This document shows, one piece after another, positions 1 to 51,357 of a DNA stretch of 51,357 nucleotides (positions are counted from its first letter, which is position 1; each line of letters begins with the position of its first letter). The notes below the pieces were generated by a model, which was not told the origin of the DNA, did no database searches, and saw only the letters and a list, made by a program, of their open reading frames with translations. Both the position numbers and the translations under genes were made by a program. Source of the stretch: Verrucomicrobiales bacterium (lineage in GTDB: Bacteria > Verrucomicrobiota > Verrucomicrobiia > Verrucomicrobiales > DEV007). The DNA is taken from positions 1-51,357 of the forward strand of contig JARGOP010000028.1 in NCBI GenBank assembly GCA_029233965.1, given 5' to 3'.

Positions 1-48
1 CTGCGGGTCCTGCGCGATTTGCAGCAGGATGTGGTAGGCGCGGGTTGA
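1..48 (+). CDS. Possible 3' end of an upstream gene (partial)
   Basis: Frame 1 is open from the window edge and reads LRVLRDLQQDVVGAG before TGA at 46-48. The residues suggest the end of an amphipathic helix, but 15 residues are too few to name a family, and an open frame of this length can arise by chance. Bases 49-234 hold no gene, hairpin or repeat that I can support. Confidence 0.2.
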   Translation: MRVLRDLQQDVVGAG

Positions 49-234
49 CCGTCTGGATGGAACCTTGTGACGACGTCGTTCTTTTGAATGCAGGATTCTT
101 TGGAATCCGGGCATTCTGAAACGCGTACCTCGATGCCTCATCGGATCAACGCTTGTTTTCGGAATCAGAAGTGCGGTCGCACCCGCGTGCATACCGAGGT
201 TGCCTGCTTCCCGTTCTCCGAATAATATTTCTAC

Positions 235-957
235 GTGAATCGATTTTTTCAACTCTGTTGGGTCATTGGGGGAACCCTTTTGAGTCACGCTCTGCTGGCG
301 TTGGAGCCTGCCGCGGTCGCCACGATTTCCGCGGAGGATCTCATCGATTTTGAACTGCAGCCTGTGCCGATTCAGGAGTTGATTCGTCGCGCCCTTGCTT
401 TGACGGAGAAAGAGCTGACTTATCAGTTCGGGTCCAATTCGCCGGGCAATGCCGGCATGGATTGTTCGGGCTCCGTCCAGTTTGTGCTGAAGTCTTCGGG
501 ACTCGAGGAATTGCCAAGAACATCCTTCGGATTTTACGAGTGGGCGTTGCAGAAAGGGACACTCACAAAAACGGAAGGGATCCACTCGACGGAAGATCCG
601 GTCTTTGCCGCGTTGAAGCCGGGTGATCTGCTTTTCTGGACGGGCACTTACGCAACGGCGAAGCGGAATCCCCCGATCTCTCATGTCATGATTTTTCTCG
701 GCCGGTTGAAGTCAGATGGGCAGGGCGTGGTATTCGGAGCGAGCGACGGGCGGCGTTTCCGCGGAAAGCGAATCACGGGAGTGAGTGTCTTTGACTGGCA
801 GGTCCCTGTGGCGGAATCGAACTCAAAATTTGTCGCCTTTGGGCCTGTCCCGGGCTTTGAAGAGCTTAGTGCGGAAGCAGTGAGCGAGGAACCGGAGCCG
901 ACGAAGAAACCGTTGCAGGCAATACTTGAAAAGTTATTGAATAAGAAGGGCGGCTGA
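235..957 (+). CDS. Secreted NlpC/P60-family cell-wall hydrolase
   Basis: The 240-residue protein starts at GTG 235. Residues 1-22 form a hydrophobic signal peptide ending near LLALEPA, so it is probably exported. The catalytic core follows: DCSG with Cys77 as presumed nucleophile, ALKPGDLLFW around 126-135, and ISHVMIFLG with His150 as presumed base, in the order and spacing of NlpC/P60 (C40) peptidases. These enzymes cut peptide bonds in the stem peptides of peptidoglycan. The last 30 residues are charged and rich in Glu, Pro and Lys. There is no SH3b or LysM domain, so wall targeting is not evident. The two glycine-zipper lipoproteins downstream are also envelope proteins. The substrate bond is not predictable. 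Confidence 0.85.
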   Translation: MNRFFQLCWVIGGTLLSHALLALEPAAVATISAEDLIDFELQPVPIQELIRRALALTEKELTYQFGSNSPGNAGMDCSGSVQFVLKSSGLEELPRTSFGFYEWALQKGTLTKTEGIHSTEDPVFAALKPGDLLFWTGTYATAKRNPPISHVMIFLGRLKSDGQGVVFGASDGRRFRGKRITGVSVFDWQVPVAESNSKFVAFGPVPGFEELSAEAVSEEPEPTKKPLQAILEKLLNKKGG

Positions 958-972
958 ATGGTCTAATCAGGG

Positions 973-1278
973 ATGAAAGGCATTCTTATCACCACATTGG
1001 TCATGGCTTCATCGGCTTTGTTCGTAAGCTGCAGCCCGACAAGTCGGGGCGCTGCTGCCGGAGCCGGAATTGGAGCCGGAGTCGGGGCTGCCATTGCAGG
1101 CCCCGGAGATCGCGGGGAAGGCGCCCTCATCGGCGGTGCGATCGGAGCACTTGCCGGAGGAGCCGTCGGATCCCGAAACGAGCGCCGCTGGAATCACGGT
1201 CCCGGATATGGGCCTCCGCCCCGCGGATATGGCCGCCCCGGATGGGGACCTCCTCCCGGCTACGGTCATCGCCATTGA
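973..1278 (+). CDS. Glycine-zipper lipoprotein (copy 1)
   Basis: This 101-residue protein has an N-terminal signal peptide and a lipobox-like ALFVSC with Cys at residue 20, so it is probably a lipoprotein. Residues 25-67 are a glycine zipper (GAGIGAGVGAAIAGPG, then GALIGGAIGALAGGAVG), a pattern of small residues known to pack as paired helices in or on membranes. The C-terminal 30 residues are Pro-, Gly-, Tyr- and Arg-rich. Family members occur in outer-membrane lipoproteins of the YMGG or 17-kDa-antigen type. It lies 15 bases after the NlpC/P60 gene and is followed by a shorter paralogue at 1418, suggesting a local duplication. The precise role is unknown. Confidence 0.75.
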   Translation: MKGILITTLVMASSALFVSCSPTSRGAAAGAGIGAGVGAAIAGPGDRGEGALIGGAIGALAGGAVGSRNERRWNHGPGYGPPPRGYGRPGWGPPPGYGHRH

Positions 1279-1417
1279 CCGACTTTCTTCCCGCAAGTGC
1301 TGGACGCGAGTCGGGTAAGCGCCTTGCGCGGGGCCATCCGCGGAAGACGTTTCTGTTACCGGAAGCAACTCATTGATCGCTTGCGTGGATGCAGAGCAGG
1401 CGGGAGACTCTCCCCAC

Positions 1418-1660
1418 ATGAAAAAGTCTCTGCTCGTTGTTCTCATCTTTGTTTCTTTGAGCTTCAACGCGGCATGCACCTCCGGTGAGAAAGGCGCGGC
1501 GACCGGTGCAGCTGCCGGAGCAGGAATCGGGGCACTTGTTTCCGGAGATGGGAATCGCGGAAGGGGAGCCCTCATTGGCGGGGCTGTGGGCGGAGTGGCC
1601 GGTGGCGTCGTGGGAGGCTCGAATAACGATGACGGGCTCCAGTACTTCGGCCCGCAGTAA
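1418..1660 (+). CDS. Glycine-zipper lipoprotein (copy 2)
   Basis: I chose ATG 1418 because the signal peptide begins there (MKKSLLVVLIFVSLSF) and leads straight into a lipobox-like NAAC with Cys20. An upstream in-frame start at 1373 would add unrelated residues. The mature part is almost entirely glycine zipper, matching copy 1 in order: GAGIGALVSGDGNRGRGALIGG, given here only in outline, then a second zipper GAVGGVAGGVVGG. It lacks the Pro/Tyr/Arg tail of copy 1 and ends in DDGLQYFGPQ. It probably sits in the cell envelope. Function is unknown beyond the family resemblance. Confidence 0.7.
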   Translation: MKKSLLVVLIFVSLSFNAACTSGEKGAATGAAAGAGIGALVSGDGNRGRGALIGGAVGGVAGGVVGGSNNDDGLQYFGPQ

Positions 1661-1666
1661 TTCCGC

Positions 1667-1999
1667 TCAGGCACACCCACTGCAGCGGGTGGCCTCCGGT
1701 GTGATCCGGAGACGCTCGAAATCGATGTCTTCGTTACAGATTTCGCAGCGACCGTAGGTGCCTTCGTCGAGTTGATCGAGTGCCACTTCGAGTCGGGCGA
1801 TACGTTCCTCGCGTCGGCGGTCCGCCTCTTTTGCGACTTCCTGCATTTGCATCGAATCCAGTCGCGAAAGACGACCGATCGAGACATCCGGTGTGATCGC
1901 TTCGCGCTCTTCCCCGCTGTTTTTCGACTCGGAACGGATCCGTTCCAACTCTGCGACGATCAGCTCTTCGAGATCGATGAGTTGGTCGGCGGTGAGCAT
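1667..1999 (-). CDS. DksA/TraR-family zinc-finger regulator
   Basis: This 110-residue protein has an N-terminal helical region (residues 5-78) and a C-terminal four-cysteine zinc finger: CEIC at 85-88 and CSGC at 106-109, the CxxC-x17-CxxC layout of the DksA/TraR family. The phrase GRLSRLDSMQMQ (42-53) lies at the position of the coiled-coil tip, which in DksA enters the RNA polymerase secondary channel. The Asp pair typical of DksA is not clear, so ppGpp synergy cannot be assumed. I prefer ATG 1999 to an upstream start at 2074, which would add 25 unrelated residues and overlap the preceding gene. It lies 17 bases after the ldh-type gene on the same strand, so the two may be co-transcribed. 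Confidence 0.8.
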   Translation of the reverse strand: MLTADQLIDLEELIVAELERIRSESKNSGEEREAITPDVSIGRLSRLDSMQMQEVAKEADRRREERIARLEVALDQLDEGTYGRCEICNEDIDFERLRITPEATRCSGCA

Positions 2000-2016
2000 G
2001 GAATCATGCAACCGGA

Positions 2017-3129
2017 TCAGGAAGTGAAAGTCGAGAGAGAATCTTTGCTCCAGGCTGAGGCATCGATTCCGCATTCCTCTGCGAGTTCGATGAAGCCCTG
2101 AACTTCCGCTTCGGTGAAAAGGAGTCCGTCGGCAGCAACACTGAGTTTTGCGTTGTTGGCTTCGATCGTTCCCGGTAGCATGCAGTTTTCGTTTCCGTGA
2201 CCGAGGACATCGTGGATTACAGCAGTGATGTTCTCCGCCTGAGTTCGTCCGTTGGCGAAGTCTCCGCCGCTGATGGCGTCGGGGTGGATCACCTGAAAGT
2301 AGAAAGCCGAAGTGGTTTTCTCGCCGGTTCCTTCCGCCTGTGCGGCCCGACCGCGGAGGGTGGGAAGGGAGCCTCCGATGGCACTGCCGTAGAGCTCGTT
2401 GAGAAGACCGAGTCCGTATCCTTTGTGACGTCCAAAGGGAAGGAGCGCCTTCACCGCGAAGGGATCGTCTGTTGGGTTGCCATTTTCATCGACCCCGAAT
2501 TTTGACTCGAGCTTTTTGCCTTCGCGTTTGTATTGCTCGACCTTTCCCATTGCGATTTCGGACGTCGCCCAGTCAATTACGACGGGATAGCCGACTGCGT
2601 CTGTGGTAGGGAAGCCCCAACTGTGCGGGTTTGTTCCGAGGGTGGGAAACTTTCCTCCGAAAGGCACCACTTCGGCGAGTGTCGAGGTGCAGTTCGTGTA
2701 GGCAAGATAACCCCGCTTTGCCGCGTCCATGACGTAGCCTCCGCCCCAGAGGTAGTGGAAAGCGTTGTCGATCGCGACGGTGCCGGATCCGTATTCGTCG
2801 GCGAGGCGGATGCAGGTTTCGATCGCTTCACAGGCCACGGCCTGGCCGAGTTTACGATTCGCGTTCCAGCTTTGGACTGCAGGAAACCGGGACTCCTTCA
2901 CTTCGATTTCCGCGCCGGGGACACAGCCGCCGCCTCCGCTTCCGAAAAGTTCATCGAGGTGAAGTGCCTTGAGGGCATTGTGGGTCCGGATCCCGTGCCA
3001 CGACGCTTCCGAGCACATGCGGGCGGCGGAGGCGGCTTCGTCTTCCTCATAGCCACGGTGGATGTAAGCAGCGGAGACAAGGTCTTCGTGCTGTTCGCGT
3101 GAGACGACAAAATAGGTGGGATTCGACAT
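2017..3129 (-). CDS. Malate/L-lactate dehydrogenase-family oxidoreductase (Ldh_2)
   Basis: The 370-residue protein has the signature segments of the Ldh_2 superfamily: SWHGIRTH (43-50), a NAFHYLWGGGY block (122-132), GTNP at 165-168, a conserved Asp in VIDWATS (184-190) and PFGRHKGYGLGLL (231-243). This family reduces 2-oxo acids with NAD(P)H on a fold unlike classical Rossmann lactate dehydrogenases. Substrates across members include malate, L-lactate, ureidoglycolate and 2,3-diketogulonate, so the substrate here is open. No signal peptide is seen, so it should be cytoplasmic. The start codon sits directly against a perfect 8-bp hairpin (3130-3153), suggesting control at the leader. Divergent neighbour: a secreted DUF1080-like protein. 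Confidence 0.85.
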   Translation of the reverse strand: MSNPTYFVVSREQHEDLVSAAYIHRGYEEDEAASAARMCSEASWHGIRTHNALKALHLDELFGSGGGGCVPGAEIEVKESRFPAVQSWNANRKLGQAVACEAIETCIRLADEYGSGTVAIDNAFHYLWGGGYVMDAAKRGYLAYTNCTSTLAEVVPFGGKFPTLGTNPHSWGFPTTDAVGYPVVIDWATSEIAMGKVEQYKREGKKLESKFGVDENGNPTDDPFAVKALLPFGRHKGYGLGLLNELYGSAIGGSLPTLRGRAAQAEGTGEKTTSAFYFQVIHPDAISGGDFANGRTQAENITAVIHDVLGHGNENCMLPGTIEANNAKLSVAADGLLFTEAEVQGFIELAEECGIDASAWSKDSLSTFTS

Positions 3130-3153
3130 GGCAATCCTATGCGCTGGATTGCC
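3130..3153 (-). promoter_or_regulatory. Perfect inverted repeat directly against the ldh start codon
   Basis: GGCAATCC (3130-3137) and GGATTGCC (3146-3153) are perfect 8-base complements separated by 8 bases. In the transcript of the minus-strand dehydrogenase gene this stem ends at the base next to the ATG and would cover the expected ribosome-binding region. It could be a translational hairpin or a dimeric repressor site. The sequence does not tell which. Confidence 0.4.
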
Positions 3154-3169
3154 ATCGCTTGCCAGTGGT

Positions 3170-3260
3170 TTTTCCCGGCGGGAAAAGGGTGGGGGATTTG
3201 CGCGTTTTTACGCGCGGTTACTGTCCCGGCAGCAAGATTCGGTGACAGGATCCTGCCGGG
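3170..3260. promoter_or_regulatory. Cluster of inverted repeats in a divergent intergenic region
   Basis: Between the divergent ldh-type and DUF1080-like genes lie two further inverted repeats. TTTTCCCG-G-CGGGAAAA spans 3170-3186 and is nearly fully palindromic. CCCGGCAG (3225-3232) pairs with CTGCCGGG (3253-3260). They could be operators for one or both genes. No convincing -10/-35 pair was identified. Confidence 0.35.
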
Positions 3261-3355
3261 GTAGAAAATTCCGGTTTCCTCTTTTTCGTCAACGAGGCGT
3301 CATCACGGTGATCAGTGAACTTGGTCAGGCTTCTCCATTTCGCTACGAATCAAGA

Positions 3356-3940
3356 ATGAAAAAGCCCCTCATCATTACCGCGCTCTTCCTGACCTCCCTT
3401 TTTGTCGTCGAGGCCGGGGAGACAAGGGTCGAAGACTTCTCGGGTGGAGTTGTTCCCAAAGGCTGGACCGGTGTGAAGGGGGAATGGAAGGTAGCGGACG
3501 GATCACTTTCCGGAAAAGAGTTGGAAGCGGACCATCACGGAGCCGTTTTTATGATTCCCGATGCTCATACGGATTCGACTTTTTCCTGCCGTTTTCAAGT
3601 GAACGGGGCGAAGGGATTCGGCCTGAGCTACAACCACGAAAAAGGGCATCTCTTTCGTGTCCGGATCAGCCCAACGGAAGTCGTTTTGGCTCTCGATAAG
3701 GACAAGAAGGATCCGGCCTCCAAGCCGATCCATTTCGGTGAGGCTGCGGTTGATTTCAAAGCCGGTGAATGGTACGATCTTACTTGCACTGTCAAAGGCA
3801 ATACCGTTGAAGTCGTTTGTGCGGGAGAGAAACTCTCCGGCACAAACGAAAAGCTTACGAAGGGGAAAACCGGCTACCGTTTCACCGTCGCGGGCGAGTC
3901 CGTGTTGGTGGATGATATCGCCTTCTCGAGTTCAGAGTGA
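3356..3940 (+). CDS. Secreted DUF1080/LamG-like protein
   Basis: ATG 3356 opens a clean signal peptide (KKPLIITALFLTSLFVVEA, cleavage near residue 20), so I prefer it to the longer open frame starting at 3116. The mature part (about 174 residues) has features of the concanavalin-like beta-sandwich of DUF1080 (3-keto-disaccharide hydrolase-like) proteins: GEWKVADGSLSG near the start, a central FRVRISPTEV strand, AGEWYDLTCTVKGNTVEV, and the closing VLVDDIAF. Such proteins are abundant in Verrucomicrobiota and Planctomycetota, usually linked to extracellular or periplasmic polysaccharide use. No catalytic residues can be assigned. It is followed by 186 bases without a gene I can support. Confidence 0.65.
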   Translation: MKKPLIITALFLTSLFVVEAGETRVEDFSGGVVPKGWTGVKGEWKVADGSLSGKELEADHHGAVFMIPDAHTDSTFSCRFQVNGAKGFGLSYNHEKGHLFRVRISPTEVVLALDKDKKDPASKPIHFGEAAVDFKAGEWYDLTCTVKGNTVEVVCAGEKLSGTNEKLTKGKTGYRFTVAGESVLVDDIAFSSSE

Positions 3941-4126
3941 GGCGGGTTAGTGCCGGGGCGGCAGGGGATTGAGAGGAAGTAGACTCTGCGATGAAGACGC
4001 TGCGGCGGGGCTACCGTGATCATCTCATCTGGACCGCCGGGGGGCTAAGGAGAAACGCCGAATCCGACGCAGCTTTATTGCACTTAGTTCAGGCTGCTAA
4101 AGGATCGGCTGGCCACGGTTCGGGTC

Positions 4127-5077
4127 TTAAGTGAGATCGTGAACGGATTCCCCCCGGAGAAACCGTGCCACGTTTTCAGCCGCTTCAAGACGACCGCTGC
4201 GTCGTTGCTCCTTCGTCGCCCCGCCGATGTGCGGGGTGAGGACGACGTTGTCCATCGTGAAGAGCGCTTCATTGACGACCGGTTCGTTTTCGAAAACATC
4301 GAAAGCGGCTCCGGCGAGGTGGCCGGATTTCAGGGCCGCGACGACGGCGCTTTCATCCATGACTTTGCCGCGGGCGATGTTGATGAAATAAGCGCCGGGT
4401 TTCATCTGCGCGAGTCGTGAGGCGTTGATGAGATGATGCGTTTCCGGGGTCAGTGGGACAAGAGTGAGAACGAGATCGGCTTCAGTGAGGAGATCGTCGA
4501 GCGTGCGGCAGTTCGGATCATCCGAGAGTTTTGTCCGTGAGTGGATCACATGCATTCCGAAAGCGCGGGCGCGCTTTTCGACGAGTTTGGCGATGCGTCC
4601 ATAGCCGATGATCCCGAGTGTTTTCCCACCGAGGCAGACGCCTTCCCATCGGAGCGGCTCTATCCCGTTTTTCCATGCGCCGGTGCGGACGTAGCGATCG
4701 GTTTCGGAGATGCGGCGGGTCACGTCGAGGATCAATCCCATGGCGTGATCGGCGGTGGATTCGGCAAAAGCGGCCGGGGTGTTCGTCGCAACGATGTTGC
4801 GCTCCCGCAGCGCCACGAGGTCGAGGTTGTCGATTCCCATGGCGGCGTTGGCGACCACTTTCAGGTTCGGCGCGGCGGCGATGAGTTCGCGGTCGACTTT
4901 GAGTTCGCCCTGGGAAATAACGCCGGTGCAGTCGCGGAGGAGTTGGAGGGTCTGCTCCCGGGGGGCGGCGGCATAGCCATGGTCCGGCATCACCAGTTCG
5001 GCAACCCCGTCGAGCGGAGCGAGATGGTCCTTCGGGACGTTCAGGGTAAAGAGCACTTTGGGCAGAGATTCAGCCAT
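4127..5077 (-). CDS. D-2-hydroxyacid dehydrogenase (NAD-binding)
   Basis: From ATG 5077 the protein has 316 residues; a GTG at 5098 would add seven. It shows the two-domain layout of the family: catalytic domain at both ends and a nucleotide-binding domain in between (TLGIIGYGRIAKLVEKRA, 153-170). The catalytic triad is visible: Arg236 in NIARGK, Glu265 in FENEP and His283 in LTPHIGGAT. NTPAAFAESTADHAMGLIL (99-117) is the usual interdomain helix region. The family reversibly reduces 2-oxo acids such as glyoxylate or hydroxypyruvate to D-hydroxyacids. The third glycine of the usual GxGxxG motif is Ala here (GYGRIA), a tolerated variant. It should be cytoplasmic. It lies divergent to imuA. Confidence 0.88.
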   Translation of the reverse strand: MAESLPKVLFTLNVPKDHLAPLDGVAELVMPDHGYAAAPREQTLQLLRDCTGVISQGELKVDRELIAAAPNLKVVANAAMGIDNLDLVALRERNIVATNTPAAFAESTADHAMGLILDVTRRISETDRYVRTGAWKNGIEPLRWEGVCLGGKTLGIIGYGRIAKLVEKRARAFGMHVIHSRTKLSDDPNCRTLDDLLTEADLVLTLVPLTPETHHLINASRLAQMKPGAYFINIARGKVMDESAVVAALKSGHLAGAAFDVFENEPVVNEALFTMDNVVLTPHIGGATKEQRRSGRLEAAENVARFLRGESVHDLT

Positions 5078-5147
5078 GGGCAGGAGGGTAGTGATCACGA
5101 GCTATTTCACAACTGGATTTGAGAAAGTGTCTTGAAAATGATGCGGG

Positions 5148-5180
5148 TTTGAAATAGTGTTCACTTAAACACTTTTCAAA
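5148..5180. promoter_or_regulatory. LexA-operator-like palindrome upstream of imuA
   Basis: AGTGTT (5156-5161) and AACACT (5168-5173) form an inverted repeat with a 6-base spacer. It is flanked by TTTGAAA (5148-5154) and TTTCAAA (5174-5180), extending the symmetry to 33 bases. Its centre is about 28 bases upstream of the imuA start. imu cassettes are classically LexA-repressed, so this is the best operator candidate. A related half-site, AAGTGT, lies nearby at 5125-5130. No lexA gene is in the window. Confidence 0.5.
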
Positions 5181-5192
5181 GAGCAGGCATTT

Positions 5193-5894
5193 ATGACAGG
5201 GGAAGAAAAAATCGCTGCCCTGGCGGCGATACGGGATCAGCTGGGCAGTCGCATTCGCACGGGGAGTGATCTGCTCGTGGTACAGGAAACCCGGGAAAGG
5301 AGAGCCGCTACGGGGCTGTCAGGACTGAACGAGCATCTCGGGGGGGGGCTGCCAAAAGGGCACCTCACTGAGATCATCAGCGAGCGCGGGCCCTGTGGCG
5401 GTGGAGGGCTTGTCATGGCGGCGATGCTATCCCGGGTGCGGCAGGAGCAGCAGTATGTGATGCTGTTTGACGTGGGGGGCAGCTTCACCGCCGAGAGTTT
5501 TCCGCCGGAGGATCTGGAAGCACTTTTGTGGGTGGGGTGTGCGTCACCTTTCGAGTCGTTGGAAGCACTCGACATTGCTTCGCGCGATGAGAATTTCAGT
5601 CTTTTTCTGCTCGATTGGCGGAACTGTCTCAGGAGGGACTGGTCCGGCTTGAAGTCGAGTTTGTGGTATCGCATCCTCGGGCAGTTGCGTGAAAGAGAGG
5701 TCGCTGCCGTATTGTTCGCTTCGGAAGCGGTGACTTCGGTGGCGAAGCAGAAGTTGCAGGTGAGGATCCCGGTGACCTGCGGACGGCTCGATGAGGAGCG
5801 TTCCCGGCTGTGGGAGGAGCTGGCGTTTTCGGCGATGCAGATGGAGAACGGGCAAAGGCGGGAAGGACATAAAGAGAGACGGCAGGCGGGGTGA
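5193..5894 (+). CDS. imuA: ImuA, RecA-like accessory protein of the mutagenesis cassette
   Basis: The 233-residue protein keeps the RecA-like layout: RAATGLSGLNEHLGGGLPKG (37-56), which precedes the nucleotide-binding loop in RecA/ImuA proteins, then LTEIISERGPCGGGG and a hydrophobic strand ending in Asp (YVMLFDVGGSF). The loop lacks the Lys-Thr/Ser of a working Walker A motif: GPCGGGG occupies residues 66-72. ImuA joins ImuB and DnaE2 in damage-induced lesion bypass and mutagenesis; context makes the name secure. A palindrome at 5148-5180 probably controls it. Its TGA overlaps the GTG of imuB by four bases, suggesting coupled translation. The last 20 residues are charged and rich in Arg, Lys and Gln. 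Confidence 0.85.
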   Translation: MTGEEKIAALAAIRDQLGSRIRTGSDLLVVQETRERRAATGLSGLNEHLGGGLPKGHLTEIISERGPCGGGGLVMAAMLSRVRQEQQYVMLFDVGGSFTAESFPPEDLEALLWVGCASPFESLEALDIASRDENFSLFLLDWRNCLRRDWSGLKSSLWYRILGQLREREVAAVLFASEAVTSVAKQKLQVRIPVTCGRLDEERSRLWEELAFSAMQMENGQRREGHKERRQAG

Positions 5895-7396
5895 GAATAA
5901 CCAACATCCAACATCCAACATCCAGCTACGCCGTGGTCTCGTGTCCTGATTTCAGACTGCAGGCGGTCGTCCGCCGTGTGCACACGGAATCGCAAGCGGT
6001 GACTCTCGTCGATGATACGCAGCGACAGTCTGTCGTTTTGTCCCGGAACGAAGCGGCCATGCGAATGGGCGTGGAGATCGGGATGAAAACGGTGCAGGCG
6101 CTGGCGCGGTGCCCGGCTCTGCAGATTGAACGTCCCTCTGCCCCCGCCGAGATCGCGGCATCGCGACTCTTGCTGGAAACGTCTCTTTCCTGGGTGCCGG
6201 GGATCGAGGAAACGGAAGCGGGTATGCTCACGCTCGATCTTTCGACGGAGCCGGAGGAGGCACGGGTCGACAGCGCGAAGCGTATCCGGGGGCGGCTCTA
6301 CGATGCCGGGCTCGAGGTCGTGATCGGACTGGGGGAGACACCCTCGCTGGCGCGGATCGCGGCTTCCGCGGCGCGACAAAAAGGAGAGAGTATTTGGCAA
6401 CTGGTTCCGGAGCGACGACTGGATCTCCTCGACGGCTTGACCCTGGAGGTGGCGGAGGTGGGAGCGGAGCTCAAAGAGCGATTGTCCCTCTGGGGCATTC
6501 AGACCCCGGGGGGATTTGCCCGACTCCCGCGTGAAGCAGTGGCCGCCCGGCTTGGGGAGGAAGGTGTCGAACTCTGGCTCAAGTTGACCGGACAAATGCG
6601 GCGCCCTCTGCGTTTTGCGAAGCTGGAGGAGCTCTTCGAGGAGCACGAGGATTTTGATTACGAGGTGTGCGACCGAGAACCGCTCCTCTTTGTCGTGAAC
6701 CGTTTTCTCGATCAGCTCATTGTCAGGGTGGCTCGCACCGGCCGGGCCGCGACGGCAGTGCACGTGCTTCTTACCTTTGCCAATGGCGTTTGTCATGCCC
6801 GTAGGCTCGCCCTGCCCGAGCCGGCCCTCGATCACGAGATTCTCTTTCACCTTGTGAGCGGGCATCTCGATTCTCTCGAATGGAAAGCGCCGGTGGAGTC
6901 CTTGCGATTGCGCTTTGAGCCATCCGACACGGTGGCCTCGCAACGATTGCTTTTCGGGGCCGGACTACGAAACCGGTTTCAGTTTGAAGACACCATGAAA
7001 CGCCTCCGCCGTCTCGTCGGGAGTGAGCGGGTCGGGTCTCCGAGGATGAGGAACACGCATCGACCGGGCGCTTTTGAATTGGTGCCGTTGCCTTCGGAGA
7101 TTGAAACGGCTTCGGAGCGGGGCGGGCCGCCGGTAACCGGATTTACCCTGTGCCGCTGGCAGGGCCGGGTTCGGGCTGAAGTGCGATGGAAAAGCGGTCA
7201 ACCGGAACGGGTCGCGTCACGCCCCGTTTCCGGGATCGTGATCCGGGCTGCAGGACCGTGGCACTGCGGCGGGGACTGGTGGCATGAGGGAAAGCAGTGG
7301 CGACGACGGGAGTGGGATGTCGAACTGTCCGGACAGGGAGTGTTCCGTCTCGTCGAAAGTGAAGCGGAGTGTTTTCTTGAAGGGCGATACGATTGA
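5891..7396 (+). CDS. imuB: ImuB, Y-family polymerase-like scaffold protein
   Basis: The 501-residue protein starts at GTG 5891, inside the stop region of imuA. The Y-family fold begins at about residue 13 (YAVVSCPDFRLQAVVR); residues 4-12 are encoded by a 7-bp tandem repeat. GMLTLDLSTEP (111-121) stands where active Y-family polymerases have their SIDE-type catalytic motif, so polymerase activity is probably lost, as in other ImuB proteins. IGLGETPSLARIAASAARQK matches the palm/helix-hairpin region. QRLLF at 351-355 resembles a beta-clamp-binding pentapeptide, in the expected place after the core. ImuB is known to bridge the clamp, ImuA and DnaE2. dnaE2 starts six bases after its stop. Confidence 0.9.
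   Translation: MRITNIQHPTSSYAVVSCPDFRLQAVVRRVHTESQAVTLVDDTQRQSVVLSRNEAAMRMGVEIGMKTVQALARCPALQIERPSAPAEIAASRLLLETSLSWVPGIEETEAGMLTLDLSTEPEEARVDSAKRIRGRLYDAGLEVVIGLGETPSLARIAASAARQKGESIWQLVPERRLDLLDGLTLEVAEVGAELKERLSLWGIQTPGGFARLPREAVAARLGEEGVELWLKLTGQMRRPLRFAKLEELFEEHEDFDYEVCDREPLLFVVNRFLDQLIVRVARTGRAATAVHVLLTFANGVCHARRLALPEPALDHEILFHLVSGHLDSLEWKAPVESLRLRFEPSDTVASQRLLFGAGLRNRFQFEDTMKRLRRLVGSERVGSPRMRNTHRPGAFELVPLPSEIETASERGGPPVTGFTLCRWQGRVRAEVRWKSGQPERVASRPVSGIVIRAAGPWHCGGDWWHEGKQWRRREWDVELSGQGVFRLVESEAECFLEGRYD
5901..5923 (+). repeat. 7-bp tandem repeat (CCAACAT)x3 at the imuA/imuB junction
   Basis: CCAACAT occurs three times in a row (5901-5921) followed by CC, starting ten bases after the GTG of imuB. 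The unit length is not a multiple of three, so gain or loss of one copy would shift the reading frame between this start and the ImuB body. It encodes residues 4-11 of ImuB as read here. Confidence 0.85.
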
Positions 7397-7402
7397 GAAG
7401 TC

Positions 7403-10400
7403 ATGGCTGAATATCACGAACTTCACACCCGCAGTGCCTTCAGCTTTTTGCGGGGAGCTTCCGCGCCGGAATCACTCGCGGATCGGGTCGGGCAGCTCGA
7501 CCTTCCCGGGGTTGCCTTGCAGGATCGGGATGGATTTTATGGCTCGGTCAGGTTTCATCAGCGGGCGCGGGAAAACGGGTTTCGTGCCTTGGTCGGAACG
7601 GAACTGACCCTGGAGGACGAGACTGTTTTGCCAATCTTGATTCAAACCCGGGAAGCTTACCGGCAGGTTTCCCGGTTGCTGACGCGGGCTCAATTACGTG
7701 CGGCAAAGGGGAATTGCCGGATCCAATGGTCAGAGTTGGAGGAGATCAACGAAGGTATCGCCGTTCTCACCGGTGACGTGGAGGGCCCTCTTGAGGTTGC
7801 ATGGCGGCGGGACGGTCATCGGGGCATGGAGACCGCGATGGAGCAGATGAAGCGCCATCTCCCGGCGCAGAGTCTGTGGATGGAGGTGCAGCGTCATGCG
7901 GTCCGGGGAGAGGAATCGCTTGTTCGGGCGAAGCGCGATCTTGCGGCTGCGAAAGGCCTCCCACTCCTCGCGACGAACGGGGTGTCCTACGCGCGATCGC
8001 AGAACCGTCAGGTCCAGGACGTCTTCACCTGCCTCCGACTTCACACCACGCTTGATGCCGCAGGTCGTGAACTCGCGGTCAACGGGCAGAGTTACCTCAA
8101 GTCGGGAGCAGAGATGCGGGCACTGTTCGCCGACCTGCCGGAGGCGATTGAAAACACGGCACGCCTCGCGGAAACCCTGGAGTTTTCACTCGAAAATCTC
8201 GGCTATGAGTTTCCGAAGCTCCCTGTGCCGGAAGGACACACGATGGATACCTACCTCGCGAACCGGACCTGGCACGGGGCGAGAAAGCGATACGGCAAAC
8301 TTTCCCGGGCGGTGAAAGCCCAGCTTCAGCACGAACTCGATCTCATCACCCGACTGGGATTCAGCGGATATTTTCTGATTGTCTGGAGCCTCGTGAATTA
8401 CTGCCGCGAAAACGACATCATGGTTCAGGGGCGGGGAAGTGCCGCGAACAGTGCGGTGTGTTATTCGCTCGGGATCACGCCGGTCGATCCGGTGGGGAGT
8501 AAGCTGCTCTTCGAGCGTTTTCTCAGCGAAGGGCGGAAGTCGTGGCCCGACATTGACCTGGATCTTCCGAGTGGAGATCAGCGCGAGCAGGTGATTCAGG
8601 AAGTCTATCGGCGCTACGGTCGCCACGGCGCGGCAATGACGGCGAATGTCATCACCTATCGCGGACGGAGTGCGGTTCGTGAGATCGGGAAGGTCCTCGA
8701 ATTTCCCGAAGAAATGCTGAGCCGGTTTTCGGATCTCTACGCGAGCGGAGACTATAAACACACGATCACTTTTGAAGAGCAGGTCGCTAAATCGGGGATC
8801 ACGGCGGAGCATCCCCGGGCGGCGGCTCTCGCGACTTTGTATGAGCAGATTTACGGACTGCCGCGTCATCTCGGTCAGCACTCGGGTGGGATGATTATTT
8901 GTCAGGGCGAGCTCGATGCGGTGATGCCTCTGGAGAATGCGAGCATGCCGGGGCGGACCGTCGCGCAGTGGGATAAGAATGATTGCGGGGAAATGGGGAT
9001 CATCAAAGTGGACTTGCTAGGGTTGGGAATGATGGCGGTCTTGCAGGAAACGCTGCAGCTTTCCGGGAAACGGGGACGTCCTGTCGATCTCGCGCAGATT
9101 CCGAAAGATGATGAGGCGACTTATGACTTGATGTGTTCAGCCGACACGATCGGCGTCTTCCAAATCGAAAGCCGCGCCCAGATGAACACGCTACGCCGCA
9201 TGCAGCCCCGGTGTTTCTATGATGTCGTCGTCGAAGTCGCGATCGTGCGCCCCGGTCCCATCGTCGGCGGGCTCGCGCATCCCTACCTGAATCGCCGCGA
9301 TGGAAAAGAGCCGGTCGATTACATTGATGAGAAGCTCCAGCCGACCCTGGAGCGGACCCTCGGGGTTCCCATGTTTCAGGAGCAGGTCTTGAAAATGGCC
9401 ATGGTCATGGCCGACTTTACCGGGAGCGAGGCCGAGGAGCTCCGCAAGGCGCTGAGTTTTCACCGGTCTCACGAAAAGATGCAGCGGGTCGAGATGAAGC
9501 TGCGCCGTGCCCTTGAGGAGCGGGGTGTCGAGGAGGACAAGATCGAGCAGATCGTGAAGGTGATCGGCTCCTTTGCACTCTATGGATTCCCCGAGTCCCA
9601 TGCGATCAGCTTCGGGATTCTTGCCTACGCGAGCAGCTATCTCAAAGTGCATCGCGCCGCCGAGTTCTACACCGGGCTCCTCAACAATCAGCCGATGGGG
9701 TTCTATTCCCCGGCCACCTTGATTCAGGAGGCAAAGCGTCGCGGGCTGAAGTTTCGAGCACCCAGTGTCGTCACGTCAGGGTGGCGGTGTGAAGTGCTCG
9801 ATGATGCAACGATCCAGCTCGGACTACTCACGGTGAAGGGGGTGAATGAGGCCGGGGTTCAGCACATGATCGCAGAACGGGGGCGCGAACCCTTTCATTC
9901 ACTGGAGGATTTCCGGCAGCGGACAGAGTTTGATCGTCGCCAGATGCGACAGCTCGCTTCGGTCGGGGCTCTCAATGATTATGCCCTGACAAGGCGACAT
10001 TCGATCTGGGAAGTGGAGGCGGAGGAGTTGGAGCAGGGCGATCTTTTTGCGGGTCGGGCATCCGGCCCGTCCGTCGTGAAAGAGTGTCCTCTGCCGGAGA
10101 TGTCGTATCCCGAGCGGATTCAGGCCGATTTTGCGGGGCTTGGGATGACGGCTGGAAAGCATCCCATGGCGCTGGTGCGACCGCAGTTGCCGGAGTCGGT
10201 TTTGACCGCGATACAGCTCAGAGATCTCCCTCAGGGCGCGGCCGCTTCGACGGCCGGTGCCGTGATTTGCCGTCAACGGCCCGGCACCGCAAAGGGGGTG
10301 GTTTTTATCACTCTGGAAGATGAGACCGGTCTTTCTAACAGTATCGTCTATGCCGATCGGTTTGAAGACTATCGTCTCACGATCACGACGGAGCCGTTTT

Positions 10401-10519
10401 TGCTCATTACCGGAAAAGTCCAGCAGGCCGCGGGGACGACGCACCTCATGGCGGAGCGAATCGAGCCGCTGCGGACTCCGGCGGAGCTACCGTCTGCGGC
10501 ATCGCATGATTTTCACTGA
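7403..10519 (+). CDS. dnaE2: DnaE2, error-prone DNA polymerase III alpha-like (ImuC)
   Basis: The 1038-residue length fits DnaE2, shorter than replicative DnaE. The N-terminal PHP domain opens with EYHELHTRSAFSFLRGAS (3-20); LHTRSAFSFL is the DnaE2-type wording. Polymerase motifs follow: GRGSAANS near 343, WPDIDLDLPSGD near 383 with two catalytic Asp, and GIIKVDLLGLG near 536 with the third. EQGDLF at 877-882 contains QGDLF, close to the clamp-binding QADMF of E. coli alpha. The C-terminus is an OB-fold (GVVFITLEDETGLSNSIVY). It performs the actual lesion-bypass synthesis. It is the last gene of the imu operon and is followed by a weak hairpin at 10534-10551. Confidence 0.93.
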   Translation: MAEYHELHTRSAFSFLRGASAPESLADRVGQLDLPGVALQDRDGFYGSVRFHQRARENGFRALVGTELTLEDETVLPILIQTREAYRQVSRLLTRAQLRAAKGNCRIQWSELEEINEGIAVLTGDVEGPLEVAWRRDGHRGMETAMEQMKRHLPAQSLWMEVQRHAVRGEESLVRAKRDLAAAKGLPLLATNGVSYARSQNRQVQDVFTCLRLHTTLDAAGRELAVNGQSYLKSGAEMRALFADLPEAIENTARLAETLEFSLENLGYEFPKLPVPEGHTMDTYLANRTWHGARKRYGKLSRAVKAQLQHELDLITRLGFSGYFLIVWSLVNYCRENDIMVQGRGSAANSAVCYSLGITPVDPVGSKLLFERFLSEGRKSWPDIDLDLPSGDQREQVIQEVYRRYGRHGAAMTANVITYRGRSAVREIGKVLEFPEEMLSRFSDLYASGDYKHTITFEEQVAKSGITAEHPRAAALATLYEQIYGLPRHLGQHSGGMIICQGELDAVMPLENASMPGRTVAQWDKNDCGEMGIIKVDLLGLGMMAVLQETLQLSGKRGRPVDLAQIPKDDEATYDLMCSADTIGVFQIESRAQMNTLRRMQPRCFYDVVVEVAIVRPGPIVGGLAHPYLNRRDGKEPVDYIDEKLQPTLERTLGVPMFQEQVLKMAMVMADFTGSEAEELRKALSFHRSHEKMQRVEMKLRRALEERGVEEDKIEQIVKVIGSFALYGFPESHAISFGILAYASSYLKVHRAAEFYTGLLNNQPMGFYSPATLIQEAKRRGLKFRAPSVVTSGWRCEVLDDATIQLGLLTVKGVNEAGVQHMIAERGREPFHSLEDFRQRTEFDRRQMRQLASVGALNDYALTRRHSIWEVEAEELEQGDLFAGRASGPSVVKECPLPEMSYPERIQADFAGLGMTAGKHPMALVRPQLPESVLTAIQLRDLPQGAAASTAGAVICRQRPGTAKGVVFITLEDETGLSNSIVYADRFEDYRLTITTEPFLLITGKVQQAAGTTHLMAERIEPLRTPAELPSAASHDFH

Positions 10520-10533
10520 GGCGATGTGAGGGG

Positions 10534-10554
10534 AAGGAATCGACAATCCTTTTT
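10534..10554 (+). terminator. Possible weak terminator after dnaE2
   Basis: AAGGA (10534-10538) can pair with TCCTT (10547-10551) over an 8-base loop, followed by a short T-run. It lies between the convergent dnaE2 and SGNH genes. The stem is only 5 bp and AT-containing, so the call is tentative. Confidence 0.25.
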
Positions 10555-11374
10555 ACTTCTTCACCCCGTCAATTCGCTGACGAAGGAGTGGCCGCAAATA
10601 CTGAACTGTTTCAACGGCAATGACATGGTAGCCCGCCAGATTCGGATGCCGGTCATTGAACCATCCCGGCAAATCCCCGAAGAGGGCATCGAGTTCGTTG
10701 TCCATCACGACGACACGATCTCCATGCACACGCGGGGCGACCCACTCTCTATATTTCGCAGGGATGTCTTGCAGCGGAAAGCGGCGGTAGTTGAGCATGT
10801 TTGGGCCATTTTCAAGCTGCTTCGCGTAGGGCGTGAAGATGTCGAAGACCTCAAGGTCCTCTTCGGAAGAGACCTCGAGAATCATCTTGTTCATCACTGC
10901 GCTGGCCTCTGCGCTGAGGTAAGGAATAATTGTCATCGGAATGATTCGGGCGTCCGGATAGTCCATTTTCAATCGTTGGATGACAGCTCGAAAGTCGGCC
11001 GGAAAATTTTCCGCCACGGGCTGTCTCTTGACCCAGTCATTGATGCCATAGCGGACGAAGACAAAGTCGGCCTGTCTGATCGGAGCGACTTCCCGTTCAT
11101 AGCGACCGCTGTCGAGGAGGCGAAAGGCAGTGTCGCCGCCCTGGCCCAGATTATAGACTTTTAGCCGGGGCATCCCGGGTTCCAACTCCAAGAGCTGTCG
11201 GATCACGCGCTCGAGATGCGGACCTTCCGGATCGGTGAGACGCGGAATACTGCCCTCGGTCGTGCTGTCACCAATGAGGAGGATATGAATTTTGTCATGG
11301 ACTTCCGAATGCCCGTCGGAGGCGAAACACGTCAGTGCCGGAACGAGGGCGAAAACAAACGTCAGGATTTTCAT
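10553..11374 (-). CDS. Secreted SGNH/GDSL-family hydrolase
   Basis: This 273-residue protein has a signal peptide (residues 1-18, LTFVFALVPALTCFA). The four SGNH blocks are present: GDSTTEG with Ser37 as nucleophile, NLGQGGDT (75-82) with the oxyanion Gly, YGINDW with Asn112, and NDRHPNLAGY with Asp241 and His243. The family contains esterases, lipases and carbohydrate acetylesterases; in Verrucomicrobiota many act on acetylated polysaccharides. The substrate is not predictable. It is convergent with dnaE2 and stands alone on its strand. A second, unrelated-looking member lies at 41798-42484. Confidence 0.85.
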   Translation of the reverse strand: MKILTFVFALVPALTCFASDGHSEVHDKIHILLIGDSTTEGSIPRLTDPEGPHLERVIRQLLELEPGMPRLKVYNLGQGGDTAFRLLDSGRYEREVAPIRQADFVFVRYGINDWVKRQPVAENFPADFRAVIQRLKMDYPDARIIPMTIIPYLSAEASAVMNKMILEVSSEEDLEVFDIFTPYAKQLENGPNMLNYRRFPLQDIPAKYREWVAPRVHGDRVVVMDNELDALFGDLPGWFNDRHPNLAGYHVIAVETVQYLRPLLRQRIDGVKK

Positions 11375-11507
11375 CTCCCGAGGCTACTCAGTTTCCGCCG
11401 GAAACGGAAGTGCGCTCATCCGCCATGGGAGCAACCCTTCGGACCGTCAGATCCGGTTCCTTTATGCCGCTATCGACTCACCGGGAGAGATTTGATAGCG
11501 TTTCCTC

Positions 11508-11957
11508 ATGAAGAGAAAACTTCTCATCGGCCTCGCCGCTTTCGCGCTCATCTCCGTTGGCTGGCATGTCTTCGAAGGCATCTGGGACCGCTCGCTTTTT
11601 CCGAAGGACTCGACGGAGCTTCACAGTGAAAACATCGGCGTGAGGGAACTGCGAAAACTGCTCGAGGAGAACCCGGACCTGCAACTGGTCGATGTTCGCC
11701 CCCGCGGGAGTTATGAGTCGGCCCATCTCGCCGGGGCGGTTCATGCGCCCTTCCGGGGCGGAGAACTCACGATCATGGATCCGGCGGCACTCGATCCTGA
11801 GAAGCCGGTTCTCGTCTATTGTGACGGAGGGTATCGCAGCCGGACTGCTATCCCTGCGTTCAAGGCGGCAGGATTTCAGGAAATCTATCATCTTCATCGC
11901 GGGATTCTCTCGTGGAGGCTGAGAGGCGGTGATTACGAAACCGGCGACGGGAATTGA
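11508..11957 (+). CDS. Membrane-anchored rhodanese-domain protein
   Basis: Residues 5-23 form one hydrophobic segment (LLIGLAAFALISVGWH), either an uncleaved anchor or a signal peptide, so the domain should face the periplasm. The rhodanese domain (about 44-140) has LVDVRPRGSYESAHLAGAVH (60-79) and the active-site loop CDGGYRS with Cys105, followed by a W-containing helix. Rhodaneses carry sulfur as a persulfide on that Cys. The loop matches single-domain GlpE/PspE-type proteins. The partner is unknown. The gene is transcribed alone, and a hairpin with T-run follows at 11991-12030. Confidence 0.82.
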   Translation: MKRKLLIGLAAFALISVGWHVFEGIWDRSLFPKDSTELHSENIGVRELRKLLEENPDLQLVDVRPRGSYESAHLAGAVHAPFRGGELTIMDPAALDPEKPVLVYCDGGYRSRTAIPAFKAAGFQEIYHLHRGILSWRLRGGDYETGDGN

Positions 11958-11990
11958 TCCGGGTTGCAGTCTCTTTGTTCGAGGCCACGC

Positions 11991-12030
11991 AAATGCGTAA
12001 TGCTGAAACAGGTCAAAATGACGCATTTTT
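11991..12030 (+). terminator. Candidate terminator downstream of the rhodanese gene
   Basis: AAATGCGT (11991-11998) is perfectly complementary to ACGCATTT (12021-12028), and the second arm runs into a T-run (12026-12030). The loop is long (22 bases), which weakens the call. It lies between the rhodanese gene and the PSCyt gene, both on the plus strand. Confidence 0.3.
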
Positions 12031-12118
12031 ACAAAAAACACCCCATGAGGGACAATAACACAGCGGCATCGGTGGTAGGCTCCTCTCAGTCAATCCCCGG
12101 CTCAACCCTCTTAACTCC

Positions 12119-15106
12119 ATGACTCAACCCTGTTGCCTCTCCTTTCCCGCCTTCCGCCAGTGGGTCCTGAGCTTTGTCCTGACGATTGGCGTGGTTTCTC
12201 ATTCCGGGGCGGATGAGGAAGCCGGGAGGAAGTTTTTTGCGGATCAGGTCTATCCGATTCTGAAGGAGAATTGTTTTAAGTGCCACGGCGCGGAGGAGCA
12301 TCTCAAGAGCGACTTCCGGCTCACGAGCCGCGAAGGACTCGTCCACGGCGGCCACTTCGGCGCCGGCTACAACGAAGCCGATCCCGAGGCGAGCACCCTG
12401 CTCGCGATGATCAGCTACAAGGACGGCGATCACGAGATGCCGCCGAAAGGGAAGCTGCCGGAGGAGCAGATTGCCGTGCTCACCGAGTGGATCGTGATCG
12501 GGGCGCCTTACGATCCGGAGTTGGAGATCAAAGGCGGGGCTCATGAGCGTCGCGGCTTCACCATTTCCGACGAAGACCGCCAGTGGTGGGCCTATCGTCC
12601 GATCTCAAAGGACGCGCCGCCGAAAGTGGAGGCAGAGTGGAGCCGCAATGGGATCGATGCCTTTATCAAAGCTCAACTCGATCGCGAAAAACTCGTCCCT
12701 AACGAACGCGCCAAACCGGAGGTGCTGATCCGCCGACTTTACTTTGATCTCATCGGCCTGCCGCCGGCACCGGAGGACGTCGATGCTTTTGTCGCGGCCA
12801 GTAGCGCCGATCCTGAGGTCGCCTACACCGCTCTCGTGGAGGAGCTGCTGGCACGCCCTCAATACGGCGAAAAGTGGGCCCGTCACTGGCTCGATGTCGT
12901 TCGCTATGCAGAAACGAACGGCTTTGAGCGCGACAATCCGAAGCCGCAAATCTGGCGCTACCGCGACTATGTCATCGATGCGTTTAATCAGGACAAGCCC
13001 TACGATCAGTTTGTGATCGAACAGATCGCCGGGGACGAAATTCCGGAGCCGACGAAGGAGTCACTCATCGCAACCGGATATCATCGACTCATGCAGTGGG
13101 ATGATGAGCCCGCCGACCGAAAACAGCACGTCTACGATGTTCTTGCGGACAACGTGCAGGTCACGACGGAAACTTTTCTGGCGACGACGGTGGGCTGTGC
13201 CCGCTGTCACGACCACAAGGCGGATCCGATTTCGCAGAAGGATTTTTATTCGTTCATGGCATTCTACAGTGGGGTGACGCACTACGACACGCAGGGGACG
13301 ATGATTTCCTGGGCAACGCCCGAAGAGAAGGTGGCCTTTGAAAAACAGCGTCAAACAAGGCTCGTGAAGCTGAAAGCGGAGCGGGAAAGTCAGGAAGCGG
13401 AACTACTCGCCTTTCTTGAAAAAGAGAAGCCCGGCGACGAGGGGCACGCTGAGCCAACCACCTATATCGACGACGCGAGAGGTGAGGGTGCAGCGTGGTT
13501 TTACACGACGAAGAAGCCGACCCCCGACTGGAAGGAGATCGGCTTCATCAACAAGTCGTGGTATAAGGCGAGGGGTGGCTTCGGCGCGGGAGATCCTCCG
13601 AAGTCAGTGATCGCGACCGAGTGGAACACGGAGAACATCTGGATGCGGACTGACTTTCGCCTTTCCACGGTTCCGGACTCGCTCACGCTGGAGATTTATC
13701 ACGACGAGGAAGTCGAAGTGTATCTGAATGGTCATCTCGTTTACGAAGCGGGCGGCTACACGACCGACTACGAGGTCATCGAACTTGGTGGGAAGGCCCT
13801 CGGAGTGATCCAGACCGGGAAAAATGTCGTCGCGGTTCATTGTCGAAATTCCGGGGGCGGACAGAACATCGATCTCTCCCTCCGGAATTCCAGTTCGGCG
13901 TCGGGCCTTGAGGAGATGATCTCCGGTCGCAAGGGTGAGAGGTTTGCGAAAGAAGTGAAGGAGAGTCTAGGGCGTGACCTTGTGGCGGAGTATTCGAAAA
14001 CGCTGAAAGAGATCGCCGACTGGCGGACCCGCAAACCGGGCGTGCCCTTGAACGTGGTGACGGAGCGCGCCGCCGAGGCGCCGCCGATGCATGTTCACCT
14101 CCGCGGCAGCGCGCATGCTTTGGGCGGGGAGGTCAATCCGGGGTTGCCCGCAGTGCTTGCGAGCGATGATTCCGAGCCGAAGCCGGTCGTGGCGACTCCG
14201 GTGGTGCATGAGGATCGTGTTTCGTCAGGACGACGGCTTCAGCTCGCAAAGTGGATTGTGAGTCCTGATAATGTCATCGCGCCCCGGGTCATGGTGAACC
14301 GGATCTGGCAGCATCATTTCGGTCGCGGGATCGTTCCCACGACTTCCGACTTCGGTCAACTCGGCGAAATGCCGACGCATCCAGAGCTACTCGACTGGCT
14401 TGCGAATCAGTTTGTGGAGAATGGTTGGAGCATGAAAGCGATGCACCGCCTCATGCTGCAAAGCCGGACCTACCAGATGTCCTCCGAGCCGAACAGCGCG
14501 AATCTCGCGGCTGATCCTCAGAACAATCACTTCTGGCGCTTTTCGATGCGTCGCCTCACCGCTGAGGAGTTGCGCGACACGATGCTTTCGGTTTCCGGGA
14601 ATCTGAACCTGGAGTCTCACGGAGAGTGGGTCTTCCCTCCGCTTCCACCGGAGGTCCTCGCGACTTCGTCCCGCCCCGGGAAAGGATGGCCGATTTCGGA
14701 AAACGAGGAGGATCACTATCGCCGTTCCCTCTATGTCCATGTGAAGCGCAGTCTGCGTCATCAGATGCTGGCTGATTTTGACCAGGCCGACACCGACACC
14801 GCCTGCGCGGTTCGATTCGCGACGACGGTGCCGACGCAGGCGTTGACGATGCTGAACTCGAAATTTGTGAACGACCAGGCCGTTGTCTTTGCGGACCGGA
14901 TGCGATCGTTTGGCGGCGATGTCAGGAATCAGATCGCTTCCGGACTTGAGCTGGCTTTGCAGAGAGAAGCAGAAGACGGGGAGGTCGACTATCTCGCTTC
15001 CTTCTACGAATCCCTGCAGAAAGAGGTCAAGCTTTCGCCCGAAGACGCCCTCAACCGGGTCGCGCTCCTCGCCCTGAACCTCAATGAATTTATCTACCTC
15101 GACTGA
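12119..15106 (+). CDS. PSCyt1-DUF1549-DUF1553 secreted cytochrome-like protein
   Basis: The 995-residue protein has a signal peptide (about 1-31). Residues 35-100 form the PSCyt1 cytochrome-c-like domain with the haem motif CFKCH and the distal Met region DGDHEMPPKGKLP. DUF1549 (about 166-385) includes a second CxxCH motif, CARCH, near 361. Residues about 480-590 read as an inserted jelly-roll-like domain (SLTLEIYHDEEVEVYLNGHL, GKNVVAVHCRNSG), like those of glycosidases. DUF1553 (about 700-970) closes the protein with LAKWIVSPDNVIAPRVMVNR and the PTQALTMLNSKFV segment. The family is typical of Planctomycetota and Verrucomicrobiota and linked by context to polysaccharide breakdown, but its chemistry is not established. 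The DUF1501 gene starts two bases after its stop. Confidence 0.9.
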   Translation: MTQPCCLSFPAFRQWVLSFVLTIGVVSHSGADEEAGRKFFADQVYPILKENCFKCHGAEEHLKSDFRLTSREGLVHGGHFGAGYNEADPEASTLLAMISYKDGDHEMPPKGKLPEEQIAVLTEWIVIGAPYDPELEIKGGAHERRGFTISDEDRQWWAYRPISKDAPPKVEAEWSRNGIDAFIKAQLDREKLVPNERAKPEVLIRRLYFDLIGLPPAPEDVDAFVAASSADPEVAYTALVEELLARPQYGEKWARHWLDVVRYAETNGFERDNPKPQIWRYRDYVIDAFNQDKPYDQFVIEQIAGDEIPEPTKESLIATGYHRLMQWDDEPADRKQHVYDVLADNVQVTTETFLATTVGCARCHDHKADPISQKDFYSFMAFYSGVTHYDTQGTMISWATPEEKVAFEKQRQTRLVKLKAERESQEAELLAFLEKEKPGDEGHAEPTTYIDDARGEGAAWFYTTKKPTPDWKEIGFINKSWYKARGGFGAGDPPKSVIATEWNTENIWMRTDFRLSTVPDSLTLEIYHDEEVEVYLNGHLVYEAGGYTTDYEVIELGGKALGVIQTGKNVVAVHCRNSGGGQNIDLSLRNSSSASGLEEMISGRKGERFAKEVKESLGRDLVAEYSKTLKEIADWRTRKPGVPLNVVTERAAEAPPMHVHLRGSAHALGGEVNPGLPAVLASDDSEPKPVVATPVVHEDRVSSGRRLQLAKWIVSPDNVIAPRVMVNRIWQHHFGRGIVPTTSDFGQLGEMPTHPELLDWLANQFVENGWSMKAMHRLMLQSRTYQMSSEPNSANLAADPQNNHFWRFSMRRLTAEELRDTMLSVSGNLNLESHGEWVFPPLPPEVLATSSRPGKGWPISENEEDHYRRSLYVHVKRSLRHQMLADFDQADTDTACAVRFATTVPTQALTMLNSKFVNDQAVVFADRMRSFGGDVRNQIASGLELALQREAEDGEVDYLASFYESLQKEVKLSPEDALNRVALLALNLNEFIYLD

Positions 15107-15108
15107 TT

Positions 15109-16569
15109 ATGAAGCGGAATAAGACCAAAGATTTTTGCGGTAACGTCAACCGCCGCGAGTTTCTCGGCACGGTGGGAGGAGGATTCCCTGCGCTGGCCCT
15201 GACCGGAATGCTCGGCCAGGAGGGATTTTTTCATCAGGCAAAGGCGGCGACGACGGCGGTTAATCCGTTGGCGGAGCAGGCTCCGATGTTCAAAGGAAAG
15301 GCCAAGAGTGTCATCTTCCTCTTTATGTATGGCGGGCCAAGTCACATCGATACCTTTGACTATAAGCCACAAATGGTCGGCATGGACGGAAAGACCATTC
15401 AGGTGAAGACCTTCGGGCGCGGGGGAAAGAAAAATGAGGGTCGCATCGTCGAGCCGAAGTGGGGATTCAAGCAATACGGGGAGTGCGGTAAGTATGTCTC
15501 TGATCTGTTCCCCCATGTCGGGACGTGCGTGGATGACATTTCGTTCGTCCACTCCATGACGGCGGATTCTCCAATCCATGGCTCTGCTCTGCTCATGATG
15601 AACAGTGGCTCGCTTATCAGCGGGCATCCCTCGCTGGGTTCCTGGGTGAACTATGGTCTCGGATCGGTGAATGAAAATTTGCCGGGATATGTGGTCATGC
15701 TGGATCAGAGTGGCGGTCCGATATCCGGCGCCAAGAACTGGACTTCGGGCTTCATGCCGGCGAGTTACCAGGGCACGGTTTTCCGTTCTCAGGGCAGTCC
15801 GATTTTGAACTTGAAGAACGTCAACGGGATGGCGGATCAGGAGCAGCGAATGCTGATTGATTCGCTCAATCATTTGAATTCCGAGCATCTTTCGCCGCGT
15901 TTTGACAACACCAATCTGGCGGCGCGGATCGCGAGCTACGAGCTTGCCTACCGGATGCAGGCGACGGCACCGGAGGCGATCAATATTGACGAGGAGTCTG
16001 AGGGCACGAAAGCGCTTTATGGAATCGACCAGTCTGAGACCGAAGATTTCGGCCGGAAGTGTCTACTCGCGCGCCGCCTTGTTGAGCGGGGGACTCGCTT
16101 CATTCAAATTTACTCCGGAGGAGCGCACAATGATCACAACTGGGATGCTCACGGCGATCTCGAGAAGAACCACAATCTACATGCCGGAGCAACGGACAAA
16201 CCGATTGCGGGTCTGCTGAAAGACCTCAAGCGGCGGGGGATGCTGGAGGATACCCTCGTAGTCTGGGGCGGTGAGTTCGGGCGTCAGCCGACTGCGGAAT
16301 ACGAGTATGGCACCGGCCGCGACCACAACAGTTACGGCTTTACGATGTGGATGGCGGGCGGTGGCGTCAAGGGTGGTGTCTCAGTGGGGCAGACCGATGA
16401 ACTTGGAGCGATGGCGGTTGAGAATCGATATCATGTCCGGAATCTTCACGCGACGATTCTCAGCCTGATGGGACTTGATCCGAATGACCTCACCTATTTC
16501 TTCGGTGGGCTTGATCACAAGCTCGTCGGCGTTGAGGGGGCCGATCCGATTCCGGAGATCATGGCGTAG
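15109..16569 (+). CDS. Tat-exported DUF1501 protein
   Basis: The 486-residue protein begins with a twin-arginine signal (NRREFLGTVGGGFPALALTG, residues 14-33). The body has alkaline-phosphatase/sulfatase-fold features of DUF1501: FLFMYGGPSHIDTFDYKPQM (65-84), GTRFIQIYSGGAHNDHNWDA, VVWGGEFGRQPTAEY and a metal-site-like GRDHN segment. Its partner, the PSCyt/DUF1553 protein, ends two bases upstream, a pairing seen over and over in Planctomycetota and Verrucomicrobiota, so both probably act together in the periplasm. The Tat signal suggests export in folded, perhaps metal-loaded form. A hydrolytic role on sulfated or phosphorylated sugars is an inference from fold and context only. Confidence 0.9.
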   Translation: MKRNKTKDFCGNVNRREFLGTVGGGFPALALTGMLGQEGFFHQAKAATTAVNPLAEQAPMFKGKAKSVIFLFMYGGPSHIDTFDYKPQMVGMDGKTIQVKTFGRGGKKNEGRIVEPKWGFKQYGECGKYVSDLFPHVGTCVDDISFVHSMTADSPIHGSALLMMNSGSLISGHPSLGSWVNYGLGSVNENLPGYVVMLDQSGGPISGAKNWTSGFMPASYQGTVFRSQGSPILNLKNVNGMADQEQRMLIDSLNHLNSEHLSPRFDNTNLAARIASYELAYRMQATAPEAINIDEESEGTKALYGIDQSETEDFGRKCLLARRLVERGTRFIQIYSGGAHNDHNWDAHGDLEKNHNLHAGATDKPIAGLLKDLKRRGMLEDTLVVWGGEFGRQPTAEYEYGTGRDHNSYGFTMWMAGGGVKGGVSVGQTDELGAMAVENRYHVRNLHATILSLMGLDPNDLTYFFGGLDHKLVGVEGADPIPEIMA

Positions 16570-16635
16570 AGTCCGAAAGTCGGTAGCGAAAGACGGGAGT
16601 CTTTCGGGCAGGGCAAAGGGAACGAAGGAGTCACC

Positions 16636-17046
16636 TTACCCGACCCACGCAAAGACGACCGCTTTTTCGACGTCGGGGTGGAGGCTCAGGTGGACGGGGC
16701 AACTTACGGCTGCCTTTTCGATCGCCCTGCGCTGCGGGTGATCTTCGGGAAGAGGAACTTCGATATCGACGACCAGTCTCGAGATCATTCGGGGCGGCTC
16801 CGGAGTCATGTGCTTCTCGACTCTGACTTTGGTTCCCGTCAGGTCGACCTCGTGGCGACCCGCAAAAATTCCCATGATCGTCATCATGCAGGTGCCGAGC
16901 GCGGTCGCGACCAGGTCAGTCGGGGAGTAGCGTTCCCCGCGTCCGTGGTTGTCGACCGGGGCGTCCGTTTCGACGATCGAACCGGAAGGTCCGTGGGTGG
17001 CGGAGCACCGAAGGGTGCCTTCGTAAACAGCATTGATTTCAACCAT
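16636..17046 (-). CDS. OsmC/Ohr-family peroxide-reducing protein
   Basis: This 136-residue protein has the two family cysteines: Cys53 in GTCMMT and Cys116 in VSCPVH, with the Arg-rich NHGRGERYSPTDLVATALG (33-51) in front of the first. In OsmC and Ohr the cysteine pair reduces organic hydroperoxides. The wording is closer to the YhfA/OsmC branch than to Ohr. It has no signal peptide and should be cytoplasmic. It lies four bases downstream of a membrane-protein gene on the same strand, so the two are probably co-transcribed, though no functional link is obvious. Confidence 0.87.
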   Translation of the reverse strand: MVEINAVYEGTLRCSATHGPSGSIVETDAPVDNHGRGERYSPTDLVATALGTCMMTIMGIFAGRHEVDLTGTKVRVEKHMTPEPPRMISRLVVDIEVPLPEDHPQRRAIEKAAVSCPVHLSLHPDVEKAVVFAWVG

Positions 17047-17050
17047 GGGA

Positions 17051-17692
17051 TCAGGGGGATACGTTTTTCATGACACTACCTTTCAGGGTGCCCTTCAACT
17101 CAATTCCTTCATCGTGGAACTCAGCGGCGTAGACTTCAAGATCCCCCGCGATGGTTGTCGAGCTTTTCGTGAAGACTTTCACTCCCGCAATACCCACATC
17201 TTTGCCAAAGTAGCCTGAGAGAGTGATCTCGGTGCCAAGAAAGGCCACCGGAACATCGGTGGAGGGAGCGTTGTATTCGATCAACTGTCCGATGTAGTAA
17301 GTCGGCTTCTCAGGAGCAGTTGAGATGGTGGTCTCCGCTTCTTCGAAGCTGACTACCTCATAGCCGTCAAAAGCATAGCGACCGGGCCCGAACCAACCGA
17401 CAAGAACTGAAAGGCCGATGAGCAAGAGGACGATCAGTCCAATCACTCCTCCGACGCAGCCGCAACATCCACCACAGCCTTTCCGTTTCTTCAGGGGTTC
17501 ATAAGGGTCAAGTGGATGAGATCGCTTTTTCTCTTTTCTCGAGCCCTTGTCTTTTCCCTTTTTGCCTCCGTAGGTAGGGCCCTGGGTGCGGGGATCGATA
17601 ATGTCCGGTGTGGGCATGATCGGAGGGGGAGGGGGCACCTCTCTCGGCTTGTCGCTGCCACTGTTCTCTCTGGATTCAGTGGTGTCACTCAT
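17051..17692 (-). CDS. Single-pass membrane protein with Cys cluster and beta-rich outer domain
   Basis: I do not recognise the family. The 213 residues divide into a Pro-rich, then Lys/Arg-rich N-terminal tail (1-71), a juxtamembrane Cys cluster CGGCCGC (73-79), one transmembrane helix (about 80-101) and a beta-rich C-terminal domain. By the positive-inside rule the tail is cytoplasmic and the C-terminal half periplasmic. The C-terminal part has repeated short strands (ITLSGYFGKDVGIAG, TTIAGDLEVYAAEF, IELKGTLKGSV) that recall the stacked turns of bactofilin-type beta-helices, but similarity is too weak to claim. The OsmC-like gene follows after four bases. The glycosyltransferase gene is divergent, 35 bases away. 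Confidence 0.6.
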   Translation of the reverse strand: MSDTTESRENSGSDKPREVPPPPPIMPTPDIIDPRTQGPTYGGKKGKDKGSRKEKKRSHPLDPYEPLKKRKGCGGCCGCVGGVIGLIVLLLIGLSVLVGWFGPGRYAFDGYEVVSFEEAETTISTAPEKPTYYIGQLIEYNAPSTDVPVAFLGTEITLSGYFGKDVGIAGVKVFTKSSTTIAGDLEVYAAEFHDEGIELKGTLKGSVMKNVSP

Positions 17693-17727
17693 CGTAAAGC
17701 TTTCATTCTTGCTCTGGAGACATCTCC

Positions 17728-18666
17728 ATGATTCGGATCGCGAATCAACCGAAAAGAGGCCACCCTGCTACCATGCCGACCGTCGCCGTGGTTATCCCCT
17801 CATGTAATCGATGCCGTCTTCTCTTGCAAGCGATGGAGAGTATCGCCATTCAGACGAGACGGCCCGATGAAGTCGTGATTGTGGATGATGCTTCCACGGT
17901 CGATATGTCTGAATGTCGTGTTCTGGCCGGAGAGTTCGGTTTCAAATGGTGTTCATTGCCCGCAAATCAGGGGCCGGCGGCAGCAAGGAACAGGGGAGTT
18001 GAAGCAACTACCGCTGACTGGTTGTGCTTTCTCGATTCCGACGACGAGTGGCTGCCGGAGAAACTCAGCAGGCAACTGTCCTGGCATGAGCAGCACCCTG
18101 ACTCCCGCATTTCGCAGGTTCACGAGAGCTGGCATCGCAAGGGAGAAGAGGTAAAGAAACCGTCCCACTGGGAGCAGAGAGGCGGTGATCTTTTCGCTGC
18201 TTCGATTGAGCGCTGTTCGATCGGCCCGTCCTGCGTCATGCTTTCGCGCGAGTTGTGGAATGAAACGGGAGGATTTGACGAGAACTTTCGCGTTTGCGAA
18301 GACTACGAGCTGTGGTTGCGAATTTCCTCACAGGCCTTGATCGGGCTCGTCGATTCCGGGCCGCTGGTTCGGAAACATGCCGGTCATGATGATCAGTTAT
18401 CCGCCGTGACCCCTGCCATGGACCGGTTTCGAGTCCACGCTCTCATGAAAGCATTTGCCGAAGGTTCCTACTCGGAAACGCAGATGGAAATGTTCGCTGA
18501 GGGAATCCGGGGGAAGGCAGTCATTCTTGCCGGTGGCGCCGAGAAGAGAGGGTTCCGGGAGAGAGCTGACTTCTACCGTAGGGTTTCCGAGGTGAAATGG
18601 GAGATTCTTTCCGCCGGCGAAACGAGGGAGTGGTTCAGGCGCTCGGCGCGGTTGATTCAGGAGTAG
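17728..18666 (+). CDS. Family 2 glycosyltransferase
   Basis: GT2 hallmarks are clear: TVAVVIPSCNR (18-28), PDEVVIVDDAST (46-57), NQGPAAARNRGV and the metal-binding DSDD in CFLDSDDEWLPEKL (100-113). GGFDENFRVCEDYELWLRIS supplies the later acidic ED motif. Such enzymes transfer a sugar from a nucleotide donor, usually for surface polysaccharides; donor and acceptor are unknown. No membrane segment is present. Two starts are possible: ATG 17728, with GGAGA seven bases upstream, and ATG 17773, which begins right at the domain. I kept 17728 because of the ribosome-binding site. It is not in a visible polysaccharide cluster. Confidence 0.85.
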   Translation: MIRIANQPKRGHPATMPTVAVVIPSCNRCRLLLQAMESIAIQTRRPDEVVIVDDASTVDMSECRVLAGEFGFKWCSLPANQGPAAARNRGVEATTADWLCFLDSDDEWLPEKLSRQLSWHEQHPDSRISQVHESWHRKGEEVKKPSHWEQRGGDLFAASIERCSIGPSCVMLSRELWNETGGFDENFRVCEDYELWLRISSQALIGLVDSGPLVRKHAGHDDQLSAVTPAMDRFRVHALMKAFAEGSYSETQMEMFAEGIRGKAVILAGGAEKRGFRERADFYRRVSEVKWEILSAGETREWFRRSARLIQE

Positions 18667-18712
18667 GGATTCGTCCGATTTGTCGCGATCAGCGTAAAGG
18701 TTTTCAGTTTTT

Positions 18713-20131
18713 ATGGCCCGCTATCAAAATGTGATCCACTGGTTCCGCCGTGACCTCCGCCTGAGCGACAACACCGCGCTTTCGAATGCTTCGAAGGATT
18801 CGGAGAAAGTCCTGCCGGTTTACATTTCCTCTGACTGGAAAGGGGAGCATCACTGGACCGGGCCGGCGCGTCAGGCGTTTCTCTGCGGGTGCCTCGATTC
18901 GCTCTCAAAGAATGTGGATCACGCCGGTGGCCGGCTCATTTTCCGTCGTGGTGATGCGGTCGAAGAACTGCGGCAGTTGATTGACGAAAGCAAGGCGGAG
19001 GCCGTCTATCTGAATCGCGACCCGGATCCCCATGGCAGGGAGGCAGAGAAGCGGGTGCAGGAGCTGTGCCGGGAGAAAGGAATCGAGTTTCACGATTTCC
19101 AGGACGCCGTGCTCCACGAACCCCATGAGGTTCTCACGGGATCGGGGAATCCCTACAAAGTTTACACTCCCTATTCGCGAACGTGGTTTGATCAATCGAA
19201 ACCCGGCGGAGTGAACACAGTAAAGACGCTTCACACCCTGAGCACGATTCGGAAGGGCGAGGTTCCCAAAGTCGAAGACTGGGGGCTGAAGTTCGAAGGT
19301 CCCCTGCTTCGCGAACCCGGGGAAAAGGCGGCCCGCGAGCGTCTCAAAGAAGCCGTCGCCGGAGTGATCGGCGAATATGAGGCCATGAGGAATGATCCGG
19401 CGGCAGACGCGACTTCCCACCTCGGGGCTGATCTCCGCTATGGCACACTCTCGGCGCGGGAGGTGTTTCACCGGGCGGAGGAAGCCCGGCAGGAAACGAG
19501 GTCAGAATCGGTGCGCAGTTCCATCCATGTCTTTCAGAAGCAGTTGGCCTGGCGTGAATTTTTCATGGCGATCCTGCATCACTATCCTGAAGTGCTGGAG
19601 ACCGATTTCAATCCGGACTGGCGGGGCCTGTCGTGGGATGATCCCGGCGAGGGCGATAAATTCGAACGCTGGACGGCGGGGAAGACGGGATTTCCGATCG
19701 TTGACGCAGGGATGCGACAGCTCGCAGAGACAGGCTACATGCACAACCGGGTCCGGATGATCACGGCGATGTTCCTCACCAAAGACCTGCACCTGCACTG
19801 GCGTCACGGTGAGTCGCACTTCATGCAGCACCTTCTCGATGGAGAGATTGCGAACAACAACGGGGGCTGGCAGTGGTCGGCCGGGACCGGGGCGGACGCG
19901 GCACCCTATTTCCGGATCCAGAATCCCTGGACTCAGACGGAGCGGTTCGATAAGGACGGGGAATACATCAAACGGTGGATACCCGAGCTCGAAAAAGTCG
20001 ATCCAGCGCGTTTCACCAAGCCGCCGGAAGGAAGCGCGAAGCTTTGCGGCGACTATGTTGAGCCGATCGTGGATCATAAAGCGGAGCGGGATGAAACCCT
20101 CCGCCGCTTCAAGAAACACAAAGAAGGGTGA
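18713..20131 (+). CDS. phr: Deoxyribodipyrimidine photolyase (class I type)
   Basis: The 472-residue length is that of class I CPD photolyases. The N-terminal antenna domain begins HWFRRDLRLSDNTAL (9-23). The FAD-binding C-terminal half contains LAWREFF, TGFPIVDAGMRQL, MHNRVRMITAMFLTKDL, the block NNNGGWQWSAGTGADAAPYF and RIQNPWTQ, all matching the flavin site of active photolyases rather than cryptochromes. The enzyme uses blue light to split cyclobutane pyrimidine dimers. It has no signal peptide. It starts 47 bases after the glycosyltransferase stop and precedes dnaX by 52 bases. No operator like the one before imuA is seen here. Confidence 0.93.
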   Translation: MARYQNVIHWFRRDLRLSDNTALSNASKDSEKVLPVYISSDWKGEHHWTGPARQAFLCGCLDSLSKNVDHAGGRLIFRRGDAVEELRQLIDESKAEAVYLNRDPDPHGREAEKRVQELCREKGIEFHDFQDAVLHEPHEVLTGSGNPYKVYTPYSRTWFDQSKPGGVNTVKTLHTLSTIRKGEVPKVEDWGLKFEGPLLREPGEKAARERLKEAVAGVIGEYEAMRNDPAADATSHLGADLRYGTLSAREVFHRAEEARQETRSESVRSSIHVFQKQLAWREFFMAILHHYPEVLETDFNPDWRGLSWDDPGEGDKFERWTAGKTGFPIVDAGMRQLAETGYMHNRVRMITAMFLTKDLHLHWRHGESHFMQHLLDGEIANNNGGWQWSAGTGADAAPYFRIQNPWTQTERFDKDGEYIKRWIPELEKVDPARFTKPPEGSAKLCGDYVEPIVDHKAERDETLRRFKKHKEG

Positions 20132-20183
20132 AATTTCTCTGATTCTTCATTTTCCTTCCACGAATCTTCTCTAAAGTGGAGGC

Positions 20184-22031
20184 GTGAGTTCCAACTACCA
20201 GGTCTTTGCCCGAAAATATCGTCCCCGCACCTTTGAAGATGTGCTGGGGCAGGATCACGTGGTGCAGACGCTTCGCAACGCGATCGAAAAAGAGCGGCTC
20301 GCGCACGCCTATCTTTTCGTCGGTCCGCGGGGGACGGGAAAGACTTCAACGGCCCGGATTCTCGCCAAGGCGCTGAACTGCCCGAACGGCCCCAGTGCTA
20401 CTTTTGATCCAGATGATCCGATCTGCGTGGAAATCGGGGAAGGGAACAGCCTCGATGTCCTCGAGATTGATGGAGCCTCGAACAACGGCGTCGATGAGGT
20501 CCGCGGGCTGCGCGAAACCGTGAAGTTCGCGCCCAGCTCGGGTCAGTACAAGATTTACTACATCGACGAGGTTCACATGCTTACGACGCAGGCGTTCAAC
20601 GCGCTGCTCAAGACCCTGGAAGAACCTCCCCCTCACGTGAAGTTTATCTTTGCGACGACTGAGCCGCAGAAAATTCTGCCGACGATCATCAGTCGTTGTC
20701 AGCGCTTCGATCTGCGCCGCATCCCCACGGATATCATTGCGAAGCACTTGCAGTTCATCGCCGGGGAAGAGGGGATCTCGATGAACGAAGCGGCTGCCTT
20801 CGCGATCGCAAAAGGGGCCGAGGGCGGGATGCGCGATGCTCAGTCGATGCTGGACCAGCTCGTGGCTTTCTGCGGCAACACAATCGACGAATCCAATGTC
20901 CTCGATATTTTCGGGTTCAACTCAGCGGAGTCGATTTCTGATCTCGCGGGCCAGATTTTGCGCCGCGACAACTCCGCTGCTCTGGAGTCGATCCATGTTC
21001 ACAGTGATGCGGGAAAGGATCTTTCAAAGCTGCTTTCAGACCTCATCAGTCATTACCGCAACGTCCTCCTTCTCAAGGTCGATCCCGGAGCGAACACCGG
21101 GGAGATGCCGGGTGATTTGCTCACCGTTATTCAGGAGCAGGCGGGCATTGTCGACACGCAGAGACTTCTCAAGCTGATTGATCTTTTCGCAGAAACCGAT
21201 TCACGCATGAAGTGGGCTCCGAACAAAAAGCTTCACTTCGAGATCGGAATCATCAAAGCGATTCAGACTCTCGGCGAAGCGTCCATCGACGATGTCATCG
21301 CGATGATTTCCACTGCGGCGAGTGCTTCAAGCCAGCTCCCGGCGGTATCGGTATCGGACGCATCGCAAGCGGAGCCGGTTGCCACGATGCCGGATTCCTC
21401 CGCGAAGGCCCTGGCGGCGGCTGAGTCTGTCGCTCCGCGAGGGGAAGTGATTCCTGAATCACCTCCGGTCGTCGTTCCTCAGCCTGTGGAGGCACTCGTG
21501 CCCCCGGAAACTGATCCTGATCCCGCGCCGGTGGCAACATCTGGGCCGACATTGGCTGCGCCGGTTCCTGCGGCGCCACTTTCCGGCCCGGCGCTCTGGA
21601 CTGCCGCTCAGAAGACCTTAATCGAAGAGCGGCCTCTATTTGAAACCTGGCTCGTCGCAGCTCAGTTTATCAGCCACGAGGGGAACCAGTTCACGATCGG
21701 ATTTTCAACGGAGCAGCGTTTTTTCCGCGAATCTCTTTCCCGCTACGAAAAGGAGATGGCGGAAACGATTGGATCGCTCGCGGGGGCACCGGTGGAGTTG
21801 GCGGTCGAAGTTCGCGATGATCTTGCCCCGGCGGAAATGCCGATCGAGGCGGATGAGCCTCCCGAAGAAGGCCCCGCTCCCGCAGAGCCCGAACCCTCGC
21901 CCGCCGCCACGCAGCCGGAGCCGACCCCGGAGCCGACCCCGGAGCCGAAAGGCAGCGAAGAAGACCTTAAGAAAGACCCTTTGATCTCAGAGGCGCTGGA
22001 CGTTTTCCAGGCTCGAGTCATTAAATCCTAA
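20184..22031 (+). CDS. dnaX: DNA polymerase III gamma/tau subunit
   Basis: Residues 1-365 are a typical DnaX clamp-loader ATPase: YQVFARKYRPRTFEDVLGQD (5-24), Walker A GPRGTGKT (47-54), DEVH (128-131), LLKTLEEPPPHVKFIFATTE and the SRC motif with arginine finger (170-172). The zinc module normally present between Walker A and B keeps only Cys66 and Cys81 of its four cysteines and probably binds no zinc. Residues about 375-475 are a low-complexity Ala/Pro/Val/Glu linker. A conserved-looking helical domain follows (about 475-545), then an acidic Pro tail coded in part by 12-bp repeats (21917-21948). GTG 20184 follows a GGAGG at very short spacing. ybaB is 22 bases downstream, as in many genomes. 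Confidence 0.93.
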   Translation: MSSNYQVFARKYRPRTFEDVLGQDHVVQTLRNAIEKERLAHAYLFVGPRGTGKTSTARILAKALNCPNGPSATFDPDDPICVEIGEGNSLDVLEIDGASNNGVDEVRGLRETVKFAPSSGQYKIYYIDEVHMLTTQAFNALLKTLEEPPPHVKFIFATTEPQKILPTIISRCQRFDLRRIPTDIIAKHLQFIAGEEGISMNEAAAFAIAKGAEGGMRDAQSMLDQLVAFCGNTIDESNVLDIFGFNSAESISDLAGQILRRDNSAALESIHVHSDAGKDLSKLLSDLISHYRNVLLLKVDPGANTGEMPGDLLTVIQEQAGIVDTQRLLKLIDLFAETDSRMKWAPNKKLHFEIGIIKAIQTLGEASIDDVIAMISTAASASSQLPAVSVSDASQAEPVATMPDSSAKALAAAESVAPRGEVIPESPPVVVPQPVEALVPPETDPDPAPVATSGPTLAAPVPAAPLSGPALWTAAQKTLIEERPLFETWLVAAQFISHEGNQFTIGFSTEQRFFRESLSRYEKEMAETIGSLAGAPVELAVEVRDDLAPAEMPIEADEPPEEGPAPAEPEPSPAATQPEPTPEPTPEPKGSEEDLKKDPLISEALDVFQARVIKS

Positions 22032-22053
22032 TACCCGAAGAAAGAGAATACTG

Positions 22054-22368
22054 ATGAACATCGCTAAAATGATGAAGCAAGCCCAGCAGATGCAAAAGAA
22101 GATGGGCGAAATGCAGGCGGAACTGGCGGAGAAGGAATTTGAAGCCTCCGTTGGTGGCGGGAAAGTCACCGTCATCGCGAATGGCGCCGGCGACGTGGTT
22201 TCCATCAAAATCGATCCTGCGGTGGTGGATCCCGATGACGTCGAGATGTTGGAAGATCTTGTGCTCAGCGGAGTCAAGCAGGCCATCGAGCAGGGCAAGG
22301 CGCTGAATCAGGAAGAGATGAGCAAGTTGACGGCGGGCCTCGGGCTGCCCCCCGGGCTTGGATTTTAA
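22054..22368 (+). CDS. YbaB/EbfC-family nucleoid-associated protein
   Basis: This 104-residue protein is full length for the family. It opens NIAKMMKQAQQMQKKMGEMQ, followed by the diagnostic strand-turn region SVGGGKVTVIANGAGDVVSI (given in outline) and a C-terminal acidic helix region DPDDVEMLEDLVLSGVKQA. YbaB/EbfC forms dimers that bind DNA, and its gene usually lies between dnaX and recR. Here it follows dnaX by 22 bases as expected, but recR does not follow; a membrane-protein gene comes next. Co-transcription with dnaX is likely. Its biological role in the cell remains poorly defined even in model bacteria. Confidence 0.92.
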   Translation: MNIAKMMKQAQQMQKKMGEMQAELAEKEFEASVGGGKVTVIANGAGDVVSIKIDPAVVDPDDVEMLEDLVLSGVKQAIEQGKALNQEEMSKLTAGLGLPPGLGF

Positions 22369-22418
22369 GATTTTCCGGGTCTGAAGGAACGGGGCCCGCG
22401 GACTGAAATGGAAGTAAG

Positions 22419-23012
22419 ATGGACTTCTTCCGTTTTGTCGTTCCGAGAATCGCGCGCCGTGATCTGGGTCGAATGGCGGGGATTACCCTCGTCGGAGCAC
22501 TCGTCGCCGGACTCTACGGGGTGTTGCATGATCAAGTGACCTACACCATTTCGGAGGAGTATTTCACGAGGTTTAAGTTTTACCAATTTGCCTACGCGGA
22601 GCCTGAGAGTCGCTCCCCGGGAGTTTTTGCCGGAATCATCGGCTTCTTAGCAACCTGGTGGGTGGGCGCGATCATCGCCTGGTCAATGGCGAGAGTTTCG
22701 TTACTGCAGGGCTGCAAACTTCCGTCTCTTCGAGACTTTGCGAGCGCTTTCGTGATCGTATTTTCGGTTTCTTTTCTCATCGCCTGCCTCGGCTATCTCT
22801 ACGGCCAATGGAGGCGGAGAACCGGTTATGGTTCGGGGTGGCTCGAATGGATGGATGCCATGACGGTTCAGGATTTCGATGCCTTTATGACCGCGGGATA
22901 CATCCACAATTCCAGTTACCTCGGCGGGGTTGTCGGTACCCTTGTCGCGATTATTTTTCTCCGATCCCGACGACAGAAACGTGACCCCGGCGTCCCGGCA
23001 GTGGTCAGGTAG
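22419..23012 (+). CDS. Multi-pass membrane protein of unknown function
   Basis: I do not recognise the family. The 197-residue protein shows four hydrophobic stretches: about 18-38 (MAGITLVGALVAGLYGVL), 68-91 (GVFAGIIGFLATWWVGAIIA), 105-127 (FASAFVIVFSVSFLIACLGY) and 166-183 (YLGGVVGTLVAIIFL), followed by a basic tail. Between the first two lies a soluble loop with several aromatic residues. A GGAAG sequence precedes ATG 22419 at normal spacing. It follows ybaB by 50 bases, in the place often held by recR. No catalytic motif is evident. Confidence 0.7.
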   Translation: MDFFRFVVPRIARRDLGRMAGITLVGALVAGLYGVLHDQVTYTISEEYFTRFKFYQFAYAEPESRSPGVFAGIIGFLATWWVGAIIAWSMARVSLLQGCKLPSLRDFASAFVIVFSVSFLIACLGYLYGQWRRRTGYGSGWLEWMDAMTVQDFDAFMTAGYIHNSSYLGGVVGTLVAIIFLRSRRQKRDPGVPAVVR

Positions 23013-23114
23013 ATCGCCGGCAGGACGCCGGGGCCCCGTTGATGGGGAGCGAAAGGTGCACGTCATTCGCTACGGTTTACTTGCAGACCGGATTATCCCG
23101 CGTTACAGGCGGTC

Positions 23115-23429
23115 ATGTTTGCAGTTGTCGTTACGATAGAAGCCGTCCCCGGGAAAGCCGATGATTTGATCGAGGCACTCAAGGCCAATGGAAGCCATTC
23201 CCGCGAAGAACCGGATTGCCTGAAGTGGGAGTGGTCACGTCATGTCGATGACCCTGACAAGTTTGCGATCTACGAACTCTACACGAATCGTGACGCGTTC
23301 CTCGCGCACAAAGCGAGCGAGCATTTCGCCGCCTGGGTAGAGGCGAGTGGACCCTGTATCGCCAATAAGGTTGCGGGACAGTATCAGGTTGAGGGCCCCG
23401 ACGTACGTGAGGCGCTTTCCCTGAGCTGA
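23115..23429 (+). CDS. ABM-domain (antibiotic biosynthesis monooxygenase-like) protein
   Basis: At 104 residues this is a single ABM domain of the ferredoxin-like dimeric alpha-beta barrel type. Diagnostic pieces are VTIEAVPGKADDLIEALK (7-24), REEPDCLKWEWSRHVDDPDK (30-49) with the usual EPGCL-like turn, FAIYELYTNRDAFLAHKAS and HFAAWVE. Members act as cofactor-free oxygenases on quinones or small aromatics, or as structural relatives such as LsrG and YgiN. The substrate is unknown. It has no signal peptide. The remnant of a response-regulator gene lies tail to tail right after its stop. Confidence 0.82.
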   Translation: MFAVVVTIEAVPGKADDLIEALKANGSHSREEPDCLKWEWSRHVDDPDKFAIYELYTNRDAFLAHKASEHFAAWVEASGPCIANKVAGQYQVEGPDVREALSLS

Positions 23430-23650
23430 TACTCGAGATCGAGGTGTTTCGAGATCACCGAGAAGAGTTCGTGCGAGCGGAAAGGTTTCGCCACGAAGTC
23501 ATTGCAGCCGGCTTCCATTGCACTGACTCTGGCCTACTCAAGTGCGGAGGCGGTGAGGGAGGCGAAGACGGGATCGTCTCCCTCGGTGGCGAGTGCTTTG
23601 ATCTCACGCGTCGCCTTGCTGCTCCCGGCGTCGCTCATGTGTTCCCTGAT
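23430..23650 (-). pseudogene. Broken response-regulator receiver (REC) domain fragment
   Basis: Read on the minus strand from 23638, the frame gives SKATREIKALATEGDDPVF, then ASLTASALE, a TAG stop at 23534-23536, ARVSAMEAGCNDFVAKPF and ELFSVISKHLDLEYQ. This is the C-terminal half of a receiver domain as found at the end of hybrid histidine kinases: the ATREIKAL helix, the LTAS phosphorylation-switch strand and the AGCNDFVAKPF loop with its Lys-Pro are all in order and spacing. The half with the phospho-acceptor Asp is missing, an upstream TGA closes the frame at 23651-23653, and the TAG interrupts it. It is therefore a decayed gene end. No kinase domain remains beside it. Confidence 0.7.
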
Positions 23651-23715
23651 TCAATGGGAGGAGCGGAAGCCACGGCACGGTTGCTACGCGAGTGGTCATC
23701 GTTCCGGAAGGCCCC

Positions 23716-23823
23716 ATGGCAGAGGAACGATTTATCTTTTCCAGAATGAGAGAAAAGGAGTTCGAGGAAACCGCAGCCTACCTCCGCGTCGAATACGGAA
23801 CGACCTACCGGTGCCTCATCTAA
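23716..23823 (+). CDS. Possible small protein (35 residues)
   Basis: The frame from ATG 23716 to TAA 23821-23823 reads MAEERFIFSRMREKEFEETA and continues AAYLRVEYGTTYRCLI with the C/G-ending third positions typical of neighbouring genes. GGAAGG lies four bases before the ATG, close for a ribosome-binding site but possible. It matches no family that I know. It lies inside a stretch of decayed sequence, so it could equally be the end of a lost gene. Confidence 0.3.
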   Translation: MAEERFIFSRMREKEFEETAAYLRVEYGTTYRCLI

Positions 23824-23922
23824 TCTCCGTCGGCCGAGGCAGGTCAAACTTTTCGGGGTGGTAGGGGCAGCCGCGTTCTTTTTTGCTCGTGAAACGCCCT
23901 TGACCACTCCGGAGCGGTTCTC
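23824..23922. other. Relic or non-coding tail of the 23430-23922 gap
   Basis: No gene can be supported here. On the minus strand the frame ending in TGA at 23817-23819 reads RFTSKKERGCPYHPEKFD and LPRPTEIR with plausible codon use, but it has no ATG, GTG or TTG start after the preceding stop. It may be the end of a lost gene. Confidence 0.3.
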
Positions 23923-24798
23923 TTAGTGAGTTGATTCACTGGTAAACTCCTCGATTTGGCTTTCTGACTTGATTGCTTCGATCAGTTTTTCGATCTCAAG
24001 GTTTCTCATCTCCAGTGCCGCTTGCTCGGCTATTCCGTCGAGCTCGGTAAGAGGAATCAGATGAGGTTCTTTGCGGTCAGTGACCTTGAAGACGTGAAAT
24101 CCGTAGTGAGTCGCGATAACCGGGCTGATCTCGTTCACCCGCATGGAAAACGTGATCGACTCGATTTCCGGCATCGTTTCGCCCTGCTTCATGAATCCGA
24201 GATCGATTTCGCGGTTGCTGTCTGAACCGTGCTCTCTCGCGGCTTCAGTAAAATCTTTGCCCTCGAGAAGTTCCTCTCGCAGATCGCGAAGGGCTTTGTA
24301 GGCTTCCGCCGCCGCTTCCTGACTGGAGGGTTCGATAAAGATCTGACTGACGCGAACTTCCTCCTTCGTCATGAACTGATCTTGATTGCGTTGATAGAAG
24401 TCGGCAATTTCCTCTTCGGTAGGCTCCAGCGAACCGTCGATTTCAGCGTTGAGGTAGCGATCAATCGTCATGCTGCTTTTCAGCTTGCGAAGAATCATCG
24501 GGAGATCACCGGTATTGAATCCTGTGTTGTCGAGGAACTCGCGTTCACCTCCGTGCTCGGTCTTCAGCTCTTCGAATCGTGCCTGAACTTCCGACTCCTC
24601 TATCGGTCCGTATTTTTCGTTCGACTTCTGCTCGATGAGCGTCCGGTTGATGACGTTGTCTTTCGCGAAACTCCAGAATTCATCATCGCGGTCGCAGCAG
24701 ACCACTTCACCCATGCTCTGGTAGTGTTCCTTGATTGATTCGAACTCGTCTTCCAGCTCTGAATCCTCGATGCGCTCGCCGTTGATAATAAAACCCAT
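23923..24798 (-). CDS. Parvulin-type peptidyl-prolyl isomerase (PpiC/SurA-like)
   Basis: The 291-residue protein has an N-terminal SurA-like helical part (about 1-125, with NRTLIEQKSNEKYGPI) and a parvulin domain (about 140-240): EEVRVSQIFIEPSSQEAA, GKDFTEAAREHGSDSNREID, LGFMKQGETMPEIESITF and ISPVIATHYGFHVFKVTDR. The SD-x-LGF and YGFHVFKV strings are core parvulin positions, although the usual GGDLG is altered to REIDLGF. It lacks a signal peptide or lipobox (it begins GFIINGERIEDSELEDEF), which is unusual for SurA/PrsA-like chaperones and suggests a cytosolic role. It is transcribed alone, 57 bases downstream of the cyclase gene on the same strand. Confidence 0.85.
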   Translation of the reverse strand: MGFIINGERIEDSELEDEFESIKEHYQSMGEVVCCDRDDEFWSFAKDNVINRTLIEQKSNEKYGPIEESEVQARFEELKTEHGGEREFLDNTGFNTGDLPMILRKLKSSMTIDRYLNAEIDGSLEPTEEEIADFYQRNQDQFMTKEEVRVSQIFIEPSSQEAAAEAYKALRDLREELLEGKDFTEAAREHGSDSNREIDLGFMKQGETMPEIESITFSMRVNEISPVIATHYGFHVFKVTDRKEPHLIPLTELDGIAEQAALEMRNLEIEKLIEAIKSESQIEEFTSESTH

Positions 24799-24855
24799 GA
24801 CACAGTCTGGAGTCGAATCAGCCGTCGTGCAAATCCCCGGGTTTCCGTATCAGCG

Positions 24856-26730
24856 TCAGGAGTTCGTCGTCACGCCGGTGTCCACCTTCGCACTGGCGAG
24901 AGCGCGAAGTCGAAAGGCCTGCACTGACTGTGAAAATCCCTTCAGGGCCAGATCGGAAATCACTTCGGCTTCCGGGGCAGGGGAGAGGCGGCGGATTGTC
25001 TCGTCATCGGTGACCACCTCCATCGGCCCTGCCGCTCCGCAAAGTCTCGCCGCGAGATTTACCCGCGAACCGAGCACCGTGTAGTTCAGCCGGTCCACCG
25101 ATCCCATGCAGCCGGCGACGACCTCGCCGGTCGCCACTCCGATCCCGATCTCAACTTTCAACCCCGGCGATTCATTGAGGCGTTTGCGCTCCTCGATCAT
25201 TTCGAGGGCACAGGCGGCGGCATTGGCCGCGTCGTTCCCATAGGATTTCAATCCGCCGAAGACGGCCATGATTTCATCACCGACGAACTTATCGACGACC
25301 CCTTTGTGCTTTCTGACAAGCTCGGTCATCGCCGTCATGTGATCGTTCAGCATGCGGATCACTTCACTCGGATGCATTTCCTCCGTCTGACGAGTGAAGC
25401 CCCGGATGTCGCAAAAAAGGACCGATACCTCCTTGATTTCCCCGCCCAGTTCGAGATCGAGGGAACCACTCACGAGAGCCTGGGCCACCGTCTCATCGCT
25501 GACCTTGCCGAGCAACTCCCGGTAGAGTGACTTCTGCTTCAGCTCCTCCGCCATCTCGTTGAAAGACGAGGCGAGGTCACCAATTTCATCCGCTGACTTC
25601 ACGGCGACACGATGGTCAAAGTCGCCTGCGCGAATCGCATTTGTTCCCACCACCAATTCATTGATCGGGCCGGCCAGATTGCGGGCGAGGAGAAAAGCGA
25701 TCCCGATTGCAACGATCAAAACCGCGCCGGCGATGCCGCTCCCCCGGATTCTAAACTCGGTGAGGTCAGCTCTTAGCCCGGAGATCGGGAAGGCGGCGAT
25801 CTGATATGGCGGCTGGAACGAATCGGCTTCGTTGATCCGGTCTACATAGACGAGATAGTCTTCGTCTCCGATCGTGGTTTCAAAACGGCTTTCTGCGCCT
25901 GATTCGAGCGGAGCGTTGAGAAAGTCCTCAATGGATTTGCTCAACTCAGCCGCGAACATCTCATCCAGATTTCGCGAATAGATTTCCCCGCCCAGGTAGA
26001 GTCCGCTCCTGATGCGCCGGTCCACTCCGAATTCCTCCTGGTAGCGTTCGAGAGATCGTTCTGCCTCCGTTTCCGAAGCGGAGGCGCGGAGGAACAGCCC
26101 GATGATTCCCCCGGAAACCGGATCGACGACCGGAGTGCTCACCATTTCCTGGACGACCGGTTTGCGGCCCTGGAAATCCATCGGCAAAAAGACTGTTTCC
26201 TGGGTGTCGCTTTTGAGGAATTTTTCGAATGCCTCCTTCGCTTTTTCCCGTGAGACACCGGGCCGACGGAATTTCCCTTTTCTTACATCCTCAGCCCGCG
26301 GGTGGACGATGGGAATGACCTCACCCTCCAGATTCATTGCCGCAACATTGCCGAGCTTGTTGAGTAAATCCTGAGAAACCGGGCTGCGATTCACAGGGGA
26401 AGAACTCGAACCATCGGTTCGGCCCGGTTCCATCTCCCTGAGGTCGGCCAAATATTGCTGCCAAAAGGCCTGCGATGATTCCTCATCCGCTGTTCCCTGC
26501 AGGACAGCGATGACATGCTCACTACGGGCAAGATCGCGGCACAGGGCCATGAACTCATCGGAGCGGAGCTTTCGGGACCGCTCCAGCCCGACGAGGAGAG
26601 ACCGAAACTCCGTGGAGAACTGGTTGATGTAGGTCTGACGGATCTTCATCTCCGTCGCCGTCATGAGTGCGATCGTCACGCCAATCACCGCCATGATCAG
26701 CGTGATGACCAGTTTTGTTTGAAATCGCAT
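24856..26730 (-). CDS. Membrane-bound class III adenylate cyclase with HAMP domain
   Basis: From ATG 26730 the protein has 624 residues; a TTG at 26802 would add 24. It has a first membrane helix (about 8-26), a periplasmic sensor region of about 300 residues, a second helix (about 328-350), a HAMP linker (LAGPINELVVGTNAIRAGDF) and a cyclase domain (about 430-610). Both metal Asp are present (VLFCDIRGFT and KFVGDEIMAVFGG), as are the adenine-type Lys in VDKFVGD and the NLAARL Asn/Arg pair. Thr replaces the second substrate-defining Asp (NYTVLGSRVNLAARL), as in class IIIb enzymes. It should make cAMP in response to an external signal. No cAMP receptor gene is in the window. Confidence 0.88.
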   Translation of the reverse strand: MRFQTKLVITLIMAVIGVTIALMTATEMKIRQTYINQFSTEFRSLLVGLERSRKLRSDEFMALCRDLARSEHVIAVLQGTADEESSQAFWQQYLADLREMEPGRTDGSSSSPVNRSPVSQDLLNKLGNVAAMNLEGEVIPIVHPRAEDVRKGKFRRPGVSREKAKEAFEKFLKSDTQETVFLPMDFQGRKPVVQEMVSTPVVDPVSGGIIGLFLRASASETEAERSLERYQEEFGVDRRIRSGLYLGGEIYSRNLDEMFAAELSKSIEDFLNAPLESGAESRFETTIGDEDYLVYVDRINEADSFQPPYQIAAFPISGLRADLTEFRIRGSGIAGAVLIVAIGIAFLLARNLAGPINELVVGTNAIRAGDFDHRVAVKSADEIGDLASSFNEMAEELKQKSLYRELLGKVSDETVAQALVSGSLDLELGGEIKEVSVLFCDIRGFTRQTEEMHPSEVIRMLNDHMTAMTELVRKHKGVVDKFVGDEIMAVFGGLKSYGNDAANAAACALEMIEERKRLNESPGLKVEIGIGVATGEVVAGCMGSVDRLNYTVLGSRVNLAARLCGAAGPMEVVTDDETIRRLSPAPEAEVISDLALKGFSQSVQAFRLRALASAKVDTGVTTNS

Positions 26731-26874
26731 GCCTCGATTTATGTTTCGGATGGAACTCCGGCGGTCCCGGGATGTTTTGACCTGAATTCCGGCCGGTGGC
26801 AATGATCAATTCCGCTTTACCCTTGACTCACTCGGCGTTTTTGGCGATGGGATAAGCGTCCCCGCGCCGCACTC

Positions 26875-27342
26875 ATGGAAAAACCGAACTTCGACGAAGC
26901 CGTCAAATCGATCGTCTCACGAGACAACCGGTTCGAAGTAGACGCCTACCACTTTCTCCGGGAGGCGCTCGATCACACCGTGATCAAGTTGCGCGAAGAT
27001 GAACTGGAGGAGCATCGTCATGTCAGTGGTCCTGAGTTGCTCGAAGGGGTCGTGGATCATGCCCTCCGCGAGTTTGGTTCGATGGCGGTGACAGTGCTGG
27101 ATTCCTGGGGGATTCGGACCGGAGAGGACATCGGGGTGATGGTTTTTCAATTGATCGACGCGAGGGCGTTCGGGCGCTCGGAAGATGATTCCCCGGCAGA
27201 TTTCGTGGGTGTCGTCAATCTACGCGAAGAGTTGATGTCTCCGTTCAAGCCTTCCCGCGAAGTGATTCGGGCGAAGGAATCGGGGAATGATCGCGAACCG
27301 CCCGCGCGCGGAAATCAACCTGCCAAGCCGACCGAAATTTGA
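26875..27342 (+). CDS. Minf_1886-family protein
   Basis: This 155-residue protein matches the Minf_1886 family, a conserved hypothetical family that I know mainly from Planctomycetota and Verrucomicrobiota. Diagnostic strings are RFEVDAYHFLREALDHT (19-35), RHVSGPELLEGVVDHALREF (47-66), FGSMAVTVLDSWGIRTGEDI and VFQLIDARAFGRSEDDSPAD. Function is unknown. The last 35 residues are a charged, Pro-rich tail. Its TGA overlaps the TTG start of the M16 peptidase by four bases (TTGA), so the two are likely coupled in translation. The gene is divergent from the adenylate cyclase. Confidence 0.9.
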   Translation: MEKPNFDEAVKSIVSRDNRFEVDAYHFLREALDHTVIKLREDELEEHRHVSGPELLEGVVDHALREFGSMAVTVLDSWGIRTGEDIGVMVFQLIDARAFGRSEDDSPADFVGVVNLREELMSPFKPSREVIRAKESGNDREPPARGNQPAKPTEI

Positions 27343-29894
27343 AGGGCAACCCGGAGTCGCTCGATTTTCCCCCGTCTTCCGCCCGTGTCTGGACCCTCGG
27401 GAACGGATTGGAGATCATCGTCAAAGAGGACCACTCTGCGCCGGTCGTAAGTCTGCAGGCCTGGTGTCGTGCCGGAAGTATTCACGAGGGGAACTGGCTC
27501 GGAGCGGGCCTCTCCCATTTCCTTGAGCATATGCTCTTTAAAGGGACGGAGAGTCGCGATGCGAATGAGATAGCGCAAACCGTCCAGGCTCAGGGCGGAT
27601 ATATTAATGCTTACACCTCTTTTGACCGGACCGTTTACTGGATCGATGCGCCTTCCAGTGGCACTGAGGTTTGTCTCGATGTCCTCTGCGACGTGGTGGG
27701 GTTTGCGCAACTTCCCGAGGATGAGTTCGCGAACGAATCGGATGTGATTCGCCGCGAGATTGCGATGGGGCAGGACAATCCCGAGCAGGTTCTCAATCGC
27801 GCGTTATTCAATACCGCATACACGAATCATCCCTGCCGATATCCCGTGATCGGTCACCTCGATCTCTTCAATCAGCTTTCGAGGGATGAGCTCTACGACT
27901 ACTACCGGGAGAAATATTCGCCTGACAATCTTTTCATCGTGATCGCCGGGGACGTGGATGGCGACGCGGTTGTCGCAGCCATTGAGAAGCAACTCGGCGG
28001 GCTCGAAAGAAGGCGCCGTTCTCCCGTGGTAATTCCCGCTGAGCCTGCGCAGCTCGGCATTCGCCAGGAGCGGGTGGAATTTCCAACCGACCTCCACCGT
28101 TGTCGGCTGGCCTGGCCTATTCCGGACGGAAGTCATCCTGATGTTCCGGCGATTGACCTGCTCACGTCGATTCTCGGCGATGGACGAAGCTCACGGCTCT
28201 ATCGTGAAATCCGGGAGGAGAAGCAGCTTGCTCATTCCGTGGGGGCCTATGCCTACACCCCTTCCTTTCCCGGTCAGTTGGTGGTGAGCTTCGACACCGA
28301 TGGGGAAAAGGTTGAAGCGGCCGAGGCTGCGATTCTCCGCGAACTGGAACGATTTGCGGAAGCGGGAGGCACGGAGGAGGAACTGGACAAGGCGAAGCAT
28401 CAGGGGCTCGCGGCGCAATTTTCGACGCTCTCGGATATGAGAGGACAGGCCTCTGACCTCGGGTCCAACTGGCTTCTCACCCGAAATCTGGATTACACCG
28501 GAGACTACGCGCGGGATCTCCAGCAAGTCTCTCTGACCGACCTGCAACGCGTCGCGAAGGAGTATCTGATCCCACATCGTTTCAGTCGGGTAAGCCTCGT
28601 TCCGAAAGAAGAGGGAGCCGCAATACAGCGGGGAGGATCCACCGCGAAACGTTCAGAAGAGATTCGTAAGGTGGAACTGGACAACGGGCTCACCGTTTTG
28701 CTGCTCGCCGATCATCGCCTTCCCTTTGTCCAGGGGACGGGAGTATTTCGTGGAGGACTCCTCGCAGAGAGTGAGCCACTTCAGGGGCTTACCCGTCTCA
28801 TGGCCAAGCTGCTTGTGAAAGACACGAAGCGGCAGTCGGCCGCTTCATTGGCGGATCAGATTGAGTCAGTGGGCGGAGGAATCGGAAGTTCGATCGGGAA
28901 CAACACCTTCGGAGTTTCCGTCAGCGCGATGCGACCGGATCTCGATTTGGTGCTGGATCTGTTGGGGGAGAGCCTGCTCGAGCCTGCCTTCTTTGAGGAA
29001 GTGGTGAGCAAGGAAAAAGAGTTTCAGCTTGCTCAGATCAAAGCGGAACGGGATCGACCTTTCTCCGTGGCAATGAAGAGCCTGCGCAAAGCGATTTACG
29101 GAGATCACCCCTATGGCCTTGAGGTGAGTGGAACAGAGGAGTCTCTGGCCCGAATTGGACGGGCTGAAGTCGTTTCCATGCATGATCGCCTTGTTCGCGG
29201 AGGGAACGGTGTCGTTGGCGTTTTCGGTGATCTGGATCTCAACCGCGCCGAGGATCTTGTCAGGAGCCGCTTCGAAACGGATTTGGCGACGGGAGCACGG
29301 GAGTTCACGCAACCTTTCGTTGTCTCTTGGCCGGAAGCGGGAGGCAGTGTCATTGAGTTGGAGCATGAGAAGGAGCAGGCGGTTCTCCTGATCGGGTTTA
29401 AGACCGTGGACCTCGTTCACGAAGATAATCCGGCGCTGGAGCTGATTGACGAAGCCTGCAGCGACATGGCGTCCCGTCTCTTCATCCGGATCCGGGAGGA
29501 GTTGGGGCTGGCGTACTCGGTCGGGACGACGAGACTTCCCGGACTGGAGCCCGGAATGATCATTTTTTATGCCTCAACTTCACCTGAGAAACTTGATTTG
29601 GTGCAGGAGGAAATGATCGCTGAGATCGAATTGATGCGTCGCGAAGGGCTTGCTCCTGAAGAATTTGAAAGGGCCAAAGCATCGTGGCTCGGCAAAGAAG
29701 TGATTCACCTCCAGGGCGTCCGCGAGCTCGCCGGAACGGCTTCGGTCGATGAACTGGTCGGCCTTGGTTGGGATAACTACCGGAAGGCTCCCGGAATCAT
29801 GCAGAAGGTGACCTCGCAAGAGGTTCAGTCTGCCGCCGCGAGATACCTGGGCGCTGAGAACAGAGTGATTGTCAGGCTGGCCTCGAAGGGGTGA
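27339..29894 (+). CDS. M16-family zinc metallopeptidase (two fused halves)
   Basis: The 851-residue protein starts at TTG 27339, inside the stop of the Minf_1886 gene. The N-terminal half has the inverted zinc motif HFLEH (His60, Glu63, His64) and the third ligand Glu140 in SDVIRREIAMGQDNP. LYREIREEKQLAHSVGAYAY marks the second subdomain of that half. The C-terminal half repeats the fold (VELDNGLTVLLLADHRLPFV, then IRIREELGLAYSVGTTRLPG) without the zinc ligands, as in pitrilysin-like and processing-peptidase-like proteins. No signal peptide is visible, so a cytoplasmic place is likely. The enzyme should degrade peptides held in the chamber between the halves. Substrate is unknown. Confidence 0.9.
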   Translation: MKGNPESLDFPPSSARVWTLGNGLEIIVKEDHSAPVVSLQAWCRAGSIHEGNWLGAGLSHFLEHMLFKGTESRDANEIAQTVQAQGGYINAYTSFDRTVYWIDAPSSGTEVCLDVLCDVVGFAQLPEDEFANESDVIRREIAMGQDNPEQVLNRALFNTAYTNHPCRYPVIGHLDLFNQLSRDELYDYYREKYSPDNLFIVIAGDVDGDAVVAAIEKQLGGLERRRRSPVVIPAEPAQLGIRQERVEFPTDLHRCRLAWPIPDGSHPDVPAIDLLTSILGDGRSSRLYREIREEKQLAHSVGAYAYTPSFPGQLVVSFDTDGEKVEAAEAAILRELERFAEAGGTEEELDKAKHQGLAAQFSTLSDMRGQASDLGSNWLLTRNLDYTGDYARDLQQVSLTDLQRVAKEYLIPHRFSRVSLVPKEEGAAIQRGGSTAKRSEEIRKVELDNGLTVLLLADHRLPFVQGTGVFRGGLLAESEPLQGLTRLMAKLLVKDTKRQSAASLADQIESVGGGIGSSIGNNTFGVSVSAMRPDLDLVLDLLGESLLEPAFFEEVVSKEKEFQLAQIKAERDRPFSVAMKSLRKAIYGDHPYGLEVSGTEESLARIGRAEVVSMHDRLVRGGNGVVGVFGDLDLNRAEDLVRSRFETDLATGAREFTQPFVVSWPEAGGSVIELEHEKEQAVLLIGFKTVDLVHEDNPALELIDEACSDMASRLFIRIREELGLAYSVGTTRLPGLEPGMIIFYASTSPEKLDLVQEEMIAEIELMRREGLAPEEFERAKASWLGKEVIHLQGVRELAGTASVDELVGLGWDNYRKAPGIMQKVTSQEVQSAAARYLGAENRVIVRLASKG

Positions 29895-29911
29895 GGTTTC
29901 CTCAAGGCCGG

Positions 29912-29965
29912 ATTGCCTGTGGACAGGCAATGCCATCCGTCAGCCGGGGATGACCGGCGGATGGC
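29912..29965. terminator. Two adjacent hairpins between convergent genes
   Basis: ATTGCCTGT-GG-ACAGGCAAT (29912-29931) is a perfect inverted repeat, followed at once by GCCATCCG (29932-29939) pairing with CGGATGGC (29958-29965). The second can also nest GCCGG/CCGGC (29943-29947, 29954-29958). They lie between the ends of the M16 gene and the Gfo/Idh/MocA gene and could stop transcription from both sides. No T-run follows, so the call is structural. Confidence 0.4.
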
Positions 29966-29993
29966 GGCACTTACTGAGCTTGTGCTATTCCTG

Positions 29994-31361
29994 TCAGGCG
30001 GGCTTCTCCGTCCCTCCGATTCCAGGAATCGTGGTCACTCCGGGCACAGGCACTCCGCCCGGCTTGAAAGGATCAGCCCACTGCAAGCCGCCTTCGTTGG
30101 TGAAGAGGTCCTCTCCCGCTGCCATGGCCTCCTCCCAGATCACCTCTTTGCCGGTGTGCGCTGACATACGACCCATGATCGCCATCATCGTGGAATGCAT
30201 CATACGCTGGCCATCATTGATGTGTTCCCCGCTGCGAATCGAGGCGAAGAGCTCGTCGTGCTCGACTTGATACATGTTAGGCTCTCCCTCGCGCGGCTTG
30301 CGGAAACGCCAGACGATCTTGCCGTCGTTGTCTTCGATGTAAGGGTCCGATCCCCGGCCAATGATGAGGCTGCCTTTGGTGCCGCGAATGTAGTCGGCAT
30401 TTTCATTGAGACATCCCGGGGCCTTTCTTGAGGCGAGGTGACACCAGACGTTGTTCGGGTATTCGTAGGCGATGTGGTAGTGATCAAAGATGTTTCCGGT
30501 TCCTACCTGTGGCGCCGCAAGTCCGCCGGTGGCACGGCATCGGATCGGGTTCTGATCTCCCATTGCCCATCCAATCTTGTCGACACTGTGCACGGCCTGC
30601 TCGACAAGTCCTCCGCCGCCCAGCCAGGTGTAGTTGTACCAGTTTCTGATCTGCCATTCGATGTCGGTCATGCCATCGGTCCGGAGTGAAGGATCGAGAT
30701 GTGGCTTGGAGTGTCCGCTGTAGTAGGTCGCGTAAATGCTCGTGATGTCACCGATCATGCCCTCTTCAATGACCTGACGATAGGCCTCGACGCGGCTGGG
30801 AGAATATCGCCAGCAAAATCCGGCGACGATCGAAAGGGGGCGACCCTCAGCCATCTTCAGGGTTTCGTAGGAATGTCTCACGCCCGCAGCGTCGACGGCC
30901 ATCGGTTTCTCGGCGAAGACGTGCTTGCCGGCTTCGATCGCGGCACGAAAATGGAGGGGACGGAACCCCGGGCTCGTCGTGAGAAGGACCACGTCGACGT
31001 CGGAGTCGAGAACGCGCTTGTACGCATCCAGTCCGACGAATTTGCGATCATCGGAAACGTTCAGCTTGTCCGCAAACTTCTCGTTTTTGGCGAGGGTTTC
31101 GAGAGATGTGTCGATCTTGTCCGCGAAGACATCCGCCATGCAGTGCAGTTCAACATTGTCATCGGCGCTGAGCGCCTGGGCTGCTGCGCCGGTCCCGCGC
31201 CCTCCTGTGCCAATGAATCCGATTTTCAGCTTTTTCGAGGGATCGATACCGGCTCCTCTGGCGGCCCCGGCGAAGGCCGCTGTCGCGGCGGTGGCACCTG
31301 CGGCGGTCCGGATAAAGTCACGGCGATCAAACTCTGATTTCTTGGCGGTTTTCTTTGGCAT
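29994..31361 (-). CDS. Tat-exported Gfo/Idh/MocA-family oxidoreductase
   Basis: I place the start at ATG 31361, where a twin-arginine signal begins (DRRDFIRTAAGATAATAAFA, residues 12-31); an upstream in-frame start at 31433 would add 24 unrelated residues. The Rossmann motif is LKIGFIGTGGRGTGAA (45-60), and HVFAEKPMAVDAAGVR carries the EKP motif whose Lys contacts substrate and cofactor in this family. The C-terminal half is the usual beta-sheet domain. Members oxidise or reduce sugars with NAD(P); the exported, Tat-type forms are typical of Verrucomicrobiota and Planctomycetota. The sugar is unknown. Transport of a folded enzyme with bound cofactor would explain the Tat route. The gene is transcribed alone. 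Confidence 0.88.
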   Translation of the reverse strand: MPKKTAKKSEFDRRDFIRTAAGATAATAAFAGAARGAGIDPSKKLKIGFIGTGGRGTGAAAQALSADDNVELHCMADVFADKIDTSLETLAKNEKFADKLNVSDDRKFVGLDAYKRVLDSDVDVVLLTTSPGFRPLHFRAAIEAGKHVFAEKPMAVDAAGVRHSYETLKMAEGRPLSIVAGFCWRYSPSRVEAYRQVIEEGMIGDITSIYATYYSGHSKPHLDPSLRTDGMTDIEWQIRNWYNYTWLGGGGLVEQAVHSVDKIGWAMGDQNPIRCRATGGLAAPQVGTGNIFDHYHIAYEYPNNVWCHLASRKAPGCLNENADYIRGTKGSLIIGRGSDPYIEDNDGKIVWRFRKPREGEPNMYQVEHDELFASIRSGEHINDGQRMMHSTMMAIMGRMSAHTGKEVIWEEAMAAGEDLFTNEGGLQWADPFKPGGVPVPGVTTIPGIGGTEKPA

Positions 31362-31495
31362 GGTAAATTTGGTTTCTTCAACTGTCGCCAATCCGCTGCC
31401 CTTAAGGCAAGAGCAAAGCCGTGGCGCGATCAAGCGGACCGATGTGCGGATAATAGGTCGTGCAAGGTCATTGCGTGGCGCTAGGATGGCTGAGG

Positions 31496-32677
31496 ATGAA
31501 ATTTTTTTGCAAGAGAGAAGGTGACGGACTCACTTCCACCCGGCCCGCGCTTATGGCGGCAGGAGTTCTCGTCACGGTTGTGTCCATCGTCTCCCTTCAG
31601 GCTCACAAGGTCTCTTCGGTTTCGTTGATCACCCATCTCGATACGAAAGAGGGAACGTATCTTTTCGATGCGGCGATGGAGGTCATCCCGAGCGATGATG
31701 ATGTGCTCAACGAGCAAATTCCACCGGAGGCAGCGGCCCGGGAGTTCGCCGAAGAATATCTCATCACGATGTTCGATGACGTCGAGCAGGCACCGGAGCT
31801 TGAGATTTCGGTCGAGACGGCCAGTGACGAAAACACTCCCCCGGAGCTCCAGCAGAAGCAGGTCCTCGTGAAAATGTCGGGGCGGATTCCGGAAGGTTCG
31901 GAAGAGTTTCTCCTTTATCTTGAGCCGACCTGTCCCATGGCTGTGGTGATGGTCGTGATCAAGGACAACAAACCGTCCCGTCGCATGCAGGTCATCCTGC
32001 CCGGGGAATACAGTCGACCGGTAAACGTTTTGCCGGTGATGGAGGGAGACCCCTTCATCGCTGCCGAAGGAGACGCGCCGGCTGCTTCTGAAGAGATCCG
32101 CGAATCGGAGGGGGATGCCGGGGGCCGGTCGATCGGAGCATTGCTGGCGGGCTGGACTGGCTTCTGGCAGGCGACCTTTCTTCCGCTCGCCCTGACGCTC
32201 TCCATTTTTCTGATGACGACGCAGCGGAGAATCGTCTTTTTGCAACTCGCCGCTTTCATGATCGGGCTGAGCCTTGCGATCACCCTGGCAGCCCGGGAGC
32301 TTGTTTTGATGCCATCCCTGATGCCGATGATCACGGCCGCTTTGCTCGTGGCGCTCGCGGGGGAGTGTCTTCTGCACCGGCGGTTTCATTTCTGGCGTTA
32401 CCCGGCGTTTCTGGTCGGAGGGTTGGGTGCCGGGTGGCTGATCGCCGGATTTGCCCTGCCGCGTTTCGACTTGTCGCAAGGCGGTGAACTCAGCCTTGGC
32501 CAACTGATTGCTTTTGTGGTCGGGTCTGAACTGGCCCTGATCACGGCCGGTCTCATCTCGGCAGCATTCTTTCTCACCATGGGAAGGTTCGATTGGTATC
32601 GGAAAACGGTAGTCACACCGGTGGCAGTGGTGCTCGTGGCGTTCGGACTCTTTACGCTGGTCGAGCCGTTTTTGTGA
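31496..32677 (+). CDS. HupE/UreJ-like membrane protein with periplasmic domain
   Basis: I use ATG 31496 (393 residues) because AGGA lies nine bases upstream; the frame is open further upstream to 31460. Residues about 17-37 form a signal peptide ending LQAHKVS; the AHK wording right after cleavage is typical of secreted HupE/UreJ_2-type proteins. A beta-rich domain follows (about 40-190), then an acidic linker and six or so membrane helices from about residue 215 to the end (FWQATFLPLALTLSIFLM, IVFLQLAAFMIGLSLAITL and later ones). HupE/UreJ proteins are proposed metal permeases, but the nickel motifs are not evident here, so the assignment is by layout. The RND pump genes begin 47 bases downstream on the same strand. 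Confidence 0.55.
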   Translation: MKFFCKREGDGLTSTRPALMAAGVLVTVVSIVSLQAHKVSSVSLITHLDTKEGTYLFDAAMEVIPSDDDVLNEQIPPEAAAREFAEEYLITMFDDVEQAPELEISVETASDENTPPELQQKQVLVKMSGRIPEGSEEFLLYLEPTCPMAVVMVVIKDNKPSRRMQVILPGEYSRPVNVLPVMEGDPFIAAEGDAPAASEEIRESEGDAGGRSIGALLAGWTGFWQATFLPLALTLSIFLMTTQRRIVFLQLAAFMIGLSLAITLAARELVLMPSLMPMITAALLVALAGECLLHRRFHFWRYPAFLVGGLGAGWLIAGFALPRFDLSQGGELSLGQLIAFVVGSELALITAGLISAAFFLTMGRFDWYRKTVVTPVAVVLVAFGLFTLVEPFL

Positions 32678-32724
32678 GATTTCAGGATCGACAAATCGTC
32701 AGTTTCGCGTCTGAGTAAACCGCT

Positions 32725-34185
32725 TTGCAAAACACGAAGTCACAGCATGTCGGGGGCACGGGGAAGTGTCGGCCCGGTTTCCTTGTTGCCTGCCTCAGTC
32801 TGGCTGCGCTTCAGCAGGGTTGCGTCCTGAACAATCTTGAGAAGTCGGATTCCGCAGTCATGGTCGGAGAGCTCCCGGAAACCTGGACGGGGGGGAGCCG
32901 AACGATCCCCGGAGCTGCGATCACCGGATGGCTCTCCGATTTCCAGAGCCCGCAGCTCACGGCACTCGTGAATGAGGCGGTTGAAAACAATTATGATCTC
33001 TCCGCGACCCTGTCCCGTGTTCAACAGGCGCAGGAGCGTGCGCGGATTGCGGGTTCAGACCGGGTTCCCGCCGTGAATACCGGGATCCGGACGACGCGAT
33101 CGCAGAACCTGCGGGGGGCGGCCTTCCGAAGTGTTCGCGCCAACAACTTCAGTTTTTCCCTCGATGTATCCTGGGAGGCCGATCTCTGGGGCCGAGTGAA
33201 AAATTTGAGAGATTCGCAGTGGGATCTCGTCACTGCGGAAACGAACGTTTATGAAGCGTCGCGTCTCTCCCTCGCGGCGAATGTCGCGAAGACGGCATTT
33301 GAAGTGATCGAGTCTCAGGAGCAGTCAAAGCTCATTCGACAGAATCTGGCGAGCCTCCGAACCAACCTCGCTATTCTGGATTCCAAACTGGAGGCCGGGG
33401 ATGCCGATGACCGGACTGCTCTGGAGATCAGTTTGAGCCGCGCCGATATTGCCGGGGCAAAATCCCGTTTGCTCGCAGAGCAGCGGCAGGAGGATGCCGC
33501 GCGCCGAACTCTCGAAACGCTTCTGGGTCGTTATCCCTCTGGAGAGATCAAGGCCTTGAAAACCCTGCCCCGTCCTTCACGAAAGGTCCCTGCAGGCCTG
33601 CCGAGCGAGCTTCTCCTGCGGCGTCCTGACCTTCTTGCGGCTGAGGCGCGCGTCGATTCCGCTCTCAAAGAACTCGCCGCGAGCCGGAAGGCTTTGCTCC
33701 CCGCCGTGGCCATTACTTCAGGGGCCGGGACTTCGACGACTGACGAGTTCGGCGATATTTTTGACATTCAAAATCTGGTCTGGGACCTGGGGCAAAATTT
33801 GACCCGCCCGCTCTATCAGGGCGGCCGGCTGAAGGCGAACATCCGTCTCGATGACTACGAGAAAGATGAACTGGTCTCGAGCTATGCGGAAACCGCGATG
33901 GTTGCCTTCCGCGAAGTCGAAACGGCACTCGCGGCGGAAGCCTACCTACTGGGGCAGGCTGACTCCCTGAGTGAAGCATCCGGTGAAGCCCTTCGTTCCG
34001 TGGGCCTCAGTCGGAGCCAGTATGAACAGGGGCTGGTCGACATCATTACCCTGTTGGACAGCCAGCGGAGGGCCTTTGATGCGCAGAGCAGCCTCCTTGA
34101 AATCAAACTCGAATTACTTCGCAACCGCGTTGATCTTTATCTCGCTCTCGGCGGCGATTTTGATCATCCTTTGATCGAAAAGTGA
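32725..34185 (+). CDS. RND-system outer-membrane lipoprotein (TolC/NodT-like)
   Basis: The frame has no ATG near its start; TTG 32725 gives 486 residues. A signal peptide (about 17-32) ends in a lipobox-like LQQGC with Cys33, as in NodT-type outer-membrane factors. The body is the long helical family pattern: TALVNEAVENNYDLSATLSR (given as 20 residues), VSWEADLWGRVKNLRDSQWD, LLRRPDLLAAEARVDSAL and LTRPLYQGGRLKANIRLDDY. The VSWEADLWGR and RRPDLLAAE strings are diagnostic. The protein should form the trimeric outer-membrane channel of the pump whose adaptor and permease follow. The adaptor gene starts 100 bases later. Confidence 0.9.
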   Translation: MQNTKSQHVGGTGKCRPGFLVACLSLAALQQGCVLNNLEKSDSAVMVGELPETWTGGSRTIPGAAITGWLSDFQSPQLTALVNEAVENNYDLSATLSRVQQAQERARIAGSDRVPAVNTGIRTTRSQNLRGAAFRSVRANNFSFSLDVSWEADLWGRVKNLRDSQWDLVTAETNVYEASRLSLAANVAKTAFEVIESQEQSKLIRQNLASLRTNLAILDSKLEAGDADDRTALEISLSRADIAGAKSRLLAEQRQEDAARRTLETLLGRYPSGEIKALKTLPRPSRKVPAGLPSELLLRRPDLLAAEARVDSALKELAASRKALLPAVAITSGAGTSTTDEFGDIFDIQNLVWDLGQNLTRPLYQGGRLKANIRLDDYEKDELVSSYAETAMVAFREVETALAAEAYLLGQADSLSEASGEALRSVGLSRSQYEQGLVDIITLLDSQRRAFDAQSSLLEIKLELLRNRVDLYLALGGDFDHPLIEK

Positions 34186-34285
34186 TTCCGATGAACTGAG
34201 ACGTATTTCTCCGTTCAAACGTAACAACTTTCCCCACGACGAAACCTCCATTGCCAGCGGGTGTTAGATCCGAAGTGCTCCCTGT

Positions 34286-35593
34286 ATGAAGTTGATTTTC
34301 CGTATTCTGGCCCCGCTGATCATCGTGGTTCTGGCAGGTTTTCTGGCGAATTATTTTATCGAGAGTAAGCCCGAGGCGAGGACCTTTGAAACGCCCCCGC
34401 AGGTCACGAAGGTCGAGGCAACGCGCCTCGTGCCCGGGTCTTATCAGATTTTTCTTGAGACTCAGGGCGCCGTCCGACCGAGGACGACCACCAACCTCAT
34501 TCCGGAAGTGAGTGGGCGGGTCGTCGAAGTGTCACCGAATTTCCGGGAGGGTGGCTTTTTTGAAGAGGGTGAAGTGCTCCTGAAGCTTGACCCGGTGAAC
34601 TACGAGACCGCCGTGATCGTGAACGAAGGGGCGGTTGCTGAAGCAGAGCGTGTTCTTCATGAGGAGAAAATTCGCGGAGAGCAGGCAATTGAAAACTGGC
34701 GGCGTCTCGGAAAGACGGGTGAGCCAAGTGAGTTTGTTTCGAGAAAGCCGCAGCGGCTCGAGGCGGAAGCACGTCTCCGGGCAGTCGAGGCGCAGCTCGA
34801 GCAGGCGAAACGGGATCTGGAGCGCACTGAAGTGAAGGCTCCCTTTGCCGGACGAATTATCGAGCAGAACGTCGATGTGGGGCAATTCGTGAGTTCGAAC
34901 ACGCAACTGGGGCGGGCTTTTTCGACGGATGTCATGGAGGTGCGCCTGCCGCTCACGAACCGGCAGCTTGAGTTTGTTGATCTTCCGGATGAATTCAGAG
35001 GTGACGCGGCTCCGGTTGCGGGCCCGGAGGTCGCAATTTCAGGGCGATTGGGGCAGAATTTGAGTCAGTGGACCGGGAGGATTGTCCGGGTCGACAGTTC
35101 TATCGATGAATTTTCGAGACAGCTTTTTGTGGTCGCGGAAGTGGAGGATCCGTATCGCCGCAAAGAGGGGCGCACCGGGTTTCCGCTGAAGATTGGAATG
35201 TTTGTCGATGCATTGGTGAAAGGAAAGAACCTTGAGAGCGTTTTTGTGGTGCCTCGGAAGGCGGTCAGGGTGGGCGGGGAAGTGATTGTCATCGGAGAAG
35301 ACAATCGCATCCGAAGGCAGGAGGTCTTTCCGATCTGGTCAGAGGAGGACAAAGTGGTTATCCCGGAATCGGGGGGAGGACTGAAGTCCGGCGATGTGAT
35401 CTGTCTGACGCCACTTGCCTATCCGGCAAACGGAGCCCTCGTGCTGCCGACCATTGACGGAGTTACCCCCGAGATTGAGATTCCTGCCGGAGGTCCCGGA
35501 TCGATGCCGTTCAGCAAAGGCGGAAAGGGGAAAGAGGGAGGCGGAAAAGGGAAAAAAGAAAAAGGAGGCGCTGAGGCACCGCAGGATTCCTGA
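34286..35593 (+). CDS. RND-system periplasmic adaptor (membrane fusion protein)
   Basis: The 435-residue protein has one N-terminal hydrophobic segment (about 5-23), with no lipobox, so it is anchored by that helix or secreted. The lipoyl/hairpin region is clear: TTNLIPEVSGRVVEVSPNFR, GGFFEEGEVLLKLDPVNYE, a helical hairpin (about 110-185) and VKAPFAGRIIEQNVDVGQFV. The beta-barrel and membrane-proximal domains follow to about 395. The last 30 residues are an unusual Gly/Lys-rich tail (FSKGGKGKEGGGKGKKEK). The adaptor links the outer-membrane channel to the inner-membrane permease. The permease gene starts 23 bases after its stop. Confidence 0.92.
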   Translation: MKLIFRILAPLIIVVLAGFLANYFIESKPEARTFETPPQVTKVEATRLVPGSYQIFLETQGAVRPRTTTNLIPEVSGRVVEVSPNFREGGFFEEGEVLLKLDPVNYETAVIVNEGAVAEAERVLHEEKIRGEQAIENWRRLGKTGEPSEFVSRKPQRLEAEARLRAVEAQLEQAKRDLERTEVKAPFAGRIIEQNVDVGQFVSSNTQLGRAFSTDVMEVRLPLTNRQLEFVDLPDEFRGDAAPVAGPEVAISGRLGQNLSQWTGRIVRVDSSIDEFSRQLFVVAEVEDPYRRKEGRTGFPLKIGMFVDALVKGKNLESVFVVPRKAVRVGGEVIVIGEDNRIRRQEVFPIWSEEDKVVIPESGGGLKSGDVICLTPLAYPANGALVLPTIDGVTPEIEIPAGGPGSMPFSKGGKGKEGGGKGKKEKGGAEAPQDS

Positions 35594-35616
35594 ATTGGTG
35601 AAGTGTTCAACCGGAG

Positions 35617-38600
35617 ATGATTGCATTTTTCGCCAGAAACGGAGTCGCCGCGAATTTACTCCTCGTCGGTATCGTCCTCGCAGGAGCCTACGCGCTCACT
35701 TCAAAGAAAATCCCGCTGGAGGTCTTTCCGGAATTTGAGAGTCGCACCATTTCGGTCTCGGTGAATTACCGCGGAGCCACTCCGGAAGAGGTCGAAGAGT
35801 CCGTTGTGATCCGCGTCGAAGAGGCGATCTCCGACGTTGAGGGCATCGAAGATATGCTTTCCACCGCGAACTCGAGCGGTGGTAATGTCACCGTTGAGGT
35901 CGATGAGGACTATGACATGCGGGAGGTTCAGGATCTGATCGAAGCGCGGATCGATGCGCTTGAGGATTTCCCCCCCGGCGACGCGGAGAATGTGGTGATC
36001 AGAACCGCAGAGTCCAATCGATGGGTCATCAGTGTCGTCATCAGTGGTGATCTCAGCGAGCATGACATGACTCAACTCGGGATGCAGGTGAGAGATGATG
36101 TCGTGAATCTCCCCGAGGTCACCAATGCGCAGCTTCAGGGGACGCGTCCGCACGAGGTTTCGATCGAGATCGATGAGACCGCGCTGCTGAAGTACAATCT
36201 CACTTTCACGCAGGTGGCGCAGGCCCTGAGGGAGTCCTCGATCGATGTTCCTGCCGGAACGCTGGAGACAGTTTCGGGCGAGGTCGCCCTGCGGACGAAA
36301 GGGCGCGCCTACAATCAGAAGCAATTCGAAGACATCACGCTCATCGCAAGGGAGGATGGCTCACGCGTGACCGTGGGCGATGTCGCGGTCGTGAATGACG
36401 GGTTCGATGAGAATCCGTTTGTGGCGCGGATGAATGGCGAGCGATGTGTTCTTGTTCCTGTCTTCCGCGAAGGGAACCAAAGCGCGATCCGGATTGCTGA
36501 CGAAGTGAAGGAATTCATGACGGAGTATCAGAAGAAGCTTCCTCCGGGAGTTTCGATCAGCTACTGGAGCGATCAGTCGGAGGTGGTCCGGGGCCGTCTC
36601 GACACCCTTCTCGACTCCGCCTGGAAGTCGATGCTCTTCGTCTTCATTCTCCTGACATTATTTCTGCGGCCGAGTCTGGCCTTTTGGGTGACGCTGGGAA
36701 TTCCCGTCTGTTTCATGGGGGCTTTTGCGGTGATGCCGATGGTGGATGTCTCAATTAATATCGTCAGTCTCTTCGGATTTATACTTGTGTTAGGAGTTGT
36801 TGTTGATGATGCGATTGTTACCGGCGAAAATATTTACACCAAACAGAAGGAGATCAAAGATCCGGTCGAAGCGGCTATCGTCGGGACCAAAGAGGTTTCC
36901 CTTCCGGTGGTTTTCGGAGTGCTCACGACGATGCTGGCGTTTATCCCGCTGTTTTTCATGTCGGGATTTCACGGAGCCTGGATGCCGCAGATTGCAACGA
37001 TTGTGATCATTGTGCTCGCGTTTTCCCTGGTGGAGTCAAAGCTGATTCTCCCGTCCCACCTCACGCACAGCCCGCGCCGCTGGATCAAAGGATTTCTCCG
37101 ATTCTTCATTGGCGATTACCTGACGGGAGGAGTGGCAAAGTGTTACGGCTACTTTTCCCGGTTCCAGGAGGCGATCGCCGGGAGTGTCGAGTGGTTTGTC
37201 AGGGTTCTGTTTCAACCGGCCTTGAACCGGGTCCTGCGAAATCGCTACACCGTGCTTGCGGTGTTTTTGGGAACTCTCATCATTCTCGTGGGAGCTTTTC
37301 AGGGGGGCAGAATCAAGCAGGTCAGCTTTCCCCGCGTCGAGAGTGAGCGCGCTACCTGTCGCCTCACGATGCAGGAGGGAACGCCTTACGAAGTGACCGA
37401 AAAATATGTCCTGATGATGGAAGACATCGTCATGGACATGAAGGAAAAATACGTCGGCCCGGACGGGGTCTCGGTGATTGAGAACGTGTTCTCCAGTATC
37501 GGGGGGCAGGGGGTCTCCTCTTCGCGTGCCACCAACCGGACCGGACAAAGCCATCAGGGGGAAGTCGTCTTTGAAATCACCCCTCCGGAGGATCGGGAGA
37601 TCGAAATCGGAACGAGAGAGCTGGCGACGGAGTGGCGGGAAGAGATTCAAAAGCGCGGCGGTATTGTCGGAGCGAAAGAACTCTACTTCCGGGCAGAGAT
37701 CGGCCGCGGGCGTGACCCCATCGAGGTCCAACTGCGTGGCAAAAATGTCGATCACCTCACCGAGGCGGCGGCGTCGATCCGCGATCGCATGGCCACCTAC
37801 GAAGGACTCTTCGATATCTCGGACAGCCTTGACGAAAGCCGCGAGGAAATTCAGCTGCGAATTCGACCTGAAGCGGAGTTGGTCGGACTGACGATGTCTG
37901 ATCTGGCCCGTCAGGTGAGGCAGGGCTTCTTCGGGGAAGAGATCCAGAAGATTCAGCGGGATCGTGATGAAGTGAGGGTGATGCTGCGGTATCCGCTCAA
38001 GGACCGGAAGTCGATTGCCTCTTTGGAGTCGATGATGATCCGCACGGGAGACGGGCGTGCCGTTCCCTTCACGAGCGTCGCCGATGCGGTGATTGAGCAG
38101 AGTTTTCCGAGGATCGAGCGCATTGACCGGAATCGGGCCGTGGAAATCTCTGCCGATGCGGACAAGGAATCCGTCGATCTCGCCCTGATCCGGGAGGACC
38201 TGGCGGAGTGGATCCCCACGATTCTGACGAAGTACCCCGGCATGAGTTTCAGTTTTGAAGGGGAGGCACGGGAAGAGCGGGAGAACTCCGGAGGGATTCT
38301 CATCGGAGCACTCATGATCGTCTTTGGCATCTACGCGATGCTCGCGATTCCTTTCCGCTCCTACATCCAGCCGCTTATGGTTATGGCGGTAATCCCGTAT
38401 GGATTGATCGGCGCCGTCGCAGGCCATCTCATCGAAGACTTCATCCGGGTAGACAGCGGCGGGATGCCACTCAGTTTCCTGAGCTATTTCGGGATGCTCG
38501 CCCTCTCAGGTGTCGTGGTGAATGACAGTCTCGTTCTCGTCGACTACATCAATCGCCGTCGTGCCGCGGGCGACGGAGTTTTCGAAGCCGTCAGTACGGC

Positions 38601-38862
38601 GGGAGCAGCGAGATTCAGGGCGATCATTCTTACCTCAGCGACGACCTTCGCCGGGCTGTTCCCGTTGATCCGGATGGAAGCAACCCAGGCCCAGTTTCTC
38701 ATTCCGATGGCGGTCAGCCTCGGCTACGGAATCCTGTTCGCAACGATCATCACACTCTTCCTTGTCCCGATCAACTACCTGATCCTTCATGACATCGGAA
38801 AGCTCTTTAATCGGGTCTACGAAAACAAAAATGAGGTGAGTGCGCCTCCGGTTTCGGCCTGA
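35617..38862 (+). CDS. RND-family efflux permease (AcrB/HAE type)
   Basis: The 1081-residue protein has the standard RND layout: one membrane helix, a large periplasmic loop, six helices, a second large loop and five more helices. VNYRGATPEEVEESVVIRVE near residue 50 is the usual porter-domain start. The proton relay in TM4 is present as Asp397 and Asp398 in LGVVVDDAIVTGENIY, the signature of HAE pumps that export hydrophobic or amphiphilic compounds; heavy-metal pumps have a different motif here. GVVVNDSLVLVDYIN marks the symmetric TM10 region. It forms the proton-driven part of the pump with the two genes upstream. Substrates are unknown. It is convergent with a lipoprotein gene, 25 bases away. 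Confidence 0.94.
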   Translation: MIAFFARNGVAANLLLVGIVLAGAYALTSKKIPLEVFPEFESRTISVSVNYRGATPEEVEESVVIRVEEAISDVEGIEDMLSTANSSGGNVTVEVDEDYDMREVQDLIEARIDALEDFPPGDAENVVIRTAESNRWVISVVISGDLSEHDMTQLGMQVRDDVVNLPEVTNAQLQGTRPHEVSIEIDETALLKYNLTFTQVAQALRESSIDVPAGTLETVSGEVALRTKGRAYNQKQFEDITLIAREDGSRVTVGDVAVVNDGFDENPFVARMNGERCVLVPVFREGNQSAIRIADEVKEFMTEYQKKLPPGVSISYWSDQSEVVRGRLDTLLDSAWKSMLFVFILLTLFLRPSLAFWVTLGIPVCFMGAFAVMPMVDVSINIVSLFGFILVLGVVVDDAIVTGENIYTKQKEIKDPVEAAIVGTKEVSLPVVFGVLTTMLAFIPLFFMSGFHGAWMPQIATIVIIVLAFSLVESKLILPSHLTHSPRRWIKGFLRFFIGDYLTGGVAKCYGYFSRFQEAIAGSVEWFVRVLFQPALNRVLRNRYTVLAVFLGTLIILVGAFQGGRIKQVSFPRVESERATCRLTMQEGTPYEVTEKYVLMMEDIVMDMKEKYVGPDGVSVIENVFSSIGGQGVSSSRATNRTGQSHQGEVVFEITPPEDREIEIGTRELATEWREEIQKRGGIVGAKELYFRAEIGRGRDPIEVQLRGKNVDHLTEAAASIRDRMATYEGLFDISDSLDESREEIQLRIRPEAELVGLTMSDLARQVRQGFFGEEIQKIQRDRDEVRVMLRYPLKDRKSIASLESMMIRTGDGRAVPFTSVADAVIEQSFPRIERIDRNRAVEISADADKESVDLALIREDLAEWIPTILTKYPGMSFSFEGEAREERENSGGILIGALMIVFGIYAMLAIPFRSYIQPLMVMAVIPYGLIGAVAGHLIEDFIRVDSGGMPLSFLSYFGMLALSGVVVNDSLVLVDYINRRRAAGDGVFEAVSTAGAARFRAIILTSATTFAGLFPLIRMEATQAQFLIPMAVSLGYGILFATIITLFLVPINYLILHDIGKLFNRVYENKNEVSAPPVSA

Positions 38863-38887
38863 GCCGCTTCGAAAGAGATGGCCTCTC

Positions 38888-40003
38888 TCAATTATCCGTT
38901 GCCGCGGGAAGCGTGACGTCTTCAACCCGCAGTTGGCAGCGGAGAAACTTGACCTGGTCCAATTCCCCCGGAATCAGGATCGTGGTGCGGTTCCAGCGAA
39001 AGTTCGCCACCTTTGATGACACCATCGCTTCGAACGGCTGGAGCGCGGCACTCCAGGCTCTCATTTTCTCATTGTATTCGTCGGACGATTCCTGCTCCCC
39101 GCGCTTCGGGAGAGCGGGGCCGTGATCACCGACGAGACGACATTGATTGATCGTGAAGCCGTAGGGGTTTCCGATTTCGAGGGTCAGCTTCGTGCCGAGT
39201 TCGGTCTGCTCGGACTTTTTCACAGAGATGAGGAAAGCGCCGTAATCGGTCCGCAGGACCGAAGCGCCTTCGGAGTCGACCTGAATGTGGGAAAAGGTGC
39301 CACTTCCGCTGCCGGAGTCCTGGCGCTTGAGGCGGGCGTTCTCGATGTTCATCGAGAAGCGAATCATCTCAAGCTGGTCCCGGGAATCGGCGGGCAGCTC
39401 GATGTCGAAAGGCGTCCACGAAAATGGTTCGAGGGTCCGGGAAATCCGGGTTTCGAAAGGCGTCAGGGTTTCCTGCCAGGCACGGATTTTAGGATTGTTC
39501 AGTGTGTATTCTTCGCCCTCGTCCAACTCGGGGGTGCCGCCTCCGTAGTCACCGGTCAGGGTGAATTGCTCGACTGCAACGGCGTGTGGATTGCCGATGT
39601 TGAGATGAACGGTGTAACCACCCTGTGTCAGGTTCAGATCCATTCCCTCCATGCGGACGAGGAAGGTCCCGTGATCGGTGAGCAGGGGGGCATGACCCTG
39701 CAAATTTGGACGCAGGTAGACCATGTTGTTGGTCGCCCCTTTCATCGCGATGACCTGACTGAGCGATCCCTCGAGATCGGCGATTCTCTCATCGAAGGAG
39801 CGTCCATCCGCGGAAACGCCGACACTGGTTTCGGCGGCAATGACGCGTGCTTTGAGTTCCTCGACCTCATCGCGGGTGTCCGACCGGACTCCCCGGAGCT
39901 CTGCCTCGAGACGGTCGACACGCTCTTGAAGGTCCTTGTCGCAGCCTGTCAGCGCACCCGCCATGAGGAGAAGGGTGAGCGTTCTTTGGAGGGAGGAAAT
40001 CAT
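38888..40003 (-). CDS. Lipoprotein with coiled coil and two YajI-like (DUF3251-like) repeats
   Basis: This 371-residue protein has a signal peptide with a lipobox ALTGC (Cys21). A short coiled coil follows (about 23-90: DLQERVDRLEAELRGV and later heptads). The rest is two copies of one domain, about 105-230 and 255-365. They align by TDHGTFLVRMEGM with TDYGAFLISVKKS, HLNIGNPHAVAVEQFTLTGD with EIGNPYGFTINQCRLVGD, and IRAWQETLTPFE with MRAWSAALQPFE. The pattern resembles the E. coli lipoprotein YajI (DUF3251), which carries one such domain. Function of that family is unknown. The protein should sit at a membrane facing the periplasm. The gene is convergent with the RND permease, but no operon link exists. 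Confidence 0.7.
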   Translation of the reverse strand: MISSLQRTLTLLLMAGALTGCDKDLQERVDRLEAELRGVRSDTRDEVEELKARVIAAETSVGVSADGRSFDERIADLEGSLSQVIAMKGATNNMVYLRPNLQGHAPLLTDHGTFLVRMEGMDLNLTQGGYTVHLNIGNPHAVAVEQFTLTGDYGGGTPELDEGEEYTLNNPKIRAWQETLTPFETRISRTLEPFSWTPFDIELPADSRDQLEMIRFSMNIENARLKRQDSGSGSGTFSHIQVDSEGASVLRTDYGAFLISVKKSEQTELGTKLTLEIGNPYGFTINQCRLVGDHGPALPKRGEQESSDEYNEKMRAWSAALQPFEAMVSSKVANFRWNRTTILIPGELDQVKFLRCQLRVEDVTLPAATDN

Positions 40004-40053
40004 AGAGGGGGAAAGTAAAGCGCAGAGGGAATCACATTCAAGAGAACAAAGCG

Positions 40054-41556
40054 CTACTGTTTTCGCAGAACGGTGGGCACGGAGAGGATTCCTGTTGCAC
40101 TGATATGCCGGATTGCGACCTGCTCCGGTTCTTTGTCGAGGCGGAAGCGTTCCTGACTCGCGGGGAATCGACGAAGGGTGACCCAGTTTTGACCTTCCTT
40201 CACTTGTACGATCTTCCAGCGTGCCTGGGCACCCGGTTTGAAGGCGAGAGTAAGTCCCCCGCTTTCACGGATCGGCGCGACGTAGACGGGATCGGGAGGG
40301 GTGGTCCCGAGCCAGGGCGAGGCGGGCGGGATCGCTCCTTCCGCGTAGGAAGTTCGCAAGCGGGCGCGGAGTCCACCCCGGTCCTCTTTGATCGCTTTGA
40401 TGCTCCAATGAATGTGGCCCGCCCCCATCGGGGAGGGCTTGTTTCGAGTCACATCGATTTGCTTGATCGTTTCCGTTGAGGGTCGGCCTTTGTCTTCGGA
40501 GCTGAGAATACGGCTCGAGGCGATTCCGGGCCAAAGATGACGGCGTTGTGAGTTTTGATCGCTCCACCATGAATACAGGGCAGTGAAGCTTTGGGCTGCC
40601 GGATAGATTCTCCAGTAAAGCTGAGGGGAAAAGTAGTCGAGCCAGCCATTTTGAAGCCACTTCTTCGAGTCCGCGAAAATGTGATCGTAGGCATCAAGTC
40701 CGGCTTTGACGCTGCCTGGGTTGCCGGGACGCCAGATGCCGAAGGGGCTGATTCCCACCTGCACCCAGGGCTTGGTTGACTTGACTGAGGAATACATCGA
40801 CTGCACGAAGCTGTCGATGTTCGAGCGCCGCCAGTAGCGCACGTCGAGCTTTCCGCCTTTTGCCTGATAGGCGCGAAACGCGGCGGAGTCATTGAACTGA
40901 TCGTAGACTTTGCCGTTCACCGTCTTCGGATAGGGATAAAAGTAGTCATCAATGTGAACGGCATCGACATCATAGCGTTTCGTCACATCGGTCATCACCG
41001 CGATGGCCCGGTTGCGAACGTAGTCCGAGGACGGGTCGGCCCATTTCTGAGAGCCGACCGAGAGCATCAGCGAAGAGTGGGTTTTCGAGATATGCTTTGA
41101 TGACTTCGTGGATCGCTCCGTTGCGCTCGCACGAAAGGGATTGAACCACGCGTGCAGTTCTATGCCGCGACGGTGGGCTTCCTGCACCGCGAATTCGAGC
41201 GGGTCATACCCATCCGGTGGAGGCGACCCCATTTTCCCGGTGAGGAACCAGGACCAGGGTTCGAGGTTGGATTTATAGAAGGCGTCACACTCAGTCCTGA
41301 CTTGCAGGACGACGGCGTTTAATCCGGTCTCTGCAGCGAGATCAAGAAGCCCGATCAACTCCGCTCGCTGCTGACTCGGAGAAAGGGTGTAGGTCGAAGG
41401 CCAGTCGATATTGTGAACCGTGGCGATCCACGCGGCCCGGAATTCGCGACGCGGCTCAGGGATTTCCGTTTTCACCGGGATGTATTCGCCCCGCAGGAGT
41501 GAAGGGAGCAGAAATGCCGGAAGGATGATGCTCAGGAGGCGGTGCGGGACGCTCAT
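40054..41556 (-). CDS. Secreted GHL10-type glycoside hydrolase
   Basis: From ATG 41556 the protein has 500 residues and opens with a signal peptide (MSVPHRLLSIILPAFLLPSL); an upstream in-frame start at 41619 would only lengthen the leader. The GHL10 (YddW-like, DUF187) barrel begins FRAAWIATVHNIDWPSTYTL (about 38-57) and continues with LDLAAETGLNAVVLQVRTEC, GIELHAWFNPFRAS, VDAVHIDDYFYPYP and WVQVGISPFGIWRPG, the core family strings; WLDYFSPQLYW supplies a later acidic and aromatic strand. A beta-sandwich-like tail of about 100 residues ends the protein. The family is predicted to cleave glycosidic bonds, in some members the glycan of denuded peptidoglycan. The gene reads alone. Confidence 0.88.
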   Translation of the reverse strand: MSVPHRLLSIILPAFLLPSLLRGEYIPVKTEIPEPRREFRAAWIATVHNIDWPSTYTLSPSQQRAELIGLLDLAAETGLNAVVLQVRTECDAFYKSNLEPWSWFLTGKMGSPPPDGYDPLEFAVQEAHRRGIELHAWFNPFRASATERSTKSSKHISKTHSSLMLSVGSQKWADPSSDYVRNRAIAVMTDVTKRYDVDAVHIDDYFYPYPKTVNGKVYDQFNDSAAFRAYQAKGGKLDVRYWRRSNIDSFVQSMYSSVKSTKPWVQVGISPFGIWRPGNPGSVKAGLDAYDHIFADSKKWLQNGWLDYFSPQLYWRIYPAAQSFTALYSWWSDQNSQRRHLWPGIASSRILSSEDKGRPSTETIKQIDVTRNKPSPMGAGHIHWSIKAIKEDRGGLRARLRTSYAEGAIPPASPWLGTTPPDPVYVAPIRESGGLTLAFKPGAQARWKIVQVKEGQNWVTLRRFPASQERFRLDKEPEQVAIRHISATGILSVPTVLRKQ

Positions 41557-41797
41557 GGGAAGTTTAAGAAAGATTAATGATACCTTGTCCGTGCTTTTCC
41601 GGCAACTGCTATCCGTCATTGGCGGTGTCAGGGGGGGCTCTCCTCAGGCGAGGCGGAACATCCATCCTCACAGCCGCGCCCCAAAGGCTGCGAAGGACCG
41701 CAAAACCTCCGAACCATTGGATGACAATCCTGCCCCCGTTCCGGATCACCGGGAGTTCGCTCAGGGTGAGCAGGATTCTCATCGAAGCAGGAGCGGT

Positions 41798-42484
41798 CTA
41801 CCCCTTCACATCGGCTTTACGGATGGTCTCCTTGACGATTTTCGTCCACTCTTCGTAGCCGAATTTGCTGAGATGAAGTCCATCCTCAATGAACCACCTC
41901 GCCGGTGGGGCCCCATCCTGACCTTTCAGCATGGGGGCCGCGATATCAGCGAAGTGCCAGTAGTGATGCTTTTTGCAAAGAGCCGCGACGAGATCGTTGG
42001 CCTGTTTCATTTCCGGCCAGAGTTCCCACCGGGCCGCGCTGGGTTTAATGGCAATGTAGATCACCGGCACCCCGGGAAATTCTCCGGAAATCAAGGTGGC
42101 AAGCGTCTTGAAGTCTTCAGCTACTTCCGCCGGACTGAGTCCTTTGTTGATGTCGTTGTCGCCGGCATAGAGGACGATGGCGGCAGGCTCGTAGCGGGTG
42201 AAGAGCCGATCAAAATAGTGAATCGAGTCGGCGAGAGTGGAACCTCCGAACCCGTTATTCACGGTCGCGGCCTCCGGCCAGGAGGTACCGAGATCCCACA
42301 TGCGAATGCTCGAACTCCCCACGAACAGAAGGGTGTCTTTTTCGGGTGGCGAATCTGCATCTCTTGCTTCAAAAGCGGCAATGCTGGACTCCCATTTCAG
42401 GGGAGGCTTATCGGATCCCTCCTGTGCGGAAGCGTTGAGAGAGACAGTGAGAAGAGAGGCGAGGAGGAGTCGGGGGGAGATCAT
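41798..42484 (-). CDS. Secreted SGNH/GDSL-family hydrolase (second copy)
   Basis: I choose ATG 42484 because it starts a normal signal peptide (MISPRLLLASLLTVSLNASA, 20 residues); two in-frame starts lie further upstream (42508 and 42592). The mature protein has SGNH blocks in the variant form LLFVGSSSIRMW with presumed nucleophile Ser58, VNNGFGGSTLADS (75-87), YAGDNDINKG with Asn110, and EDGLHLSKFGY with the closing Asp/His. This subgroup (GSSSI in place of GDSL) is common in Verrucomicrobiota and Planctomycetota near polysaccharide-use genes. The substrate is unknown. Its divergent neighbour is mgtE. Bases 41557-41797, between it and the glycosidase, show no gene I can support. Confidence 0.87.
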   Translation of the reverse strand: MISPRLLLASLLTVSLNASAQEGSDKPPLKWESSIAAFEARDADSPPEKDTLLFVGSSSIRMWDLGTSWPEAATVNNGFGGSTLADSIHYFDRLFTRYEPAAIVLYAGDNDINKGLSPAEVAEDFKTLATLISGEFPGVPVIYIAIKPSAARWELWPEMKQANDLVAALCKKHHYWHFADIAAPMLKGQDGAPPARWFIEDGLHLSKFGYEEWTKIVKETIRKADVKG

Positions 42485-42601
42485 TTCCCAGCAGGGTAAA
42501 AGCAACATCGTGGACTCTTCAACTCTGGAATGAGGCCATTTTCGGATTGCTTCAATTTCGTCAACTTGCGTTTTGAATCGCGACGACGACAATGGCGTCG
42601 T

Positions 42602-44014
42602 ATGGCTGAGGAGGAGACAGAGATTTCAGGAAGTGTCGAGGTGGAGGATATCCTGGATGCTTTCGAAAGCCATTCGCCTGAAAGGGTCCTCGAACGGGTG
42701 AGACAGGCACATCCCGGAGATATCGAGCAGGCCTTCGAGCGACTCGATGATCAGTCTCGCGAGGCGATCCTTGACCAGTTGCCTTCCAACGTTTTGGCGG
42801 AATGGGCCGATTATCTTCCTGCTGCGGACGTCGAGCGGAGACTGCATACCCTGCCCAAAGGGGAGCAGCGCGAAGTGCTCGATTCACTTTCCGATGACGA
42901 ACTGGTCGACCTCCTCCAGGAGATGGAGGAGAAAGATCGCCCGCAGTACATTGAGCTTCTCCCGGATGAAAAGCGCGAGGTTTCTGAAAACCTCATGCAG
43001 TATCCCGAGGAGACTGCCGGTGGCCGGATGACGATGGCGATGGCCACGATTCCGGTTGGCCTGACGGTGAAAGAGGCACTGGATGAGCTTCGGGCGATCA
43101 AGGAGGAAGCCGAGTTGCTCAGTCGCATTTACGTCCTCGACAGCGAACGCCGCATCACGGGTAAGGTCCGGATGCGGGATCTCGCTTTCAGCACCTGGGA
43201 TACCCCGATTGCGGATCTCATGGACAGCGATCAGCTCTCGATCCATGCGATGGAGGATCAGGAGGAGGCTGCGCAAATGATCGCCCGGTACGACCTCGTC
43301 GCGCTTCCCGTGGTTGATGATGAAAACCGCCTCGTTGGAGTCATCACTCACGATGACGCGCTCGAGATTCTTGAGGAGGAGTCCACCGAGGACATGGAGA
43401 AAATCTCCGGTATTGGTGGTGAACGTGGCGACTTTGCCTACCTCCAGATGTCGGTGTTTTCGCATTTCAAGCGCCGGGCCGGGTGGGTTGTGATCCTTGC
43501 TTTTCTTGCCCTGACGTCCGGATGGGTCCTCTTGAAGTACGAAGATGTTCTCACCGCGGTTTTCCTCCTCGCGCTGTATCTGCCGATGGTCGTTGCGGCG
43601 GGGGGGAATACCGGCGCGCAGTCAGCGACCATGGTCATTCGCGCCATGTCTCTCGGGGAACTGGATACCCGTGAGTTTGGAAGGGTTGTCTGGAAAGAGT
43701 CCCGCATTGGAGCTTTGTTAGGAGGCATGCTCGGCGTGCTGGTCGCGCTTCAGGTTTGCTTCTTTCTCCCTGATTTCCTGCTTCCGGAGTCACTGGATCT
43801 GGGGAATTTCAGCATGTTCGACGTCGCCGCAGTGGTCGGTCTCGCGATTGCGGCACAGGTTTTCTCCTCGACCCTGATCGGGGCGATTCTTCCCATCGGA
43901 GCGCGGGCCGCGAAACTTGACCCCGCTGTCGTCGCTTCTCCGGCGATCACCACGATTGTTGATGTCAGTGGCGCCGTGATCTTTTTCACGCTCGCGAAGA
44001 TGTTTTTCTTTTAG
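42602..44014 (+). CDS. mgtE: MgtE-type magnesium transporter
   Basis: From ATG 42602 the protein has 470 residues, close to typical MgtE; an upstream start at 42530 would add 24 unrelated residues. Domain order is standard: the helical N-domain (LPSNVLAEWADYLPAADVER, LSDDELVDLLQEMEEKDR), two CBS domains with MTMAMATIPVGLTVKEALDE and ARYDLVALPVVDDENRLVGV, a connecting helix, and five membrane helices. VVAAGGNTGAQSATMVIRAM is the pore-lining signature, and the helix near the end carries the conserved Asp of the permeation path (KLDPAVVASPAITTIVDVSG). In the family the acidic N-domain and CBS domains sense internal Mg and close the channel. The HIT gene starts 43 bases downstream. Confidence 0.95.
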   Translation: MAEEETEISGSVEVEDILDAFESHSPERVLERVRQAHPGDIEQAFERLDDQSREAILDQLPSNVLAEWADYLPAADVERRLHTLPKGEQREVLDSLSDDELVDLLQEMEEKDRPQYIELLPDEKREVSENLMQYPEETAGGRMTMAMATIPVGLTVKEALDELRAIKEEAELLSRIYVLDSERRITGKVRMRDLAFSTWDTPIADLMDSDQLSIHAMEDQEEAAQMIARYDLVALPVVDDENRLVGVITHDDALEILEEESTEDMEKISGIGGERGDFAYLQMSVFSHFKRRAGWVVILAFLALTSGWVLLKYEDVLTAVFLLALYLPMVVAAGGNTGAQSATMVIRAMSLGELDTREFGRVVWKESRIGALLGGMLGVLVALQVCFFLPDFLLPESLDLGNFSMFDVAAVVGLAIAAQVFSSTLIGAILPIGARAAKLDPAVVASPAITTIVDVSGAVIFFTLAKMFFF

Positions 44015-44057
44015 GAATCCCGTTGAGAACGCGGCGATCCGTGGCCAGACTGCGGAA

Positions 44058-44486
44058 ATGCCGACGATTTCAGAACGACTGCTCAGCAGCGCCATCCACA
44101 TCGGGGAAATGCCTTCGGGTTCCCTGTTGCTCATGGCCAATGCTCACTACCCCTGGTTTTTGATCGTGCCCTGCGGTGAGTTTGTGGAGTGGATCGATAT
44201 TCCGACGGAGACGCAGCAGCGGATGCTAACTGATATCAATTCACTGTCGCAGTTTTTGCTCCATGATTCTGCTTTGAAGGTCGGGAAGATCAACATCGGG
44301 GCGATCGGAAATATTGTGCCGCAATTTCATCTTCACATCGTGGGTCGCCACACGGAAGATCCGGCCTGGCCGGGCCCGGTCTGGGGGCACCCGGAACATC
44401 GCGACTATGCCGGCGGTGAAATGGAGGCCCTGGTCGAACGGCTTACGAATTCAGTCAGCGATTTTCAGAATGCCGGAATCCGCTGA
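44058..44486 (+). CDS. HIT-family nucleotide hydrolase or transferase
   Basis: This 142-residue protein has the HIT-fold end: [20 protein letters not shown] (about 80-99) and [17 protein letters not shown]. The active-site triplet reads Q-F-H-L-H where most HIT proteins have H-x-H-x-H, so Gln replaces the first His; this variant is regular in the branch whose members end in AWPGPVWG. The middle His is the presumed nucleophile. The family acts on dinucleoside polyphosphates or other nucleotide phosphoesters; the substrate is unknown. It overlaps the next gene (44470) by 17 bases, so the two are probably co-translated, perhaps with mgtE as one transcript. Confidence 0.87.
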
Positions 44487-45702
44487 ATCCGAAGGGCGTC
44501 TCCCGCGCTTGAAACTTTCCCTGCGCCCGACCGCGGAGTCCATCGTGAGGGGCGGGCATCCCTGGGTGTATTCGGAGAGCATCCGGAAACAAAACCGGGA
44601 AGGGGAGGCCGGAGAAATCGCGGTGATTTACGACCGGAAGGACAAGTTTCTCGCCCTGGGCTTTTATGATCCTGACTCCCCGTTGCGCGTTCGCATTCTG
44701 CATGTCGGCAAACCGGTGAAACTGGATCACGTCTGGTGGGAGGAGAAGTTGGCGGAAACGCTCGCAATCAGAGCGCCACTTCTAAGCGAGTCCACGAACG
44801 GGTTGCGGCTCATCAACGGGGAGAGCGACGGATGGCCCGGGCTTGTCATGGACCGCTACGGCGCAACGCTCGTGCTCAAGCTCTACACGCCGACCTGGAT
44901 GGGGCTGCTTGATCTGTTAGGGCCGATGATTGTGGCTCATCTGAGTCCGGAACGAATCGTTCTGAGAATGAGCCGGAATCTGCAGTCATGGGTTTCTAAA
45001 AACGGCGGTCCCGGGGATGGAGAACTGTTGCACGGGCCTGAACCGGGTGGCGTCGTTGTCTTTCTCGAAAACGGGCTCCGCTTTGAGTCGGATGTTCTCC
45101 GTGGTCAGAAGACGGGCTTCTTTCTCGACCAGCGTGAGAACCGCCAACAGGTTGGGGAACTCTCAGAGGGCCGCGACGTCCTGAATGCGTTCAGCTTCTC
45201 GGGCGGATTCTCGCTTTATGCGGCGAGAGGCGGCGCAAAGTCGGTCACAGATCTCGATATCAGCGGGCATGCCCTCGCGGCTGCGGGGAGAAATTTTGCG
45301 CTGAACAAAGACGATCCAAAGGTCGTGGCGTGTCGACACGAAGTGATCAAAGACGATGTGTTCCAGTGGGTCGAAAAGGCGGGGTCAGCGAGCTTTGATC
45401 TCGTCGTGATGGATCCCCCCTCACTCGCGAAACGGGAAGCAGAAAGGGGACGGGCGATCGAGGCCTATGCGAAGCTGAATGCGCAGGCAATTCGACTCCT
45501 GCGACCCGGCGGGGTTCTCGTCGCGGCCTCCTGCTCGGCACATGTGAGCGAGGATGAATTTTTTCATGCCGTGAGATCAACGGCGAAGCGGTCGGGGCGT
45601 TCTTTCGAAGAACTCGGAACGCGACTCCACGCGCCGGATCACCGGGCGACCTTTCCGGAGGCGCAATACTTGAAGTGCATTTTCCTGCAGTTTGCGAAGT
45701 AG
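44470..45702 (+). CDS. Class I SAM-dependent rRNA methyltransferase (RlmI-like)
   Basis: The start is ATG 44470, inside the HIT gene. The 410-residue protein has an N-terminal PUA-like RNA-binding part ([20 protein letters not shown], residues 16-35), an EEHAD-like central region and a Rossmann methyltransferase domain. Motif I is [20 protein letters not shown], motif II follows with VTDLDIS, motif IV is [12 protein letters not shown], and the late motif is [16 protein letters not shown] with a Cys. [14 protein letters not shown] is a strong RlmI-type string. RlmI methylates a cytosine (m5C) in 23S rRNA; which site is hit here is not shown by sequence. It is convergent with ffh, 17 bases from its stop. 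Confidence 0.9.
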
Positions 45703-45719
45703 TGCCAGATCAGAGAAGG

Positions 45720-47057
45720 CTAAAACGGCAAACCACCGCCACGTCCGCCGCCCATTTGTTTCATCATCTGACTCATCTTGCCTTTGTTGCGCATCATCTT
45801 GCGCATCTGGCCGAACTGCTTGAGAAGCGAATTCACCTGCGGCACGCTCGTGCCGCTGCCGGCCGCGATGCGTTTGCGTCGTGAGGCCTTGATGATCTCA
45901 GGCCGTGTCCGCTCTTTCGGCGTCATGGAGAGAACGATCGCCTCGACGTGCTTCATGCGCTTTTCGTCGAGGTCGACGCCTTTCATTTTATCGCCCATCC
46001 CGGGGATCATGCCCATGATCGATCCGAGCCCGCCCATCTTGTTCATCATGCGGATCTGGGAGAGGAAATCGTCGAAGTCGAAGCTCTTCTTCTTCATCTG
46101 CTCCGCCATCCGCAGCGCTTCCTCTTCGTCGAAGGCTTCGGCGGCTTTTTCGACGAGTCCGACGACGTCACCCATGCCGAGGATGCGGCCGGCCATGCGG
46201 TCGGGAACGAAAGCTTCGAAGTCGGAGAGCTTTTCACCAATACCGGCAAATTTGATGGGCTGACCGGTGACGGACCGCATCGAGAGGGCGGCACCGCCGC
46301 GGGCATCACCATCGAGCTTGGTGAGGATCAAACCGGAAAGCCCGATCGCTTCGTTGAAGGTCTGTGCGACACTCACCGCCTGCTGGCCGGTCGCGGAGTC
46401 GGCGACGAGTAGGGTCTCCTTCGGCTTGAGAAATTCGTGGAGCGATTTCAACTCGCCAATAAGCGCCTCGTCGATTTCCTGACGTCCCGCTGTATCAAAA
46501 ATGAGGACTGTGCCTCCCTGGTCGTCCGCCCATTTCAGCGCCGCTTTTGCGACCTTGAGCACATCCGTTTCCCCGGGCTCCGGCTGAAACACGGGGATAT
46601 CGATCTGTTTGCCGAGAGTCACGAGCTGCTCGACCGCGGCAGGGCGATAAAGGTCACAGGCCACGAGAAGAGGGCGTCGGCCTTCTTTGCGAAGATGCAG
46701 GGCGAGCTTCGCGGAAGTGGTCGTTTTACCGGCTCCGTTCAGTCCCACGAGGAGAAGTCTCGCGGGCGGATTCAGGTCGAGGGGAGCGGCATCGCCTCCG
46801 AGGAGCGCGGCGAGTTCGTCGTTGAAAATCTTAACGATTTGCTGACCGGGCTTGATGCTTCGCATCACCGTTTCCCCCATCGACTGCTCCTTGACCCGGG
46901 CGATGAAATCCTTGGCCACGGAGAACTCGACGTCCGCTTCGAGGAGAGCCAGTCGGACTTGTCGAAGGGCGTCGGAGATATTCTTTTCGCTGAGCTTGCC
47001 GTGACCCCGCAGTTTCTTGAAGGTTTCCTGCAGGTTGTCGGAGAGGGAGTTGAACAT
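45720..47057 (-). CDS. ffh: Signal recognition particle protein Ffh
   Basis: I place the start at ATG 47057, where the N-domain begins (FNSLSDNLQETFKKLRGHGK); 445 residues is normal. The GTPase motifs are all there: G1 GLNGAGKTTTSAKL, the DLYRPAAVEQL insertion, G3 FDTAGRQEIDEALIGEL, and G4 TKLDGDARGGAALSM. The Met-rich M-domain follows, with MGGLGSIMGMIPGMGDKM and the RNA-binding RRKRIAAGSGTSVPQVNSLL (20 residues). Ffh binds 4.5S RNA and signal sequences of membrane proteins as they leave the ribosome and delivers them to FtsY. No 4.5S RNA gene was recognised in the window. The gene lies 29 bases downstream of a deacetylase gene on the same strand. Confidence 0.96.
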   Translation of the reverse strand: MFNSLSDNLQETFKKLRGHGKLSEKNISDALRQVRLALLEADVEFSVAKDFIARVKEQSMGETVMRSIKPGQQIVKIFNDELAALLGGDAAPLDLNPPARLLLVGLNGAGKTTTSAKLALHLRKEGRRPLLVACDLYRPAAVEQLVTLGKQIDIPVFQPEPGETDVLKVAKAALKWADDQGGTVLIFDTAGRQEIDEALIGELKSLHEFLKPKETLLVADSATGQQAVSVAQTFNEAIGLSGLILTKLDGDARGGAALSMRSVTGQPIKFAGIGEKLSDFEAFVPDRMAGRILGMGDVVGLVEKAAEAFDEEEALRMAEQMKKKSFDFDDFLSQIRMMNKMGGLGSIMGMIPGMGDKMKGVDLDEKRMKHVEAIVLSMTPKERTRPEIIKASRRKRIAAGSGTSVPQVNSLLKQFGQMRKMMRNKGKMSQMMKQMGGGRGGGLPF

Positions 47058-47086
47058 GGGAATAAATGGAAAAGTGTGGCGGTGTG

Positions 47087-48442
47087 CTAGAGCGAGGCAG
47101 TCGGGGAATTCTCCGGCTGGGTTTCCTCCCCAGGGGGGAGCGCTTCGTTCGATCCCGGCAAGGTGGCATCCGAAGAGAGGTAATCTGCGATGCGCTTGAC
47201 CTGGAAACCCCAGCCGATTGTTTCGTACTCGTCGTTGCCGTCGTGTTTGAAGCTGACCTGAACGCCGCACTGTTCGAGACGGAGTCGCTGGGGAATCTGG
47301 TAGGTGACGAACCCGGTCGCGGCGTCATATCGGTGAGGGACCTTGCCGAATCCTGAAACGCGCATCGTGATGCTCTCGACGTCGAGCGCGGTGAGTTGAG
47401 AGAGGTCGACCTCGATAAGGGGAAGACGGTTCCCGATCACGGATCCGTCGAGCGGCTTCACGGTGACGAGCGGGGCCTCCGTTTCACCCTCCTCTGTTTT
47501 CGTGGCGGTCATCAGCTTTCGACCGGAGGAGGTGACCTTGCCGCCGCCGAAATTGATGGCGGGTTCGAAGTTCGCGAGGGTCGTGCCGTGAACGATGTAA
47601 CGGCCAATCTCCATGTCTTCGACATCCCAGACCGTCTTCTTTCCGTTCACGGTGAAGCAGGCCTCATAACCGACCTCTTTCGCGAGCTCGATGACGCGGT
47701 CATTGTAGATACCGTAGGGGTAGGCGAAGGTTTTGATCACCGCCCCGGTGTCGCCGAAGTTCTCGACGAGGAAACGGTGCGATTCTTCGAGCTCTTCGAG
47801 GATCCATTTGTCGTAGGCCTCATTTGATCGTCCGCCCCGACTCGACATGTTCCGGTGACTCAGGGAGTGACTGGAAATCGTTCCTCCATTCGCCGCGAGT
47901 TCGCGGATCTCGTCATGCGTCATGGAACGACCGCCCACACCAATGTAGTTTTTGTAAAGAAAGACGGTAAACGGATAGCCAAATTCCTTGAATACATCGA
48001 GAGCGAGAGTGTGAGTTGCCTTCCAGCCGTCATCGATCGTGATCATGACGCATTCCGCGGGAATGTCGGCTTTGCCTTGCTTCCAATCGAGGAACTGACG
48101 CATGCTGATTACCGGAAGATCCGCGTCTTTGATCGCCTGCATCTGGCGGCGGAAATCCTCGATGTTGAGAATCATGTCATTGTTGGATTCGCCCTCGGTA
48201 AAGTCGTGGTATCCGAGGATGCCAACCCGGGCCTCTTTGTTCACGATCGGCTCCATCGCCACGGGCTCGGGGGGAGGGGGAATGTCTTCGGGCGAAATCG
48301 CCACGACCTCTTCGACCGGTTCGCGATCGAGGGCTTCTTTGAGCGAATTCAGAACCGGGGCCGCTTTCTCGCAGCCGGAGAGGATGACGGAAAGGGCGAG
48401 GATGGCGGGGAGGGAGAATGATCGGAAAAGGCCGCGCTTCAT
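47087..48442 (-). CDS. Polysaccharide deacetylase-family lipoprotein
   Basis: The 451-residue protein has a signal peptide with lipobox VILSGC (Cys24) and an acidic Pro linker. The NodB-type domain (about 73-290) has GILGYHDFTEG, the catalytic TIDDGWKATHTL (Asp138/Asp139), the metal-binding SSHSLSHRN (His193 and His197) and FAYPYGIYNDRVIELA. The His-Asp arrangement is that of zinc-dependent carbohydrate de-N-acetylases of family CE4. The C-terminal 150 residues look like a beta-sandwich (VEVDLSQLTALDVESITMRV outline) and may help in binding. It probably acts on peptidoglycan or an exported polysaccharide from the outer face of a membrane. It is followed by ffh with only 29 bases between. Confidence 0.88.
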   Translation of the reverse strand: MKRGLFRSFSLPAILALSVILSGCEKAAPVLNSLKEALDREPVEEVVAISPEDIPPPPEPVAMEPIVNKEARVGILGYHDFTEGESNNDMILNIEDFRRQMQAIKDADLPVISMRQFLDWKQGKADIPAECVMITIDDGWKATHTLALDVFKEFGYPFTVFLYKNYIGVGGRSMTHDEIRELAANGGTISSHSLSHRNMSSRGGRSNEAYDKWILEELEESHRFLVENFGDTGAVIKTFAYPYGIYNDRVIELAKEVGYEACFTVNGKKTVWDVEDMEIGRYIVHGTTLANFEPAINFGGGKVTSSGRKLMTATKTEEGETEAPLVTVKPLDGSVIGNRLPLIEVDLSQLTALDVESITMRVSGFGKVPHRYDAATGFVTYQIPQRLRLEQCGVQVSFKHDGNDEYETIGWGFQVKRIADYLSSDATLPGSNEALPPGEETQPENSPTASL

Positions 48443-48587
48443 GGACTCGGGGGCAAATGGGGACCTCCTAATATAGAACGGGCCTCGACCGATTCAAACC
48501 GCGATTTGGGGAGGGAATCCGGTTCAATGCCATTTGCGTAAGCCGACGCGTTGGCTTATGAATGAACAACCAGTAACCCCGACTATT

Positions 48588-48968
48588 ATGGCAGAACAAA
48601 ATCTCGAAATCACCGCTTACCTGAAGACTTTTTGTGGCTGGAGCGAAGGCGTCCGCGCGATCTTTCGCAAATACGATCTCGAATACACCGAGAAGGATAT
48701 CATCAAGAACCCCGCTCTCCGCTGGGAGATGGAGCAGAAAAGTGGTCAGCCCCTTTCGCCCTGTGTCGAAATCAACGGCCAGATGCTCGCTGATGTGAGC
48801 GGCGAGGAGGTCGAAGCGTGGTTGATCGAAAACAACCTTCTGAACAAAAGCGAAGAAGCTCCCGACGCGCCGATCGACTCGGCCTGCACTGACGAGCAGC
48901 ACGCGGCGATGGAAGCTGAATTTCGCATGAATGCAGGCGGCACGCCGAACGTGCGCATCATCGAGTAA
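48588..48968 (+). CDS. Glutaredoxin-fold protein with CGWS active site
   Basis: From ATG 48588 the protein has 126 residues; in-frame starts at 48558 (ATG) and 48534 (TTG) would add residues with no visible function. The thioredoxin-fold active site is TFCGWS with Cys16, similar to monothiol glutaredoxins (CGFS). The cis-proline segment is LSPCVEINGQ (57-66), followed by LADVSGEEVEAWL, which matches the glutathione-binding region. A Cys-containing C-terminal tail of about 45 residues follows, unusual for glutaredoxins. Monothiol forms often handle iron-sulfur clusters or glutathione mixed disulfides; which applies here is open. parB starts 30 bases after its stop. Confidence 0.82.
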   Translation: MAEQNLEITAYLKTFCGWSEGVRAIFRKYDLEYTEKDIIKNPALRWEMEQKSGQPLSPCVEINGQMLADVSGEEVEAWLIENNLLNKSEEAPDAPIDSACTDEQHAAMEAEFRMNAGGTPNVRIIE

Positions 48969-48998
48969 TTGCGGATCGCCACCTACGCATTTCTCCTT

Positions 48999-49916
48999 AT
49001 GCCTCCGGCAAAGACACCCAGAAAAGGGCTCGGGAAGGGCCTCAACGCCCTCATCAAAGCTCCGGGCGCAGTTCCCGTCGAGTCAACCGGAAAGGCTGAA
49101 TCGACCGATTCGGGCGAACGGGTTCTCCGGGTCGCGCTCGATGAAGTCGTGCCTTCGCCTTTGCAGCCGCGGAAGCGGTTTCACGAGGAGAATCTCGACG
49201 AGCTTGTCGAATCAATTCGTGAGCATGGGGTCATCCAGCCTCTCGTCGTCCGCGAGGTCGATGGAAAATATGAGCTTATCGCGGGGGAGCGCCGCTGGCG
49301 TGCCTCCACCAAGCTGGGGCTCGAAGAAGTGCCCATCATTCTGCGCGATGCCTCAGATCGTGATGTGCTCGAAATGGCGCTCATCGAGAACCTCCAACGT
49401 GAGGATCTCGATCCCCTCGAGGAAGCGGAAGCCTACTCGAGGCTCGCCAAAGATTTCGGCCTCAAGCAGGATGAAATTGCCCAACGGGTCGGCAAAAACC
49501 GGGCCACCGTTTCGAATGCCATCCGTCTCCTTGATCTCGACGAACAGGTGCAGACTCTTGTCTCGCGAAAGATGCTGAGCCAGGGGCACGCGAAGGCGAT
49601 CCTCGGGCTGAAGACGAAAGCGGAGCAGCGGATGCTCGCTGACATGGTCGTTCGCAAATCGCTGAACGTTCGTGAGACCGAGAAGCTTGTCTCGGAGCAG
49701 ATCAACGGCAAGACGACAACGAAGGCGCCGAAGAAGAGCAAGGTTTCTCCGCAGGCCGAAGCCTACCTGCGCCAGATTCAGGACGAGCTTCGCAGCCGGT
49801 ACTCGACCAATATCGCGATCCAGCATTCCGACAAAAAGGGGAAGATTGAGATCGAATACTATGGCAACGAAGATCTCAGCCGGATCCTCGAGCTGATGGG
49901 CGTGATCCTCGACTGA
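48999..49916 (+). CDS. parB: ParB/Spo0J-family chromosome partition protein
   Basis: The start is ATG 48999 (305 residues), where the ParA-interacting N-terminus begins (KTPRKGLGKGLNALIK, a classic ParB opening). The N-domain has PLQPRKRFHEENLDELVESI, IQPLVVREVDGKYELIAGER and RRWRASTKLGLEEVPII, which includes the nucleotide-binding ParB box. MALIENLQREDLDPLEEAEA and the helix-turn-helix LKQDEIAQRVGKNRATVSNA follow. The C-terminal dimerisation part is intact. ParB loads at parS sites near the origin and works with ParA and SMC. No parA gene is in the window; I saw no convincing parS match. An M28-type peptidase gene starts one base after its stop. Confidence 0.95.
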   Translation: MPPAKTPRKGLGKGLNALIKAPGAVPVESTGKAESTDSGERVLRVALDEVVPSPLQPRKRFHEENLDELVESIREHGVIQPLVVREVDGKYELIAGERRWRASTKLGLEEVPIILRDASDRDVLEMALIENLQREDLDPLEEAEAYSRLAKDFGLKQDEIAQRVGKNRATVSNAIRLLDLDEQVQTLVSRKMLSQGHAKAILGLKTKAEQRMLADMVVRKSLNVRETEKLVSEQINGKTTTKAPKKSKVSPQAEAYLRQIQDELRSRYSTNIAIQHSDKKGKIEIEYYGNEDLSRILELMGVILD

Positions 49917-49917
49917 G

Positions 49918-50934
49918 ATGGGTTCCGGTTTCATGAAACCTCCGGTCCTGATTGCCTGCTGTTTGCTTGGCCTGTCACTCACCGCCTGTTCGGAGCAGCG
50001 CGTCCCGTTTGATCCCGCAAACGCTCTTGAGAAAGAGGTTTCAGGACAGAATGCCTATGATCATGTCAAAGCACTGGTCGAATTCGGCCCGCGGCCTGCC
50101 GGTTCCAAAGCACTGGAGCGATCCCGGCTTTATCTGATCGAGGAACTCGCCGCGCTGGGATGGGAGACCACGCGTCAGACCTTCAAAACGCAGACCCCTC
50201 AGGGTGAAATCGAGTTCACCAATCTCCGGGCCCGCTTTGGTGAGGACCGGTGGGATGAGAAAGTCTCCGGGCTGCTCTGTTCTCACTACGACACAAAATT
50301 CTACACGCGCTTTGAGTTCGTCGGGGCGAACGACGCCGGCTCCAGCACCGGGTTGCTCGTCGAGTTGGCGCGCGTCCTTCAGGGCCGTCCCGGGTTGGCG
50401 AAGGAACTGGAGTTGGTCTTCTTCGACGGGGAGGAAGCTTTCGGACCGAACATCACCCCGCGCGACGGGCTCTACGGGAGTAAGCACTACGCCAAAGAGA
50501 TGCTCATGACGCCGGATTTGATTCCCGGCTGGGGCCTGCTTCTCGACATGGTGGGGGACAAGGATCTCAAGATCCGCGCCGGAGTCCAGATTCCCCGCTC
50601 ATCGATTCAGGATCTCGCGAAGGCCCGTACCGAAGGCTATGTTGTCGACATGGAGGCGGTGCAGGCGTCCATCGGGGAACTCTCACGGGACCTTCTCTCC
50701 GCCGCCGAGGATCTCGATGTGAGGAAGGAAGTGGGCATCAGTCCTGATTACATCATCGACGATCACATTCCGCTGAACGTCATCGCCGGAATTCCGACCA
50801 TCGATCTCATTGATTTTGATTATCCCTACTGGCACACCCCGGGCGACACACTCGACAAGATCAGTGCCGAGAGTCTCGCGATCAGTGGAAGGGTCACGCT
50901 CCAGCTGGTGGAGAAGTATCTCTTGGGGCGATAG
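49918..50934 (+). CDS. M28-family peptidase or glutaminyl-cyclase-like lipoprotein
   Basis: The 338-residue protein has a signal peptide ending in lipobox GLSLTAC (Cys24). Zinc ligands can be assigned by order: SHYDTK with His123, GANDAGSS with Asp139, FFDGEEAFG with the Glu pair (172-173), LLLDMVGD with Asp210, and YPYWHTPGDT with His306. The residues VGANDAGSS, DGEEAFG and WHTPGDT match the group that contains M28 aminopeptidases and secreted glutaminyl-peptide cyclotransferases; GSKHYAK and the Asp/Trp positions tilt toward the cyclase-like side, though the evidence does not settle it. It should act at a membrane facing the periplasm. The start ATG 49918 is separated from the parB stop by one base. 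Confidence 0.85.
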   Translation: MGSGFMKPPVLIACCLLGLSLTACSEQRVPFDPANALEKEVSGQNAYDHVKALVEFGPRPAGSKALERSRLYLIEELAALGWETTRQTFKTQTPQGEIEFTNLRARFGEDRWDEKVSGLLCSHYDTKFYTRFEFVGANDAGSSTGLLVELARVLQGRPGLAKELELVFFDGEEAFGPNITPRDGLYGSKHYAKEMLMTPDLIPGWGLLLDMVGDKDLKIRAGVQIPRSSIQDLAKARTEGYVVDMEAVQASIGELSRDLLSAAEDLDVRKEVGISPDYIIDDHIPLNVIAGIPTIDLIDFDYPYWHTPGDTLDKISAESLAISGRVTLQLVEKYLLGR

Positions 50935-50977
50935 ATGCAGGGCATTCGAGGTGACGGTTTCTTTCAAGGGACCGTGA

Positions 50978-51352
50978 GGCGAACTCAACGGCTCCCAGCT
51001 CGAAGCCTGGCGCAAGTCCATCGAAGTGTTCTAGGGAGACGAAAGCACCCAGACCGAACCCGCTCTCTACCCCGAATCCGGGTCACCCGGGACACTCGAT
51101 CCGAACGCTATGGTCGAGATCAAAATCGGTGCCCTCACCCTTCACCATTCCCGGCAATGGGGGACTTGCTGGATCGCCCTTCATTGCCGGGACCTACTTC
51201 AACTCGATGACTTTTTTACTCCTCGGCTCGGCATCAGCGGCAAAGTCACCGACTGGGCTGCAGTCCTGAAAGTTCTTGTCTGCCACCGACTCATCGATTC
51301 GGGAAGCGAGTGGAGTTTAAGAAGTTTAAGAGACAGGCCCTGGGAAGTTTAA
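50978..51352 (+). pseudogene. Decayed IS1634-like transposase fragment
   Basis: In one frame the bases 50978-51319 read GELNGSQLEAWRKSIEVF, a TAG stop at 51032-51034, GDESTQTEPALYPESGSPG, then VEIKIGALTLHHSRQWGTCW, IALHCRDLLQLDDFFTPRLG and LKVLVCHRLIDSGSEWSL. The strings RQWG(A/T)CW, LLQLDDFF, VCHRLID and GSEWSL recur in transposases of the IS1634-type group. The fragment corresponds to the part before the catalytic DDE region. It lacks an N-terminus (TGA at 50975-50977), has an internal stop, and homology ends at GSEWSL where AGTTTAAG repeats begin. It is a remnant, not a working element; no terminal inverted repeats are seen. Confidence 0.65.
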
Positions 51353-51357
51353 GGGAC
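51313..51357. repeat. AGTTTAAG repeats with a 23-bp period at the window edge
   Basis: AGTTTAAG occurs at 51314-51321, 51323-51330 and 51346-51353. The longer form AGTTTAAGRGAC recurs exactly 23 bases apart (51323-51334 and 51346-51357), so a tandem array may continue past the window. It begins right where transposase homology stops. Confidence 0.55.

Follow-up and report, generated by a model that had tools for sequence, protein, structure and literature searches.

A heptanucleotide repeat, probably incidental and absorbed as a variable N-terminal tail of ImuB in a Verrucomicrobiales bacterium

In contingency loci such as neuO of E. coli K1, a coding heptamer tract of many copies lies near the 5' end of the gene, and its variation is documented. 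Heptamers have also been described as dispersed arrays. The units GGGAATC or (GGGANTN)n of Xanthomonas and GGGGA(C/T)T of Nostoc form 183-186 arrays per genome, which were studied as G-quadruplexes; 89-93% of the Xanthomonas arrays are intergenic, and long ones lie at different genes in two species (PMC4692102). Direct repeats of TAACTGA occur in Beggiatoaceae, Cyanobacteria and Bacteroidetes, in sets of 2-6 copies in the main genome, and those inside coding sequence lie mainly at protein ends (PMC4679880). For a mutability gene, a study of mutL gives interconversion of alleles with three and with two copies of a 6-bp unit, seen in mutator cultures of Salmonella LT7 (PMC2955026).

Here we analysed a window of 51,357 nt, by which we mean the whole stretch of DNA under study (contig JARGOP010000028.1 of assembly GCA_029233965.1, Verrucomicrobiales bacterium, forward strand), in which a CCAACAT array lies at the start of imuB. 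As in the contingency loci, its unit is not a multiple of three and lies in the 5' coding region, but the array has 3.4 copies in one assembly. Like the Xanthomonas and Nostoc repeats (PMC4692102), the arrays found here have period 7 and a fixed core with variable positions, are dispersed on both strands, lie mostly at or between gene edges, and occupy sites that are not common to related species. Unlike those G-rich units, however, the core here is CCAA, the imuB array is read as coding sequence, and CCAANAT arrays were found in far smaller numbers per genome (PMC4692102). Since neither CCAACAT nor its complement ATGTTGG contains more than two consecutive G or C, neither strand has a run of three G, and the array falls outside the G-quadruplex subfamily. 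With TAACTGA, the array shares the heptamer unit, the low copy number, the location at gene edges and the placement of coding copies at the protein periphery; TAACTGA is one unit with stops in all forward frames, whereas the units here are many, differ between species and are mostly stop-free in six frames (PMC4679880). The mutL gene of Salmonella and E. coli has a comparable arrangement of three short tandem copies in a mutability gene, in which slippage would change function, but the mutL unit is 6 bp long, keeps the frame and encodes two residues in a structured lid, whereas the 7-bp unit here is frame-shifting and located outside the fold; mutL was seen to switch, whereas the imuB array is known from one assembly (PMC2955026). 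The imuB array is a further member of the dispersed heptanucleotide kind of repeat, in that it is a tandem 7-bp array of a sort found at several unlinked places, mainly outside conserved coding sequence, at sites that are not kept. A literature search for verrucomicrobial heptamers returned none by title or opening of the abstract among the matches listed, which does not prove their absence.

The genes around the array are adjacent, lie on one strand and have the layout of an imuA-imuB-dnaE2 mutasome cassette, the imuA match being weak (Table 1). By Pfam and NCBIfam, ImuB is an IMS-domain protein with no name finer than Y family (domain at residues 38-158), and a search of solved structures with ImuB confirmed the Y-family relation and no more. 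The closest named records with ImuB relatives were metagenome-assembled Verrucomicrobiales and Akkermansiaceae, which makes the host an uncultured member of the Verrucomicrobiota. Ahead of imuA, the site at 5158 reads TGTTC-N4-AAACA, and sites with at most one mismatch to TGTTC-N4-GAACA, a palindrome that we take to be the verrucomicrobial LexA box, were found upstream of imuB at 20 of 24 loci in the genus. This candidate SOS box suggests ordinary damage-controlled expression of the cassette. A scan for promoters and terminators gave nothing usable. In one relative (L044, G007:C68), an octamer array, GTGAGAAG, of 55 bp lies at the imuB-dnaE2 junction, about 16 bases past the end of the imuB match, and the contig ends there.

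Table 1. Features of the imuA-imuB-dnaE2 region (window coordinates) and sites of CCAANAT arrays in the genome
Feature	Position	Strand	Basis
Candidate LexA/SOS box TGTTCACTTAAACA, upstream of imuA	5158..5171	+	One mismatch from palindrome TGTTC-N4-GAACA
imuA-like gene, 233 aa	5193..5894	+	NF033429, E 2.7e-7 (under curated cut-off); position in cassette
imuB, 501 aa, GTG start overlapping imuA stop (GTGA)	5891..7396	+	PF00817, E 1.2e-13; orthologues
Codons 1-12 of imuB, variable N-terminal tail, mostly array-encoded	5891..5926	+	Junction reading, alignment
Perfect CCAACAT tandem array, 3.4 copies	5901..5924	+	TRF, sequence
In-frame GTG (Val15) behind array, candidate alternative or reinitiation start	5933..5935	+	Sequence, translation
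dnaE2, error-prone DNA polymerase	7403..10519	+	NF004225, 1169 bits against cut-off 939
CCAANAT sites: pheT leader; imuB; ahead of DUF1501 gene; ahead of FAA-hydrolase-type gene; between two convergent gene pairs

The first-pass annotation had reported three copies of CCAACAT at the imuB start, and TRF confirmed this as an array of period 7 and 24 bp with 100% matches; the span given there, 5891-5923, covers the imuB start and the array minus its last base. From position 5891 the bases read GTG AGA ATA ACC AAC ATC CAA CAT CCA ACA TCC AGC TAC, so that the array starts ten bases past the first base of the GTG. The array is short, and exact CCAACATx2 occurs at this single place in the whole 4.83-Mb genome, which would fit a chance product of a low-complexity stretch. 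Perfect runs of such quality, however, are expected by chance at about 1.4e-4 per 51 kb for periods 1-30 together, none appeared in five third-order Markov resamplings of the window, and similar arrays occur at other sites in the genome. The expectation and the resamplings rule out chance as the origin, and we give that reading practically no weight. The window itself holds two perfect arrays of this quality, the CCAACAT array and an in-frame 12-mer in a DnaX-type gene.

That a change in copy number would break the imuB frame, as the first-pass annotation had argued from a unit that is not a multiple of three, proved right. By arithmetic, the frame from GTG 5891 is open through imuB at 0, 3, 6 and 9 units and broken (OFF) at 1, 2, 4, 5, 7 and 8 units. 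The peptide made before a stop would have 14, 34, 21, 41, 28 and 48 residues at 1, 2, 4, 5, 7 and 8 units, respectively, such that loss or gain of one unit from the present three leaves a 34- or 21-residue peptide.

We next consider what the array encodes. Invariant columns in an alignment of five ImuB proteins begin at Tyr13, and an AF2 model of low confidence (mean pLDDT 41.7), to which we attach little weight, has its first strand at residues 13-17. Both agree with the earlier placement of the start of the fold near residue 13. Among the 33 genomes of the genus, taken as one genome per species, a protein search detected imuB in 28, and the imuA-imuB junction was readable in 24 of these 28, the genome under study included. 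The four others were set aside because the match begins at residue 66 and is cut by a contig end (G002), because only a C-terminal fragment is present (G027), or because the matches are fragments of 32-35% identity (G005) or have 26% identity (G009); a second fragment in G019 and weak Y-family matches were also excluded. No array was found at the junction in the 23 other readable loci, which leaves 1 of 24 with our own; a search for conservation of the array at imuB was thus negative among these loci.

The tails at these junctions vary. Here the tail is MRITNIQHPTSS, with a GTG start and 12 codons, while the two closest orthologues (83% and 80% identity) have predicted ATG starts and 11 codons before the conserved Tyr, with the tails MGFTNQTQPTG and MGFTCQTHSSG. 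With starts read from open frames, the predicted tails at the other loci range from about 9 to 19 codons and share little sequence, except at the two most divergent loci (31% identity), where the predicted start is directly at the fold. Judged by this comparison, the array appears to be the present form of a variable, tolerant ImuB tail. It may have been inserted whole or may have grown in place from a tail like ACCAACCAAACTCAACCC, the alignment of the tails being ambiguous.

The array has relatives elsewhere in the genome. One-position variants form (CCAAGAT)n and (CCAAAAT)n arrays, and CCAANAT sites, imuB included, number six and are unlinked (Table 1). One of the six is split between the end of C78 and the beginning of C127; we counted it once, since the two contig ends jointly match one place in G025. 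The CCAACAT array is linked to the CCAAGAT and CCAAAAT arrays by likeness of sequence, the exact unit being arrayed only here in the genome. In the genus, 19 of 33 genomes have arrays of CCAANNN x3.4; in the phylum, 18 of 288 genomes have CCAANAT x3.4. Among the matches listed, the units differ between species (CCAAGAA, CCAAGGA, CCAACCG, CCAAGCA, CCAACAA and others). With an equal number of fixed bases, period 7 gave 350 matches in 19 genomes, period 8 gave 29 in 7 and period 6 gave 42 in 11, counts that are not independent, as matches overlap within long arrays. Control patterns read backward also matched (168, 57 and 8 matches for periods 7, 8 and 6), so that arrays are limited neither to the CCAA core nor to period 7, and heptamer arrays with other cores are common too. 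In a census of perfect arrays in 200 kb each of our genome and G007, chosen as random-like samples, there were few arrays and no heptamers, which indicates that the class is sparse. Of the 64 possible CCAANNN units, 58 give no stop codon in any of the six frames, and arrays of such units can therefore run into a gene without stopping its reading.

Within this class, a given heptamer was seen to recur at several unlinked places in one genome (for example, CCAACCG and likewise CCAAGCA in G015), with other units in other species. At two loci (L095 and L100), different heptamer arrays stand head to tail and in register, CCAACAT by CCACCAT and CCAAGAT by CCAACGC, as if the unit had drifted along the array.

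To place the arrays relative to genes, we took 23 other CCAANAT arrays with at least three copies, drawn from six genomes, with every stop-to-stop frame of at least 100 codons that spans an array, which gave 47 frame-array pairs and 42 distinct frames; three of the 23 arrays have no such frame. A Pfam domain was present in 10 of the 42 frames, each time with the first domain downstream of the array. Nine arrays account for these ten frames, so that an array at the front edge of a gene is not peculiar to imuB, although this upstream bias is partly built in because arrays behind a gene fall past its stop. None of the 23 arrays overlaps a Pfam domain in the 42 frames, with Pfam covering only part of the proteins. 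The CCAANAT arrays lie at gene edges irrespective of gene function. In the pheT leader, an array is present in 3 of 29 readable genomes, which indicates that sites come and go and are not kept. A conserved function of the array at pheT was considered on account of the three species that have one, and was dropped since 26 of the 29 genomes are without an array of three or more copies. The pheT-leader arrays of these three species are (CCAAGAT)n, and in two of the species they lie at contig ends (C78 end/C127 start, L088, L090; L101; L106). Such arrays break assemblies, and an assembled length need not be the true length.

Taken together, these results point to the array as an incidental microsatellite of heptamer units at the start of a gene, one that is potentially mutable and belongs to a dispersed class, and that has probably been absorbed as the ImuB tail. 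Heptamer microsatellites (CCAANNN and neighbouring units) would arise and turn over at gene edges in the genus, and in this species one such array lies at the imuA-imuB junction. As this junction has no spare spacer, the array is read as codons 4-12 of imuB, and as the stretch is a variable tail before the Y-family fold, its sequence and length would be tolerated while the frame is kept, as it is with three units (21 nt). A neutral origin of the array and its tolerance in the tail are what we infer from these comparisons, and occasional slippage would then give mostly null imuB alleles and not a regulated switch. Between the two suggestions of the first-pass annotation, a phase switch and a spacer whose position outside the fold made it tolerable, the latter is the better supported.

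Slipped-strand mispairing could instead change the number of units and toggle ImuB and DnaE2-dependent mutagenic bypass in subpopulations. The position near the start codon and the frame arithmetic, with three units in frame and two and four out, would suit such a switch, and mutL supplies a precedent. We nevertheless consider it unlikely. The array has 3.4 copies (24 bp) and is absent from all 23 other readable junctions; it is one of many heptamer arrays in the genus that lie at gene edges whatever the gene does; reinitiation at the in-frame GTG 5933 could blur the OFF state; and the candidate SOS box suggests damage-controlled expression of the ordinary kind. The precedent itself, in the mutL study, comes without detected conversion in non-mutator strains (PMC2955026). 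The fuller proposal, that the ImuB mutasome is phase-variable by slippage, and that a small subpopulation lacks or regains mutagenic translesion synthesis, with the mutation rate of the species tuned by a stop-free microsatellite, seems to us improbable; in a weaker form, the whole genus may draw such switches from a pool of heptamer arrays that are renewed rapidly where genes start. If true, this would be heritable and reversible control of damage-induced mutagenesis by a repeat inside the mutasome, a notable parallel to the mutL repeat. A literature search for imuB with a tandem repeat or phase variation had no imuB among its best matches, which does not prove that there is none.

It is also conceivable that the array is non-coding and that imuB truly starts at GTG 5933, the one further common start codon in the vicinity of the fold, with the array as a leader or spacer as at other genes. 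Nine other loci have an array ahead of a domain-bearing gene within an open frame, where a mechanical start call would also take the array in, and pheT is a clear example with its ATG behind the array. We judge this doubtful, however, because a start at 5933 would remove Tyr13 and Ala14, both invariant in the five aligned ImuB proteins, and half of the first strand in the low-confidence model, whereas GTG 5891 overlaps the imuA stop, as is usual for coupled genes, and the 12-codon tail that results is close to the 11 codons of the two nearest orthologues. A start downstream of the repeat, which the first-pass annotation had named as an argument against its switch, was accordingly not shown. 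Several arrays lie close ahead of genes, and the Beggiatoaceae study proposes a similar role for TAACTGA repeats upstream of starts (PMC4679880), so that the array might be a recognised signal at gene starts, to which a translational or DNA-binding regulator binds. This we regard as very unlikely: two of the six sites in the genome lie between convergent genes, 3 of 29 genomes carry an array in the pheT leader, units vary from species to species among the matches listed, and the predicted folding round the imuB start is not unusual compared with seven orthologues. Regulation by RNA folding at the start was rejected on this comparison of eight loci, which showed nothing special and in which the starts of G011 and G021 were taken nearer the fold than the preferred ones.

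The array at imuB thus looks fairly ordinary. It shows a class of CCAANNN heptamers that varies between species in a verrucomicrobial genus, and it shows how genes can take up such arrays as N-terminal tails, since stop codons are nearly always absent from the units. Mechanical gene starts beside such arrays are unreliable.

Two further arrays were noted. An octamer array, TACTTTCC, of 5.5 copies and 44 bp lies near a contig end elsewhere in the genome (G000:C27:29-72, L108). In the window, the perfect 12-mer CCGGAGCCGACC at 21915-21948 has 2.8 copies and codes for the PEPTPEPTP tail of the DnaX-type gene; it is in frame, so that a change in copy number would alter length only.
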